Source of the DNA: Candidatus Gastranaerophilales bacterium
GTDB taxonomy: Bacteria; Cyanobacteriota; Vampirovibrionia; Gastranaerophilales; Gastranaerophilaceae
Reading direction: 5' to 3'
Assembly (NCBI GenBank): GCA_947588785.1
Contig: CANPZN010000009.1
Location: 1-40,432 of the forward strand
Length of the DNA stretch: 40,432 nt
Positions within the stretch are counted from its first letter, which is position 1. Each line of letters opens with the position of its first letter. The translations under genes and the position numbers were made by a program. The notes under the pieces are model-generated. The model did not search any database. It was not told where the DNA came from and saw only the letters and a program-made list of their open reading frames with translations. Below, piece after piece: positions 1-40,432 of this stretch.

Positions 1-240
1 GCTTTGTATCGCTCGAGTGCTTCACTTCACTTCGTTTGTCGTTCAGCTCGCCTTCACATTCTCGGGTTCCGTGCAGCGGCACATTTAAAATTTGGTTTAA
101 CTTATTTATATTTGTCTTGAAGCTAATCCAACTTTAAACCGGCTCTGCCGGCTCGCTGTCGCTCTAGCTCATTTCAACCCCTTTGTTTCTCGGTCATTTT
201 CACTCTCACCCTCTGTTTATTGTAAAAATTTACTCAGACA
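1..240 (-). repeat. Mosaic intergenic repeat, left copy
   Basis: Positions 1-156 match 21429-21585 with only about two differences by eye. The right end (233-240, reverse complement TGTCTGAG) is the conserved TGTCCGA-type terminus of the repeat family found throughout the window. The terminus overlaps the last codons of the leftward TPR gene and supplies its stop. The left end lies outside the window. Confidence 0.85.
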
Positions 241-1618
241 GTTGTAATTCTAATGCAATTTCTTCTTTCAATTCATTATTATCTGTTGATTGTGCTGCAA
301 TATATGCCTTTGTAAGAAGTTTTTCAGCTTTTGATTTATTACCGAAACTTAGCATAACAGAAGCTGCTTCTTTATAGTTTTTAGCCAGTTTTTCTTTATC
401 TGCTAAATTATCGTATATCTTTGCTGAATTTTTATAATATTCTAACGCTCTTGCTTTTTCATTCAATTTTTTACAATATGAAGCATTTCTATTTGCATTA
501 ATTCCTATAACTCTCTCATCATGAGTTTCTGAAGCTGCTAAATCCGTTAAATCCATAAACATTAGTGCATTCTTTTTATCATATCTGTCTGCATGCATTT
601 TTGCCAAATTTGAAAGTGCCTGTGTTTGCAGTTTTAAATTATCTGCCTCTCCTGCAAATGATACTGCTGCTGCTAAATGTTCAACCGCAGGTTCAAATTT
701 AACATAATCATCATATATTTTTCCCATGGAATAATGAGCTCTTGCTTTTATATTATTATCTTCACTCTGTCTTATTGCTCTGTTATAATTATACAATGCA
801 TCATCTATACGATTAAAACCATCATATATAACACCTTCTTCATAATGAATCATTGCACAAGTTTGATTATCTCCTATTTCTTGAGCATAATCCATTGCAT
901 TTTGAAAAGAATATAATGCCTTCTCTTTTTCATCTATAGCTGCATATTTTTTTGCAGCCAAAAATTTTCTTTTTAATTCGGGATCTTGAGGAACATAAAT
1001 ATCTTTTTTAACAGGATTTTTTTTCTCAACTGTTTCTGATACTTGAATTTTATCAGGTGTTATAGATTCTTCTTTTTGTATATTCTCTTCTTCTACTGTT
1101 TGTGTACTTGTAATTGAAGAATTACTTTTATAATCTATTTGTTGAAGGAATAAAGCATCTACCCAATTTTCAACTACTTTTGACGGTTTCTTTAACGTGT
1201 TAGTGATATATTCATCTAATATTTGCGAAGCATTTTTTAAATTGGATTGAATAATTTGATGATTTGGATTTATTTTCTTTGATTGATTTTCAATCAAAGA
1301 TAAATAAGAACTCACTTCAAGTTTTATATCATCAGGTGCACCTATTGCATTTGTTGTATTTTTAAAATCAATTATTATTTGATCTATTCCGATTTTTCGT
1401 TTTGTATAATCTATTGCGGATTTTTCACCATTAGGAAATGTTAAAGCTGCGGTTCTTGAAAATGATTCAGAGCCGGTTTTTTTCTTCTCTTTATTTAAAT
1501 CATTTTCAGCCTGAGCTGATGATTGAGAGCTTCTCTCATCATCATTTTTCTTTATTATTCTTTTATTATTTAGCCCCTGATATGTTTTTATGTAGGCTGG
1601 GTATATAGAATTATACAA
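230..1618 (-). CDS. TPR-repeat protein
   Basis: A 462-residue soluble protein without a signal peptide. The first 200 residues or so are polar, low-complexity and Lys/Glu/Ser-rich. From about residue 210 to the end there are successive helical pairs of tetratricopeptide type, for example the stretch with KALYSFQNAMDYAQEIGD, then DDALYNYNRAI, ARALEYYKNSAKIYDNLA and KAEKLLTKAYIAA, about six units. TPR arrays are protein-protein scaffolds, and no catalytic motif is visible, so the partner is unknown. The last residues (LSE and the stop) are encoded by the terminus of the neighbouring repeat, so the ancestral C-terminus probably differed. It is transcribed alone, with a 326-bp gap upstream. Confidence 0.85.
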   Translation of the reverse strand: MYNSIYPAYIKTYQGLNNKRIIKKNDDERSSQSSAQAENDLNKEKKKTGSESFSRTAALTFPNGEKSAIDYTKRKIGIDQIIIDFKNTTNAIGAPDDIKLEVSSYLSLIENQSKKINPNHQIIQSNLKNASQILDEYITNTLKKPSKVVENWVDALFLQQIDYKSNSSITSTQTVEEENIQKEESITPDKIQVSETVEKKNPVKKDIYVPQDPELKRKFLAAKKYAAIDEKEKALYSFQNAMDYAQEIGDNQTCAMIHYEEGVIYDGFNRIDDALYNYNRAIRQSEDNNIKARAHYSMGKIYDDYVKFEPAVEHLAAAVSFAGEADNLKLQTQALSNLAKMHADRYDKKNALMFMDLTDLAASETHDERVIGINANRNASYCKKLNEKARALEYYKNSAKIYDNLADKEKLAKNYKEAASVMLSFGNKSKAEKLLTKAYIAAQSTDNNELKEEIALELQLSE

Positions 1619-1944
1619 TTTAACCGCCTTACAAATTTCTAAATTATATACTACACTTTATCCGCTTTTAATCGTACAATATAAGTATCTTATTTTTTTT
1701 ATTTTTTTTGAATACACTATTTGATGTATTAATTAATTTTTAATTTTAATCAATATTTATGTTAAATTATTAAAGAATATTATCCGAATAAATTTATACG
1801 AGTTTGCCTAAAAAATAGAAGGAAAAAAGTGAAAATTTTGCATATTGAAAAAGCATTGTAAAATAGAATTAACTTTTAATTTGCAAAAAGCAATCGAAAG
1901 ATCACTACATCAGATTATATATAATTATACTTATATGAGGATTT
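1619..1944. other. Divergent intergenic region
   Basis: This 326-bp AT-rich gap separates the leftward TPR gene from the rightward radical SAM gene, so it should carry both promoters. A loose candidate for the rightward one is TTGCAT followed about 15 bases later by TAAAAT near 1840-1866. No repeat module, hairpin or ORF of note is seen. Confidence 0.4.
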
Positions 1945-2937
1945 ATGTTTAAAAAGTTTAAAATTGATAAATTTAATCAAAAATACGCTGGAAAATTTCT
2001 TATGTTTTGCCCACGAATATATGAAGATATTACTTTTTATATAAACGTTATTGCAAAATGCTGTCATTGTCAAAGAACACCTTATTCACCACCAATATTA
2101 TTTAATAATATTATTACTAAATTTAATTTTGACGATTACTTAGAAAAACTTGATTTATACATGCGATCAAATCAAACGAATTATGGATTTTGCAAAAATT
2201 GCCTTTCTTTAAAAAAGCAAATTGTACCGCCATTGGGAACCGAAAATATAAAATTTATAACAATAAACCATTTTAATAAATGCAATTCAAACTGCATATA
2301 CTGCTTTATTAAAAACAAGACTCATGATATTAACTATGAACTTTTACCGATTATTAAACAACTGAAACAACAGAATATGATAAGTAAAAACGTTTTAATT
2401 AACTGGGGCGGCGGAGAACCTACCATATGTTCTGAATTTAATTCGATTTCTGATTTCGCCCACCAAAATGGCTATAGGCAGGCAGTTAATTCGTCCGGTA
2501 TTGTTTTTTCCGATATTATTTTAGAAGGACTTAAAGATGGATCTATGAGTATCCAAATCAGCCCTGATTCAGGAACAGAAGAAACATATTACAAAATTAA
2601 ACGCCAAAATAATTTTCATAAAGTCTGGGAAAACATAAAAAAATATGCTCAATATCCGGATATGCTTTATGTTAAATATATATTCTTTTCTCTAAGTGCA
2701 AATGAAAACGATATTAGAACTTTTATTGAAAGATGTAAAGATTCAGGAGTCAAACGAATAGTTATTGATTGTGAATCAAATTCTGCCAATAATCCTAATA
2801 GCCCTTTCGGTAATATAAATGATCAAATTTTAAATCAAGCAATTCTTATGAAACACTTAGCTATCGAAAATAATATCGATTATGATATTTCCTATCAATG
2901 GAAAAGCGAACATAAAAAATTAATTGAAAATAGTTAA
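1945..2937 (+). CDS. Radical SAM protein
   Basis: A 330-residue radical SAM enzyme. The CxxxCxxC cluster motif is at Cys113, Cys117 and Cys120 (KCNSNCIYC) and is followed by the SAM-binding GGGEPT motif. The N-terminal 90 residues carry extra cysteines (CCHC near 39-42 and CKNC at 83-86), which look like a metal or auxiliary-cluster knuckle. No C-terminal SPASM cysteine cluster is evident. The start follows AGG at a usual distance. The gene stands alone. Orphan radical SAM proteins of this shape occur near surface-polysaccharide genes or act on peptides, but substrate and product cannot be read from sequence. A second, unrelated-looking radical SAM gene lies at 16.2 kb. Confidence 0.85.
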   Translation: MFKKFKIDKFNQKYAGKFLMFCPRIYEDITFYINVIAKCCHCQRTPYSPPILFNNIITKFNFDDYLEKLDLYMRSNQTNYGFCKNCLSLKKQIVPPLGTENIKFITINHFNKCNSNCIYCFIKNKTHDINYELLPIIKQLKQQNMISKNVLINWGGGEPTICSEFNSISDFAHQNGYRQAVNSSGIVFSDIILEGLKDGSMSIQISPDSGTEETYYKIKRQNNFHKVWENIKKYAQYPDMLYVKYIFFSLSANENDIRTFIERCKDSGVKRIVIDCESNSANNPNSPFGNINDQILNQAILMKHLAIENNIDYDISYQWKSEHKKLIENS

Positions 2938-2961
2938 TATTGCTAATATAGCGTGCCACAA

Positions 2962-2992
2962 AATAAAAAAAAAGGAACTTTTTAGGGTTCCT
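2962..2992 (-). terminator. Leftward intrinsic terminator of a possible sRNA
   Basis: Read leftward, AGGAAC pairs with GTTCCT (2973-2978 with 2987-2992) around an 8-base loop and is followed by an uninterrupted T-run. It cannot serve the rightward radical SAM gene, and the upstream leftward operon already has its own terminator at 3152-3182. It therefore suggests a separate short leftward transcript. Confidence 0.6.
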
Positions 2993-3100
2993 CTGAAATC
3001 TTTTTCAATTTCCTCGTGTGTTAGTAAAGGTAGTAGTAAGTAAGGTATGTATGAATATATTTTTTATTTCGATTCTCTTAATATCTCGTATTTATTATTT
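2962..3100 (-). ncRNA. Candidate small RNA 1
   Basis: The interval lies between a leftward operon terminator (3152-3182) and a second leftward terminator (2962-2992). TATA-rich promoter-like sequence occurs near 3095-3125. The transcript would contain a stretch of about 50 bases with no G (plus strand 3016-3068 has no C) and an unstructured pyrimidine-rich middle. No ORF is apparent. The layout closely resembles candidate 2 at 14.93-15.05 kb. This is inference from layout only, with no covariance or homology support. Confidence 0.35.
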
Positions 3101-3144
3101 ACATATATATAAAGTATATATTTTTTGAATAATTGCTTTTTTAT

Positions 3145-3182
3145 ATAAAAAAATATTGGATTTTCTTTCAAAACCCAATATT
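3145..3182 (-). terminator. Terminator of the DUF2229 operon
   Basis: A leftward hairpin of AATATTGG with CCAATATT, extended by TTTT/AAAA after one mismatch, around a 5-base loop. It is followed by seven T residues in the leftward transcript and lies just past the stop of the DUF2229 gene. Confidence 0.8.
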
Positions 3183-3204
3183 TTCAATATTTTTCAGATT
3201 TACA

Positions 3205-4347
3205 TTACTTAACATTTGTTTTTGTATTATTTTTTTTGTTTTTTATAAATTTTCTTCGTCTTATTAAATCAACAAATGCTTCCAATCTTGTAATATAACC
3301 GGCCCTTCCTGATTGTTCATCCATAATTAAAGTTAAGATAGGTATATCACAGTTTTCTCTCATAGAAGGGAATATATTTTGAGACATAATCTCAGGCATA
3401 CAAGTAAACGGACTTACATGAATAATACCATCAACTCCTCTTTGATTAGCATACAAAACATCACTTACGGATTCTAAAGCATCACCGCCTATATCACGTT
3501 TCAAGTACGGACGAGCTAATCTATATGCACGTTCCAAATGAGTTTCACCTTTTTTTAACCATTTTGGTATTATAGCATCTTTTAAAAAACCTGAAACAGT
3601 TAAAGATCTTCTTGTTTGAACTCCCATTTTTCCTAATTCTTTTTCTATATTTTGATTAGAAAAACTATCTTGGACAAGGAATATTTCACCCGTAATATCA
3701 ACATTTACTACATCACGGTTAATATCAACAGGTGTTTTTTTAATTATTTTTATTGCTTCTTTTTCTGCTTTTTTAAGTTCTCTAATTGAATCAGCATCAG
3801 AAATTAAGGCAAGAGCATGATTATAATATCCTTCCGCAGTACCGGGTTTTAATTCTCTGGCTCTATAATAGGAAAACAAATTTTCAATTCGATCTAAAAT
3901 AAAAACTTTTCTGACTGCCAAATAAAGAGCATATACTATTACAAAAGGATTTTTCACACCTGACAGTTTAGCAATAAATTTATACATTCCTCTAAAACCA
4001 TCATATAATTCCATTTCAGTATATTTTGATTCATAACCTATATCTTTTAAGATATTTTTTATACTTTGACCATATTCACCAAGACGACATATACCATTTG
4101 ATGAAATCATTGCAACATAATCAACATCTTTTTCTAATGCTTGAAGGAAGTTACCCAATACTAATTTATATGGAAGACATATTGAATCGGGACTGTATTT
4201 ATTTGCTAATTCAAGTGTTTTTTTGTTTGTTCGGGGAGGAATTAAAGGTTCTACACCCAGTTTTCTAAGTATTGATGCCCACGCTATGTATATATTTCCC
4301 ATGTGCGGAAATGCAACTTTTATTACCTTTTTTTCCTTTTTCCCCAT
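3205..4347 (-). CDS. DUF2229 acyl-CoA dehydratase activator-like protein
   Basis: A 380-residue protein of the family usually annotated as CoA-substrate-specific enzyme activase-related or 2-hydroxyacyl-CoA dehydratase-like (DUF2229). Recognisable stretches are the N-terminal VAFPHMGNIYIAW, SICLPYKLVLGNFLQAL with its conserved Cys, and PFTCMPEIM followed by LIMDEQSGRAG near the C-terminus. Family relatives use conserved cysteines in an iron-sulfur cluster and are linked to radical dehydration of hydroxyacyl-CoA. Here the ATPase activator half is absent, so function is uncertain. The start codon lies 4 bp after the stop of the upstream winged-helix gene, and its AAGGA Shine-Dalgarno overlaps that stop. 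This indicates translational coupling. Confidence 0.8.
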   Translation of the reverse strand: MGKKEKKVIKVAFPHMGNIYIAWASILRKLGVEPLIPPRTNKKTLELANKYSPDSICLPYKLVLGNFLQALEKDVDYVAMISSNGICRLGEYGQSIKNILKDIGYESKYTEMELYDGFRGMYKFIAKLSGVKNPFVIVYALYLAVRKVFILDRIENLFSYYRARELKPGTAEGYYNHALALISDADSIRELKKAEKEAIKIIKKTPVDINRDVVNVDITGEIFLVQDSFSNQNIEKELGKMGVQTRRSLTVSGFLKDAIIPKWLKKGETHLERAYRLARPYLKRDIGGDALESVSDVLYANQRGVDGIIHVSPFTCMPEIMSQNIFPSMRENCDIPILTLIMDEQSGRAGYITRLEAFVDLIRRRKFIKNKKNNTKTNVK

Positions 4348-4351
4348 ATCC

Positions 4352-4942
4352 TTAAACTTTCAACAAATAACCGCCGTTATCGGCATTTTGAAGTATATCT
4401 TCATTTAACTTACTTCTTAAGTTCTTAATATACTTATACACATAATCTCTTGGAAGTTCAAGTATTTTTGCTAAATCTTTTGCATAAACTATTGTATTTT
4501 TATTTGAGAGAAAATGATCAAAAACAAGTTGTTCTCGAGCCGTAAGAGCTTTTTTAAAAGAATATTCTATTTCTTTATTTTTCTTTACTTCTTTTATTTT
4601 CGCAGTTTCTTTTTTCTTTATATTTGTAACTTTTTTTGGTTGTTTTGTTATTTTTTCTTCTTTTTTAGGAGTTAACTGTTGTACTACCGGATTAACTTCT
4701 GTTATTTCTTTTTCTTTTTGGAATGATCTTAAAGCTAAGCTTTGTATTTTTTCTGTTTTAGGCGTATAGCTTTCAACTGACATTGAATTTAAAGATCTCA
4801 GTATTACACTATCTACTAAACTGTCATCGTGTTTTTCTTCTTGTATTACTTTTCCCAGCCTTGCCGCATATTCTTCTAATGTTATGCGTTCTAATGAGCT
4901 TCTCCACTTACGAATTTCCTCTTTGCTCAAGTATTCGCTCAT
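4352..4942 (-). CDS. Protein with C-terminal winged-helix domain
   Basis: A 196-residue protein. Residues about 80-130 are a Lys/Glu-rich linker. The last 65 residues (LTAREQLVFDHFL onward to GGYLLKV) have the helix-helix-wing pattern of an OmpR/PhoB-type winged helix, with a putative recognition helix around RDYVYKYIKNLRSKL. There is no receiver domain. It is probably DNA-binding and is the first gene of a two-gene leftward operon with the DUF2229 gene, which it may regulate, though no operator is visible. The SD is AAGGAG upstream of the ATG. Function is inferred from the domain only. Confidence 0.7.
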   Translation of the reverse strand: MSEYLSKEEIRKWRSSLERITLEEYAARLGKVIQEEKHDDSLVDSVILRSLNSMSVESYTPKTEKIQSLALRSFQKEKEITEVNPVVQQLTPKKEEKITKQPKKVTNIKKKETAKIKEVKKNKEIEYSFKKALTAREQLVFDHFLSNKNTIVYAKDLAKILELPRDYVYKYIKNLRSKLNEDILQNADNGGYLLKV

Positions 4943-5120
4943 ACCTTAAATCTCCTTGACTCTACATTCTTAAACTGTGTTGAGATTTACACCTTTTATC
5001 TAACCATTAAAGTGTTTTTCAATCTCTTTTTTACATTACAAATTTAGCACAAATTTTATTTAAAATCTTAAAATTTTTTTTTATCTCAATAAAGATTTAC
5101 AAATTTATTTTTTACACTCA

Positions 5121-5801
5121 TTAAGAAAAGAAATGTCCTCTCTTTGAATCTAAAGTTATTTCATCAAAAGAATATAATCTTGCAGGTCTTTTGGAACCCA
5201 TTTTTGTATATTCATTTAATTCTTTTAGTACAGATCCCGTTAATACTTTTTTTCTAAAATTGCGTTTATCCAATTTCATATCTAATATCAATTCGTATGA
5301 TTTTTGCAGTTCTGTCAATGTAAATTTTTCAGGCAACAACTGAAATGCTATCGGGCAGAACTCAAGTCGTTCTCTCATCCTTTTTATGGAATATTCTATA
5401 ATTTCTTTGTGATCGTACGCTAAACTTGGAAGATTATATACTTCATGCCATTGAACTTCTGTTATTCCTTGTGAATTATCAAAAGAAAGTTTTATATCAT
5501 CACTTCTTATTAAAGCGAAATATGCACATGTTATTACTCTCGAACCGGGATAACGAAGAGGATCACCAAATGTATATAACTGTTCCAAATATATATTATC
5601 GACATTTGTTTTTTCTTTTAATATCCTTAATGCCGCATTATCCAAATTTTCCGATAATCTTATGAATCCGCCGGGAATTGCCCATCTTCCCTTAAATGGC
5701 TCATTTGCACGTTTTACTAACAACACTTGAAGTCTATTATCCTTGATAGTAAATATTACCACGTCGGTTGTAATTTCATGTGTTTTTATTTCCTGAAACA
5801 T
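5121..5801 (-). CDS. NrtR-like Nudix transcriptional regulator
   Basis: A 226-residue protein with an N-terminal Nudix fold (residues about 10-145) and a C-terminal winged-helix segment (about 155-215, FTLTELQKSYELIL then FRKKVLTGSVLKEL). This is the arrangement of the NrtR family, which controls NAD-related genes and senses ADP-ribose-type ligands. The Nudix box starts at Gly45 and is degenerate: the usual REUXEE reads RILKEK (residues 59-64), so two of the metal-binding glutamates are replaced by Ile60 and Lys64. That favours a ligand sensor over a hydrolase. No NAD biosynthesis gene lies in the window, so targets are unknown. It follows the transglycosylase gene by 9 bp with a GGGGAAAG SD. 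Confidence 0.8.
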   Translation of the reverse strand: MFQEIKTHEITTDVVIFTIKDNRLQVLLVKRANEPFKGRWAIPGGFIRLSENLDNAALRILKEKTNVDNIYLEQLYTFGDPLRYPGSRVITCAYFALIRSDDIKLSFDNSQGITEVQWHEVYNLPSLAYDHKEIIEYSIKRMRERLEFCPIAFQLLPEKFTLTELQKSYELILDMKLDKRNFRKKVLTGSVLKELNEYTKMGSKRPARLYSFDEITLDSKRGHFFS

Positions 5802-5810
5802 TTCTTTCCC

Positions 5811-6413
5811 CTAAACTCCCTGATTTGAAAGATATAGATTTATTATTTCTTCCTGTTCTTTTTCTAAATCCGATTCTTCATCTTTTGGTTTAACATCTGA
5901 TATATTTTTCATAGAATTTTGATAATTTGTTATAGCCGGATCAGGATTATCTTTCAAATTTTTATAACTTTTCATTATCATTGTTACAAATTTTTTTGTT
6001 TCTATAAATGGCGGAATTCCATTGTATTTTTTTACATTTCCGGGGCCTGCATTGTATGCTGCAAGTGCCAATTCCGTTGTTCCGAACATTTTATACATCA
6101 TTTTATAATATGCTATTCCGCCTTTTATATTGTCATTTAAATAATATGGGTTATATCCTAATTTTTTGGCAGTAGAGGGCATTAATTGGAATACTCCTAC
6201 CGCTCCGTATTTACTCTTTTTTTCGTGGCAAAAATTAGATTCCGCTTTTGCTATACTTAACGCCAGAGCAGGATCTAAACCCAATTCAACAGCATGTTTT
6301 ACTATCAATTCTTTTATTGTTATTTGAGATATAACATCCGCATCGGATACTTGCGGTTTTAAAAACATAAAATATGTTAATATAAAAATACATACAAATA
6401 CTTTTCGAGCCAT
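5811..6413 (-). CDS. Lytic transglycosylase (SLT domain), exported
   Basis: A 200-residue periplasmic murein lytic transglycosylase of the soluble Slt type, which cleaves the MurNAc-GlcNAc bond with 1,6-anhydro product. It has an N-terminal signal segment (ARKVFVCIFILTYFMFL). The SLT domain starts near residue 38, with the catalytic Glu in AKAESNF (about residue 58), then GVFQLMPSTA and ALAAYNAGPGNV. An ATG four codons upstream (6425) is possible, but the sequence GGGGA lies 6 bases before the ATG at 6413, which I take as the start. The C-terminus is acidic and polar. It forms a leftward operon with the Nudix regulator gene. Confidence 0.9.
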   Translation of the reverse strand: MARKVFVCIFILTYFMFLKPQVSDADVISQITIKELIVKHAVELGLDPALALSIAKAESNFCHEKKSKYGAVGVFQLMPSTAKKLGYNPYYLNDNIKGGIAYYKMMYKMFGTTELALAAYNAGPGNVKKYNGIPPFIETKKFVTMIMKSYKNLKDNPDPAITNYQNSMKNISDVKPKDEESDLEKEQEEIINLYLSNQGV

Positions 6414-6445
6414 GTAAATCCCCATTTAGCTTTTAAAGTTATTTA

Positions 6446-6561
6446 ATTTAATCCTTTGGCAACCTTCTGCTTGCTCAAGTGCAACAGTAAAGCTGCTCTC
6501 ATTTTAAACACACCACTCAAAAAACTTTACTTATCAGTATATGTAAAATTTTTCTCGGACA
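6446..6561 (-). repeat. Repeat family, short copy
   Basis: A degenerate 116-bp copy running from TTTAATCC..GGCAACC to TTCTCGGACA. It has both family termini but no palindrome. Together with the next copy it fills most of the 390-bp gap between the transglycosylase and ribbon-helix-helix genes. Confidence 0.7.
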
Positions 6562-6634
6562 TCTTTCTTAATATTAATACATAAATTTTAAAATTCAAGT
6601 ACGCTTATATAAACTAATCCGAATGAGTATATTT

Positions 6635-6745
6635 TGTTCGAGAAAATTTAAATCGTTAATTGAATGCAGAAACTTATAAAAAATTTAATCCGGTGTCGCA
6701 ACCTCTCGCTTGTTCGAGTGCAACCGTAAAGTTGCTCACTCTTTT
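6635..6745. repeat. Repeat family, fragment pair
   Basis: It holds a TGTTCGAGAAAATTTA terminus facing one way and a TTTAATCCGGTGTCGCAACC terminus with the adjoining GTAAAGTTGCTCAC module. It looks like a rearranged remnant of two copies. No gene is visible. Confidence 0.6.
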
Positions 6746-6804
6746 GATTTAAACTCAACTTGCCCTATATGACTAAACAATCTTTCAGCAATAGTAAAAC
6801 AGAA

Positions 6805-6993
6805 TCAGTCTAATAATTTATCAAGCAGTTCTGCTTGGGCATTTACTTTTTTTGCATCGAACATTACACTTTTTCTCATGTAACTTCTTAATGCTTCTCT
6901 AATCAATTCACTTCTGGTTCTCTGTTCTTGATTTGCAAATTCATCTATTTGATTCAAAAACTTTTCAGGAATTGATAATAATACCTTCGCCAT
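6805..6993 (-). CDS. Ribbon-helix-helix (CopG-type) protein
   Basis: A 62-residue protein with the RHH pattern: an N-terminal beta strand (AKVLLSIPEKF), a helix (LNQIDEFANQ), a turn, then RSELIREALRSYMRK. It is about the size of a dimeric RHH DNA-binding protein such as an antitoxin or plasmid repressor. No toxin gene adjoins it: the left neighbour is a repeat region and the right neighbour a divergent M20 peptidase. It may be an orphan regulator. The SD AAGGA is 8 bases upstream of the ATG. Confidence 0.8.
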   Translation of the reverse strand: MAKVLLSIPEKFLNQIDEFANQEQRTRSELIREALRSYMRKSVMFDAKKVNAQAELLDKLLD

Positions 6994-7161
6994 ATTTTTT
7001 TCCTTATATACAATCTAATGTCGCATTTTTTACTGACTGTCTTGAACTTATTGCAGCAGACCTTTAAAATTTGTCTAAGCTGTTTATATTTAATTACTTC
7101 AATTTAATTATATACTAATTAATAAATATAGTCTATAATTTATATATAAAAAGGAGAAAAA

Positions 7162-8394
7162 ATGGATACAATTAGAAAAGAAAATAAATTAATTGACTTA
7201 TTCTGCACTTTAGCGGAAATACCATCCCCGTCATTAAAAGAAGAAAATGTTTCAGCTAAAATCATTTCAATATTTAAAGAAAATAAAATTAATGCAAAAT
7301 TAGATAATTTCGGAAATGTTATCGCAAAAATTAATGCTACAGACGAATCAAAAAAATCTATACTATTAAGTGCACATATGGATGTTGCAGGTGATGATTC
7401 TCCAATAATTATTAAAAAAAATGGTAATATCATAGAAACTGATAAATCCAGAACATTGGGAGCAGATGATAAAGTAGGTGTTGCTGCCGCTATTTTACTT
7501 GCAATTGAAATATCAAATGATAACAATTTTAAACACGGCGGTCTTGAAATCATCTTCACACGTGATGAAGAACAAACAATGCAAGGAATTCGTAATGTTA
7601 AAATGAATGAAATAGATTCTGAATACGTACTTGTTTTAGATGCGGATAAACTGGGTCAAGTTCTATTCTCCGGAGCTAATTACAGAAATCTTACCATTAC
7701 GGTAAATGCCCTAAAAGGCGGACATTCTGGAATTGATATAGGTGATAATACCAGAGTCAATGCGGCAAAACTTATTGCCGAATTAGTTAATGATATCCCT
7801 CAAGGAGTTTATAAAAAAGATAATTATGGCGTTATTACCTCAATTAATCTTGGAATGATCATTGGCGGAGGTATTGAAAATGCTATTACAAATATAAAAT
7901 CCACTAATATTTCAAGTAATCAATATTTAGATTTTATAACCCATCATGCCGTTACAAATATTATCAATACGAAAGCAGGTGCTACATATTCAATCAGAAG
8001 TTCAAGTAGAGAATATGAAAATAATCTGCTTAATGAAATTAAAGAAATTGTTAATAAGTTTAATAAAAAATATGAAGGATTGGCAATCGCTGATTACTCA
8101 ACATCTGAACATCTGCCGCCTTTTGAAAAAAATAATGATGAAACAATTATAAATGTAGCAAAAAAAGCCGGTGAAAATCTTAATCTAAATTTAGATATTT
8201 CATCATTTCATGCCGGAGCTGAAACACACATTTATGCAAATAATAAAAATAAATCAGGGAAATTTTTTAAACCTGCCCTAATAGGCTTAGCGGATGTTTA
8301 TAATATGCACTCTGCGAATGAACAAATGGATTACAAAACATACATAAAAGGTTATGCATTTTTAAAAGAATTTTTTAAAATGTTTAACGAATAA
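7162..8394 (+). CDS. M20-family metallopeptidase, PepT-like
   Basis: A 410-residue cytoplasmic zinc aminopeptidase or tripeptidase of the M20 family. Metal ligands are visible as His72 (SAHMD), Asp102 (GADDK) and Glu136/Glu137 (RDEEQ, catalytic base and ligand), then LDAD near residue 161 and a late His in the SSFHAGAETH stretch. The insert domain for dimerisation lies between about 170 and 290 (GGHSGIDIGDNTRVNA). PepT-type enzymes release N-terminal residues from tripeptides, and the exact substrate cannot be told. The start has a strong AAGGAG SD. It is transcribed alone. Confidence 0.85.
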   Translation: MDTIRKENKLIDLFCTLAEIPSPSLKEENVSAKIISIFKENKINAKLDNFGNVIAKINATDESKKSILLSAHMDVAGDDSPIIIKKNGNIIETDKSRTLGADDKVGVAAAILLAIEISNDNNFKHGGLEIIFTRDEEQTMQGIRNVKMNEIDSEYVLVLDADKLGQVLFSGANYRNLTITVNALKGGHSGIDIGDNTRVNAAKLIAELVNDIPQGVYKKDNYGVITSINLGMIIGGGIENAITNIKSTNISSNQYLDFITHHAVTNIINTKAGATYSIRSSSREYENNLLNEIKEIVNKFNKKYEGLAIADYSTSEHLPPFEKNNDETIINVAKKAGENLNLNLDISSFHAGAETHIYANNKNKSGKFFKPALIGLADVYNMHSANEQMDYKTYIKGYAFLKEFFKMFNE

Positions 8395-8424
8395 TAATAT
8401 TTAAATTTACTTATGTTCCTTATT

Positions 8425-8442
8425 GAGAAATTTTCTCGGACA
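8425..8442 (-). repeat. Repeat terminus remnant
   Basis: GAGAAATTTTCTCGGACA is the family's TGTCCGA terminus without the rest of the element. Unlike most copies, the TGTCCGA end points away from the neighbouring gene's stop. Confidence 0.5.
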
Positions 8443-8467
8443 TTTTAATAAAAGTTAACAACAATAC

Positions 8468-8496
8468 TTGAAATATTATTATATTCTTATTATTAT
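8468..8496 (+). promoter_or_regulatory. rpsO promoter
   Basis: TTGAAA and TATTAT are separated by exactly 17 bases, a good sigma70-type match 55 bp upstream of the rpsO start. A small GACTT/AAGTC hairpin lies in the leader at about 8506-8523. Confidence 0.65.
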
Positions 8497-8550
8497 ATAG
8501 TACAAGACTTACCCACCGAAAAAGTCACAATATTAAAAAAGGAAACAAGA

Positions 8551-8826
8551 ATGGCAATTAATTTAAAAAACAAATCAGAAATCGTAAAAAAATACGGAAA
8601 AAATGATAAAGATACAGGAAGCGTTGAAACTCAAATCGCTTTATTATCAGAAAAAATTACTGAATTAACAGAACATTTAAAATCTAATCAAAAAGATTTT
8701 CAAGGAAGAAGAGGTCTTTTAATGATGGTAGGAAGAAGAAAAAGACTTCTTGCTTATTTAAAGGATAAAAACCTTGAAGATTACAGAAACTTAGTAAAAA
8801 AATTAAATATAAGAGAAACAAAATAA
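8551..8826 (+). CDS. rpsO: 30S ribosomal protein S15
   Basis: A 91-residue S15, full length for the family. It binds the 16S rRNA central domain early in 30S assembly. The motifs [16 protein letters not shown] and the [16 protein letters not shown] loop are clear, and the end KKLNIRETK is typical. The gene is monocistronic, with its own promoter and a strong terminator. The usual partner pnp is not next to it. The SD is AAAGGA. Confidence 0.97.
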
Positions 8827-8850
8827 ATCTAAGTTAAATTAAAAGTTAAA

Positions 8851-8876
8851 AAACCGCAATATTGCGGTTTTTTTAT
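8851..8876 (+). terminator. rpsO terminator
   Basis: The perfect inverted repeat AAACCGCAAT/ATTGCGGTTT is followed by a T-run, 24 bp after the rpsO stop. Confidence 0.9.
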
Positions 8877-8959
8877 TAGTTATAAATTTGACTAAAATCT
8901 TTTTTAAAAGTAAAATTAACAAAAGATCAGTTTACCATTAGACAAGAAAGAGAGTTAAA

Positions 8960-10231
8960 ATGAGTTCAAAAAAATATCTATTTACGTCTGAATCTGTAAC
9001 GGAAGGTCATCCTGATAAAGTATGTGATCAAATTTCCGATGCCATTTTAGATGAATTTCTTACAAAAGATTCAAAATCAAGAGTAGCAGCTGAAACATCT
9101 GTTACAACAGGTATGGTACTTGTATCAGGAGAAATCACTTCATCTTGTTATGTAGATATTCCCCATGTTGTAAGATCAACAATTGAAAATATCGGTTATA
9201 CCGGTAAATCTTCAGGTGGTTTTGACAGTAAAACATGTGCCGTTATTACAAGTATTGATGAACAATCTACGGATATTGCAGGCGGAGTTAATAAAGCATT
9301 AGAAACAAGAGAAAATAATGCAGCAGTTTCTGATAATGAAACTAAAGATATAGGTGCCGGAGATCAAGGTATTATGTTTGGTTTTGCTTGTAATGAAACA
9401 CCAGAATTAATGCCTCTGCCTATAAGTTTAGCTCACAAACTTTCTTATAGACTTGCTCAAGTCAGAAAACAAGGAATCATCGATTATTTAAGACCTGATG
9501 GTAAATCACAAGTTACTGTTGAGTATGAAAATGATAAACCTGTCAGAATTGATACCATCGTAATATCTACACAACATGATGATGTTATTAACGGTATTTC
9601 TGATAATACTAAAATTCAAGAAATAATTAAACAAGATGTAATTAAACACGTAATAAATTACGTATTTGATAAAGAACAATTAAAACCAGATAATTCAACA
9701 AAATATTTAATTAATCCTTCCGGAAGATTTGTAATAGGAGGGCCTCAAGGCGATGCCGGATTAACAGGAAGAAAGATTATTGTTGACACATATGGTGGTT
9801 ATTCAAGACATGGCGGCGGTGCTTTTTCAGGAAAAGATCCTACAAAAGTTGATCGTAGTGCTGCTTATGCTGCAAGATATGTCGCTAAAAATATTGTTGC
9901 TGCAGGATTAGCTGATAAATGTGAAATTGAACTCGGTTATGCTATTGGAGTTGCTCAACCTGTTTCTATTTATGTAGAAACTTTCGGTACCGGCAAAATC
10001 TCTGATGATTGTATTATGAATTTAGTCGAAAAGAATTTTGATTTAAGACCGATTGCAATTATCAATCAATTTGATTTAAGAAATCTTCCTGCTAAGAATG
10101 GCGGTAAATTCTATCAAAGACTTGCTGCTTATGGGCATTTGGGCAGAACTGATTTTGATGTACCTTGGGAACATACTGATAAAGCTAAATTATTAAAAGA
10201 ACAAGCTGAAAATTTAGTTGTTAGTGTTTAA
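8960..10231 (+). CDS. metK: S-adenosylmethionine synthetase
   Basis: A 423-residue MetK, which makes SAM from methionine and ATP in the cytoplasm. Family signatures are [17 protein letters not shown] (His and Asp in the ATP/Mg site), [12 protein letters not shown], and the P-loop-like [23 protein letters not shown]. At 423 residues it is somewhat longer than the usual 380-400. It is transcribed alone between the rpsO terminator and its own terminator. I looked for a SAM riboswitch in the 80-bp leader and saw none. The SAM made here is the cofactor of the two radical SAM enzymes in the window. Confidence 0.97.
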
Positions 10232-10252
10232 TTAGAATTTTTATTTAAAAAT

Positions 10253-10287
10253 AAAAAAGAGAAAGTAAAATTAACTTTCTCTTTTTT
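10253..10287 (+). terminator. metK terminator
   Basis: AAAAAAGAGAAAGT and ACTTTCTCTTTTTT pair around a 7-base loop. The A-tract and T-tract on the two sides would make it work in both directions. Confidence 0.9.
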
Positions 10288-10289
10288 AA

Positions 10290-10540
10290 TTATTTAAAAG
10301 GTGCCACTACAGCAATTTCAAGAGAGCGAATTTTCCGTAGGGTGAAGTCGAGCGAAAGCGAGCGAATGACAAGCCTCAAGACAGCAAACATAAGGTTGCG
10401 ACACCGGATTAAATACAAAAAGTAAATAAAAAATAATGAAAGGTAGACTAAAGTCTACCCTACAGCTAAAATCTACCTTACTGCCTAAATTTTAAATGTG
10501 CCGCTGCAACAATTTTAAGAGAGTGAAATTTTTTCGGACA
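10290..10540. repeat. Repeat family, mosaic copy with palindrome
   Basis: A mosaic of family modules: GGTGCCACTACAGC, the AGTCGAGCGAAAGCGAGCGAA module, GGTTGCGACACCGGATTAAAT in the forward sense, the palindrome GGTAGACTAAAGTCTACC at 10442-10459, and a TTCGGACA terminus at 10533-10540. The TGTCCGA end lies 4 bp beyond the stop of the CCA-adding enzyme gene. Confidence 0.8.
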
Positions 10541-10544
10541 TATT

Positions 10545-11765
10545 TTAATTAACAAAATATTTTTTTACGAATTCTATTTCTTCTTCCATTGTATTTATAT
10601 TTCCATATAGTTTTTCTTTCAATACTTCATTAAATATTAAAGTAAAATTTTTGGAAGGAATTAAACCCAAATCTATTAAATTTTTTCCAGTGATCAAAAT
10701 TTTAATTTGTTTTAAAGAATCCAAAAATTTTAAAATTGATTGATCAGCTGATATCAAGTAATAAATATATAAAGTCAAATCTGTATTTTTTATATAACGT
10801 TGATAAATTTCAAAGTTGTCATTAGTATTTATTGTAGGACTTTTCATTAATTCCCTTACTTCATAAATGACTTTTTTTTCAAAAGCTGTAAGATTTAAAT
10901 GGTGTAATGAATAATCAGAATTTATTATTAAACATAATATAAAAATTAAATTATTATCATAATATTTATTATACTTAGTTATTTCTCTTAACCTTGAATT
11001 CTCAATTTTTTTTATGGGATTATCTGAGATTAGTTTATACAATTTATTATCTATAACTTCATTATAAATATTTTGATTTTTAATGGAAAAATATTGAAGA
11101 AATTCTCCTTTTATTCGTTCTAAAGGTATATTTTTACAAGGATTTTTTAAATAATCCATAGCTAATTTGAATGTATTTTGATCAATTTCAAAGTTTAACC
11201 TTAATTTAAATTTCCAAGCTCTTACTATTCTTGAAGGATCATCAATAAAACTATTTTTATGCAGTACTTTTATTTTACGCATTTGTATATCTTCAAATCC
11301 GTTATAATAATCAATTAATTTGTATTTTTCACTGTCGGAAAGAGCCATTGCCATTGTATTAATTGTAAAATCACGTCTTTTCATATCTAAATTTATATTA
11401 CATCCGTAATTATATGCCTTTGGAAGTATACCCGGCGAAGTATACATTTCTTCTCTGGTTGAAGCGAAATCAATTAAAATATCTGGATTAAATTTTATAC
11501 AAACAGTTCTTAAATCATTTTGTTCTTTTATTATTTCGCAATCACAATTTTCTTTTAATATATATGCAAATTTTATAGCATCGTCTTGAACTACAATATC
11601 AATATCTTTAATTTCATTTTTTAATATTAGATCACGAACAATACCACCTATTAAAAATATTTTTATTCTATATTTTTCTGCTATTTTAGATACTTCTTCT
11701 ATTACAGCTCTGCTTTCTGCTGAAAGTATAGTTTCATATTCATTTTTTATACTTGAATACATCAT
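10545..11765 (-). CDS. cca: CCA tRNA nucleotidyltransferase
   Basis: A 406-residue class II nucleotidyltransferase, the CCA-adding enzyme / poly(A) polymerase family. The head domain has GGIVRD (residues 40-45), the catalytic Asp pair in KDIDIVV (Asp55, Asp57), DFASTREE, and RRDFTINTMA (about 130). The neck has DDPSRIVRAWKFKLRL. The C-terminal half is divergent and helical, as usual. Poly(A) polymerase cannot be fully excluded, but no second family member is in view. Two ATGs are adjacent at the start; the second (11762) is better spaced from AAGAGG. The stop is 4 bp from a repeat terminus. Confidence 0.88.
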   Translation of the reverse strand: MMYSSIKNEYETILSAESRAVIEEVSKIAEKYRIKIFLIGGIVRDLILKNEIKDIDIVVQDDAIKFAYILKENCDCEIIKEQNDLRTVCIKFNPDILIDFASTREEMYTSPGILPKAYNYGCNINLDMKRRDFTINTMAMALSDSEKYKLIDYYNGFEDIQMRKIKVLHKNSFIDDPSRIVRAWKFKLRLNFEIDQNTFKLAMDYLKNPCKNIPLERIKGEFLQYFSIKNQNIYNEVIDNKLYKLISDNPIKKIENSRLREITKYNKYYDNNLIFILCLIINSDYSLHHLNLTAFEKKVIYEVRELMKSPTINTNDNFEIYQRYIKNTDLTLYIYYLISADQSILKFLDSLKQIKILITGKNLIDLGLIPSKNFTLIFNEVLKEKLYGNINTMEEEIEFVKKYFVN

Positions 11766-11870
11766 ACCTCTTATAATTATGACTTAGCTTACGGATATAG
11801 AATTGTTAATAATTACATTTTTAGTCTTAATAGATTTTTGTTACATTCTTATTGTAAAAACCAGTAAATA

Positions 11871-11948
11871 TTTAATCCGATGCCGCACTTTAGTGCCAAA
11901 CATATTGAAATTGCTTAACATTCCAAATGCAAGAATTTTTTTCGGACA
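11871..11948 (-). repeat. Repeat family, compact copy
   Basis: A 78-bp copy with both ends, TTTAATCCGATGCCGCAC and TTCGGACA. It is one of the smallest complete-looking copies. The TGTCCGA end lies 24 bp past the stop of the leftward 11.97-13.58 kb gene. Confidence 0.7.
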
Positions 11949-11972
11949 TTTTTCGGATAATATTATATCAAA

Positions 11973-13580
11973 TTATTCAAAATCTTTAAACACTGAACTT
12001 AATTCTTGAGTCATAAAATTATAATCATTTAATTTTTTATTTTGTGTATTATCATTTTTAGCTTCAAGTTTTTTTGTAATAAAAATATTAAGTTTAGAAA
12101 TTCCGACACCCAATACAAGTCCTGAATATAAATAACCGGCAACCTGAGAAGCAGCGATTTTTAATACTTTTGATTTTGTTACTTTATCTGTTTCTTTCAA
12201 CAATTTTTTAAATGATTTAACACTTCCATCTTTTACTATTTCTTTTGCCTTTGGAAGCATTACCTCATCAAAAGATTTTACGGAAGCTTTGGAAATCCAA
12301 TTAAAAGCATATTTTAGACCTTTTTTCCCATTTTCCTTAACGGGATTATTTATTAAATCTTTTCCGCCGATTGCACGTGCCGTTAATTTTGAAACCATAC
12401 CGCCCAATATTAACCAATTAGTAAAACCTAAAGTATCTTTTATAACACTTTCTCTAAATTCATTCTTATCTCTTGAGGACATAAATCTACTTCCGATAGT
12501 CAATCCATATAAAAATTTAAATTGATTTATAGTCGGAATTTTACTATTAAATTGTATATTAGATAATAAGTCTTTTACATTACCAATAGTACCGATGGCA
12601 AATGCCGGAAAAGCTATACCGGCTGCTAATTTTGCCGTTTTGAATTCTTTAGAATTATCTGCTTTTTTATTTTCAACCCCAACAAATCCGTCATTTCCAG
12701 TTCGTTTTTTTGTCAAATATCTATTTAACGGTTGAATACCTATACATAAACCGGCACAAACTAACAGCCCCAGGACTGTAGAGGCAGTTTTATTTTTTGT
12801 TAATGCTTTTATAAATTCAGGAAGTTTTTCGCTTGTTTTATCTCTGAATGCATTTGATACAGATACAGCATTATCAACAAATTCACCTAAAGTTGCAGAT
12901 ACTTCTTTTGCACCGTTTAATCCTTTTAATTTATATGATGCTTGTGCTCCCGTATCTTGTGTTAAATTGGCGACTATAACTTTTTTTAAATTTTTAATTT
13001 CTTTTAAAGTTTTTGTTTTGTTTGAACCTTTTAATTTTGCGGCTTCTTGGGTTTTTTGTGCAAGATTAACTAATTGACCAACAATTTTTTTATTCGCAGA
13101 TTCTGAAACACTAACCCAATTTTCACCATTTAACCCTTGTAAATTACTTACAAAGTTTTCAAAAAATTTTTCTTGTACTCCTTCAGATTTTTGCCATATA
13201 GCAGCCATGTTATTTATTGTATTACCGCTTGCAAATATATTTTGTGCTTTTAATCCATATTTTTTATTAAATTTGCCTGATAGTATAGTTGCAGCTCCAA
13301 GACCTATCAAACCCACACAAGCATGAATAACACAACTTGCTACTTCTCTGAATCCTGCTTCAATTCCGGCTTGTTTTCCACGGCTTTTTAACTCAATTGC
13401 TGTTCTTGGTACTACCATAGAAAAAAAATCAACAGCACATGCACCAAGTGCAGGACTATTATTTAAACCCCTTAATCCTGAAAGTAATCCGCTTTCCAGA
13501 CCTTTAAAACTTTGTTCCGTATTTTCTTTTCTATAATTTTGATTTTTTGAAACTATCGGCTGATTTATTCTATCTAACAT
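11973..13580 (-). CDS. Large lineage-specific membrane-associated protein
   Basis: About 535 residues, not recognised. There are five or so hydrophobic stretches (VIHACVGLIGLGAATILSG; TVLGLLVCAGLCIGI; LAAGIAFPAFAIGTIG; WLILGGMVSKL; GYLYSGLVLGVGI) separated by Lys/Asn-rich soluble stretches, including a helical region near residues 150-220. The short N-terminal segment with SFKGLESGLLSGLRG resembles the lead-in seen in many Gastranaerophilales-type proteins of unknown role. The frame is open to a TTG at 13589, but GGGA lies 1 base before the TTG and 10 bases before the ATG at 13580, so I start at the ATG. It is probably in the inner membrane. It is transcribed alone and no function is proposed. 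Confidence 0.7.
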   Translation of the reverse strand: MLDRINQPIVSKNQNYRKENTEQSFKGLESGLLSGLRGLNNSPALGACAVDFFSMVVPRTAIELKSRGKQAGIEAGFREVASCVIHACVGLIGLGAATILSGKFNKKYGLKAQNIFASGNTINNMAAIWQKSEGVQEKFFENFVSNLQGLNGENWVSVSESANKKIVGQLVNLAQKTQEAAKLKGSNKTKTLKEIKNLKKVIVANLTQDTGAQASYKLKGLNGAKEVSATLGEFVDNAVSVSNAFRDKTSEKLPEFIKALTKNKTASTVLGLLVCAGLCIGIQPLNRYLTKKRTGNDGFVGVENKKADNSKEFKTAKLAAGIAFPAFAIGTIGNVKDLLSNIQFNSKIPTINQFKFLYGLTIGSRFMSSRDKNEFRESVIKDTLGFTNWLILGGMVSKLTARAIGGKDLINNPVKENGKKGLKYAFNWISKASVKSFDEVMLPKAKEIVKDGSVKSFKKLLKETDKVTKSKVLKIAASQVAGYLYSGLVLGVGISKLNIFITKKLEAKNDNTQNKKLNDYNFMTQELSSVFKDFE

Positions 13581-13779
13581 TCTTTTCAATTCCCGATGAT
13601 TAAAAAACTCTAAAAAATAAAATTGCTATTTTTTTCAATTTCAAACTTTTTTATTTTAACAAAAGAATTTTTATTTTGTAACAATTTGATTTTTTTTCTT
13701 TACAAAACTATTAAAACCATTAAAGTTTAAAAAAAATATTCCGATATATATGGTAATTAGCACTTGAACTGCTATGACA
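13581..13779. other. Intergenic, promoter region of the membrane protein gene
   Basis: Very AT-rich, with many A- and T-runs. It must carry the leftward promoter of the preceding gene. No ORF, hairpin or repeat module is seen until the repeat that begins near 13780. Confidence 0.4.
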
Positions 13780-13977
13780 GAAATTTACGAAAGGGTGCCG
13801 GTAAATCCGGTTCAAAGTTGGATTAGTTTCAAGATAAATATAAATAAGTTAAATCAAACTATTAAAGGTGCCAATGCACCGCCCCAAAGTAAATAAGGGC
13901 TGAAACGAACAACAGCAGTGAGCAGATGACAAGCCCTAAAACAGTCAGCTGGAAAGTGCAACATCAGATTAAATATA
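13780..13977 (+). repeat. Repeat family, degenerate copy
   Basis: It shows the GGTGCCGG..CCGGTT module, AAATAAGTTAAATCAAACT, the GGTGCCAATGCACCG module, ATGACAAGCCCT, and a GTGCAACATCAGATTAAATA end (compare GCGACACCGGATTAAAT). It abuts the ribosome-binding region of the following 87-residue ORF. Confidence 0.65.
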
Positions 13978-13987
13978 AAGGGTAATA

Positions 13988-14251
13988 ATGTCAAACGAAA
14001 AAATAATTAAAAATCAATTTGGTTTAAATGTTGCACTTCCTAAAAAAACTATTCAGGAAATACAAAAAGTAGTAAAACAGGAAGTTGAAAATATTTCTGT
14101 TAATCCATTTTTAAATTATTTAGATGAAAACAATAAAGTTTTTACCGGACAAGTGGCAAAGGAAATCAGAAAATATCAAGCACAAATATATAATTTGGGT
14201 CAAGTAATGCGTCAAGGACAACCAAAAACTACATTTAATATAAAAGTTTAA
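13988..14251 (+). CDS. Small hypothetical protein
   Basis: An 87-residue soluble protein, not recognised. The N-terminus MSNEKIIKNQFGLNVALP is followed by a helix (KKTIQEIQKVVKQEVENI), the motif NPFLNYLDENNKVF, then a second helix (GQVAKEIRKYQAQIYNLGQVMRQG) and a short tail. It has no cysteines, signal peptide or membrane segment. A repeat copy ends 10 bp upstream and another begins just after the stop, so it is an isolated gene between repeats. The ATG follows AAAGGG. Confidence 0.6.
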   Translation: MSNEKIIKNQFGLNVALPKKTIQEIQKVVKQEVENISVNPFLNYLDENNKVFTGQVAKEIRKYQAQIYNLGQVMRQGQPKTTFNIKV

Positions 14252-14257
14252 TTCAAT

Positions 14258-14912
14258 TTAATCTGGTGTCGCAACCTTTGGTGCAGCGGCACCTATAAAA
14301 TTTAGGCATTAGTAGGGTAGACTTTAGTCTAACTCTCCTTATTTTTTATTTTATTCATTTTTCTGTAAATAATAAAAATTACGTTCTTTAGCTCCGTATA
14401 GATTACTTCTAAGCTCAGTTTAAACCCCGTAACTCATTTCAGGCAGTAGGGTAGACTTTAGTCTACCTATACTTAGTTTTTATTTTATTCATTTTTCTGT
14501 AAATAATAAAAATTACGTTCTTTAGCTTCGTATAGATCACTTCTAAACTCAGCTTAAGCTCCGTAACTCATTTCAGGCAGTAGGGTAGACTTTAGTCTAC
14601 CTATACTTAGTTTTTATTTCCTTGATAAATTAAAAACTAAGTATCGCTTTGAAAACTTTATTTGTTTATTCAATTTATAATTTATTTTTTTTATAATAAA
14701 AAATAATGAATGGTAGACTAAATTCTACCCTACAACTTTTTACTCTTTGTATTTAATCCGGTGTCGCAACCTTGTGCTTGCCGTCTTGAATTTTCCTTTC
14801 TCACACCTAGCTTCACTATGGATACAACTTCAGTTATTCTCACTTAGTTTCGGTGCTTCAATTCGTAACACCTTCGGCTATAGTAAAAATTTCCTCTGAC
14901 AGTTTTCGGACA
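14258..14912 (-). repeat. Long repeat cluster with four palindromes
   Basis: Two TTTAATC(T/C)GGTGTCGCAACC termini (near 14260 and 14755) and one TTTTCGGACA terminus near 14902. Palindromes of the GGTAGACTWWAGTCTACC type lie at 14314-14330 (second arm decayed), 14450-14467, 14584-14601 and 14712-14729. This accounts for most of the 0.9-kb gap before the rplT terminator. Confidence 0.8.
14312..14601. repeat. 134-bp tandem repeat carrying the palindrome
   Basis: The unit begins with GTAGGGTAGACTTTAGTCTA at 14312, 14446 and 14580, giving a period of 134 bp, with two full units and the start of a third. The sequence between palindromes (ATTTTTCTGTAAATAATAAA and so on) differs at a handful of sites. 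A related unit occurs near 22400. Confidence 0.85.
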
Positions 14913-14926
14913 ATACTTTCTCAAAC

Positions 14927-14949
14927 AAAAAAAAGGTCGCTTAGCGACC
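14927..14949 (-). terminator. Leftward terminator of a possible sRNA
   Basis: GGTCGC and GCGACC (14935-14940 and 14944-14949) form a tight hairpin with a 3-base loop. Read leftward it is followed by eight T residues. No leftward gene lies between it and the rplT terminator at 15075-15107. Confidence 0.75.
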
Positions 14950-15050
14950 ACAGTCTTGTTATGGAGAAAAGGAGTGAAGGAAAATAAGTAATAAAGAAAT
15001 TGACTATATTATATTAATGCCCGTTTTATTTTATATATAACATATATACT
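14927..15050 (-). ncRNA. Candidate small RNA 2
   Basis: The interval lies between the rplT terminator and a second strong leftward terminator. Promoter-like TATA-rich sequence is near 15035-15065. The predicted transcript carries a stretch of about 48 bases without G, rich in CCUUC and CUCC motifs that could pair with Shine-Dalgarno sequences, then the GC hairpin and U-run. No ORF is seen. Same architecture as candidate 1 at 2.96-3.10 kb. Existence and role are inference. Confidence 0.4.
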
Positions 15051-15074
15051 TTTTATATATTAATATTTGTTAAT

Positions 15075-15107
15075 AAAAAAAGAAGATTTTATTTAATCCT
15101 CTTTTTT
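15075..15107 (-). terminator. rpmI-rplT operon terminator
   Basis: Leftward hairpin of AAAAAAGAGGAT with ATCTTCTTTTTTT (one G-U pair), followed by a T-run. It lies 70 bp after the rplT stop. Confidence 0.75.
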
Positions 15108-15178
15108 AAATAATCTGATATCATTAACATAGTCAGATCTCACTTATTTGTTGTGATTTAACATTCAACAATAATAAG

Positions 15179-15529
15179 CTATTTTTGTGCTTTTGCTGTT
15201 TCAACAATAATTGAAAAAGCTTCCGGTTCATTTACTGCTAAATCTGCAAGCATTTTTCTGTTAACCGTAACTTGTGATTTTTTAAGAGCATTCATAAATT
15301 TTGAATAGCTCATACCTTGTTGTCTAACTGCAGCATTTATTCTAACAATCCAAAGACGACGCATACTTCTTTTTAAGTGACGTCTGTCTCTATATTGATA
15401 CTTAAGTTTTTTCATTACGGCAGTATTAGCTACTTTAAATATTCTGCTTCTTGCCCCTTTAAAACCTTTAGCTAATTTTAATATTTTTTTATGTCTCTTT
15501 CTTAAGACATTTCCACGTTTAACTCTCAT
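15179..15529 (-). CDS. rplT: 50S ribosomal protein L20
   Basis: A 116-residue L20, full length. It binds 23S rRNA and is essential for early 50S assembly; in several bacteria it also represses its own operon. Recognisable are the basic N-terminus [20 protein letters not shown], the [22 protein letters not shown] stretch and [13 protein letters not shown]. It follows rpmI by 29 bp on the same strand. infC, the usual first gene of this operon, is displaced 1.6 kb upstream. Confidence 0.97.
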
Positions 15530-15558
15530 TTTTTATTTCCTTTCTTCATTCTAATAAA

Positions 15559-15765
15559 CTAACTACACTTCGCATAAGGAAGTTCTTTAAGTACAAGTTT
15601 TCTGTGTGTAGCAGAAACTTCAATCATTGAAGAAAGTTTTCTTTTTCTGGAAGCACTTTTATGTTGAAGTAAATGACCTTTACCGGCTTTTCTTCTTAGA
15701 ATTTTACCGCCGGCAGTAATTTTGTATCTTTTTGCACCACTGCGGTGTGTTTTCATTTTTGGCAT
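15559..15765 (-). CDS. rpmI: 50S ribosomal protein L35
   Basis: A 68-residue L35. It begins MPKMKTHRSGAKRYKITAGG and continues with the basic KAGKGHLLQHKSASRKRKL stretch typical of the family. An AAGGAG SD precedes the ATG. It is the first gene of the remaining rpmI-rplT pair. Because infC is separated from it, it needs its own promoter; a TATAAT box lies leftward at 15848-15853. Confidence 0.96.
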   Translation of the reverse strand: MPKMKTHRSGAKRYKITAGGKILRRKAGKGHLLQHKSASRKRKLSSMIEVSATHRKLVLKELPYAKCS

Positions 15766-15847
15766 AGTTAACTCCTTTTCTAATGACTTACATTTAATCG
15801 ATTATGCGACATGCCACCGCATTCTCAGATTTTCTTATTTTTATTTT

Positions 15848-15853
15848 ATTATA
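15848..15853 (-). promoter_or_regulatory. Possible rpmI promoter -10
   Basis: A leftward TATAAT lies about 85 bp upstream of rpmI. A matching -35 is weak (TTAATT about 18 bases upstream). A promoter is expected here because infC transcription cannot simply read through the opposite-facing cassette. Confidence 0.4.
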
Positions 15854-15929
15854 AAAATATTTGATTGCAATAATTAAGTTTTTTTGTATAATTAACTTGT
15901 TTAATGGAGTTTGCTCCTTAGGAACGTTA

Positions 15930-16060
15930 TAAAGTGATAACCTGGCAACTTTTTCCTCTGTGGAGGGGGGGGTAGAAATAAAAAGGGAACGGGGAGAGAA
16001 AAAGGAAGAGAAAAAGAAGAGAGTGTGTGAGTGAGAGAAGAAAAGGCAGTATAAACAGTA
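15930..16060. other. Homopurine tract with G8 run
   Basis: From about 15961 to 16050 the plus strand is nearly all A and G, including a G8 run at 15965-15972 and GAGTGTGTGAGTGAGAGA, unlike anything else in the window. An open leftward frame crosses it, but the translation is low-complexity and not gene-like. It could form unusual DNA structure or mark a junction of the inserted cassette. Confidence 0.5.
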
Positions 16061-16134
16061 AATATTTCTCACTTATTATAAGTACAAATAATATCTAATT
16101 TTGTATCTTCTTTGTCGTCGTTCAAGTGTTTACC

Positions 16135-16190
16135 ATTTAAAATTGCCTAACATACTAAATTTTTAAATTTGTGACACCAAGATTAAATTA
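16135..16190 (+). repeat. Repeat terminus upstream of radical SAM cassette
   Basis: AAATTGCCTAA.. and TTTGTGACACCAAGATTAAAT match the GCGACACCGGATTAAAT end of the family in the forward sense. It lies 20 bp upstream of the strong start codon of the radical SAM gene. Confidence 0.55.
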
Positions 16191-16211
16191 TAATATACAA
16201 TAGGAGAATTT

Positions 16212-17118
16212 ATGAATAATTTTTTTTATTCCGGTTATATACAAGGAAATCACAAAGTAAAAAAAATCCTTGGAATTAAGATTAAAACACAACTTCCCCC
16301 CCCCCCAAGATTTATCTTCATGCCTGTTAAATATCACTCCGCACCTTTATTTACCGAGAATTGAAATACACATTGCAGAACATTGTAATTTGAATTGTAA
16401 AGGTTGCACCCATTTTTCTACTATTGCCGATGCTGAATTTTTACCTGTAACCGAATTTGAAAATGAGATAAAAAGAATATCAGAATTAACAAATAAAATT
16501 GGACTTATTAATATTTTAGGCGGAGAGCCTTTATTAAATCCTAATTGTACTCAATACTTAGAAATAGCAAGAAAATATTTTCCGGATACTAATATAAACT
16601 TAGTAACAAACGGAATATTAATAACATCACAAAAAGATACTTTTTTTGAGAAATTATCACAATATAATATTACATTAGCTCCGACTAAATACCCAATCAA
16701 AATCAAATGGGAAAAAGTCAAAAATTTATGTAAAAAACATAACGTTAATCTTAAATTTTATAACGATGAAAAAGTTTTAAAAACATCTTACAAAATACCA
16801 TTAGACATAACAGGACAACAAAACGAACAATTAAGTTATATAAAATGTCCATTCCCTGGTTGTGTTCAACTTAATAGAGGGAAAATATATAAATGTCCTA
16901 TTGCAGCATACATTGAACATTTCAATAAATATTTTAATCAAAATCTTGAAATATCCGAAGGAGATTATATAGATATATACAAAGCCCAAAATATTCAAGA
17001 AATATTAGACTTTCTAATCAGACCCATACCATTTTGCAGGCATTGTGTTAATAATAAAATTATAAGTGAAATGCAATGGGGAATATCATCAAAAAAGATT
17101 GAAGAATGGATAATATAA
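16212..17118 (+). pseudogene. Phase-variable radical SAM gene, frame off as read
   Basis: The best start is the ATG at 16212, which follows AGGAG. Its frame reads about 34 codons through a C11 tract (16296-16306) and stops soon after, near 16368. The radical SAM domain continues in another frame to 17118. Loss of one C (or gain of two) joins them into a 301-residue protein. The domain has CNLNCKGC (Cys58, Cys62, Cys65 in the joined product), then LGGEPLLNP and TNGILI, with C-terminal cysteines (KCPFPGC, KCPIAAY, FCRHC) of SPASM or auxiliary-cluster type. The N-terminal KKILGIKIK motif is common in surface-polysaccharide enzymes. A TTG at 16270 could give a shorter in-frame product without a good SD. 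Substrate unknown; a slipped-strand switch or a sequencing error fit equally well. Confidence 0.75.
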
Positions 17119-17160
17119 CTTATTTAATTCGATATCAAAATCTTCCATTCAATGATGTTG

Positions 17161-17348
17161 CCATCATTTCAGCCAACTCATTACTATGATTCGGTGCTGC
17201 AGCATATTTAAAATTTGATCTGAGGCAGTAGCTAGTAGGGTAGACTTTAGTCTACCTTTCATTATTTTTTATTTTATTTTTCTACCATACTATGATAAGG
17301 TGCTTCACTATGAACACCTCCGGCTTATCGTGAAAATTTACTCGGACA
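17161..17348 (-). repeat. Repeat copy between radical SAM gene and infC
   Basis: It contains a GGTGCTGCAGCATATTTAAAATTTG module, the palindrome GGTAGACTTTAGTCTACC at 17239-17256, and the ACTCGGACA terminus at 17340-17348, two bases beyond the infC stop. Confidence 0.75.
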
Positions 17349-17350
17349 AA

Positions 17351-17863
17351 CTATGGGGCTAAAATAGTAACAACATTTCTGCCATCCATAGAAGGTTTCT
17401 TTTCCACAGTAAGTTTTTCACCTTCTAAATCAGCCAGAAACCTATTAGCCAAGTCATAAGCAAGATGATTATGCTGCATCTCACGACCTCTGAGCATAAC
17501 AACAATTTTAACTTTATTTCCGCCGGCTATAAATTTCTTTATACTGTTAATTTTCACATTATAATCATGTACATCAATTTTGTATCTTACTTTAACTTCT
17601 TTAACTTCAACAGTATGTTGTTTTTTCTTAGATTCTTTTGCACGTTTTTCAATTTCATATTTATATTTGCCAAAATCAAGAATTTTTGCAACAGGCGGTT
17701 CTTGATTAGGAGACACAAGAATTAAATCCAACCCCCTTTCTTCAGCCATCAAAAGTGCCTTCGATGTTGCTACAACACCATGATTATTCCCTTCATCATC
17801 TATCAATCTGACTTCTTTTGATCTTATATTTCTATTTATTAAGGGTTGATTATCTTTATTAAT
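17351..17863 (-). CDS. infC: Translation initiation factor IF-3
   Basis: A 170-residue IF3, which binds the 30S subunit, checks the start codon and blocks premature subunit joining. The coding frame runs upstream of the first ATG-like codon to an ATT at 17863-17861, eight bases after AGGAGG. An ATT start is the known infC peculiarity used for autoregulation, and the protein then begins INKDNQPLINRNIRSKEVRL, typical of IF3. Motifs include DLILVSPNQEPPVAKILDFGKYKYE, the linker, and VMLRGREMQHNHLA. The normal infC-rpmI-rplT order is broken by a 1.5-kb opposite-facing radical SAM cassette plus repeats. The stop is two bases from a repeat end. Confidence 0.95.
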   Translation of the reverse strand: MNKDNQPLINRNIRSKEVRLIDDEGNNHGVVATSKALLMAEERGLDLILVSPNQEPPVAKILDFGKYKYEIEKRAKESKKKQHTVEVKEVKVRYKIDVHDYNVKINSIKKFIAGGNKVKIVVMLRGREMQHNHLAYDLANRFLADLEGEKLTVEKKPSMDGRNVVTILAP

Positions 17864-17870
17864 TGTCGTA

Positions 17871-17877
17871 TCCTCCT
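17871..17877 (-). promoter_or_regulatory. infC Shine-Dalgarno for ATT start
   Basis: A consensus AGGAGG lies 8 bases upstream of ATT at 17863. No ATG, GTG or TTG occurs at that spacing in the IF3 frame, so the non-standard start is the natural reading. Confidence 0.8.
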
Positions 17878-17894
17878 ATTTACTAATGTATTTT

Positions 17895-17923
17895 ATTGTA
17901 TCAGAATAGTTAAAACATTGCAA
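17895..17923 (-). promoter_or_regulatory. infC promoter
   Basis: Leftward TTGCAA and TACAAT are separated by 17 bases, just upstream of the AGGAGG. The position gives a short leader for infC. Confidence 0.75.
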
Positions 17924-17960
17924 ATAAAAAGATTTTTTATTTTAAATCCATTCCTACAGA

Positions 17961-18812
17961 CTATTCATTATAAAATACATCATAAAAATCTTTTTTTAAT
18001 GAATCTGCAAATTCCCTTATTTCTGAATCTTTTCCTTCTGATGAATATACCTGATAATTGTTATAATTAATCTTTCCGTCAAATGATTGACTATAATCTC
18101 CGCTTGTATTCGTTATATCCATATCAGATAATGCAAGGAATGAAGCAAATTCACCGGCATTAATATTTTCTTTATCACCATCTATATTTAATATATCAAA
18201 TTGGTCTGATAAAAAATTATAATTTTGATATTGTGTATATATTTCCGTCATTGACGGCATTGACTCATAATTAGATATATATGCTAATTCTTCAGCATCT
18301 ATATGTTCTGAATCATTATCAGAATTGATCGAATTAAACATATCAAATGTTTCATCCCAGCCTTGACGATCTTCTTCCGATAATTCTTCAATATTTACGT
18401 TCAATAAATTGAAAAATTCATCTTTACTTAATTTACCATCTCCATCGATATCATTCGCTTCAATAACATCGGTTTGATAGTAATCTTTTACTTTATTAAA
18501 AAATTCCCAATCATCTTTTTGAGATGAAGCCAATTCTTCACTTCCTAATGACATTGCCATAAATTCTTCTTTGTTCCAAGAACCGTCATTATCTTTATCA
18601 TATGCTTGTATATACTCTTCAGTAAAACTCTTTAAATCAGAAGAATAAGTAGAGGGATTATAATCAAACATTTTAAAATCTTCTACCGCTTCACCATTCA
18701 CAAATTTATTATAATTTTCTATAGAACTTGTCCAATTATCAAATTCTTTTGCTCGTGATGTAACGTTTTTAACATTTTCGTAAGCATTCCCATTATTAAT
18801 TGAAATCGACAT
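17961..18812 (-). CDS. EF-hand calcium-binding protein, four sites
   Basis: A 283-residue acidic protein with no signal peptide. It has EF-hand loops at DKDNDGSWNKEE, DIDGDGKLSKDE, a degenerate NSDNDSEHIDAEE and NIDGDKENINAGE, each flanked by helices. The first two fit the Dx(D/N)xDG consensus well, while the latter two have altered position 6 or spacing. It probably binds calcium in the cytoplasm or is exported by a non-Sec route; the role is unknown. It is transcribed leftward just upstream of infC, with 98 bp between. A smaller EF-hand protein is encoded at 21.7 kb. Confidence 0.85.
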   Translation of the reverse strand: MSISINNGNAYENVKNVTSRAKEFDNWTSSIENYNKFVNGEAVEDFKMFDYNPSTYSSDLKSFTEEYIQAYDKDNDGSWNKEEFMAMSLGSEELASSQKDDWEFFNKVKDYYQTDVIEANDIDGDGKLSKDEFFNLLNVNIEELSEEDRQGWDETFDMFNSINSDNDSEHIDAEELAYISNYESMPSMTEIYTQYQNYNFLSDQFDILNIDGDKENINAGEFASFLALSDMDITNTSGDYSQSFDGKINYNNYQVYSSEGKDSEIREFADSLKKDFYDVFYNE

Positions 18813-18939
18813 AATAACTTCCCTCTTAATATAAATTGCCCATAATTTAAAAAAAACAATTTATTCTTTATAATTGATATTTTGTTATTTTATATGTTCA
18901 TAAAACTTAATATTTATTTCGGATAATTTTTATAAGATA

Positions 18940-18968
18940 TTGATTTTAATTTTTGTTTTGTTTAAAGT
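18940..18968 (+). promoter_or_regulatory. rplJ operon promoter
   Basis: TTGATT and TAAAGT are separated by 17 bases, immediately upstream of the L10 leader. Confidence 0.55.
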
Positions 18969-18974
18969 ATCCAT

Positions 18975-19050
18975 GTAACTGTAGAAAGCAGGGGGAAGTT
19001 TAGATATAAATCTAAAAATCCTTAAAAAAACACCCCGCCGAGGTTTATCA
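18975..19050 (+). ncRNA. L10 leader (rplJL autoregulatory RNA)
   Basis: The conserved blocks of the ribosomal L10 leader are visible: CTGTAGAAAGCAGGGGG (18979-18995), an AT-rich hairpin TTTAGATATAAATCTAAA, CCTTAA, and CACCCCGCCGAGGT (19031-19044). The GCAGGGG block can pair with CCCCGC. In this family the L10-L12 complex binds the leader and represses the downstream genes. Confidence 0.85.
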
Positions 19051-19085
19051 AAATATAATTTAAATTAGTCTTTATATTTATTGGT

Positions 19086-19118
19086 AAATTTACGGTTATC
19101 CGTAAATTTTTTGTTTTT
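19086..19118 (+). terminator. Attenuator between L10 leader and rplJ
   Basis: AAATTTACGG and CCGTAAATTT pair perfectly around TTAT and run into TTTTTTGTTTTT. It is an intrinsic terminator 56 bp before the rplJ start and downstream of the L10 leader. This suggests control of rplJL by transcription attenuation, as known in Bacillus. Confidence 0.8.
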
Positions 19119-19173
19119 AACAAAAATATTACGCAAAATTAAAGGTCGATATTACATAACTAAGGAGCATAAA

Positions 19174-19695
19174 ATGTCAACAAAAGCCTTCAAACAAGAT
19201 AAAATCGAATCAATGAAAGAAAATTTTTCTAAGGCTAAAGTTGCTGTAGTTACCGAATATAGAGGTTTAACTGTTGAAGAAATTACCAAACTTCGCCGTT
19301 CACTTCAAAAAGAAAACAGTGATTACATGGTAACTAAAAATACTTTGGCTAAACTTGCATCAAAAGGAACTCAATTTGAAGTTCTTGCTGATTCTCTTAA
19401 AGGACCTGTTGCTATTGCTTTCGGTTTCCAAGATGAAGTTGCACCTGCTAAAATATTAACAAAATTTATTAAAGAAGTTAAAAAAGGCGAAATTATTGCA
19501 ACTGTCCTGGATGGAAAACTTTTAAATGCAAAAGAAACTCAAGTCCTGGCAAGCCTTCCTTCAAAAGAAGAACTTTATGCAAAAATGCTTGGCAGCATAA
19601 ATTCACCTGCTACAGGTATCGTTGGTGCTGTTAATGCCGTAATGAGCGGTTTAGTTCGTGCAATGGATCAAGTCGCTAAACAAAAATCAGCTTAG
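19174..19695 (+). CDS. rplJ: 50S ribosomal protein L10
   Basis: A 173-residue L10, which anchors the L7/L12 stalk to 23S rRNA. It begins MSTKAFKQDKIESMKENF, with the family pattern AKVAVVTEYRGLTVEEITKLRRSL, VTKNTLAKLA and the C-terminal L12-binding helix (GAVNAVMSGLVRAMDQVA). The frame is open further upstream, but AAGGAG lies just before the ATG at 19174 and the upstream part is leader. It is followed by rplL 59 bp downstream. Confidence 0.97.
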   Translation: MSTKAFKQDKIESMKENFSKAKVAVVTEYRGLTVEEITKLRRSLQKENSDYMVTKNTLAKLASKGTQFEVLADSLKGPVAIAFGFQDEVAPAKILTKFIKEVKKGEIIATVLDGKLLNAKETQVLASLPSKEELYAKMLGSINSPATGIVGAVNAVMSGLVRAMDQVAKQKSA

Positions 19696-19754
19696 TCTGT
19701 TCTTTATTAAAATCAATTAAATAGTAATTAAAAATAATTAAAAGGAGAAATAAA

Positions 19755-20132
19755 ATGAGTGTAGAATCAATCTTAGAATCAATTGAAAAATTAACATTAA
19801 TTGAAGCTGCTGAATTAGTTAAAGCTATGGAAGAAAAATTCGGCGTTTCTGCTGCTGCTCCGGTAGCTGTTGCTGCTGTTGCTGCTGCTCCTGCAGGTGA
19901 AGCTACTCAAGAAGAAGCTTCTGAAGTAAATGTTATTTTAGCTTCCGTTCCTGCTGATAAAAAAATCGCTGTTCTTAAAGAAGTTAGAACAATTACAGGT
20001 CTTGGCTTAAAAGAAGCTAAAGATTTAGTTGACGGTGCTCCTAAAGCTATAAAAGAAGGCGTTAAAAAAGAAGAAGCTGAAACTATTAAAAAACAACTTG
20101 AAGCAGCTGGTGCGACTGTTGAAATTAAATAG
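19755..20132 (+). CDS. rplL: 50S ribosomal protein L7/L12
   Basis: A 125-residue L7/L12, the flexible stalk protein that recruits translation factors. The N-terminal dimerisation domain ([23 protein letters not shown]) is followed by an Ala-rich hinge ([18 protein letters not shown]) and the factor-binding domain ([21 protein letters not shown] to EIK). It is second in the rplJL operon, with an AAGGAG SD. Confidence 0.98.
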
Positions 20133-20150
20133 TTTATTAATTCAATATAA

Positions 20151-20184
20151 AAAAAGAAGTTGATTTTATCAACTTCTTTTTTTA
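20151..20184 (+). terminator. rplJL terminator
   Basis: AAAAAAGAAGTTGA pairs with TCAACTTCTTTTTT around a 5-base loop, 18 bp after the rplL stop. Confidence 0.9.
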
Positions 20185-20354
20185 TCTGATAAAAATGATA
20201 CTGTATCATACCTTACCTTTAACTAAATTTTCTCCGACTTATTATACTTTAGAATTAATTCTATATATACTCTCTAATTAATCTTTCATGTAATATTCAA
20301 TTCTTTATATATATCTGATACTTATCTTGTACTAAGTTATAACGGAGAAGAAAA

Positions 20355-20846
20355 ATGAAAAAAATTTACCTGTTGTTGTCATTTATTTTTTTATTTACTG
20401 CAGCTGCATTTGCTACAACAAATTGCAATTCACCTTGTGATTGTCATAAACAAACTTATAATAGCACTTACCAAGAAAACACAACATCTTCTGACGCTTG
20501 TAATTGTTTAAATACTTTAAACAACTGTTTTCTATGCACAAAAACAAATAAAGATAATTTATTTAAGCAAATGAATTTAAGTTCTACTCAAATTTGTGCC
20601 GCCAATAAAATCCAAGATAAATATGAACAGGAAATCTACAGTTTAGAAGAAAGGATCAAATGTGAACAAGAAAATCTTTGCAAATTAAAATCAAATTGTT
20701 CTAAAAAAAGTGATATTCGCAGACAAAAAAGAAAAATAAAAGATCTTGAAAAAAAGAAAAAAGAAATTTGTAAATGCTATCAAGAACAATTTAAATCCAT
20801 GATATCAAAAGAACAATATAAAATATATAAACAATATAAAAAATAG
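20355..20846 (+). CDS. Cys-rich exported coiled-coil protein (Spy/CpxP-like)
   Basis: A 163-residue protein with a clear signal peptide (KKIYLLLSFIFLFTAAAFA). The mature part begins with a Cys-rich stretch (NCNSPCDC, CNCLNTLNNCFLC). It continues with MNLSSTQICAANKIQDKYEQE, which resembles the LTxxQ start of Spy/CpxP periplasmic chaperones, and a long Lys/Glu helix to EQYKIYKQYKK. About 14 cysteines suggest disulfides or metal binding in the envelope. The Spy/CpxP link is a shape match, not a firm assignment. The SD is GGAG, and a terminator overlaps the stop codon. It is transcribed alone. Confidence 0.7.
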   Translation: MKKIYLLLSFIFLFTAAAFATTNCNSPCDCHKQTYNSTYQENTTSSDACNCLNTLNNCFLCTKTNKDNLFKQMNLSSTQICAANKIQDKYEQEIYSLEERIKCEQENLCKLKSNCSKKSDIRRQKRKIKDLEKKKKEICKCYQEQFKSMISKEQYKIYKQYKK

Positions 20847-20872
20847 GAATGCGTAATTAAGCATTCCTTTAT
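20845..20872 (+). terminator. Terminator of the Cys-rich protein gene
   Basis: AGGAATGC pairs with GCATTCCT around an 8-base loop and is followed by TTATTTT. The left arm begins inside the stop codon. Confidence 0.8.
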
Positions 20873-20886
20873 TTTGTGTCGCAAAG

Positions 20887-21626
20887 TTAATCTAGTGTCG
20901 CAACCTTGTGCTTGCTCATCTGAGCCGTAAAGTTGTTCACCTTTTAAAAAAGTTGCTCCAAAATTTCGCAGTCTTGAATTTTTCTTTCTTACGGGCGAGC
21001 AACAGTAGGGTAGACTTTAGTCTACCTCTCTTTAGTTTTCCTTGATAAATAATAAAGTTTGAAATGCATATACGGAGTTTTGTTTATTCACTTAACAAAA
21101 CCTCGGCAAAGCTTCGTCTTCTTACGAAGCCTCGAGTTGAGTTTAGATAGTAGGGTAGACTTTAATCTACCTATCTTTTGTTTTTATTTCCTTGATAAAT
21201 TAAAAACAAAGTATCGCTTTGAAAACTTTATTTATTTAATTTATAATTTATTTTTTGTAAATAATAAAAAATAATGAATGGTAGACTAAAGTCTACCCTA
21301 CTGCTTTTTACTCTTTGTATTTAATCCGGTGTCGAAACCTTATGCTTGCCGTCTTGAATTTTCCTTTCTCTCACTTCGCTACGCTATGGATACAGGTTCA
21401 TTGATTTTACCTATCAGCTCAATAATTCGCTTTGTATCGCTCGAGTGCTTCACTTCACTTCGTTTGTCGTTCAGCTCGCCTTCACATTCTCGGGTTCCGT
21501 GCAGCAGCACCTTTAAAATTTGGTTTAACTTATTTATATTTGTCTTGAAGCTAATCCAACTTTAAACCGGCTCTGCCGGCTCGCAAATTTCGCTCCCGTT
21601 CAGAACCAAAGAATTTTTCTCGAACA
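20887..21626 (-). repeat. Repeat family, long copy with three palindromes
   Basis: It runs from TTAATCTAGTGTCGCAACC to TTCTCGAACA. Palindromes are at 21009-21026, 21154-21171 and 21280-21297. The part 21429-21585 is nearly identical to 1-156, and 21390-21545 resembles the stretch inside the NUMOD3-like gene at about 29.77-29.96 kb. Several small ORFs open within it but none looks like a gene. Confidence 0.85.
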
Positions 21627-21718
21627 ATTTTCTAACAAAATAATATAAATAAATGGTTTACTTTTTGGTAAATATTATTAAAATGTATATAAATTATTTT
21701 TATTTTAAGGAGTATATT

Positions 21719-22285
21719 ATGAGCATGTTAAATGGACAATCTTTGTTAGCAAGTGCCTTAGCCGGATTATCTTCAACTTATTCTACTTTAATGACAAATA
21801 AAACCTCTGATTCTAAAGGTTTAACAATTGATGACTTAACAAATGTTTCAAATAATACTTTAATGCATTTGGGTAATAATTATTCTTTCTTACAATATTT
21901 AACAACAAATTTTTCTAATGTCGATAAAGATGGTGATGGAGAAATTACAAGTTCTGACTTAAATTTTTTAATGAATACAATGCAATCTCACGGGCTTACA
22001 TATAATGAAATTCAATCATTATGTACAACAGGAAATGGAGATTCTTCCCTGCTTTCAACTGTTTTAACATATTTCAACAAAATTGATGCGAATGGTGATG
22101 GACGAATTACAAGTGATGAAATTACTAAATTCTCCTATGACAGTCAAAGATATGAAGTTGAAGCAAAATATAAATCATTTAAAGCTTCAAGTACCAGTTT
22201 ATTCTATAGTGAAGGAGTTGAAGATGATACATCAAGTGTTCTTGACACTCTTCAACCTAAATTCGGAGCTTCTTCATCAACTTAA
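21719..22285 (+). CDS. EF-hand calcium-binding protein, two sites
   Basis: A 188-residue protein with two canonical EF-hand loops, DKDGDGEITSSD and DANGDGRITSDE, about 55 residues apart. It has no signal peptide; the N-terminus (MSMLNGQSLLASALAGLSSTYS) and C-terminus are Ser/Thr-rich. The frame is open back to 21653, but AAGGAG sits 7 bases before the ATG at 21719. Like the 18-kb EF-hand protein, its cellular role is unknown; the simple shape suggests calcium buffering or sensing. It lies between two long repeat clusters and is transcribed alone. Confidence 0.85.
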   Translation: MSMLNGQSLLASALAGLSSTYSTLMTNKTSDSKGLTIDDLTNVSNNTLMHLGNNYSFLQYLTTNFSNVDKDGDGEITSSDLNFLMNTMQSHGLTYNEIQSLCTTGNGDSSLLSTVLTYFNKIDANGDGRITSDEITKFSYDSQRYEVEAKYKSFKASSTSLFYSEGVEDDTSSVLDTLQPKFGASSST

Positions 22286-22310
22286 AATAATCTAAATCCT
22301 AACGATTGCA

Positions 22311-23487
22311 TTTAATCTAGTTTCGCAAACCTTATGCTTGCTTTCTTAAAATTGGTGCAGCGGCACATTTAAAATTTAGGCAGTAAGGTAGATTTTAGCT
22401 GTAGGGTAGACTTTAGTCTACCTCTCTTTTGTTTTTATTTTATTTATTTTTCTGTAAATAATAAAAATTGCGTTCTTCAGCTTCAAATAGATTACTTCTA
22501 AGCTCACAGCTTAAGCCCCGTAACTCAGGTTTTCAAACAAACAGGGCTTTTTCTATTTCTTCGCTAAGAAGTTTTACTATACTACACTATGAACTTTAAT
22601 TTTTTTTATTTACTTTTTGTATTTATTTTAGTGTTGAACCCTTCCGCTTTGCACTTTTGAAATTTGCTGTCTTGCAGCTTGCCATTAACTCTCTACCACC
22701 GTAACTCATTTCAAGCAGGCAGTAGGGTAGACTTTAGTCTACCAGTTTTTATTCCCTTGATAAATAATAAAGTTTGAAATGCATATACGGAGTTTTGTTA
22801 AGTGAATTAAAAACGAAGTATCGCTTTAAAAACTTTATTTGTTTATTTAATTTATAATTTATTTTTTTGTAAATAATAAAAAATAATGAATGGTAGACTA
22901 AAGTCTACCCTACAGTTTTTTACACTTTGTATTTAATCCGGTGTCGAAACCTTATGCTTGCCGTCTTAAAATTTCTTTTCTTCGGACGAGTGCTTCACTG
23001 CACTTCGTTTATCGTTCAGCTAGCTCTCACATTCTCGGGTTCGGTGCAGCGATACTTTATAAATTTAGTTTAACTTATTTATATTTGTCTCGAAATTCCT
23101 TTCGTTCAGGTCTATTGTTCGTCCACAAATTCCATTAATTCAACTTTAAACCGGCTCTGCCGGCTCGCTTTCGCTGCCGCTCATTTCAGCCCCTTCTCTA
23201 CTCGGGTTCGTTTCTCCCTTTCGCAAATTTCGCTCTCTTGAAATTTGCTCTCTTGGGGCTTGTCATTCACTCGCTGTCGCTGACGCTCATTTCAGCCCCT
23301 TTGTTTCTAGAGTTCACTTCGTTTCACCCTTTCGCAAATTTCGCTCTCTTGAAATTTGCTCTCTTGGGGCTTGTCATTCGCTCGCTGTCGCTGACGCTCA
23401 TTTCAGCCCCTTTGTTACTCGGGTTCACTTCGTTTCACCCTTTCGCAAATTTCGCCACGTTACGAACCAACAAAATTTTCTCGAACA
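22311..23487 (-). repeat. Longest repeat cluster, three palindromes
   Basis: A 1.18-kb mosaic from TTTAATCTAGTTTCGCAAACC to TTCTCGAACA. Palindromes are at 22405-22422, 22726-22743 and 22892-22909. A second inner TTTAATCCGGTGTCGAAACC terminus near 22933 suggests two elements joined. It includes the CCGGCTCTGCCGGCTCGC module and the 111-bp tandem. There is no gene inside. Confidence 0.85.
23221..23455. repeat. 111-bp tandem repeat
   Basis: The unit starting TCGCAAATTTCGCTCTCTTG occurs at 23221 and 23332, with a partial third at 23443. The period of 111 is exactly 37 codons, so the frame across it stays open. Units differ at only a few bases. Confidence 0.85.
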
Positions 23488-23557
23488 TACTTTTTATACA
23501 TAAAAAAAATTTTGTAAAAATCTTTGATATTATTTTATTTAAGTTTATTATTAAATT

Positions 23558-25596
23558 ATGAAAAAAAAGTTTTACATATTATTTTTTATATGTTTAATCA
23601 GTTTACTGATACCAAATACTGATAATATCGGTATTTCTAATTTTCTATCATTAAAATCATATGCTCAAGAAAATATAAAAATTAATAGTATAAATTTTGA
23701 CAATTCAGATTCCATAATTTTTTTAGGAACTTCTACAAATATAGCTAATCAAGAACCAAACAGCATATCTATAGAACCAACAGAATTATTAAAAATCAAC
23801 AAAAAAATTTTATCAGATCCTGATCGTGTCTTTTTTGACATTGAAAATGCAATTATTACATTTCCCAATTCTACATACGAATTAAAAAACAGTAAGTTAA
23901 AACAAGTAAAAATAGCTCAATTTTCCACTGCACCTAATATTGTAAGAATTGTTATTTGGAATACTCCCGGGTATGATACTTCTCAAATTAAAGTATTTAA
24001 TATTAAAAATAATATAATAATCAAGTTAAATAATGAGATTCCGATTCAACATTATTTATCACAAATATATCGTGAAACAAAAGAAAGTGCAGTTGATTAT
24101 TATGATAAAGTAGTAGTAATTCCCGAAGAAAAACCGCAAATCACATCTGAAGCCGATGAAATTTTTAATCAAGTTCAAAATGCATTTAAAGAAGAAGGGC
24201 AGGAAATAGTAAGACCCAATATTGAACAAAAACAAGCACGATTAAAATTCTGGAAAAAGTTACACCAAAAAATGGTAATATTCTTCTGTCCGGTATTGGA
24301 GTTATTAATGTAGAAAAACCATTCACTTTAAAAGAACCTTCCAGAATAATTTTTGATTTACCTAATACTATTGTTCTTCAAGAATTACGAGATAAAGAAT
24401 TTAAAATATCCGAAACAGAAAGTGTTAAAATAGGTCAATTTGAACCTTCTAAAGCCAGAATAGTTATAAAAACAGATAATCCTGAACTATATAAACCAAT
24501 ATATTCTACGAATTTACAAACACTTTTAATTGCAAATGAACAAAAACTTTCCGGAATTAATCTTGGAAATTCTTTAAGTGAAGTAACGTTTTTTAAAGAA
24601 CAATCTGTTAATGAGAATACAAATGTAGTTAATATTATGTTTTCAAATCCTGTTATCTACTCTATAAAAAGGGTTACGGATAAATTACAGGTAACTTTAT
24701 ATAATATTTCTAATTTCAATACAGATTCATTCAATAATTCAGCTCAAATAAATAAAACAGGATATACTGCTAAACAAATATCACAAAACACATATGTTTT
24801 GGAATTTCCTCTTGCATATAACGTATTTGCTGATTGTTATGAAACTCTTAATGCAGCTCAATTAAGATTCGTATTTACAGGAATTAAAAATACTCAACCG
24901 GAATATAAAAATCCTCAAATAACAATTGAACCTCAAGAAAAAAATCAATATAATAAAAAAGATAGTCCTTTTGCTAATTTAATAGAAAGACAGTATGACA
25001 AACAATACAAAAAAAGAAAATTCTTTTCAAAAAAGAATTCATTTTTATTAAATAAAGTAAAAAACAAAGTAATTGTTATTGATGCCGGACACGGAGGAAA
25101 TGATACCGGTGCAATGCGAGGTGATATTCTTGAAAAAGATATAACTTTAGCGATTGCTTTAAAAGTTCGTAATGAATTATTAGACAGAGGTTTACGTAAT
25201 ATTATACTTACTCGTTCTTATGATAAAACTCTCTCTTTACAAGATAGAGTAGATATTTCCAATAATCATCACGCTGATATTTTTGTAAGTATTCATATTA
25301 ATGCGAGTGTAAAATCAGAAATAAACGGTATTGAAACTCATTATTACACTGAAAAAGGGTTTGAAGTAGCAAGAAGAATGCACAAAGAACTAATGGAAAG
25401 AATCAATTGTGAAGACAGAGGCTTGTTCAAGTCTAAATTTTATGTTATAAACCACACAGAAGCCCCTGCTGTTTTATTAGAATTAGGATTTATTTCTAAT
25501 GAGAATGAAAGAAATCTTTTAATTTCTAAAGAAAGACAAAAAGACTCTGCTGAAGCAATTGCAGATGGTATTATTAATTATTTAATGGAGAATTAA
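23558..25596 (+). pseudogene. N-acetylmuramoyl-L-alanine amidase, frameshifted
   Basis: An exported zinc amidase that would cleave the MurNAc-L-Ala bond of peptidoglycan, split by a one-base shift. Frame 1 (23558-24313) has a signal peptide (KKKFYILFFICLISLLIP) and a first AMIN-like beta-rich domain. Near 24240 the meaningful frame changes and continues LKILEKVTPKNGNILLSG with a second AMIN-like region, then Amidase_3 to 25596: DAGHGG (Zn His), ILEKD (Zn Glu), SIHINA (Zn His) and LLELGF (catalytic Glu). Adding one base, most simply an A in the short A-run at 24244-24247, yields about 679 residues with no other defect. It could be a recent mutation or a sequence error; no canonical slippery heptamer is in register. 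murI follows 6 bp downstream. Confidence 0.85.
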
Positions 25597-25602
25597 GAAT
25601 AA

Positions 25603-26424
25603 ATGAATAACAATCCTATTGGAATATTTGATTCGGGAGTCGGAGGGTTAAGTGTTTTTTCTCAAATGATTCAATTATTACCTAATGAACACTATATTTA
25701 TTTTGGAGATACTATTAATTTACCATACGGATCTAAAACTCAAGATCAACTTATTAATATAACAAGTAATATTTTTAATTTTTTTGAATCAAAAAATGTA
25801 AAAGCAGTGATTATGGCTTGTAATACTACTTCTGCTCTTACTTATGATATTTTAAAAAATAAATATAATTTTAAAATTTACCCCATTGTTCAAAGAGTTG
25901 TTAAACAAATTGCAAACAAACATTATAACAGAGTCGGAGTTTTTGCTACAGAAGCAACAATAAATTCTCATGCTTATAAAAAAGAATTCTTAAAATATAG
26001 TCCTAATACGGAAATTTTTGAAATCGCATCTTCTAAATGGGTAAATATTGTTGAAAATGGACTTCAAGATCAACCTGACAGTATTAATAATATTAAATTA
26101 CAACTTGATTTAATGTTAAAAAATAATATTGATAAAATAATCTTAGGTTGTACTCATTATCCTTATCTTATCAATATTTTAAATAAATTTGCTCCCGAAG
26201 AATTATTTATAAACCCTGCAATTTACTTTGCACAAGATATTTATAAGGACTTAAAAGAGAATAATCTTTTATCAAGTAATCAAGATTATAATGCCAAATT
26301 TTATGTAAGCTCAAAACCAAGTCAATTTATGTCATCTTCTAAACTTTTTTACGATGTTAAAAATGCAGAAGAAATTACAATTACAAAAGCACTTGTAAAT
26401 TTATCCGAAAAAATTTCGCAATAG
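25603..26424 (+). CDS. murI: Glutamate racemase
   Basis: A 273-residue MurI, which makes D-glutamate for peptidoglycan by cofactor-independent two-base racemisation. Signatures are GIFDSGVGGLSV (catalytic Asp), YFGDTINLPYG, ACNTTSA with the first catalytic Cys, and GCTHYPYL with the second. It starts 6 bp after the amidase stop, so cell-wall synthesis and remodelling genes share an operon. The last six residues SEKISQ and the stop lie in a repeat element and are repeated exactly at the end of the membrane protein encoded at 30.64 kb, so the native C-terminus may have been replaced. Confidence 0.95.
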   Translation: MNNNPIGIFDSGVGGLSVFSQMIQLLPNEHYIYFGDTINLPYGSKTQDQLINITSNIFNFFESKNVKAVIMACNTTSALTYDILKNKYNFKIYPIVQRVVKQIANKHYNRVGVFATEATINSHAYKKEFLKYSPNTEIFEIASSKWVNIVENGLQDQPDSINNIKLQLDLMLKNNIDKIILGCTHYPYLINILNKFAPEELFINPAIYFAQDIYKDLKENNLLSSNQDYNAKFYVSSKPSQFMSSSKLFYDVKNAEEITITKALVNLSEKISQ

Positions 26425-26694
26425 ATAACGTAGCGAATTTTCCGTAGGGTGGAGTCGAGCGAAAGCGAGCGAACCCGAGAATATGAGGACGAGCTGAACG
26501 ACAAACGAAGTGTAGTGAAGCACTCGTCCGAAGAAAGGAAAATTCAAGACAGCGAATTTTCCGTAGGGTGCCGGCATAGCCGGTTTAAAGTTGAATTAGA
26601 TTCAAGACAAATTAAATAAGTTAAATCAAACTTTAAAGGTGCCGCTGCACCAATTTTAAGACTGAAAGCACAAGGTTGCGACACTCGATTAGAT
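26404..26694 (+). repeat. Repeat family, complete forward copy
   Basis: It runs from TCCGAAAAAATTTCGCAATAG to GGTTGCGACACTCGATTAGAT. The first 169 bp (26404-26572) are, by eye, identical in inverted orientation to 30496-30664. It overlaps the last codons of murI and occupies most of the 390-bp gap before the next gene. Confidence 0.9.
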
Positions 26695-26814
26695 ATTAAT
26701 ACGATTCACACTATATCTCATTATTGATACAAAATAATAATCATGAGAAGATTATACTTTAATTTATCAATATTGTTTAGTTGATTTTTTGCGAATCAGC
26801 ATTAAATTAATAAT

Positions 26815-27309
26815 ATGAAAAATATATTACTAATTTTATTAAGTTTATTATGTATAAATATTCATACATCAGGGGCAGTAATAGAAGGTTCAATTTCTAT
26901 GTCAGACCAAGTTCCAAAAGGATTTTTCGGAGATTGGCGTGTAGTTTCCGTTTGTACGAAAACTACAGATAAAGAATTATTTGGTTCTAAAAGTTTAGAT
27001 ATTTGGACTCTTTCCAGAAACGGAGAAATAATAACATTAATGAATCCTTTATCAGGTGCAAGAGCTGATATTACGGTTAATGATGTAAAAGGAAGCACTG
27101 TTAAATTTCAAAAACATAATTATATGCCGGATGAAGAATCAATAGAAACTCCAATTTTAACACTTAATGGTGACAATTTTACAGGAACTGATAAAATTAT
27201 TATAAAAACATTTCAAAACGGGAAACTTATTAAAGAAGATTACGTCGAATATCAAGTAAAAGGATCAAAAATGAGCGGTGATCCGATAACAGGAATTTTT
27301 GGAATTTAG
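26815..27309 (+). CDS. Exported beta-rich hypothetical protein
   Basis: A 164-residue protein with a signal peptide (KNILLILLSLLCINIHTSGA). The mature part alternates hydrophobic and polar residues in short strands, with GFFGDWRVVSVC near its start and TLSRNGEIITLMNPLSGA. This could be a small beta-barrel or lipocalin-like fold, but I do not recognise the family. One cysteine remains in the mature chain. There is no obvious SD. It ends 18 bp before the trxB start, so both may be co-transcribed. Confidence 0.65.
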   Translation: MKNILLILLSLLCINIHTSGAVIEGSISMSDQVPKGFFGDWRVVSVCTKTTDKELFGSKSLDIWTLSRNGEIITLMNPLSGARADITVNDVKGSTVKFQKHNYMPDEESIETPILTLNGDNFTGTDKIIIKTFQNGKLIKEDYVEYQVKGSKMSGDPITGIFGI

Positions 27310-27327
27310 AATAAGTTGAGGGAGTTT

Positions 27328-28296
27328 ATGGAAACAAAAAAAGAATTAATTTATGATGTAATAATTTTAGGTTCAGGGCCGGCAGGATTTTCTTCAGCCA
27401 TTTATGCTTCAAGAGGAAATCTTAAAACAGCGATTCTGGATATAAACATGTTTGGCGGTCAGCCTTCTAATTATCTTGAAATTGAAAATTATCCCGGCTT
27501 TTCTCTTATTGGCGGTTATGAGTTAATGGAAAAATTTGAAGAACATGCAGATAAATTCGGAGCGGATAAATTTCCTATGGTTGAAATCCTTAATATAAAT
27601 TTAACAGAGCCTATAAAAACAATTGAAACAACTAACTGTCTGTTTAAAGCTGATTCTATTATTATTGCGACAGGAGCACAAGCAAAAAAATTAAATATAA
27701 AAGGAGAGGACGATTTTAAAGGTCGTGGTGTCAGTTATTGTGCGATTTGTGATGGTGCATTTTATAAAGATAAAATTGTTTGTGTTATTGGCGGAGGTAA
27801 TTCGGCACTTGAAGAAGCAATCTATTTAACAAAATTTGCAAAAAAAGTTTATATTATTCATAGACGTAACACATTTAAGGCTGATAAAATCATTTGTCAG
27901 AAAGCATGTAACAATTCAAAAATTGAATTTATTATGTGTGCACAGCCAATTGAAATAATTGGTACAAACTCGGTTGAAAAAATCATTTTAAATGACTTGC
28001 AAAATAATTCTAAACGAGAACTTATATTGGATGGTATATTTCCTTATATAGGACTAACTCCGAATACAGATAAATTTAACGGACAATTAAAACAAAATAA
28101 AGACGGTTTTATAGAAACTGATGTTAATATGAAAACATCCATTGACGGAGTATATGCAGCAGGGGATGTTAGAAATACTCCTTTAAGACAAGTTATTACT
28201 GCATCTGCAGACGGAGCTATTGCGGCTTGCAGTGCCATTAAATATATAGAAAATCTTAAAAATTCATCTAATTTACTTCAGAGTGATCTAATCTAA
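27328..28296 (+). CDS. trxB: Thioredoxin reductase
   Basis: A 322-residue flavoprotein that uses NADPH to reduce thioredoxin. FAD site: ILGSGPAGFSSAIYASRG. Redox centre: YCAICDGAFY, a CxxC with Ile where Thr is common. NADPH site: VIGGGNSALEEAIYL followed by HRRNTFKA. C-terminal FAD motif: GVYAAGDVRNTPLRQVITASADGA. The frame is open to a TTG at 27316, but GAGGGAG lies just before the ATG at 27328, which I take as the start. It is within the 3.9-kb segment bounded by the inverted 169-bp repeats. Confidence 0.94.
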   Translation: METKKELIYDVIILGSGPAGFSSAIYASRGNLKTAILDINMFGGQPSNYLEIENYPGFSLIGGYELMEKFEEHADKFGADKFPMVEILNINLTEPIKTIETTNCLFKADSIIIATGAQAKKLNIKGEDDFKGRGVSYCAICDGAFYKDKIVCVIGGGNSALEEAIYLTKFAKKVYIIHRRNTFKADKIICQKACNNSKIEFIMCAQPIEIIGTNSVEKIILNDLQNNSKRELILDGIFPYIGLTPNTDKFNGQLKQNKDGFIETDVNMKTSIDGVYAAGDVRNTPLRQVITASADGAIAACSAIKYIENLKNSSNLLQSDLI

Positions 28297-28318
28297 TGTT
28301 GTCTTAGAAAATTTTCAA

Positions 28319-30172
28319 TCATTTAGTTAATTCATTATATATTTGATCATAAAGTTCTTCTTTTTTTTCTCCTAATTTCGGACTATAAGACATATATCTT
28401 GAATAATGAGTTACTAAAATATTTTTTTCATCATTTGTAAGCGGTTGATTAGAAGCATATTTATCAATTAAAGAATTAATATATTCAATTTTTAATTTTT
28501 GATATTCAAGTTTATATAATTTACCAAAAGTTTTAGAAGAATCAGGACGATATTCCCAACATTCTTTAAAATATTTTTTTAAAATACAATCTTCCGCCTC
28601 TGTTAAAGGTTTTTTTCTGTAATATTTCAAAACAACATATTCATAACGAGGATTATTTTTTCTTATATTTTTTGCATTTTGTTTAAAGCCTTCATCCATT
28701 TTAGCCCAAGCATTTTGCAAACCTTGTGAACGTATAGAATCAAAATGACTCTGTTTTATACGGAAATTAGTATCCTGCCATAAATTTCTTGTTATAATTG
28801 AACGTCTTTGCCTAAATTCATCAGAAGTATGTATTTGTTCCATTTTTTGTCGATATTCAGGATTCTGCCACTGTTGCTTTGAAAGCTCAGATTGTGCCTC
28901 TCTTGCTTGAGGATTTGCCCAATATCTATTCATTGTTGCACATCTTTTTTCTCGGAATTCAGGTCTTTCCCATAGTTTTGTTGTAATTTCAGATCTTTTT
29001 TTTATTGATTCCGGAGTTAAATTGATTTCCTTTTGTTTTTGTCGAAATTCCGGGGTTTGCCATAATCTCATTGTCGCTTCAGATCTTCTTTTTCTGGATT
29101 CGGGAGTTAAACTATCCTTATGTTTTTTTTGAAATTCAGGAGTTGTCCATAATCTTTTTAATTGTATCATTTTCAAATAAGCTGTAGGAAGTTTGGGAAT
29201 ATTTAATCGCTTTTCCAACGTGTAAAATACATCTTTGTTTACTATTTCATTTTGCTTGACTCTATAACTGCATTTTAATACATATAAAGCGAAATCACCT
29301 TCCGTTTCTTCTTCCCGTCCTTCAATCATATCTAATATATTTTGTGTTTTTATTTTTTCTTTATTTGGCATTTCTTTTAACGGTATTACACCTTCAAATT
29401 CCGGATATAATTTTTTTGCTTCATCCAAAGTTTTACAATTTTTTAATCTTTCATATACTTTTTGTTGAATTTCATATAAATTTATTTCTTCATTACCTTT
29501 ACCATTTTTGACATTATCTAACAATATCGAGTAAATTCTTGGTGGAAAATCACTTTCTTTTCTTATCCTGAGGTAATATTCACTTGTCGTTTTGGGTGAA
29601 GCACAAAATGATACTGTATCTTTTATTGGAGTTCTTTCCAATGTATTATTTTTTAAAAATACATTATTGAATCTAGTGTCACAACCGTAAAGTTGCTCAC
29701 CTTTTATAAACGCCAATCCAAAATTTAGCTGTCTTGAATTTTTCGTTCTTACACTTCGCTTCGCTACGGATGAAGGCTCATTGATTTCACCTATCGGCTC
29801 AATAATTCGCTTTGTATCGCTCGAGTGCTTCACTACACTTCGTTTGTCGTTCAGCTCGTCCTCACATTCTCGGGTTCGGTGCAGCGGCACTTTAAAAGTT
29901 TGGTTTAACTTTTTTATATTTATCTTGAAATTTCTTTCGTGTATTCCTATTGTTTTTCCGCCTTTGGCTGTACGAAATTCCGTTAATTCAACTTTAAACG
30001 GACTCTGGCGGCACTCTACGGAAAATTCGCTCTCTTGAAATTTGCTTTCTTCGGACGAGTGCTTCACTGCACTTCGTTTGTCATTCAGCTTGTCCTCACA
30101 TTCTCGGGTTCGCTCACTTCTCGGACAAATTTTATTTGCAGAATAATTATGTCTTAAACTATTTATAATCAT
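28319..30172 (-). CDS. NUMOD3-like repeat protein with in-frame repeat element
   Basis: A 617-residue basic protein. Residues about 340-505 hold some seven copies of a repeat of 20-25 residues with the core LWxxPEFRxK (RLWTTPEFQKK, RLWQTPEFRQK, KLWERPEFREK, RYWANPQAREA, QQWQNPEYRQK, NLWQDTNFRIK). This resembles NUMOD3-type DNA-binding modules of homing endonucleases, but no HNH or GIY-YIG nuclease motif is visible. Residues about 15-168 are encoded by a repeat-family element lying in frame without stops (RTRECEDKLNDKRSAVKHSS, and RTRECEDELNDKRSVVKHSS later). The flanks, MIINSLRHNYSAN and NNVFLKNNTLERTPIKDTVSF, look like one N-terminus that was split. A DNA or RNA target is possible; function unknown. 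Confidence 0.75.
   Translation of the reverse strand: MIINSLRHNYSANKICPRSERTRECEDKLNDKRSAVKHSSEESKFQESEFSVECRQSPFKVELTEFRTAKGGKTIGIHERNFKINIKKLNQTFKVPLHRTRECEDELNDKRSVVKHSSDTKRIIEPIGEINEPSSVAKRSVRTKNSRQLNFGLAFIKGEQLYGCDTRFNNVFLKNNTLERTPIKDTVSFCASPKTTSEYYLRIRKESDFPPRIYSILLDNVKNGKGNEEINLYEIQQKVYERLKNCKTLDEAKKLYPEFEGVIPLKEMPNKEKIKTQNILDMIEGREEETEGDFALYVLKCSYRVKQNEIVNKDVFYTLEKRLNIPKLPTAYLKMIQLKRLWTTPEFQKKHKDSLTPESRKRRSEATMRLWQTPEFRQKQKEINLTPESIKKRSEITTKLWERPEFREKRCATMNRYWANPQAREAQSELSKQQWQNPEYRQKMEQIHTSDEFRQRRSIITRNLWQDTNFRIKQSHFDSIRSQGLQNAWAKMDEGFKQNAKNIRKNNPRYEYVVLKYYRKKPLTEAEDCILKKYFKECWEYRPDSSKTFGKLYKLEYQKLKIEYINSLIDKYASNQPLTNDEKNILVTHYSRYMSYSPKLGEKKEELYDQIYNELTK
29666..30127 (-). repeat. Repeat element inside a coding region
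   Basis: About 460 bp from TTGAATCTAGTGTCACAACC to TTCTCGGACA. It has both family termini, the GTAAAGTTGCTCACCTTTT module, and two copies of the GAGTGCTTCACT..CTCGGGTTC module. It lies wholly within the 5' part of the NUMOD3-like gene and is read as protein there, with no stop codon in the host gene's frame. Confidence 0.85.
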
Positions 30173-30316
30173 TTTATCCTCTTTTTAAGATATTAAGCTA
30201 CATTCGCTTTTTCTGATTATAAATATAGAAAATTTATTTTTTGCTATTTATATTTTTTAATTTTTCATGATTTAAGTTAAATTTTGATTTACAGTTGTCT
30301 CTTTATTTCTGTTTGA

Positions 30317-30666
30317 TATAATCCAGTTTCGCAACCTTGTGCTTGCAGTCTTAAAATTGGTGCAGCAGCACATTTAAAATTTAGGCAGTAAGGTAGATTT
30401 TAGCTGTAGGGTAGACTTTAGTCTACCCTACTACTCTACTTTTATTTATATTTGTCTCGAAATTCCGTTAATCTAACTTTTAACCGGCTATGCCGGGCAC
30501 CCTACGGAAAATTCGCTGTCTTGAATTTTCCTTTCTTCGGACGAGTGCTTCACTACACTTCGTTTGTCGTTCAGCTCGTCCTCATATTCTCGGGTTCGCT
30601 CGCTTTCGCTCGACTCCACCCTACGGAAAATTCGCTACGTTATCTATTGCGAAATTTTTTCGGACA
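30317..30666 (-). repeat. Repeat family, copy overlapping membrane protein 3' end
   Basis: It runs from TATAATCCAGTTTCGCAACC to TTTTTTCGGACA. It carries the palindrome GGTAGACTTTAGTCTACC at 30410-30427. Positions 30496-30664 are the inverted identical partner of 26404-26572. With the 145 bp upstream of the NUMOD3-like gene it fills the gap between 30173 and 30643. Confidence 0.9.
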
Positions 30667-31483
30667 TTATTTTTTTTACTATTTTGTATGTAATTACATT
30701 TATTATTGTCATCAGAACTATTATTATGTGTACATTATTTATTAAATAATTTGAATATATACCATATGATACACTATCCCAACTTGATGTTCTCATTATT
30801 ATCGTTGATATTAATATTATTAATACTTCAATTACGAACATCACTATTCCCCATATAATATGTACTTTCTTATTTCTCTGCATTAATTCACTATTTATAT
30901 ATTTATTTAATCCATATGTTACTAAACTCTTTATTAAATCTATTGCCGTTATACATCCTATTGCCGTTAAGAAAAACAGACAGTTATTATCTGCCATCCC
31001 TGCCCAATACATATAAAAATATGTTATAAGTATAAATAACATATTTGAAATTAAATATATTCTCTCACAAATTTTTTCATAATTTTTTTTATCTTTTAAT
31101 TTATCCATTAGCACTTTTAATATCATTGATACTATTACAGGTAATAAGTATAAAGAACTTATAGGCAGTAAAACAAATTCTTTGCCGTAACAGAGCATAT
31201 ATACATCTGCCAATAAAATTAACATTATTGTTAATAATTTTTTATCTTTAAATACTCCTGATATATATGCAAAATAACTGCTTATCAAATATTTTACCAA
31301 TAAAAAGCCAATAAAAATATATATTAGAGCTAACAATGCTTTGATAGATTGTTCTTCTTCTTCCCCAAAAGCTGCGGCTGTGAATAAAGATATTACAAAA
31401 AGTTTCTCACAAAATAACGAAAACATCGTATTTAGTGCAATATATTTCATTACATTAAAAATTTGTTTAAGATATGTATTCAT
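30644..31483 (-). CDS. Polytopic membrane protein
   Basis: A 279-residue protein with about seven hydrophobic segments (LLALIYIFIGFLLVKYL, LLTIMLILLADVYML, LLPVIVSMILKVL, LISNMLFILITYFYM, CLFFLTAIGCITAI, IIWGIVMFVIEVLIILI and IIIVLMTIINVITY). No family is recognised. It is the last gene of a leftward group with the 31.57-32.65 kb gene (82 bp apart), so the two may work together; an immunity- or transport-like role is conceivable but unsupported. Its last six residues, SEKISQ, come from the repeat element and equal those of MurI. Confidence 0.7.
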   Translation of the reverse strand: MNTYLKQIFNVMKYIALNTMFSLFCEKLFVISLFTAAAFGEEEEQSIKALLALIYIFIGFLLVKYLISSYFAYISGVFKDKKLLTIMLILLADVYMLCYGKEFVLLPISSLYLLPVIVSMILKVLMDKLKDKKNYEKICERIYLISNMLFILITYFYMYWAGMADNNCLFFLTAIGCITAIDLIKSLVTYGLNKYINSELMQRNKKVHIIWGIVMFVIEVLIILISTIIMRTSSWDSVSYGIYSNYLINNVHIIIVLMTIINVITYKIVKKIMSEKISQ

Positions 31484-31565
31484 ATTTTACTTCCTCTATT
31501 TATATTATAGAATACCACGTCCAAATATTTTTTTGCTAACATATTTTCCTATTTATAATTTTTTT

Positions 31566-32654
31566 TTACAATCTATTTTTTCCCAGTATATATTGTGATG
31601 TATAAGAAGGTATTACTACATGATAAATTATAAAATACGGAACTAAATACCCTTTCTCTTCAAGATTCCTAGGGGCTTCAATATAAAACTCTTTTTCGTT
31701 TCTGTTAAAATTATAATAATCACAAACATATAAATCTATTTCACCGGACGGTAATAATCTTGCTTTTACTATATCTGCTTTGCCTAATGCATTTTTAAAA
31801 TTCTTATCAGTAAATCTTATACTATTATCAACTATCTTCCCCTTTAATAAATCCTCTTTGACATTATTTGCAGAAAGAATCTTTCTAATATCAGCACTAT
31901 TTGCCAATTCTCTTGATGAAAACGAATTCTCATCTATATATATACCCCTGATCCTATTTATTTTTCCTAACTCAACTTCTTTTATAAGTTTTGTTAACAT
32001 ATAATTTCTTAAATACGGGTCTTCTATTTGCTCAAAATTTTTATAAACCTTATATTGTCTGGCATAAGGCGTATTCAAATGCTGATAGGAATATGCCATA
32101 AACAAATTTTCCGCAGCTTCTATACCAAATATCCTTGTCAAAATACTTCTTAATAATTTTTGATCTTCTACAATTAAATTATTAAATATTTTAACCATCT
32201 TCACTCTTTTTTCTTCATCTGAATTAATATTTTTTAATTCTTTCTCTATAATTGCACCAAGACCATAATTCTTTTTTATATTCCCTATAACTTCTTTCGC
32301 CCCTTGCTTCATCCTATTGAAATAATCAATTTCATCCTCACTTTTGTCAAATTTTATCTCATTCGCTTTTGCTGTTGATGAATTTATTGTATCCAAATAA
32401 TTTACATTCTGTATCCCATCTACTCGCTCTATCCTCTCCTCTCTCTTCTTTTTTTCAATATTTCTCCTCTGTTCCTGAATATTATTCACTTTCCTATTAT
32501 TCCCTCTATCATTGTCAGGATGATCATATAATATATTCGCCCTATCCTCCAGCTTTTTTTCAGTTTCATCTTCACTTCTATCCACATTCATTTCTATTGC
32601 CAACTCAAATACCTTATTTTTTATTTCCCCTTTTTTCTCTCTCTTCCTAAACAT
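31566..32654 (-). CDS. Hypothetical soluble protein
   Basis: A 362-residue protein, not recognised. The N-terminal 120 residues are highly charged (Lys, Arg, Glu, Asp) and probably disordered or coiled coil. The middle is helical. The last 80 residues are a compact alpha/beta-looking region with GKADIVKARLLPSGEIDLYVCDYYNFN and YLVPYFIIYHVVIPSYTSQY. That tail reminds me of uncharacterised C-terminal domains with a D-x-Y-x-F-N motif found in secreted or toxin-like proteins, but this is a weak impression. The frame opens at 32708; the ATG at 32654 has GGGAG six bases upstream and is chosen. It is probably co-transcribed with the downstream membrane protein gene. Confidence 0.6.
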   Translation of the reverse strand: MFRKREKKGEIKNKVFELAIEMNVDRSEDETEKKLEDRANILYDHPDNDRGNNRKVNNIQEQRRNIEKKKREERIERVDGIQNVNYLDTINSSTAKANEIKFDKSEDEIDYFNRMKQGAKEVIGNIKKNYGLGAIIEKELKNINSDEEKRVKMVKIFNNLIVEDQKLLRSILTRIFGIEAAENLFMAYSYQHLNTPYARQYKVYKNFEQIEDPYLRNYMLTKLIKEVELGKINRIRGIYIDENSFSSRELANSADIRKILSANNVKEDLLKGKIVDNSIRFTDKNFKNALGKADIVKARLLPSGEIDLYVCDYYNFNRNEKEFYIEAPRNLEEKGYLVPYFIIYHVVIPSYTSQYILGKNRL

Positions 32655-32807
32655 TTTTTCTCCCTTTCTTGTATAAATCGTTTCGATATTATTAGTATAA
32701 CTGATCATTTTTATTTCTTCAAGATATAACGAATCGATTGTTAAATTATTTTAAGAAAGGTCATGCCGGTAATTTATTTAACTGAAGTTTTCAGACATAA
32801 TCCAATT

Positions 32808-35800
32808 TTATATTACATCGAGTCTGCATAAATCTTTATATGCACATAATTTACATACAGTTTCGTCTTTTTCAGTTTTTTCACTAAATTTCAGTTCTTT
32901 TATATTTTCATATGTAGTATGAATTAAATTTTTTATATAATCAGTATCTTCATCTATCAATGATAATTCTGCTATTTTATTATCTTCAACATATATAATT
33001 CCGACCTTTGAAACTTTTCTTTCTTTATATTTTGTTTCATAAGCCAATTTATAACAGCAAAGCTGATTGTAATATTCTTCCCTGCTGCCTCCTATACACA
33101 TTTGATTTACACTTGTATACTTACTTGTCTTATAGTCATACAAAGAATATGTTCCATCAGAATTTTTTTCAATGCGATCAATTTTTCCTTTCAAAAAATC
33201 GTCCCCGATAATACATACATTATCAAAACTTTCTTCAACTCCTTCTATTATTGATGATGGAAATTCTATAAAATGTTTATAGTAATTATCTAAAAATTTT
33301 AATCCTCTATCATAGAATTTTTCCTTACTTTCTTTATCTTTAAATGTATTTAAATCCATTTCCTGATTAAAAAGAGAAAGTGCTTCTTCTTTATTATAAT
33401 ATCCTTCCTTATTCATTGCTTTTTTTGCTGATTTTTCCAGTATAGAATGGATTATATTTCCAAAATTTGCACTATCCCAATTTGTTTCAGTCACATCAAT
33501 ATTTAATACTGATGTATAAAAAAATAATTTTGGACATCTATTATAACTATTCAATGAAGAAGGACTTAATATAATGCCTTTTAATTTTTCTTTTATCTGA
33601 TTTTCAAAAACTTTTCTGTGATCGATAGTTTCTCTGGATAGTGACTTATATATTTCTTTAATGAAATCTTCTTCTTTATATTCAAATTCGGTTTTTTCAA
33701 AATCAAAATCGGCTACTACATTAATATATTTCGTAATTGCTTTTGGTTTTCTATCTACATTATCAGAATGAGAAATAACTAACCCATATTTTGCCCTTGT
33801 TATACCTACAAATAATTTCTTTAAAAGTTCAGAATCTTTTTTTCTTTCCATTATTCCTTCTTCTTCCACAGGTTCCGTAATAAGTTTATATTCACCTGGC
33901 ATTCTGAACTTTTCCCAATTATTTTCAAGCAAATTAGGTAAATAAACATATTCAAACTCTCTTCCTTTTGAACCATGATATGTTACCAGTTGAATTGCAT
34001 TTTGGACAACGGAACTTTTATCTGTTACTATATCTATTTCATTTTCTCTTGCATATTCCAATTTTTTTACAAAATCATTTAACGAAGCACTTTTATCTAA
34101 TCGCATTAAATCTGTTGCTTCATCTATTAATTTTTTTATGCCCAAAATATTTTCCATTTTATTTGTTTCACAGCTAAAAAAGAAATTAATTATTCTTGTT
34201 TGATTAATTACTTCGATAATTGTATCCCTTAAATTATTTGAAGCAGCATATTTTTTTAATTTTTCAAAAGTTTCAACAAAATTTTTGATTTTTTTCTCAT
34301 CCGTCCAATTTTTCAATTTTTTCATATTATTGATAAAATCATTACTACTTGTAAGTGTTCGTTTAAATTCATTAAACAAAACATTATAATCATTTAAATT
34401 TATGCAGAACGGTTCTGTCAAAAGAAGTCCGAATAATTTATCTGAGTCACTGATTTGATTATTTAATGCTTTCAAATAAAAATATGTACATATTACCGAT
34501 CGTATTTGAAATATATCTTGTCCTTCATTCAATTGACAAGGAATATTTTTTGATTTTAAAAGTTCTTCAAATTCTTTTAATTCACTTCTTTTTGTTGATA
34601 TTATTGCTATTTCTGAAAGTTTTTTTTCTTCTGTTTTATTATCTGTCGGACATTTTGATGAATTCACAAGTTTTACTATATCATCAACTATATAATTGTA
34701 TTCTTGTACTAATTCTCCGAATTGCCATCTTTTAATTTTTTGCTCTTTTGCAATCACTTCTTTATTAACAGCTTTTAATTTTTTTTCAATATTATGTGAT
34801 TTAAAAAGCGGATTATTTTCTAATCTTGTTGAATCTTGAGTTACAATTCTATAACTTAAATCTAATATATTTTGTGTTGAACGATTATTTTCTACAAGAC
34901 ATATTACTTTTGTATCGGGATATTTTTTTAAAAAATTATCTACATTTTCACTATTTGCACCTTGAAATCCATATATTATCTGATCATCATCACCCACTAC
35001 AAATATATTTTTTGATTCATTTGCTTCTAACAGATCAAACAATATTTTATTTTGCAAATCATTTGTATCTTGATACTCATCAACCATAAAATATTTATAA
35101 TTATTAGACACATCAAATAAAAAACCTTTATCCCGTTCAAATTTATCTATTACAAGATTTATCATATCTGCAAAATCTATTAGATTATGTTCAATCATTT
35201 TTCTTGAATATATTTCATAAATCTTCCATAGTTCTTTTGCTTTTTCGATATTATTTTCAATTTTTTGAATTTCGTTTAATCTTGTGGTTATTCTATTATC
35301 TCCTTTTTTTTGTTTTTCTTCTATTTCTGATTTTAATACTAATATTCTCGGCATAAGATTTGGATTAGATTCTATATTGTTTAAATAATTTTCTTTATTA
35401 ATTCTCAAGCTCTTTAATTTTGCTATTGCATTTTTAAAAGTTGATATATGAAAATATTTTCCGCCTCTATCTGCAACGAAATATTCTAAGTTAGCTTCAT
35501 CAATTGATTCAACTAAAAGTTCTCTTTCCAAAGCGGAATTAATTAATGAAACATCAGATGCAATACCGAAGCTATCCGGGTACATTTTTATTATTTCATT
35601 ACAAAAAGAATGATAAGTATATATATTTACAGAAGAAGCAAGAATTCCTATTTCTGAATTTAATCGTGACTTCATTTCACTTGCTGCTGCATCTGAAAAT
35701 GTCAGACATAAAATACTTGACGGTTTTATACCTTTATTTATCATTGAAGCGATTCTTTTTGTTACGGTAAATGTTTTACCCGTACCGGGGCCGGCGAGTA

Positions 35801-35882
35801 CCATAACTTTACCTTCTATATTATCTATACATTCTTGTTGTCTTTTATTTGGAGTTTTAACATTTAATATTTCATTTTGCAT
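32808..35882 (-). CDS. UvrD/PcrA-type helicase fused to RecB-like nuclease
   Basis: A 1024-residue superfamily 1A DNA helicase with a C-terminal PD-(D/E)XK nuclease. Helicase motifs: Walker A AGPGTGKT (residues 30-37), SSILCLTFSDAAASEM (Ia), MVDEYQDTND (II), VVGDDDQIIYGFQGA (III), VTYHGSKGREFEYVYLP (V) and LFVGITRAKYGL (VI). Nuclease: SSLNSYNRCPKLFFY, GNIIHSILEK, KGKIDRIE, and YDYKTSK with the Asp-x-Lys pair. The Cys of NRCPK plus CKLCAYKDLC near the end could hold a 4Fe-4S cluster, as in AddB and Cas4. It probably acts in recombinational repair or DNA end processing; no AddA/AddB partner is present. A repeat terminus remnant lies 11 bp after the stop. Confidence 0.9.
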   Translation of the reverse strand: MQNEILNVKTPNKRQQECIDNIEGKVMVLAGPGTGKTFTVTKRIASMINKGIKPSSILCLTFSDAAASEMKSRLNSEIGILASSVNIYTYHSFCNEIIKMYPDSFGIASDVSLINSALERELLVESIDEANLEYFVADRGGKYFHISTFKNAIAKLKSLRINKENYLNNIESNPNLMPRILVLKSEIEEKQKKGDNRITTRLNEIQKIENNIEKAKELWKIYEIYSRKMIEHNLIDFADMINLVIDKFERDKGFLFDVSNNYKYFMVDEYQDTNDLQNKILFDLLEANESKNIFVVGDDDQIIYGFQGANSENVDNFLKKYPDTKVICLVENNRSTQNILDLSYRIVTQDSTRLENNPLFKSHNIEKKLKAVNKEVIAKEQKIKRWQFGELVQEYNYIVDDIVKLVNSSKCPTDNKTEEKKLSEIAIISTKRSELKEFEELLKSKNIPCQLNEGQDIFQIRSVICTYFYLKALNNQISDSDKLFGLLLTEPFCINLNDYNVLFNEFKRTLTSSNDFINNMKKLKNWTDEKKIKNFVETFEKLKKYAASNNLRDTIIEVINQTRIINFFFSCETNKMENILGIKKLIDEATDLMRLDKSASLNDFVKKLEYARENEIDIVTDKSSVVQNAIQLVTYHGSKGREFEYVYLPNLLENNWEKFRMPGEYKLITEPVEEEGIMERKKDSELLKKLFVGITRAKYGLVISHSDNVDRKPKAITKYINVVADFDFEKTEFEYKEEDFIKEIYKSLSRETIDHRKVFENQIKEKLKGIILSPSSLNSYNRCPKLFFYTSVLNIDVTETNWDSANFGNIIHSILEKSAKKAMNKEGYYNKEEALSLFNQEMDLNTFKDKESKEKFYDRGLKFLDNYYKHFIEFPSSIIEGVEESFDNVCIIGDDFLKGKIDRIEKNSDGTYSLYDYKTSKYTSVNQMCIGGSREEYYNQLCCYKLAYETKYKERKVSKVGIIYVEDNKIAELSLIDEDTDYIKNLIHTTYENIKELKFSEKTEKDETVCKLCAYKDLCRLDVI

Positions 35883-35924
35883 ATTTTATCCTCATCTAAT
35901 TCTTTATTTAACTTTCAGTACTTA

Positions 35925-35955
35925 GCAGCGGCACTTTATAAAATTTTCTCGGACA
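35925..35955 (-). repeat. Repeat terminus remnant
   Basis: GCAGCGGCACTTTATAAAATTTTCTCGGACA is split across 35925-35955: the GCAGCGGCAC module joined directly to the CTCGGACA terminus, with everything between deleted. It lies in the divergent region between the helicase gene and the YbjQ operon. Confidence 0.6.
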
Positions 35956-36068
35956 TATTAATTATATATATATTATACGACAGAAACGGTCTTTTAAAAT
36001 TTCATTTATTTATACTATTCATACTAAATAAAAAAAAGATTATTATTAAAAAAAATGGAGTATAAAAA

Positions 36069-36395
36069 ATGATTTTAACAAATATTGAGTCAGTCCCCGG
36101 AATGAGAATTAAAGCCCAATGCGGTTTAGTATCAGGAAGTACTGTACGGGCTAAAAATGCAGTATTGGATTTTGGAGCAGGTTTAAAAAATATTGTCGGC
36201 GGAGAATTAAAAAGCTACACTGAATTATTAACCGAAGCAAGAAACGATGCATTAAACAGAATGATAGAACAAGCAAAAAAATTAAAAGCAAATGCAATAA
36301 TTAATATAAGATTTGCAACTTCAGCAATAACTTCCGGAGCAGCTGAAGTATACGCTTACGGAACTGCCGTAGAAGTTGAAAGAATAGAAGGCTGA
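36069..36395 (+). CDS. YbjQ-family (UPF0145) protein
   Basis: A 108-residue protein of the YbjQ / putative heavy-metal-binding domain family, which forms small oligomeric rings. Family pattern: N-terminal VPGMRIKAQCGLVSG, DFGAGLKNIVGGELKSYTELL, ARNDALNRMIEQAKKLKANAIINIRFAT and a closing YAYGTAVEVE. It is close to the usual length of about 105. No molecular function is established for the family. It is the first gene of a three-gene operon (4 bp to the next), with a GGAG SD. Confidence 0.9.
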   Translation: MILTNIESVPGMRIKAQCGLVSGSTVRAKNAVLDFGAGLKNIVGGELKSYTELLTEARNDALNRMIEQAKKLKANAIINIRFATSAITSGAAEVYAYGTAVEVERIEG

Positions 36396-36399
36396 TCTA

Positions 36400-36864
36400 A
36401 TGTTTGATTTGATTTTTTTAATAATATTATTATGTATTACTTATTTTACGGGAAGTATAATTGAAAAAAATCACTTTAAAAAAATTAAACAACGTGAAAT
36501 CAGACTCATAAAAAAACCTATAATAACTTACGGCACAAAAAGATTTCAAACAAATAGACCCGTAAAAAAAGTAGAATTGGTTACTGGTGAAGTGGTAATA
36601 AGTGGTGATTACTTTAAAAATTTTGTAGCAAGTTTAAAAAATTTATTTGGAGGCAAATTAACTCCATTTGAATCAATACTTGATCGTGCAAGAAGAGAAG
36701 CATTATTAAAAATGAGAGAAAAAGCGGCTAATGCCTCAATAATAGTTAATGCAAGAATAGAAACAGTTTTATTAAATAATATATATATCCCTAATAGCGT
36801 ACCTCAATGTGCAATAATAGCATACGGAACAGCAATTACTTATGACAATCAAAAAAAATTATGA
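36400..36864 (+). CDS. Membrane-anchored YbjQ-like protein
   Basis: A 154-residue protein with one N-terminal membrane segment (DLIFLIILLCITYFTGSII), a short basic linker, then a YbjQ-like domain: VELVTGEVVISGDYFKNF, SLKNLFGGKLTPFESIL, ARREALLKMREKAANAS and IIAYGTAITYD. It is a membrane-tethered paralogue of the preceding gene. It lies 4 bp downstream of it and overlaps the following peptidase gene by 23 bp, so all three are translated as a unit. Confidence 0.85.
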   Translation: MFDLIFLIILLCITYFTGSIIEKNHFKKIKQREIRLIKKPIITYGTKRFQTNRPVKKVELVTGEVVISGDYFKNFVASLKNLFGGKLTPFESILDRARREALLKMREKAANASIIVNARIETVLLNNIYIPNSVPQCAIIAYGTAITYDNQKKL

Positions 36865-37651
36865 AGAACTTCAAGCAGCATTAATTGAAGGTGAAAATAT
36901 TAATGTCAGCAAATCTTCGGATTTAAAAAATTTCTTTATATTAATTATCAGTATCATCGGAATTATTGTTGCTATGATATTTGTATTTAATGTTATTTCA
37001 GATATTTTTATTTCAACAATGTCAGATGATACTCAAATAAAAATTGAAAAATCAATAAGTATAAAACAGATTGATTTAAAATACCCAAATGTTACTACGC
37101 AAGAGTTAAAAGAGTTAAAAAATTTAAATAATATTAAATCAAAAATAATAGCTGCTGACACTACTTTAAAAAATAAATCAAATTTTCCCATTACTATAGT
37201 AAACAATAGTGAAATTAATGCTTGTATTTTACCTAACGGTATAATTTTTATTACAAGCGGATTACTTAAGCAAAAATATACTGAAGAAGAACTGGCATTT
37301 GTTCTTGCACATGAAATAGGGCATTATGCTAATAGAGATCATTTAAGAATTTTCAGCAGACAAATACTCTCAAGTCTCATATTTATAACTATTAGCGGGA
37401 ATACAAATTCATTTGACAAATTTTTAAACGGAGTAACTCTCTTAAATAATCTTGTTTATTCTCGAAAACAAGAAGCAGCAGCTGATGAATATGCAGGTAG
37501 AATTTTAATAAAAATATACGGAACAAATAACGGCGGCAAAACATTTATAAAGAAAATAAAAGATAATGAAAACACTTCTAATTTTCTTCATTATTTTTCA
37601 TCTCATCCCAGCTGGAACAACAGATTAAATATCCTCAATAAACAGATGTAA
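36842..37651 (+). CDS. M48-family zinc metalloprotease, membrane-anchored
   Basis: A 269-residue M48 (Ste24/HtpX-type) peptidase. A membrane segment near residues 30-55 (FFILIISIIGIIVAMIFVFNVI) is followed by the catalytic domain with ACILPNGIIFITSGLL, HEIGH (HExxH zinc site in VLAHEIGHYANRDH) and the third ligand Glu in AADEYAG, then SSHPSWNNRLNIL. M48 enzymes with this layout take part in membrane or periplasmic protein quality control. Pairing with YbjQ proteins recurs in other bacteria and suggests a shared oligomeric complex, which is inference. Confidence 0.9.
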   Translation: MTIKKNYEELQAALIEGENINVSKSSDLKNFFILIISIIGIIVAMIFVFNVISDIFISTMSDDTQIKIEKSISIKQIDLKYPNVTTQELKELKNLNNIKSKIIAADTTLKNKSNFPITIVNNSEINACILPNGIIFITSGLLKQKYTEEELAFVLAHEIGHYANRDHLRIFSRQILSSLIFITISGNTNSFDKFLNGVTLLNNLVYSRKQEAAADEYAGRILIKIYGTNNGGKTFIKKIKDNENTSNFLHYFSSHPSWNNRLNILNKQM

Positions 37652-37684
37652 TCTTGTAACCGGTCATGTATTTTATTTCGACCT

Positions 37685-38375
37685 TTACTTGTCATGATTA
37701 TCAACATAATCATTAAAACTTTTTGAATCCCAAGTTATATTCGTTTTAACAACTCTTGCAGGATTTCCTGCAATAGCACAATGGGACTGTGAATAAGAGC
37801 CACTAACTACCCCCCCCCCAGCCGATAATTGAATCATCAGCAATAGTAGTATTCTTTAAAATAGTAGAATTTGCACCAATCCAACAATGATTACCTATAT
37901 TTATTCCCTTCACTCTATTTATTATCTTTTGTGTTTCATAATTATATATCGGATGAGCATCTGTATTATAAATATTTATTCCAAATGCAAACATACAATT
38001 TTTGCCTATTTTTAAAAAAGAGTTTGAATTATATGTTATATAAGAAACTTGGGCTAAATATGTATTTTCATCAATAAAGATCTTACTATTTGTCACTTTA
38101 CCATAGTTAGGATGATTATATCCGATAGTTATATTTAATTTTTCAGAAACAATAAATCCTTTTTTTACATAAATTTCATTATTATCTCCAAAAATTTTTA
38201 TAACAATTTTAGCTTTTTTATCAATAGCATTATCTTCAATCACAACCTTATTGTTCATTCCTTCAATCTTTAAACGAATATTCTTATAATTTTTGGAAGG
38301 AATAAAAATTTGATTTAATTTATCCTTTTTTAAAAATCTTAAATAACCAACAATTGATTTTATAATATATCGCAT
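37685..38375 (-). pseudogene. Phase-variable hexapeptide acyltransferase, frame off as read
   Basis: A left-handed beta-helix O-acetyl/acyltransferase of the capsule, O-antigen or exopolysaccharide type. Hexapeptide turns: IGKNCMFAFGINIY, then TDAHPIY (active-site His) and INIGNHCWIGANSTILKNTTIADDSIIGWG. As read, a G10 tract (plus-strand C at 37810-37819) throws the frame and the protein stops at 37803. With nine G the frame continues VVSGSYSQSHCAIAGNPARV to a stop at 37685, the standard C-terminus of this family, giving 229 residues. The start chosen is the ATG at 38375 with AAAGGA upstream; the frame is open to 38420. It is probably acetyl-CoA-dependent and acts in the cytoplasm on a surface sugar. 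Slipped-strand phase variation is the likely explanation; a homopolymer sequencing error is the alternative. Confidence 0.8.
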
Positions 38376-38627
38376 AAAATTTCCTTTAAATCGGAGAAAG
38401 AATGTTTCAAATTTATTCATTAGATAATCGGATTATACTATAACATCAACCTTTTTACAATTTTGAATCATTTTATCCGATATCGTAACACTCCTCGTAA
38501 CTTTTTCAATATGTTATTTTTAATTTTCACTCACACCTTCAAATTATTGTGAAAATATTCCTCATCAAAATTTATCGCAGGGGTTATTTATAAATTTTTA
38601 CAGAGGAAAGGTTAAAAGAGAAAAATT
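38376..38627. other. Intergenic region with no recognised feature
   Basis: About 250 bp. It should carry the leftward promoter of the acyltransferase gene and remnants upstream of the WG-repeat pseudogene. GAGGAAAGG lies near 38605, ahead of a short reading frame at 38628. No repeat-family module is seen. Confidence 0.4.
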
Positions 38628-38926
38628 ATGAATAATCCGCAAAATAAAGTAATTAATGAAAGAGAGGATATTATTAAAAAAGCTCATATTGAAGCTCAAA
38701 ATATTCAGATTATTTTTGTTTTAATGAAGGACTGGCTTGTGTTTGTTTAATTGATATAAATCGACTGTACGGATTTATTGATGAAAATACCTCCTTTTAT
38801 TTATGACCATGCACAAAATTTTGACAACGGTAAAACTCGGGCTTCTTTTATATAATGAAGAATATTTTATTGATATAAAAGGTGATAGAATTAGTAAAAA
38901 GCGTAAAAGAGAAATTATATAAAATG
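38628..38926 (+). pseudogene. WG-repeat protein remnant
   Basis: A 40-codon frame opens at 38628 (MNNPQNKVINEREDIIKKAH). In other frames there follow FNEGLACVCLIDINRLYGFIDENT (split 38722-38796), YDHAQNFDNGKTRASF and YNEEYFIDIKGDRISKK. Read together they match the WG/KWG repeat pattern (EGLAxVxxxxxYGFIDxxG, then YDxAxxFxNGxA). At least three frameshifts separate the pieces, so this is a decayed repeat-protein gene, probably once longer at the 5' end. Its role is unknown. Confidence 0.6.
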
Positions 38927-39208
38927 AAAAAAATGATTTTTTCCCCAATTTTAATAATAACTTTAATAATTTTAATTCTTTTATTCTATCCCTATTCGCT
39001 CAGGTCAGATTATAAAAACGCACTTCACTATTGTACACAACAAACTCCTTCAACAAGAGGAGAGTTTGTTGGCTGTATGGAAGTCTATTTTCTTCAATAT
39101 AACAGAAAAAACTATGAAAAATACATAAAAATAAAAACTTTCTGCAATTTTTTATATAATAACGAATACGATAAAGAACAATGTGTGGATAGAATTATGT
39201 TTCTTTAA
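38924..39208 (+). CDS. Small membrane-anchored hypothetical protein
   Basis: A 94-residue protein from the ATG at 38924; a GTG 14 codons upstream also keeps the frame, but that stretch overlaps the WG-repeat remnant. A single hydrophobic segment lies near the start (SPILIITLIILILLFYPY), followed by a polar domain with four cysteines (HYC, FVGCM, TFCNF, QCVD) that could form two disulfides outside the cytoplasm. No family is recognised. Its 3' end overlaps the convergent 39195-40004 gene by 14 bp. Confidence 0.5.
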   Translation: MKKMIFSPILIITLIILILLFYPYSLRSDYKNALHYCTQQTPSTRGEFVGCMEVYFLQYNRKNYEKYIKIKTFCNFLYNNEYDKEQCVDRIMFL

Positions 39209-40004
39209 ATAATTCTTTGTCTAATTCTTTACATATCGTCTTTGCTCTTGATTTAATTATTTCCGTTGATCTATCTATGTATCTTAAGACAAATTCTTTA
39301 TAATCTTTTTTTTCATTATCTTCAATATACATCCAATTATATGGCTTATTATTATGTTCAAAATAATTTTCAATCGGTTTACCGTCTTTAAAATACGCTT
39401 CAAGAAAAAATGTTTCGCAAAAATCTTTTTCTTTAAGTTCGCTTTCTTTTCCTAATTGAAAAATAATATTATTATCGTTATCCAAAAATAATTTTTTTAG
39501 AAACAAATCAAAATAATCTTGGCAACAGCTTTTTTTAAGTTGATTTAATGTTGTATTGGTTCCCTTAATTCTGCATTTTGGAAGCAGCATAAAATTTCCG
39601 ATAGTAAGATATGTTTTTTCAAATTCTTTTATTTTTTCTCTATCCGAATCATCAAACAAATCTTTATATTTTGTGTCATACCCTCCTAATAAAGTAGAAT
39701 AAGTGTTTATTGTTTCCCCGCCATAATTATCATCCATATATTCAAAAGTGGACATATGGGGTAATTTATCATGCCACAAAATAAAATATATGTATTTTGC
39801 GAGCCATACACTATCTTCATCTTTAGCAGCTCTGTATCCACGATATCTACGATCTTCTATATATCTAGGATCTTCTATGCCCCATAAATTTGCAAAATTA
39901 AAATTTTCTAAATAATAAACATTGTTTTCTTGCTTTTCAAGTTTTAAAAATTCTTTTACTTTTTCTGTTGCTTCGTTTAAATCCTTTTTTTCCTGTTCAT
40001 TCAT
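39195..40004 (-). CDS. Hypothetical protein, possibly DUF6994-like
   Basis: A 269-residue acidic soluble protein. It has an N-terminal helix (EQEKKDLNEATEKVKEFLKL), then NLWGIEDPRYIEDRRYRGYRAAKD, DTKYKDLFDDSD, and TIGNFMLLPKCRI followed by LNQLKKSCCQDYFDLFLKK. The order of the IGNFMLLP element and the LN..R/K..CxDYFD helix reminds me of a family of uncharacterised bacterial proteins (DUF6994), but I cannot confirm it. GGGAG lies 7 bases before the ATG. It is the first gene left of the 84-bp tandem array, with only 16 bp between its start and the first AT-rich leader. Confidence 0.6.
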   Translation of the reverse strand: MNEQEKKDLNEATEKVKEFLKLEKQENNVYYLENFNFANLWGIEDPRYIEDRRYRGYRAAKDEDSVWLAKYIYFILWHDKLPHMSTFEYMDDNYGGETINTYSTLLGGYDTKYKDLFDDSDREKIKEFEKTYLTIGNFMLLPKCRIKGTNTTLNQLKKSCCQDYFDLFLKKLFLDNDNNIIFQLGKESELKEKDFCETFFLEAYFKDGKPIENYFEHNNKPYNWMYIEDNEKKDYKEFVLRYIDRSTEIIKSRAKTICKELDKELFKET

Positions 40005-40040
40005 ATCATTACTCCCTTTATTTATTAATTATAAAATAAA

Positions 40041-40432
40041 TTGGTAGGCTAAAGCCTACCCTACTTAAAATCGTAAATAAATATTTTCGTAGGGTGGACT
40101 TTTGTCCATCTATCTACTAATTAAATTGGTAGGCTAAAACCTACCCTACTTAAAATTGTAAACAAATATTTTCGTAGAGTGGATTTAGTCCATCTATCTA
40201 CTAATTAAATTGGTAGGCTAAAACCTACCCTACTTAAAATTGTAAACAAATATTTTCGTAGAGTGGATTTAGTCCATCTATCTACTAATTAAATTGGTAG
40301 GCTAAAACCTACCCTACTTAAAATTGTAAACAAATATTTTCGTAGAGTGGATTTAGTCCATCTATCTACTAATTAAATTGGTAGGCTAAAACCTACCCTA
40401 CTTAAAATTGTAAACAAATATTTTCGTAGAGT
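40041..40432. repeat. 84-bp tandem array, runs off window
   Basis: Units begin with TTGGTAGGCT at 40041, 40126, 40210, 40294 and 40378; the first period is 85 bp and later ones 84 bp. Each holds an imperfect palindrome GGTAGGCTAAARCCTACC and a second inverted repeat (GTGGATTTAGTCCA). Units two to five look identical, while the first differs at several bases. The palindrome is a sister of the GGTAGACTWWAGTCTACC family. Confidence 0.92.

Follow-up and report, generated by a model that had tools for sequence, protein, structure and literature searches.

Why does an acyltransferase gene break off at a run of ten Gs while the ending typical of its family lies beyond the run in another frame? We addressed this question in a window of 40,432 nucleotides (the whole stretch analysed, contig C9 of a Candidatus Gastranaerophilales genome). 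The relevant features of the window are as follows.

37810 to 37819, minus strand (C10 on the plus strand): G10 tract, the proposed switch
37803 to 38375, minus strand: LbH hexapeptide O-acetyltransferase-like ORF in its present reading, 190 amino acids, ending GWGGGS
37685 to 37809, minus strand: family C-terminus in another frame, VSGS...AIAGNPARVVKTNITW..., with a stop at 37685
16296 to 16306, plus strand: C11 tract, a second switch candidate, where the frame of a radical-SAM gene breaks close to its 5' end
16309 to 17118, plus strand: the radical-SAM gene downstream of the C11 tract
15965 to 15972, plus strand: G8 run, in no recognised gene

The minus-strand ORF occupies positions 37803–38420. 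Read from its first ATG (38420) it encodes 205 amino acids and ends ...DDSIIGWGGGS. An ATG at 38375, with AAAGGAA upstream, is the likelier start and would give 190 amino acids. Beyond the tract, another frame reads VSGSYSQSHCAIAGNPARVVKTNITW...DNHDK and then stops at 37685; in full, this reading is VSGSYSQSHCAIAGNPARVVKTNITWDSKSFNDYVDNHDK. The third frame meets a stop at the end of the tract. Since family sequence lies on either side of the tract, both flanking frames are parts of one gene. Besides the frameshift at the tract, no further stop was seen in the pre-tract or post-tract piece. The original prediction described a beta-helix protein ending in GWGGGS at a G10 run, and the standard family ending in another frame. 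Its frames and coordinates are correct. The translation contains the abrupt end, the other frame keeps the AGNPA motif and the closest relative, L032, has the same C-terminal ending (CAIAGNPAKIVKTDITW). The second homopolymer tract that it placed in the window was also found, as the C11 run at the radical-SAM frame break. The G8 run overlaps only a 92-amino-acid mechanical ORF. Dinucleotide shuffles of the window gave a mean of 0.05 G8 matches, versus eight (from three runs) in the real sequence. From the frames, we infer that the assembled copy is OFF, and the phenotype likewise. Elsewhere in the window, a tandem array (84-bp unit, 4.7 copies, 98% matches) spans 40037–40432 and reaches the contig end.

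Homologues of the window gene were detected at E 1e-3 in 39 of the 58 genomes searched, own genome included. L032, from genome G028, is 64% identical in the hit table and 66% identical in the alignment. It carries G9 at the same codons as the window G10, and an uninterrupted ORF of 229 amino acids passes through the run. Hence, with L032 intact at G9 and the window gene broken at G10, two related species present opposite states at one site. Other homologues have plain codons at this position, for example GWRSVVSK in L034. The G run thus looks derived. Further hexapeptide genes also contain runs, at other places than in the window gene. In L033 the frame breaks at a G10 close to the C-terminus, those in L048 and L064 are G9 and in frame, and L041 includes a neighbouring hexapeptide gene with an in-frame G9.

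The window ORF matches the Pfam hexapeptide repeat (PF00132, E 2.2e-8). The best PDB matches of the 200 pre-tract residues are OatWY, the sialate O-acetyltransferase of N. meningitidis (2wlc, E 4.5e-16), and NeuO (3jqy, E 4.3e-12); the match to maltose O-acetyltransferase is weaker (E 9.7e-8). The whole L032 protein matches OatWY at E 1e-22. Among the solved proteins compared, similarity to the polysialic-acid O-acetyltransferases OatWY and NeuO exceeds that to other LbH acetyltransferases. PMC3046976 lists Met108, His121, Trp145, Arg148, Trp195 and Arg197 as conserved active-site residues of OatWY, and describes Trp195, or Trp220 of NeuO, as lining a pocket. The window protein is like OatWY in that M143, H156 and W180 align with Met108, His121 and Trp145. 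It is unlike OatWY in that Arg148 is aligned to Ala, while the position of Arg197 is, by extrapolation beyond the alignment end, probably Ser. W216 of L032 aligns with OatWY W195 and NeuO W220, and the same Trp is present in the window tail past the tract. Hence, the present window product is without the pocket Trp. All six NCBIfam models listed for the pre-tract piece (maltose/galactoside O-acetyltransferase, WbbJ and NeuD) fell far under cut-off, so no exact enzyme name is given. When ON, the enzyme would most likely transfer acetyl groups to a surface polysaccharide, with a presumed acceptor sugar. Two polysialyltransferase-like tract genes occur in the same genome (L121). Scanning of near neighbours of the window gene showed unrelated genes (M48 peptidase, YbjQ, DUF6994) and no glycan cluster.

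The assembled genome comprises 2.1 Mb in 153 contigs, is 93% complete and has a GC content of about 29%. It was searched for a non-G followed by eight Gs and all 79 matches were retrieved, three of them within the window. The genome-wide enrichment on which the original prediction had been staked beforehand is present: 79 G/C runs of at least 8, versus 3.2–3.7 expected when run counts from 153 kb sampled in this genome are extrapolated. That sample had 22 runs of 5, two of 6, none of 7–9 and one of 10. Tract lengths of 8, 9, 10 and 11 account for 12, 27, 31 and 9 cases, respectively, and none is longer. For orientation, PMC6321876 gives the PhasomeIt cut-off as at least seven Gs or Cs, and refers to evidence that runs of at least eight vary in C. 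jejuni NCTC 11168. A rough mechanical sort, with ten promoter tracts reassigned by hand, assigned 23 tracts to in-frame positions inside ORFs, 17 to frame breaks, 10 to promoters, 6 to 5' ends and 1 to a 3' end. The other 22 have no clear gene, and some of them adjoin contig ends. For eight of the 79 tracts, a contig end is no more than 200 nt away, versus 2.3 expected (p 0.002; four distances were tried, with p from 0.002 to 0.03). They are on contigs C19, C23, C30, C49, C62, C69, C89 and C126. The clustering may reflect heterogeneous sites that break the assembly, or repeats.

Pfam was run on 48 tract-linked ORFs and the window gene, giving 49 ORFs, one of which has two tracts. Glycan enzymes, a category defined after the tract genes were viewed, make up 17 of these 49 and 2 of 30 controls (p 0.004). 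The 17 are listed here.

Glycosyltransferases and similar: four GT2, one GT9, two polysialyltransferase-like, one GT6-GT11 fusion
Other sugar and polysaccharide enzymes: UDP-galactopyranose mutase, polysaccharide deacetylase, two hexapeptide proteins
Remaining glycan ORFs: two FkbM methyltransferases, two TupA-like, one AlgX-like

The controls were drawn from 129 ORFs on 20 sampled stretches, of which every fourth (30) was scanned singly. At most two of the 30 are glycan genes (LpxC and a glycosyl-hydrolase-like protein). Hexapep was found in 2 of the 129, and no glycosyltransferase family is among the top 25 of the 225 families tallied over them. For GT2, 4 of 22 genomic places carry a tract (hypergeometric p 0.001–0.003, assuming 1,700–2,100 genes). 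The remaining tract ORFs encode five related GDSL-like hydrolases, transketolase-like, radical-SAM, Kelch and WG-repeat proteins, a response regulator and several family-less proteins. The expected concentration in glycan-modifying genes was thus borne out by the 17 of 49 and by GT2. However, the target set is wider than modifier genes, and includes promoters, transketolase-like and radical-SAM genes and family-less proteins. In L126 (193–1761), one tract gene fuses glycosyltransferase families 11 and 6, with the GT6 model over cut-off; enzymes of the GT11 and GT6 classes make blood-group-like sugars. In L121 (451–2997), the two polysialyltransferase-like genes adjoin and share 60% identity across 200 residues. 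The frame is kept at the run in one and broken in the other, and their runs are at different places.

Homologous tracts also differ in length within the genome. In L098, two adjoining transketolase-like paralogues (57% identity) have a run at the same codon, G9 and in frame in one, G10 and frame-broken in the other. Outside coding sequence, a promoter repeat, TTGCC(C/T)T-Gn-TAAAA(A/G)TGG-TATAAT, has five exact copies with n of 8, 9, 9, 9 and 10. The reversed-sequence control of this repeat gave zero matches. TATAAT lies 2–22 nt from the tract in 13 of 79 cases, at exactly 9 nt in eight, versus a chance of 5.4% per tract (p 0.0003). Poly-G of 8–11 closely precedes TATAAT at these places.

L096: 2000
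L112: 1823 and 3278
L119: 2002
L127: 2000
L125: 1131
L086: 2130 and 5980
L089: 2002
L079: 2002

Most of these ten tracts belong to one repeated promoter, mostly with TGGTATAAT. Poly-G before TATAAT has the layout of a transcriptional switch. The genes behind encode WG-repeat, Kelch-like and signal-bearing proteins among others, and several begin, by eye, with signal-like or membrane-like sequence.

Stability was compared in genus g18. Of the 8 tracts found in 120 kb, 7 have a positional counterpart between two species that are 91% identical. Length is equal in six of the seven syntenic pairs and different (10 and 11) in one. Hence, tracts there are not wildly unstable. UDP-galactopyranose mutase was tried as another comparison of tract length and rejected. 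The tract of the own copy is at none of the 19 other loci retrieved from the own genus; 18 have no run of at least 7, and in L151 the run is inside the gene but at another codon. Tract positions therefore turn over.

We put at roughly 85% the probability that the window G10 is a poly-G contingency locus, now OFF, within a genome-wide phase-variation system. The frames, the L032 copy that reads through G9 and the genome-wide excess of tracts all support the homopolymer switch originally proposed. Briefly, slipped-strand mispairing at replication would alter the length of the G run, and such slippage is presumed to occur in living populations. One length class in three would join the N-terminal beta-helix in frame to the C-terminal AIAGNPARVVKTNITW end, giving ON. 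The other two would terminate at most a few codons from the tract, giving OFF. The assembled copy, read as OFF, retains the residues that align with His and Trp of the OatWY catalytic site. It is without the last coil and the Trp lining the active-site pocket, and is predicted to lack activity. Together, some 79 tracts, partly in coding sequence and partly in promoter spacers, could randomise surface composition, with a putative benefit to the cell.

One competing account is an error of sequencing or assembly, such that the true run is in frame, the gene intact and the tract stable. Runs of G10 are prone to miscounting, the assembly is fragmented into 153 contigs and the G9 copy in L032 is intact. 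However, an error would cover the state of one copy, not 79 tracts versus about 3–4, nor the glycan bias. It would also leave unexplained the paralogues with G9 and G10 and the copies of one promoter with G8 to G10. We regard it as unlikely. It is less probable still that the enzyme has been lost for good, through a single frameshift that landed in the tract by coincidence. The present frame is indeed broken. Against such a fixed pseudogene, family sequence persists both 5' of the tract and in the tail, where the AGNPA motif and the pocket Trp are still present. In addition, the mechanical sort placed 23 tracts genome-wide in frame within ORFs. The odds of this are slim.

Two further accounts leave the DNA unchanged or give the tracts another role. 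Homopolymers are capable of causing programmed ribosomal frameshifting or slippage of RNA polymerase, either of which would yield both products at once from one sequence. Yet homologous copies differ in tract length with opposite frame states, and about ten tracts are in promoter spacers, where translation has no role. We therefore consider slippage during expression very unlikely. The tracts might instead be structural or recombination elements, marking in g18 the joints of exchanged gene halves. Some syntenic g18 tracts do keep the downstream half while the upstream flanks differ. In the own genome, however, tract flanks look by eye unrelated between genes, the promoter repeat aside, and L032 keeps both flanks of the window tract at the protein level. 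This role is highly improbable.

Contingency loci of the kind proposed depend on slippage, which mismatch repair should damp. The own genome encodes MutS1 (E 3.8e-276) and a 598-amino-acid MutL frame without stops. Because both are present, loss of mismatch repair is ruled out as the cause of the tracts; their presence counts against instability. Of the 241 genomes of the order, own included, 204 have MutS1 and 207 MutL over cut-off. Runs of at least 9 number 0–176 per genome among the 219 genomes in the family of the window, with a median of 10. The range is 0–6 in the 22 genomes that belong to other families. These order-wide counts mix target classes and are not usable as counts of glycan switches. 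In the 33 of 219 genomes with MutL under cut-off or absent, the median is 0 tracts, versus 13 where MutL is over cut-off (186 genomes; Mann-Whitney p 4e-7). As 30 of the 33 fall in five genera, the number of independent MutL events may be small. Exceptions run both ways: G032, G171, G130 and G226 have 119, 55, 23 and 21 tracts without MutL, and 16 of the 186 genomes with MutL are tract-free. We treat the association of MutL loss with tract poverty as a lead. Base composition was rejected as the cause of tract-poor genera. Five tract-free genomes lacking MutL have 29–39% GC and the own genome about 29% (18 stretches sampled, 17 of 20 kb and one of 17.7 kb).

Other genera of the order differ in their tracts. 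In sampled genomes of g34, g35, g38, g40 and g43, no MutL is over cut-off and MutS1 is below it; most, though not all, genomes of these genera are tract-poor. In g18 (L187–L206; G194 and G078), tracts are mostly G10 followed by C. Many are in leader sequences, those of prepilin-like genes (...FTLAEVLITLG). Some syntenic sites share the downstream half but not the upstream flank, as if halves had been exchanged at the tract. On contigs C1–C4 of genome G061, tracts are mostly on one strand over long stretches, with a few exceptions, and the strand changes on C2, somewhere from about 210 to 305 kb. This bias perhaps reflects target genes that follow the direction of replication.

The proposed contingency locus has parallels in known systems. 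To our knowledge, Campylobacter is without MutS1 and MutL; in this respect the Gastranaerophilales genome, which has both and presumably belongs to another phylum, is unlike it. Otherwise, the Campylobacter phasome is similar, with many poly-G/C runs in or by genes, a bias to surface modification and homologous loci without repeats (PMC6321876). NeuO of E. coli K1 belongs to a homologous enzyme class and, according to PMC3046976, is under a slippage-prone repeat; its OFF product is truncated and inactive. Unlike the G run near the 3' end of the window gene, the NeuO repeat is a 5' heptanucleotide. For porA of N. meningitidis, a promoter poly-G alters expression (PMC3639595), and some ten tracts of the own genome share this layout. 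They differ from porA in that most belong to a repeated promoter, with genes of unknown function behind it. Replication slippage also switches pili ON and OFF in Bifidobacterium breve, a gut bacterium that is not known to cause disease, where PMC9187656 describes two pilus clusters versus 79 tracts and many gene classes here. In the literature searched, with subscription papers mostly outside it, no report of phase variation in Gastranaerophilales or Vampirovibrionia was found. For phase variation in Melainabacteria, that literature gave only work on flagellin diversity. The kind of system is known from Neisseria and Campylobacter, and the lineage is new as far as the literature searched shows.

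Gastranaerophilales live in the gut and are related to cyanobacteria, but are non-photosynthetic. Across the family, we tentatively propose, at somewhat less than even odds, what may be one of the larger poly-G systems, in which MutS and MutL are kept, target classes vary by genus and tracts tend to be lost with MutL. The target classes may be glycan enzymes and promoters in the own genus, and prepilin-like leaders and exchanged halves in g18. Loss of tracts alongside loss of MutL, if true, would run counter to the usual picture. Since this one family includes genera that have MutL and genera that lack it, the joint evolution of mismatch repair and tract content can be tested there on natural variation. 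In practical terms, gene calls in such assembled genomes may often be off by a frame. The best-known poly-G contingency loci are those of pathogens, and they are usually explained by escape from immunity or phage. A large set of them in an uncultured commensal lineage would be a separate, testable case for the payoff of randomising the cell surface.
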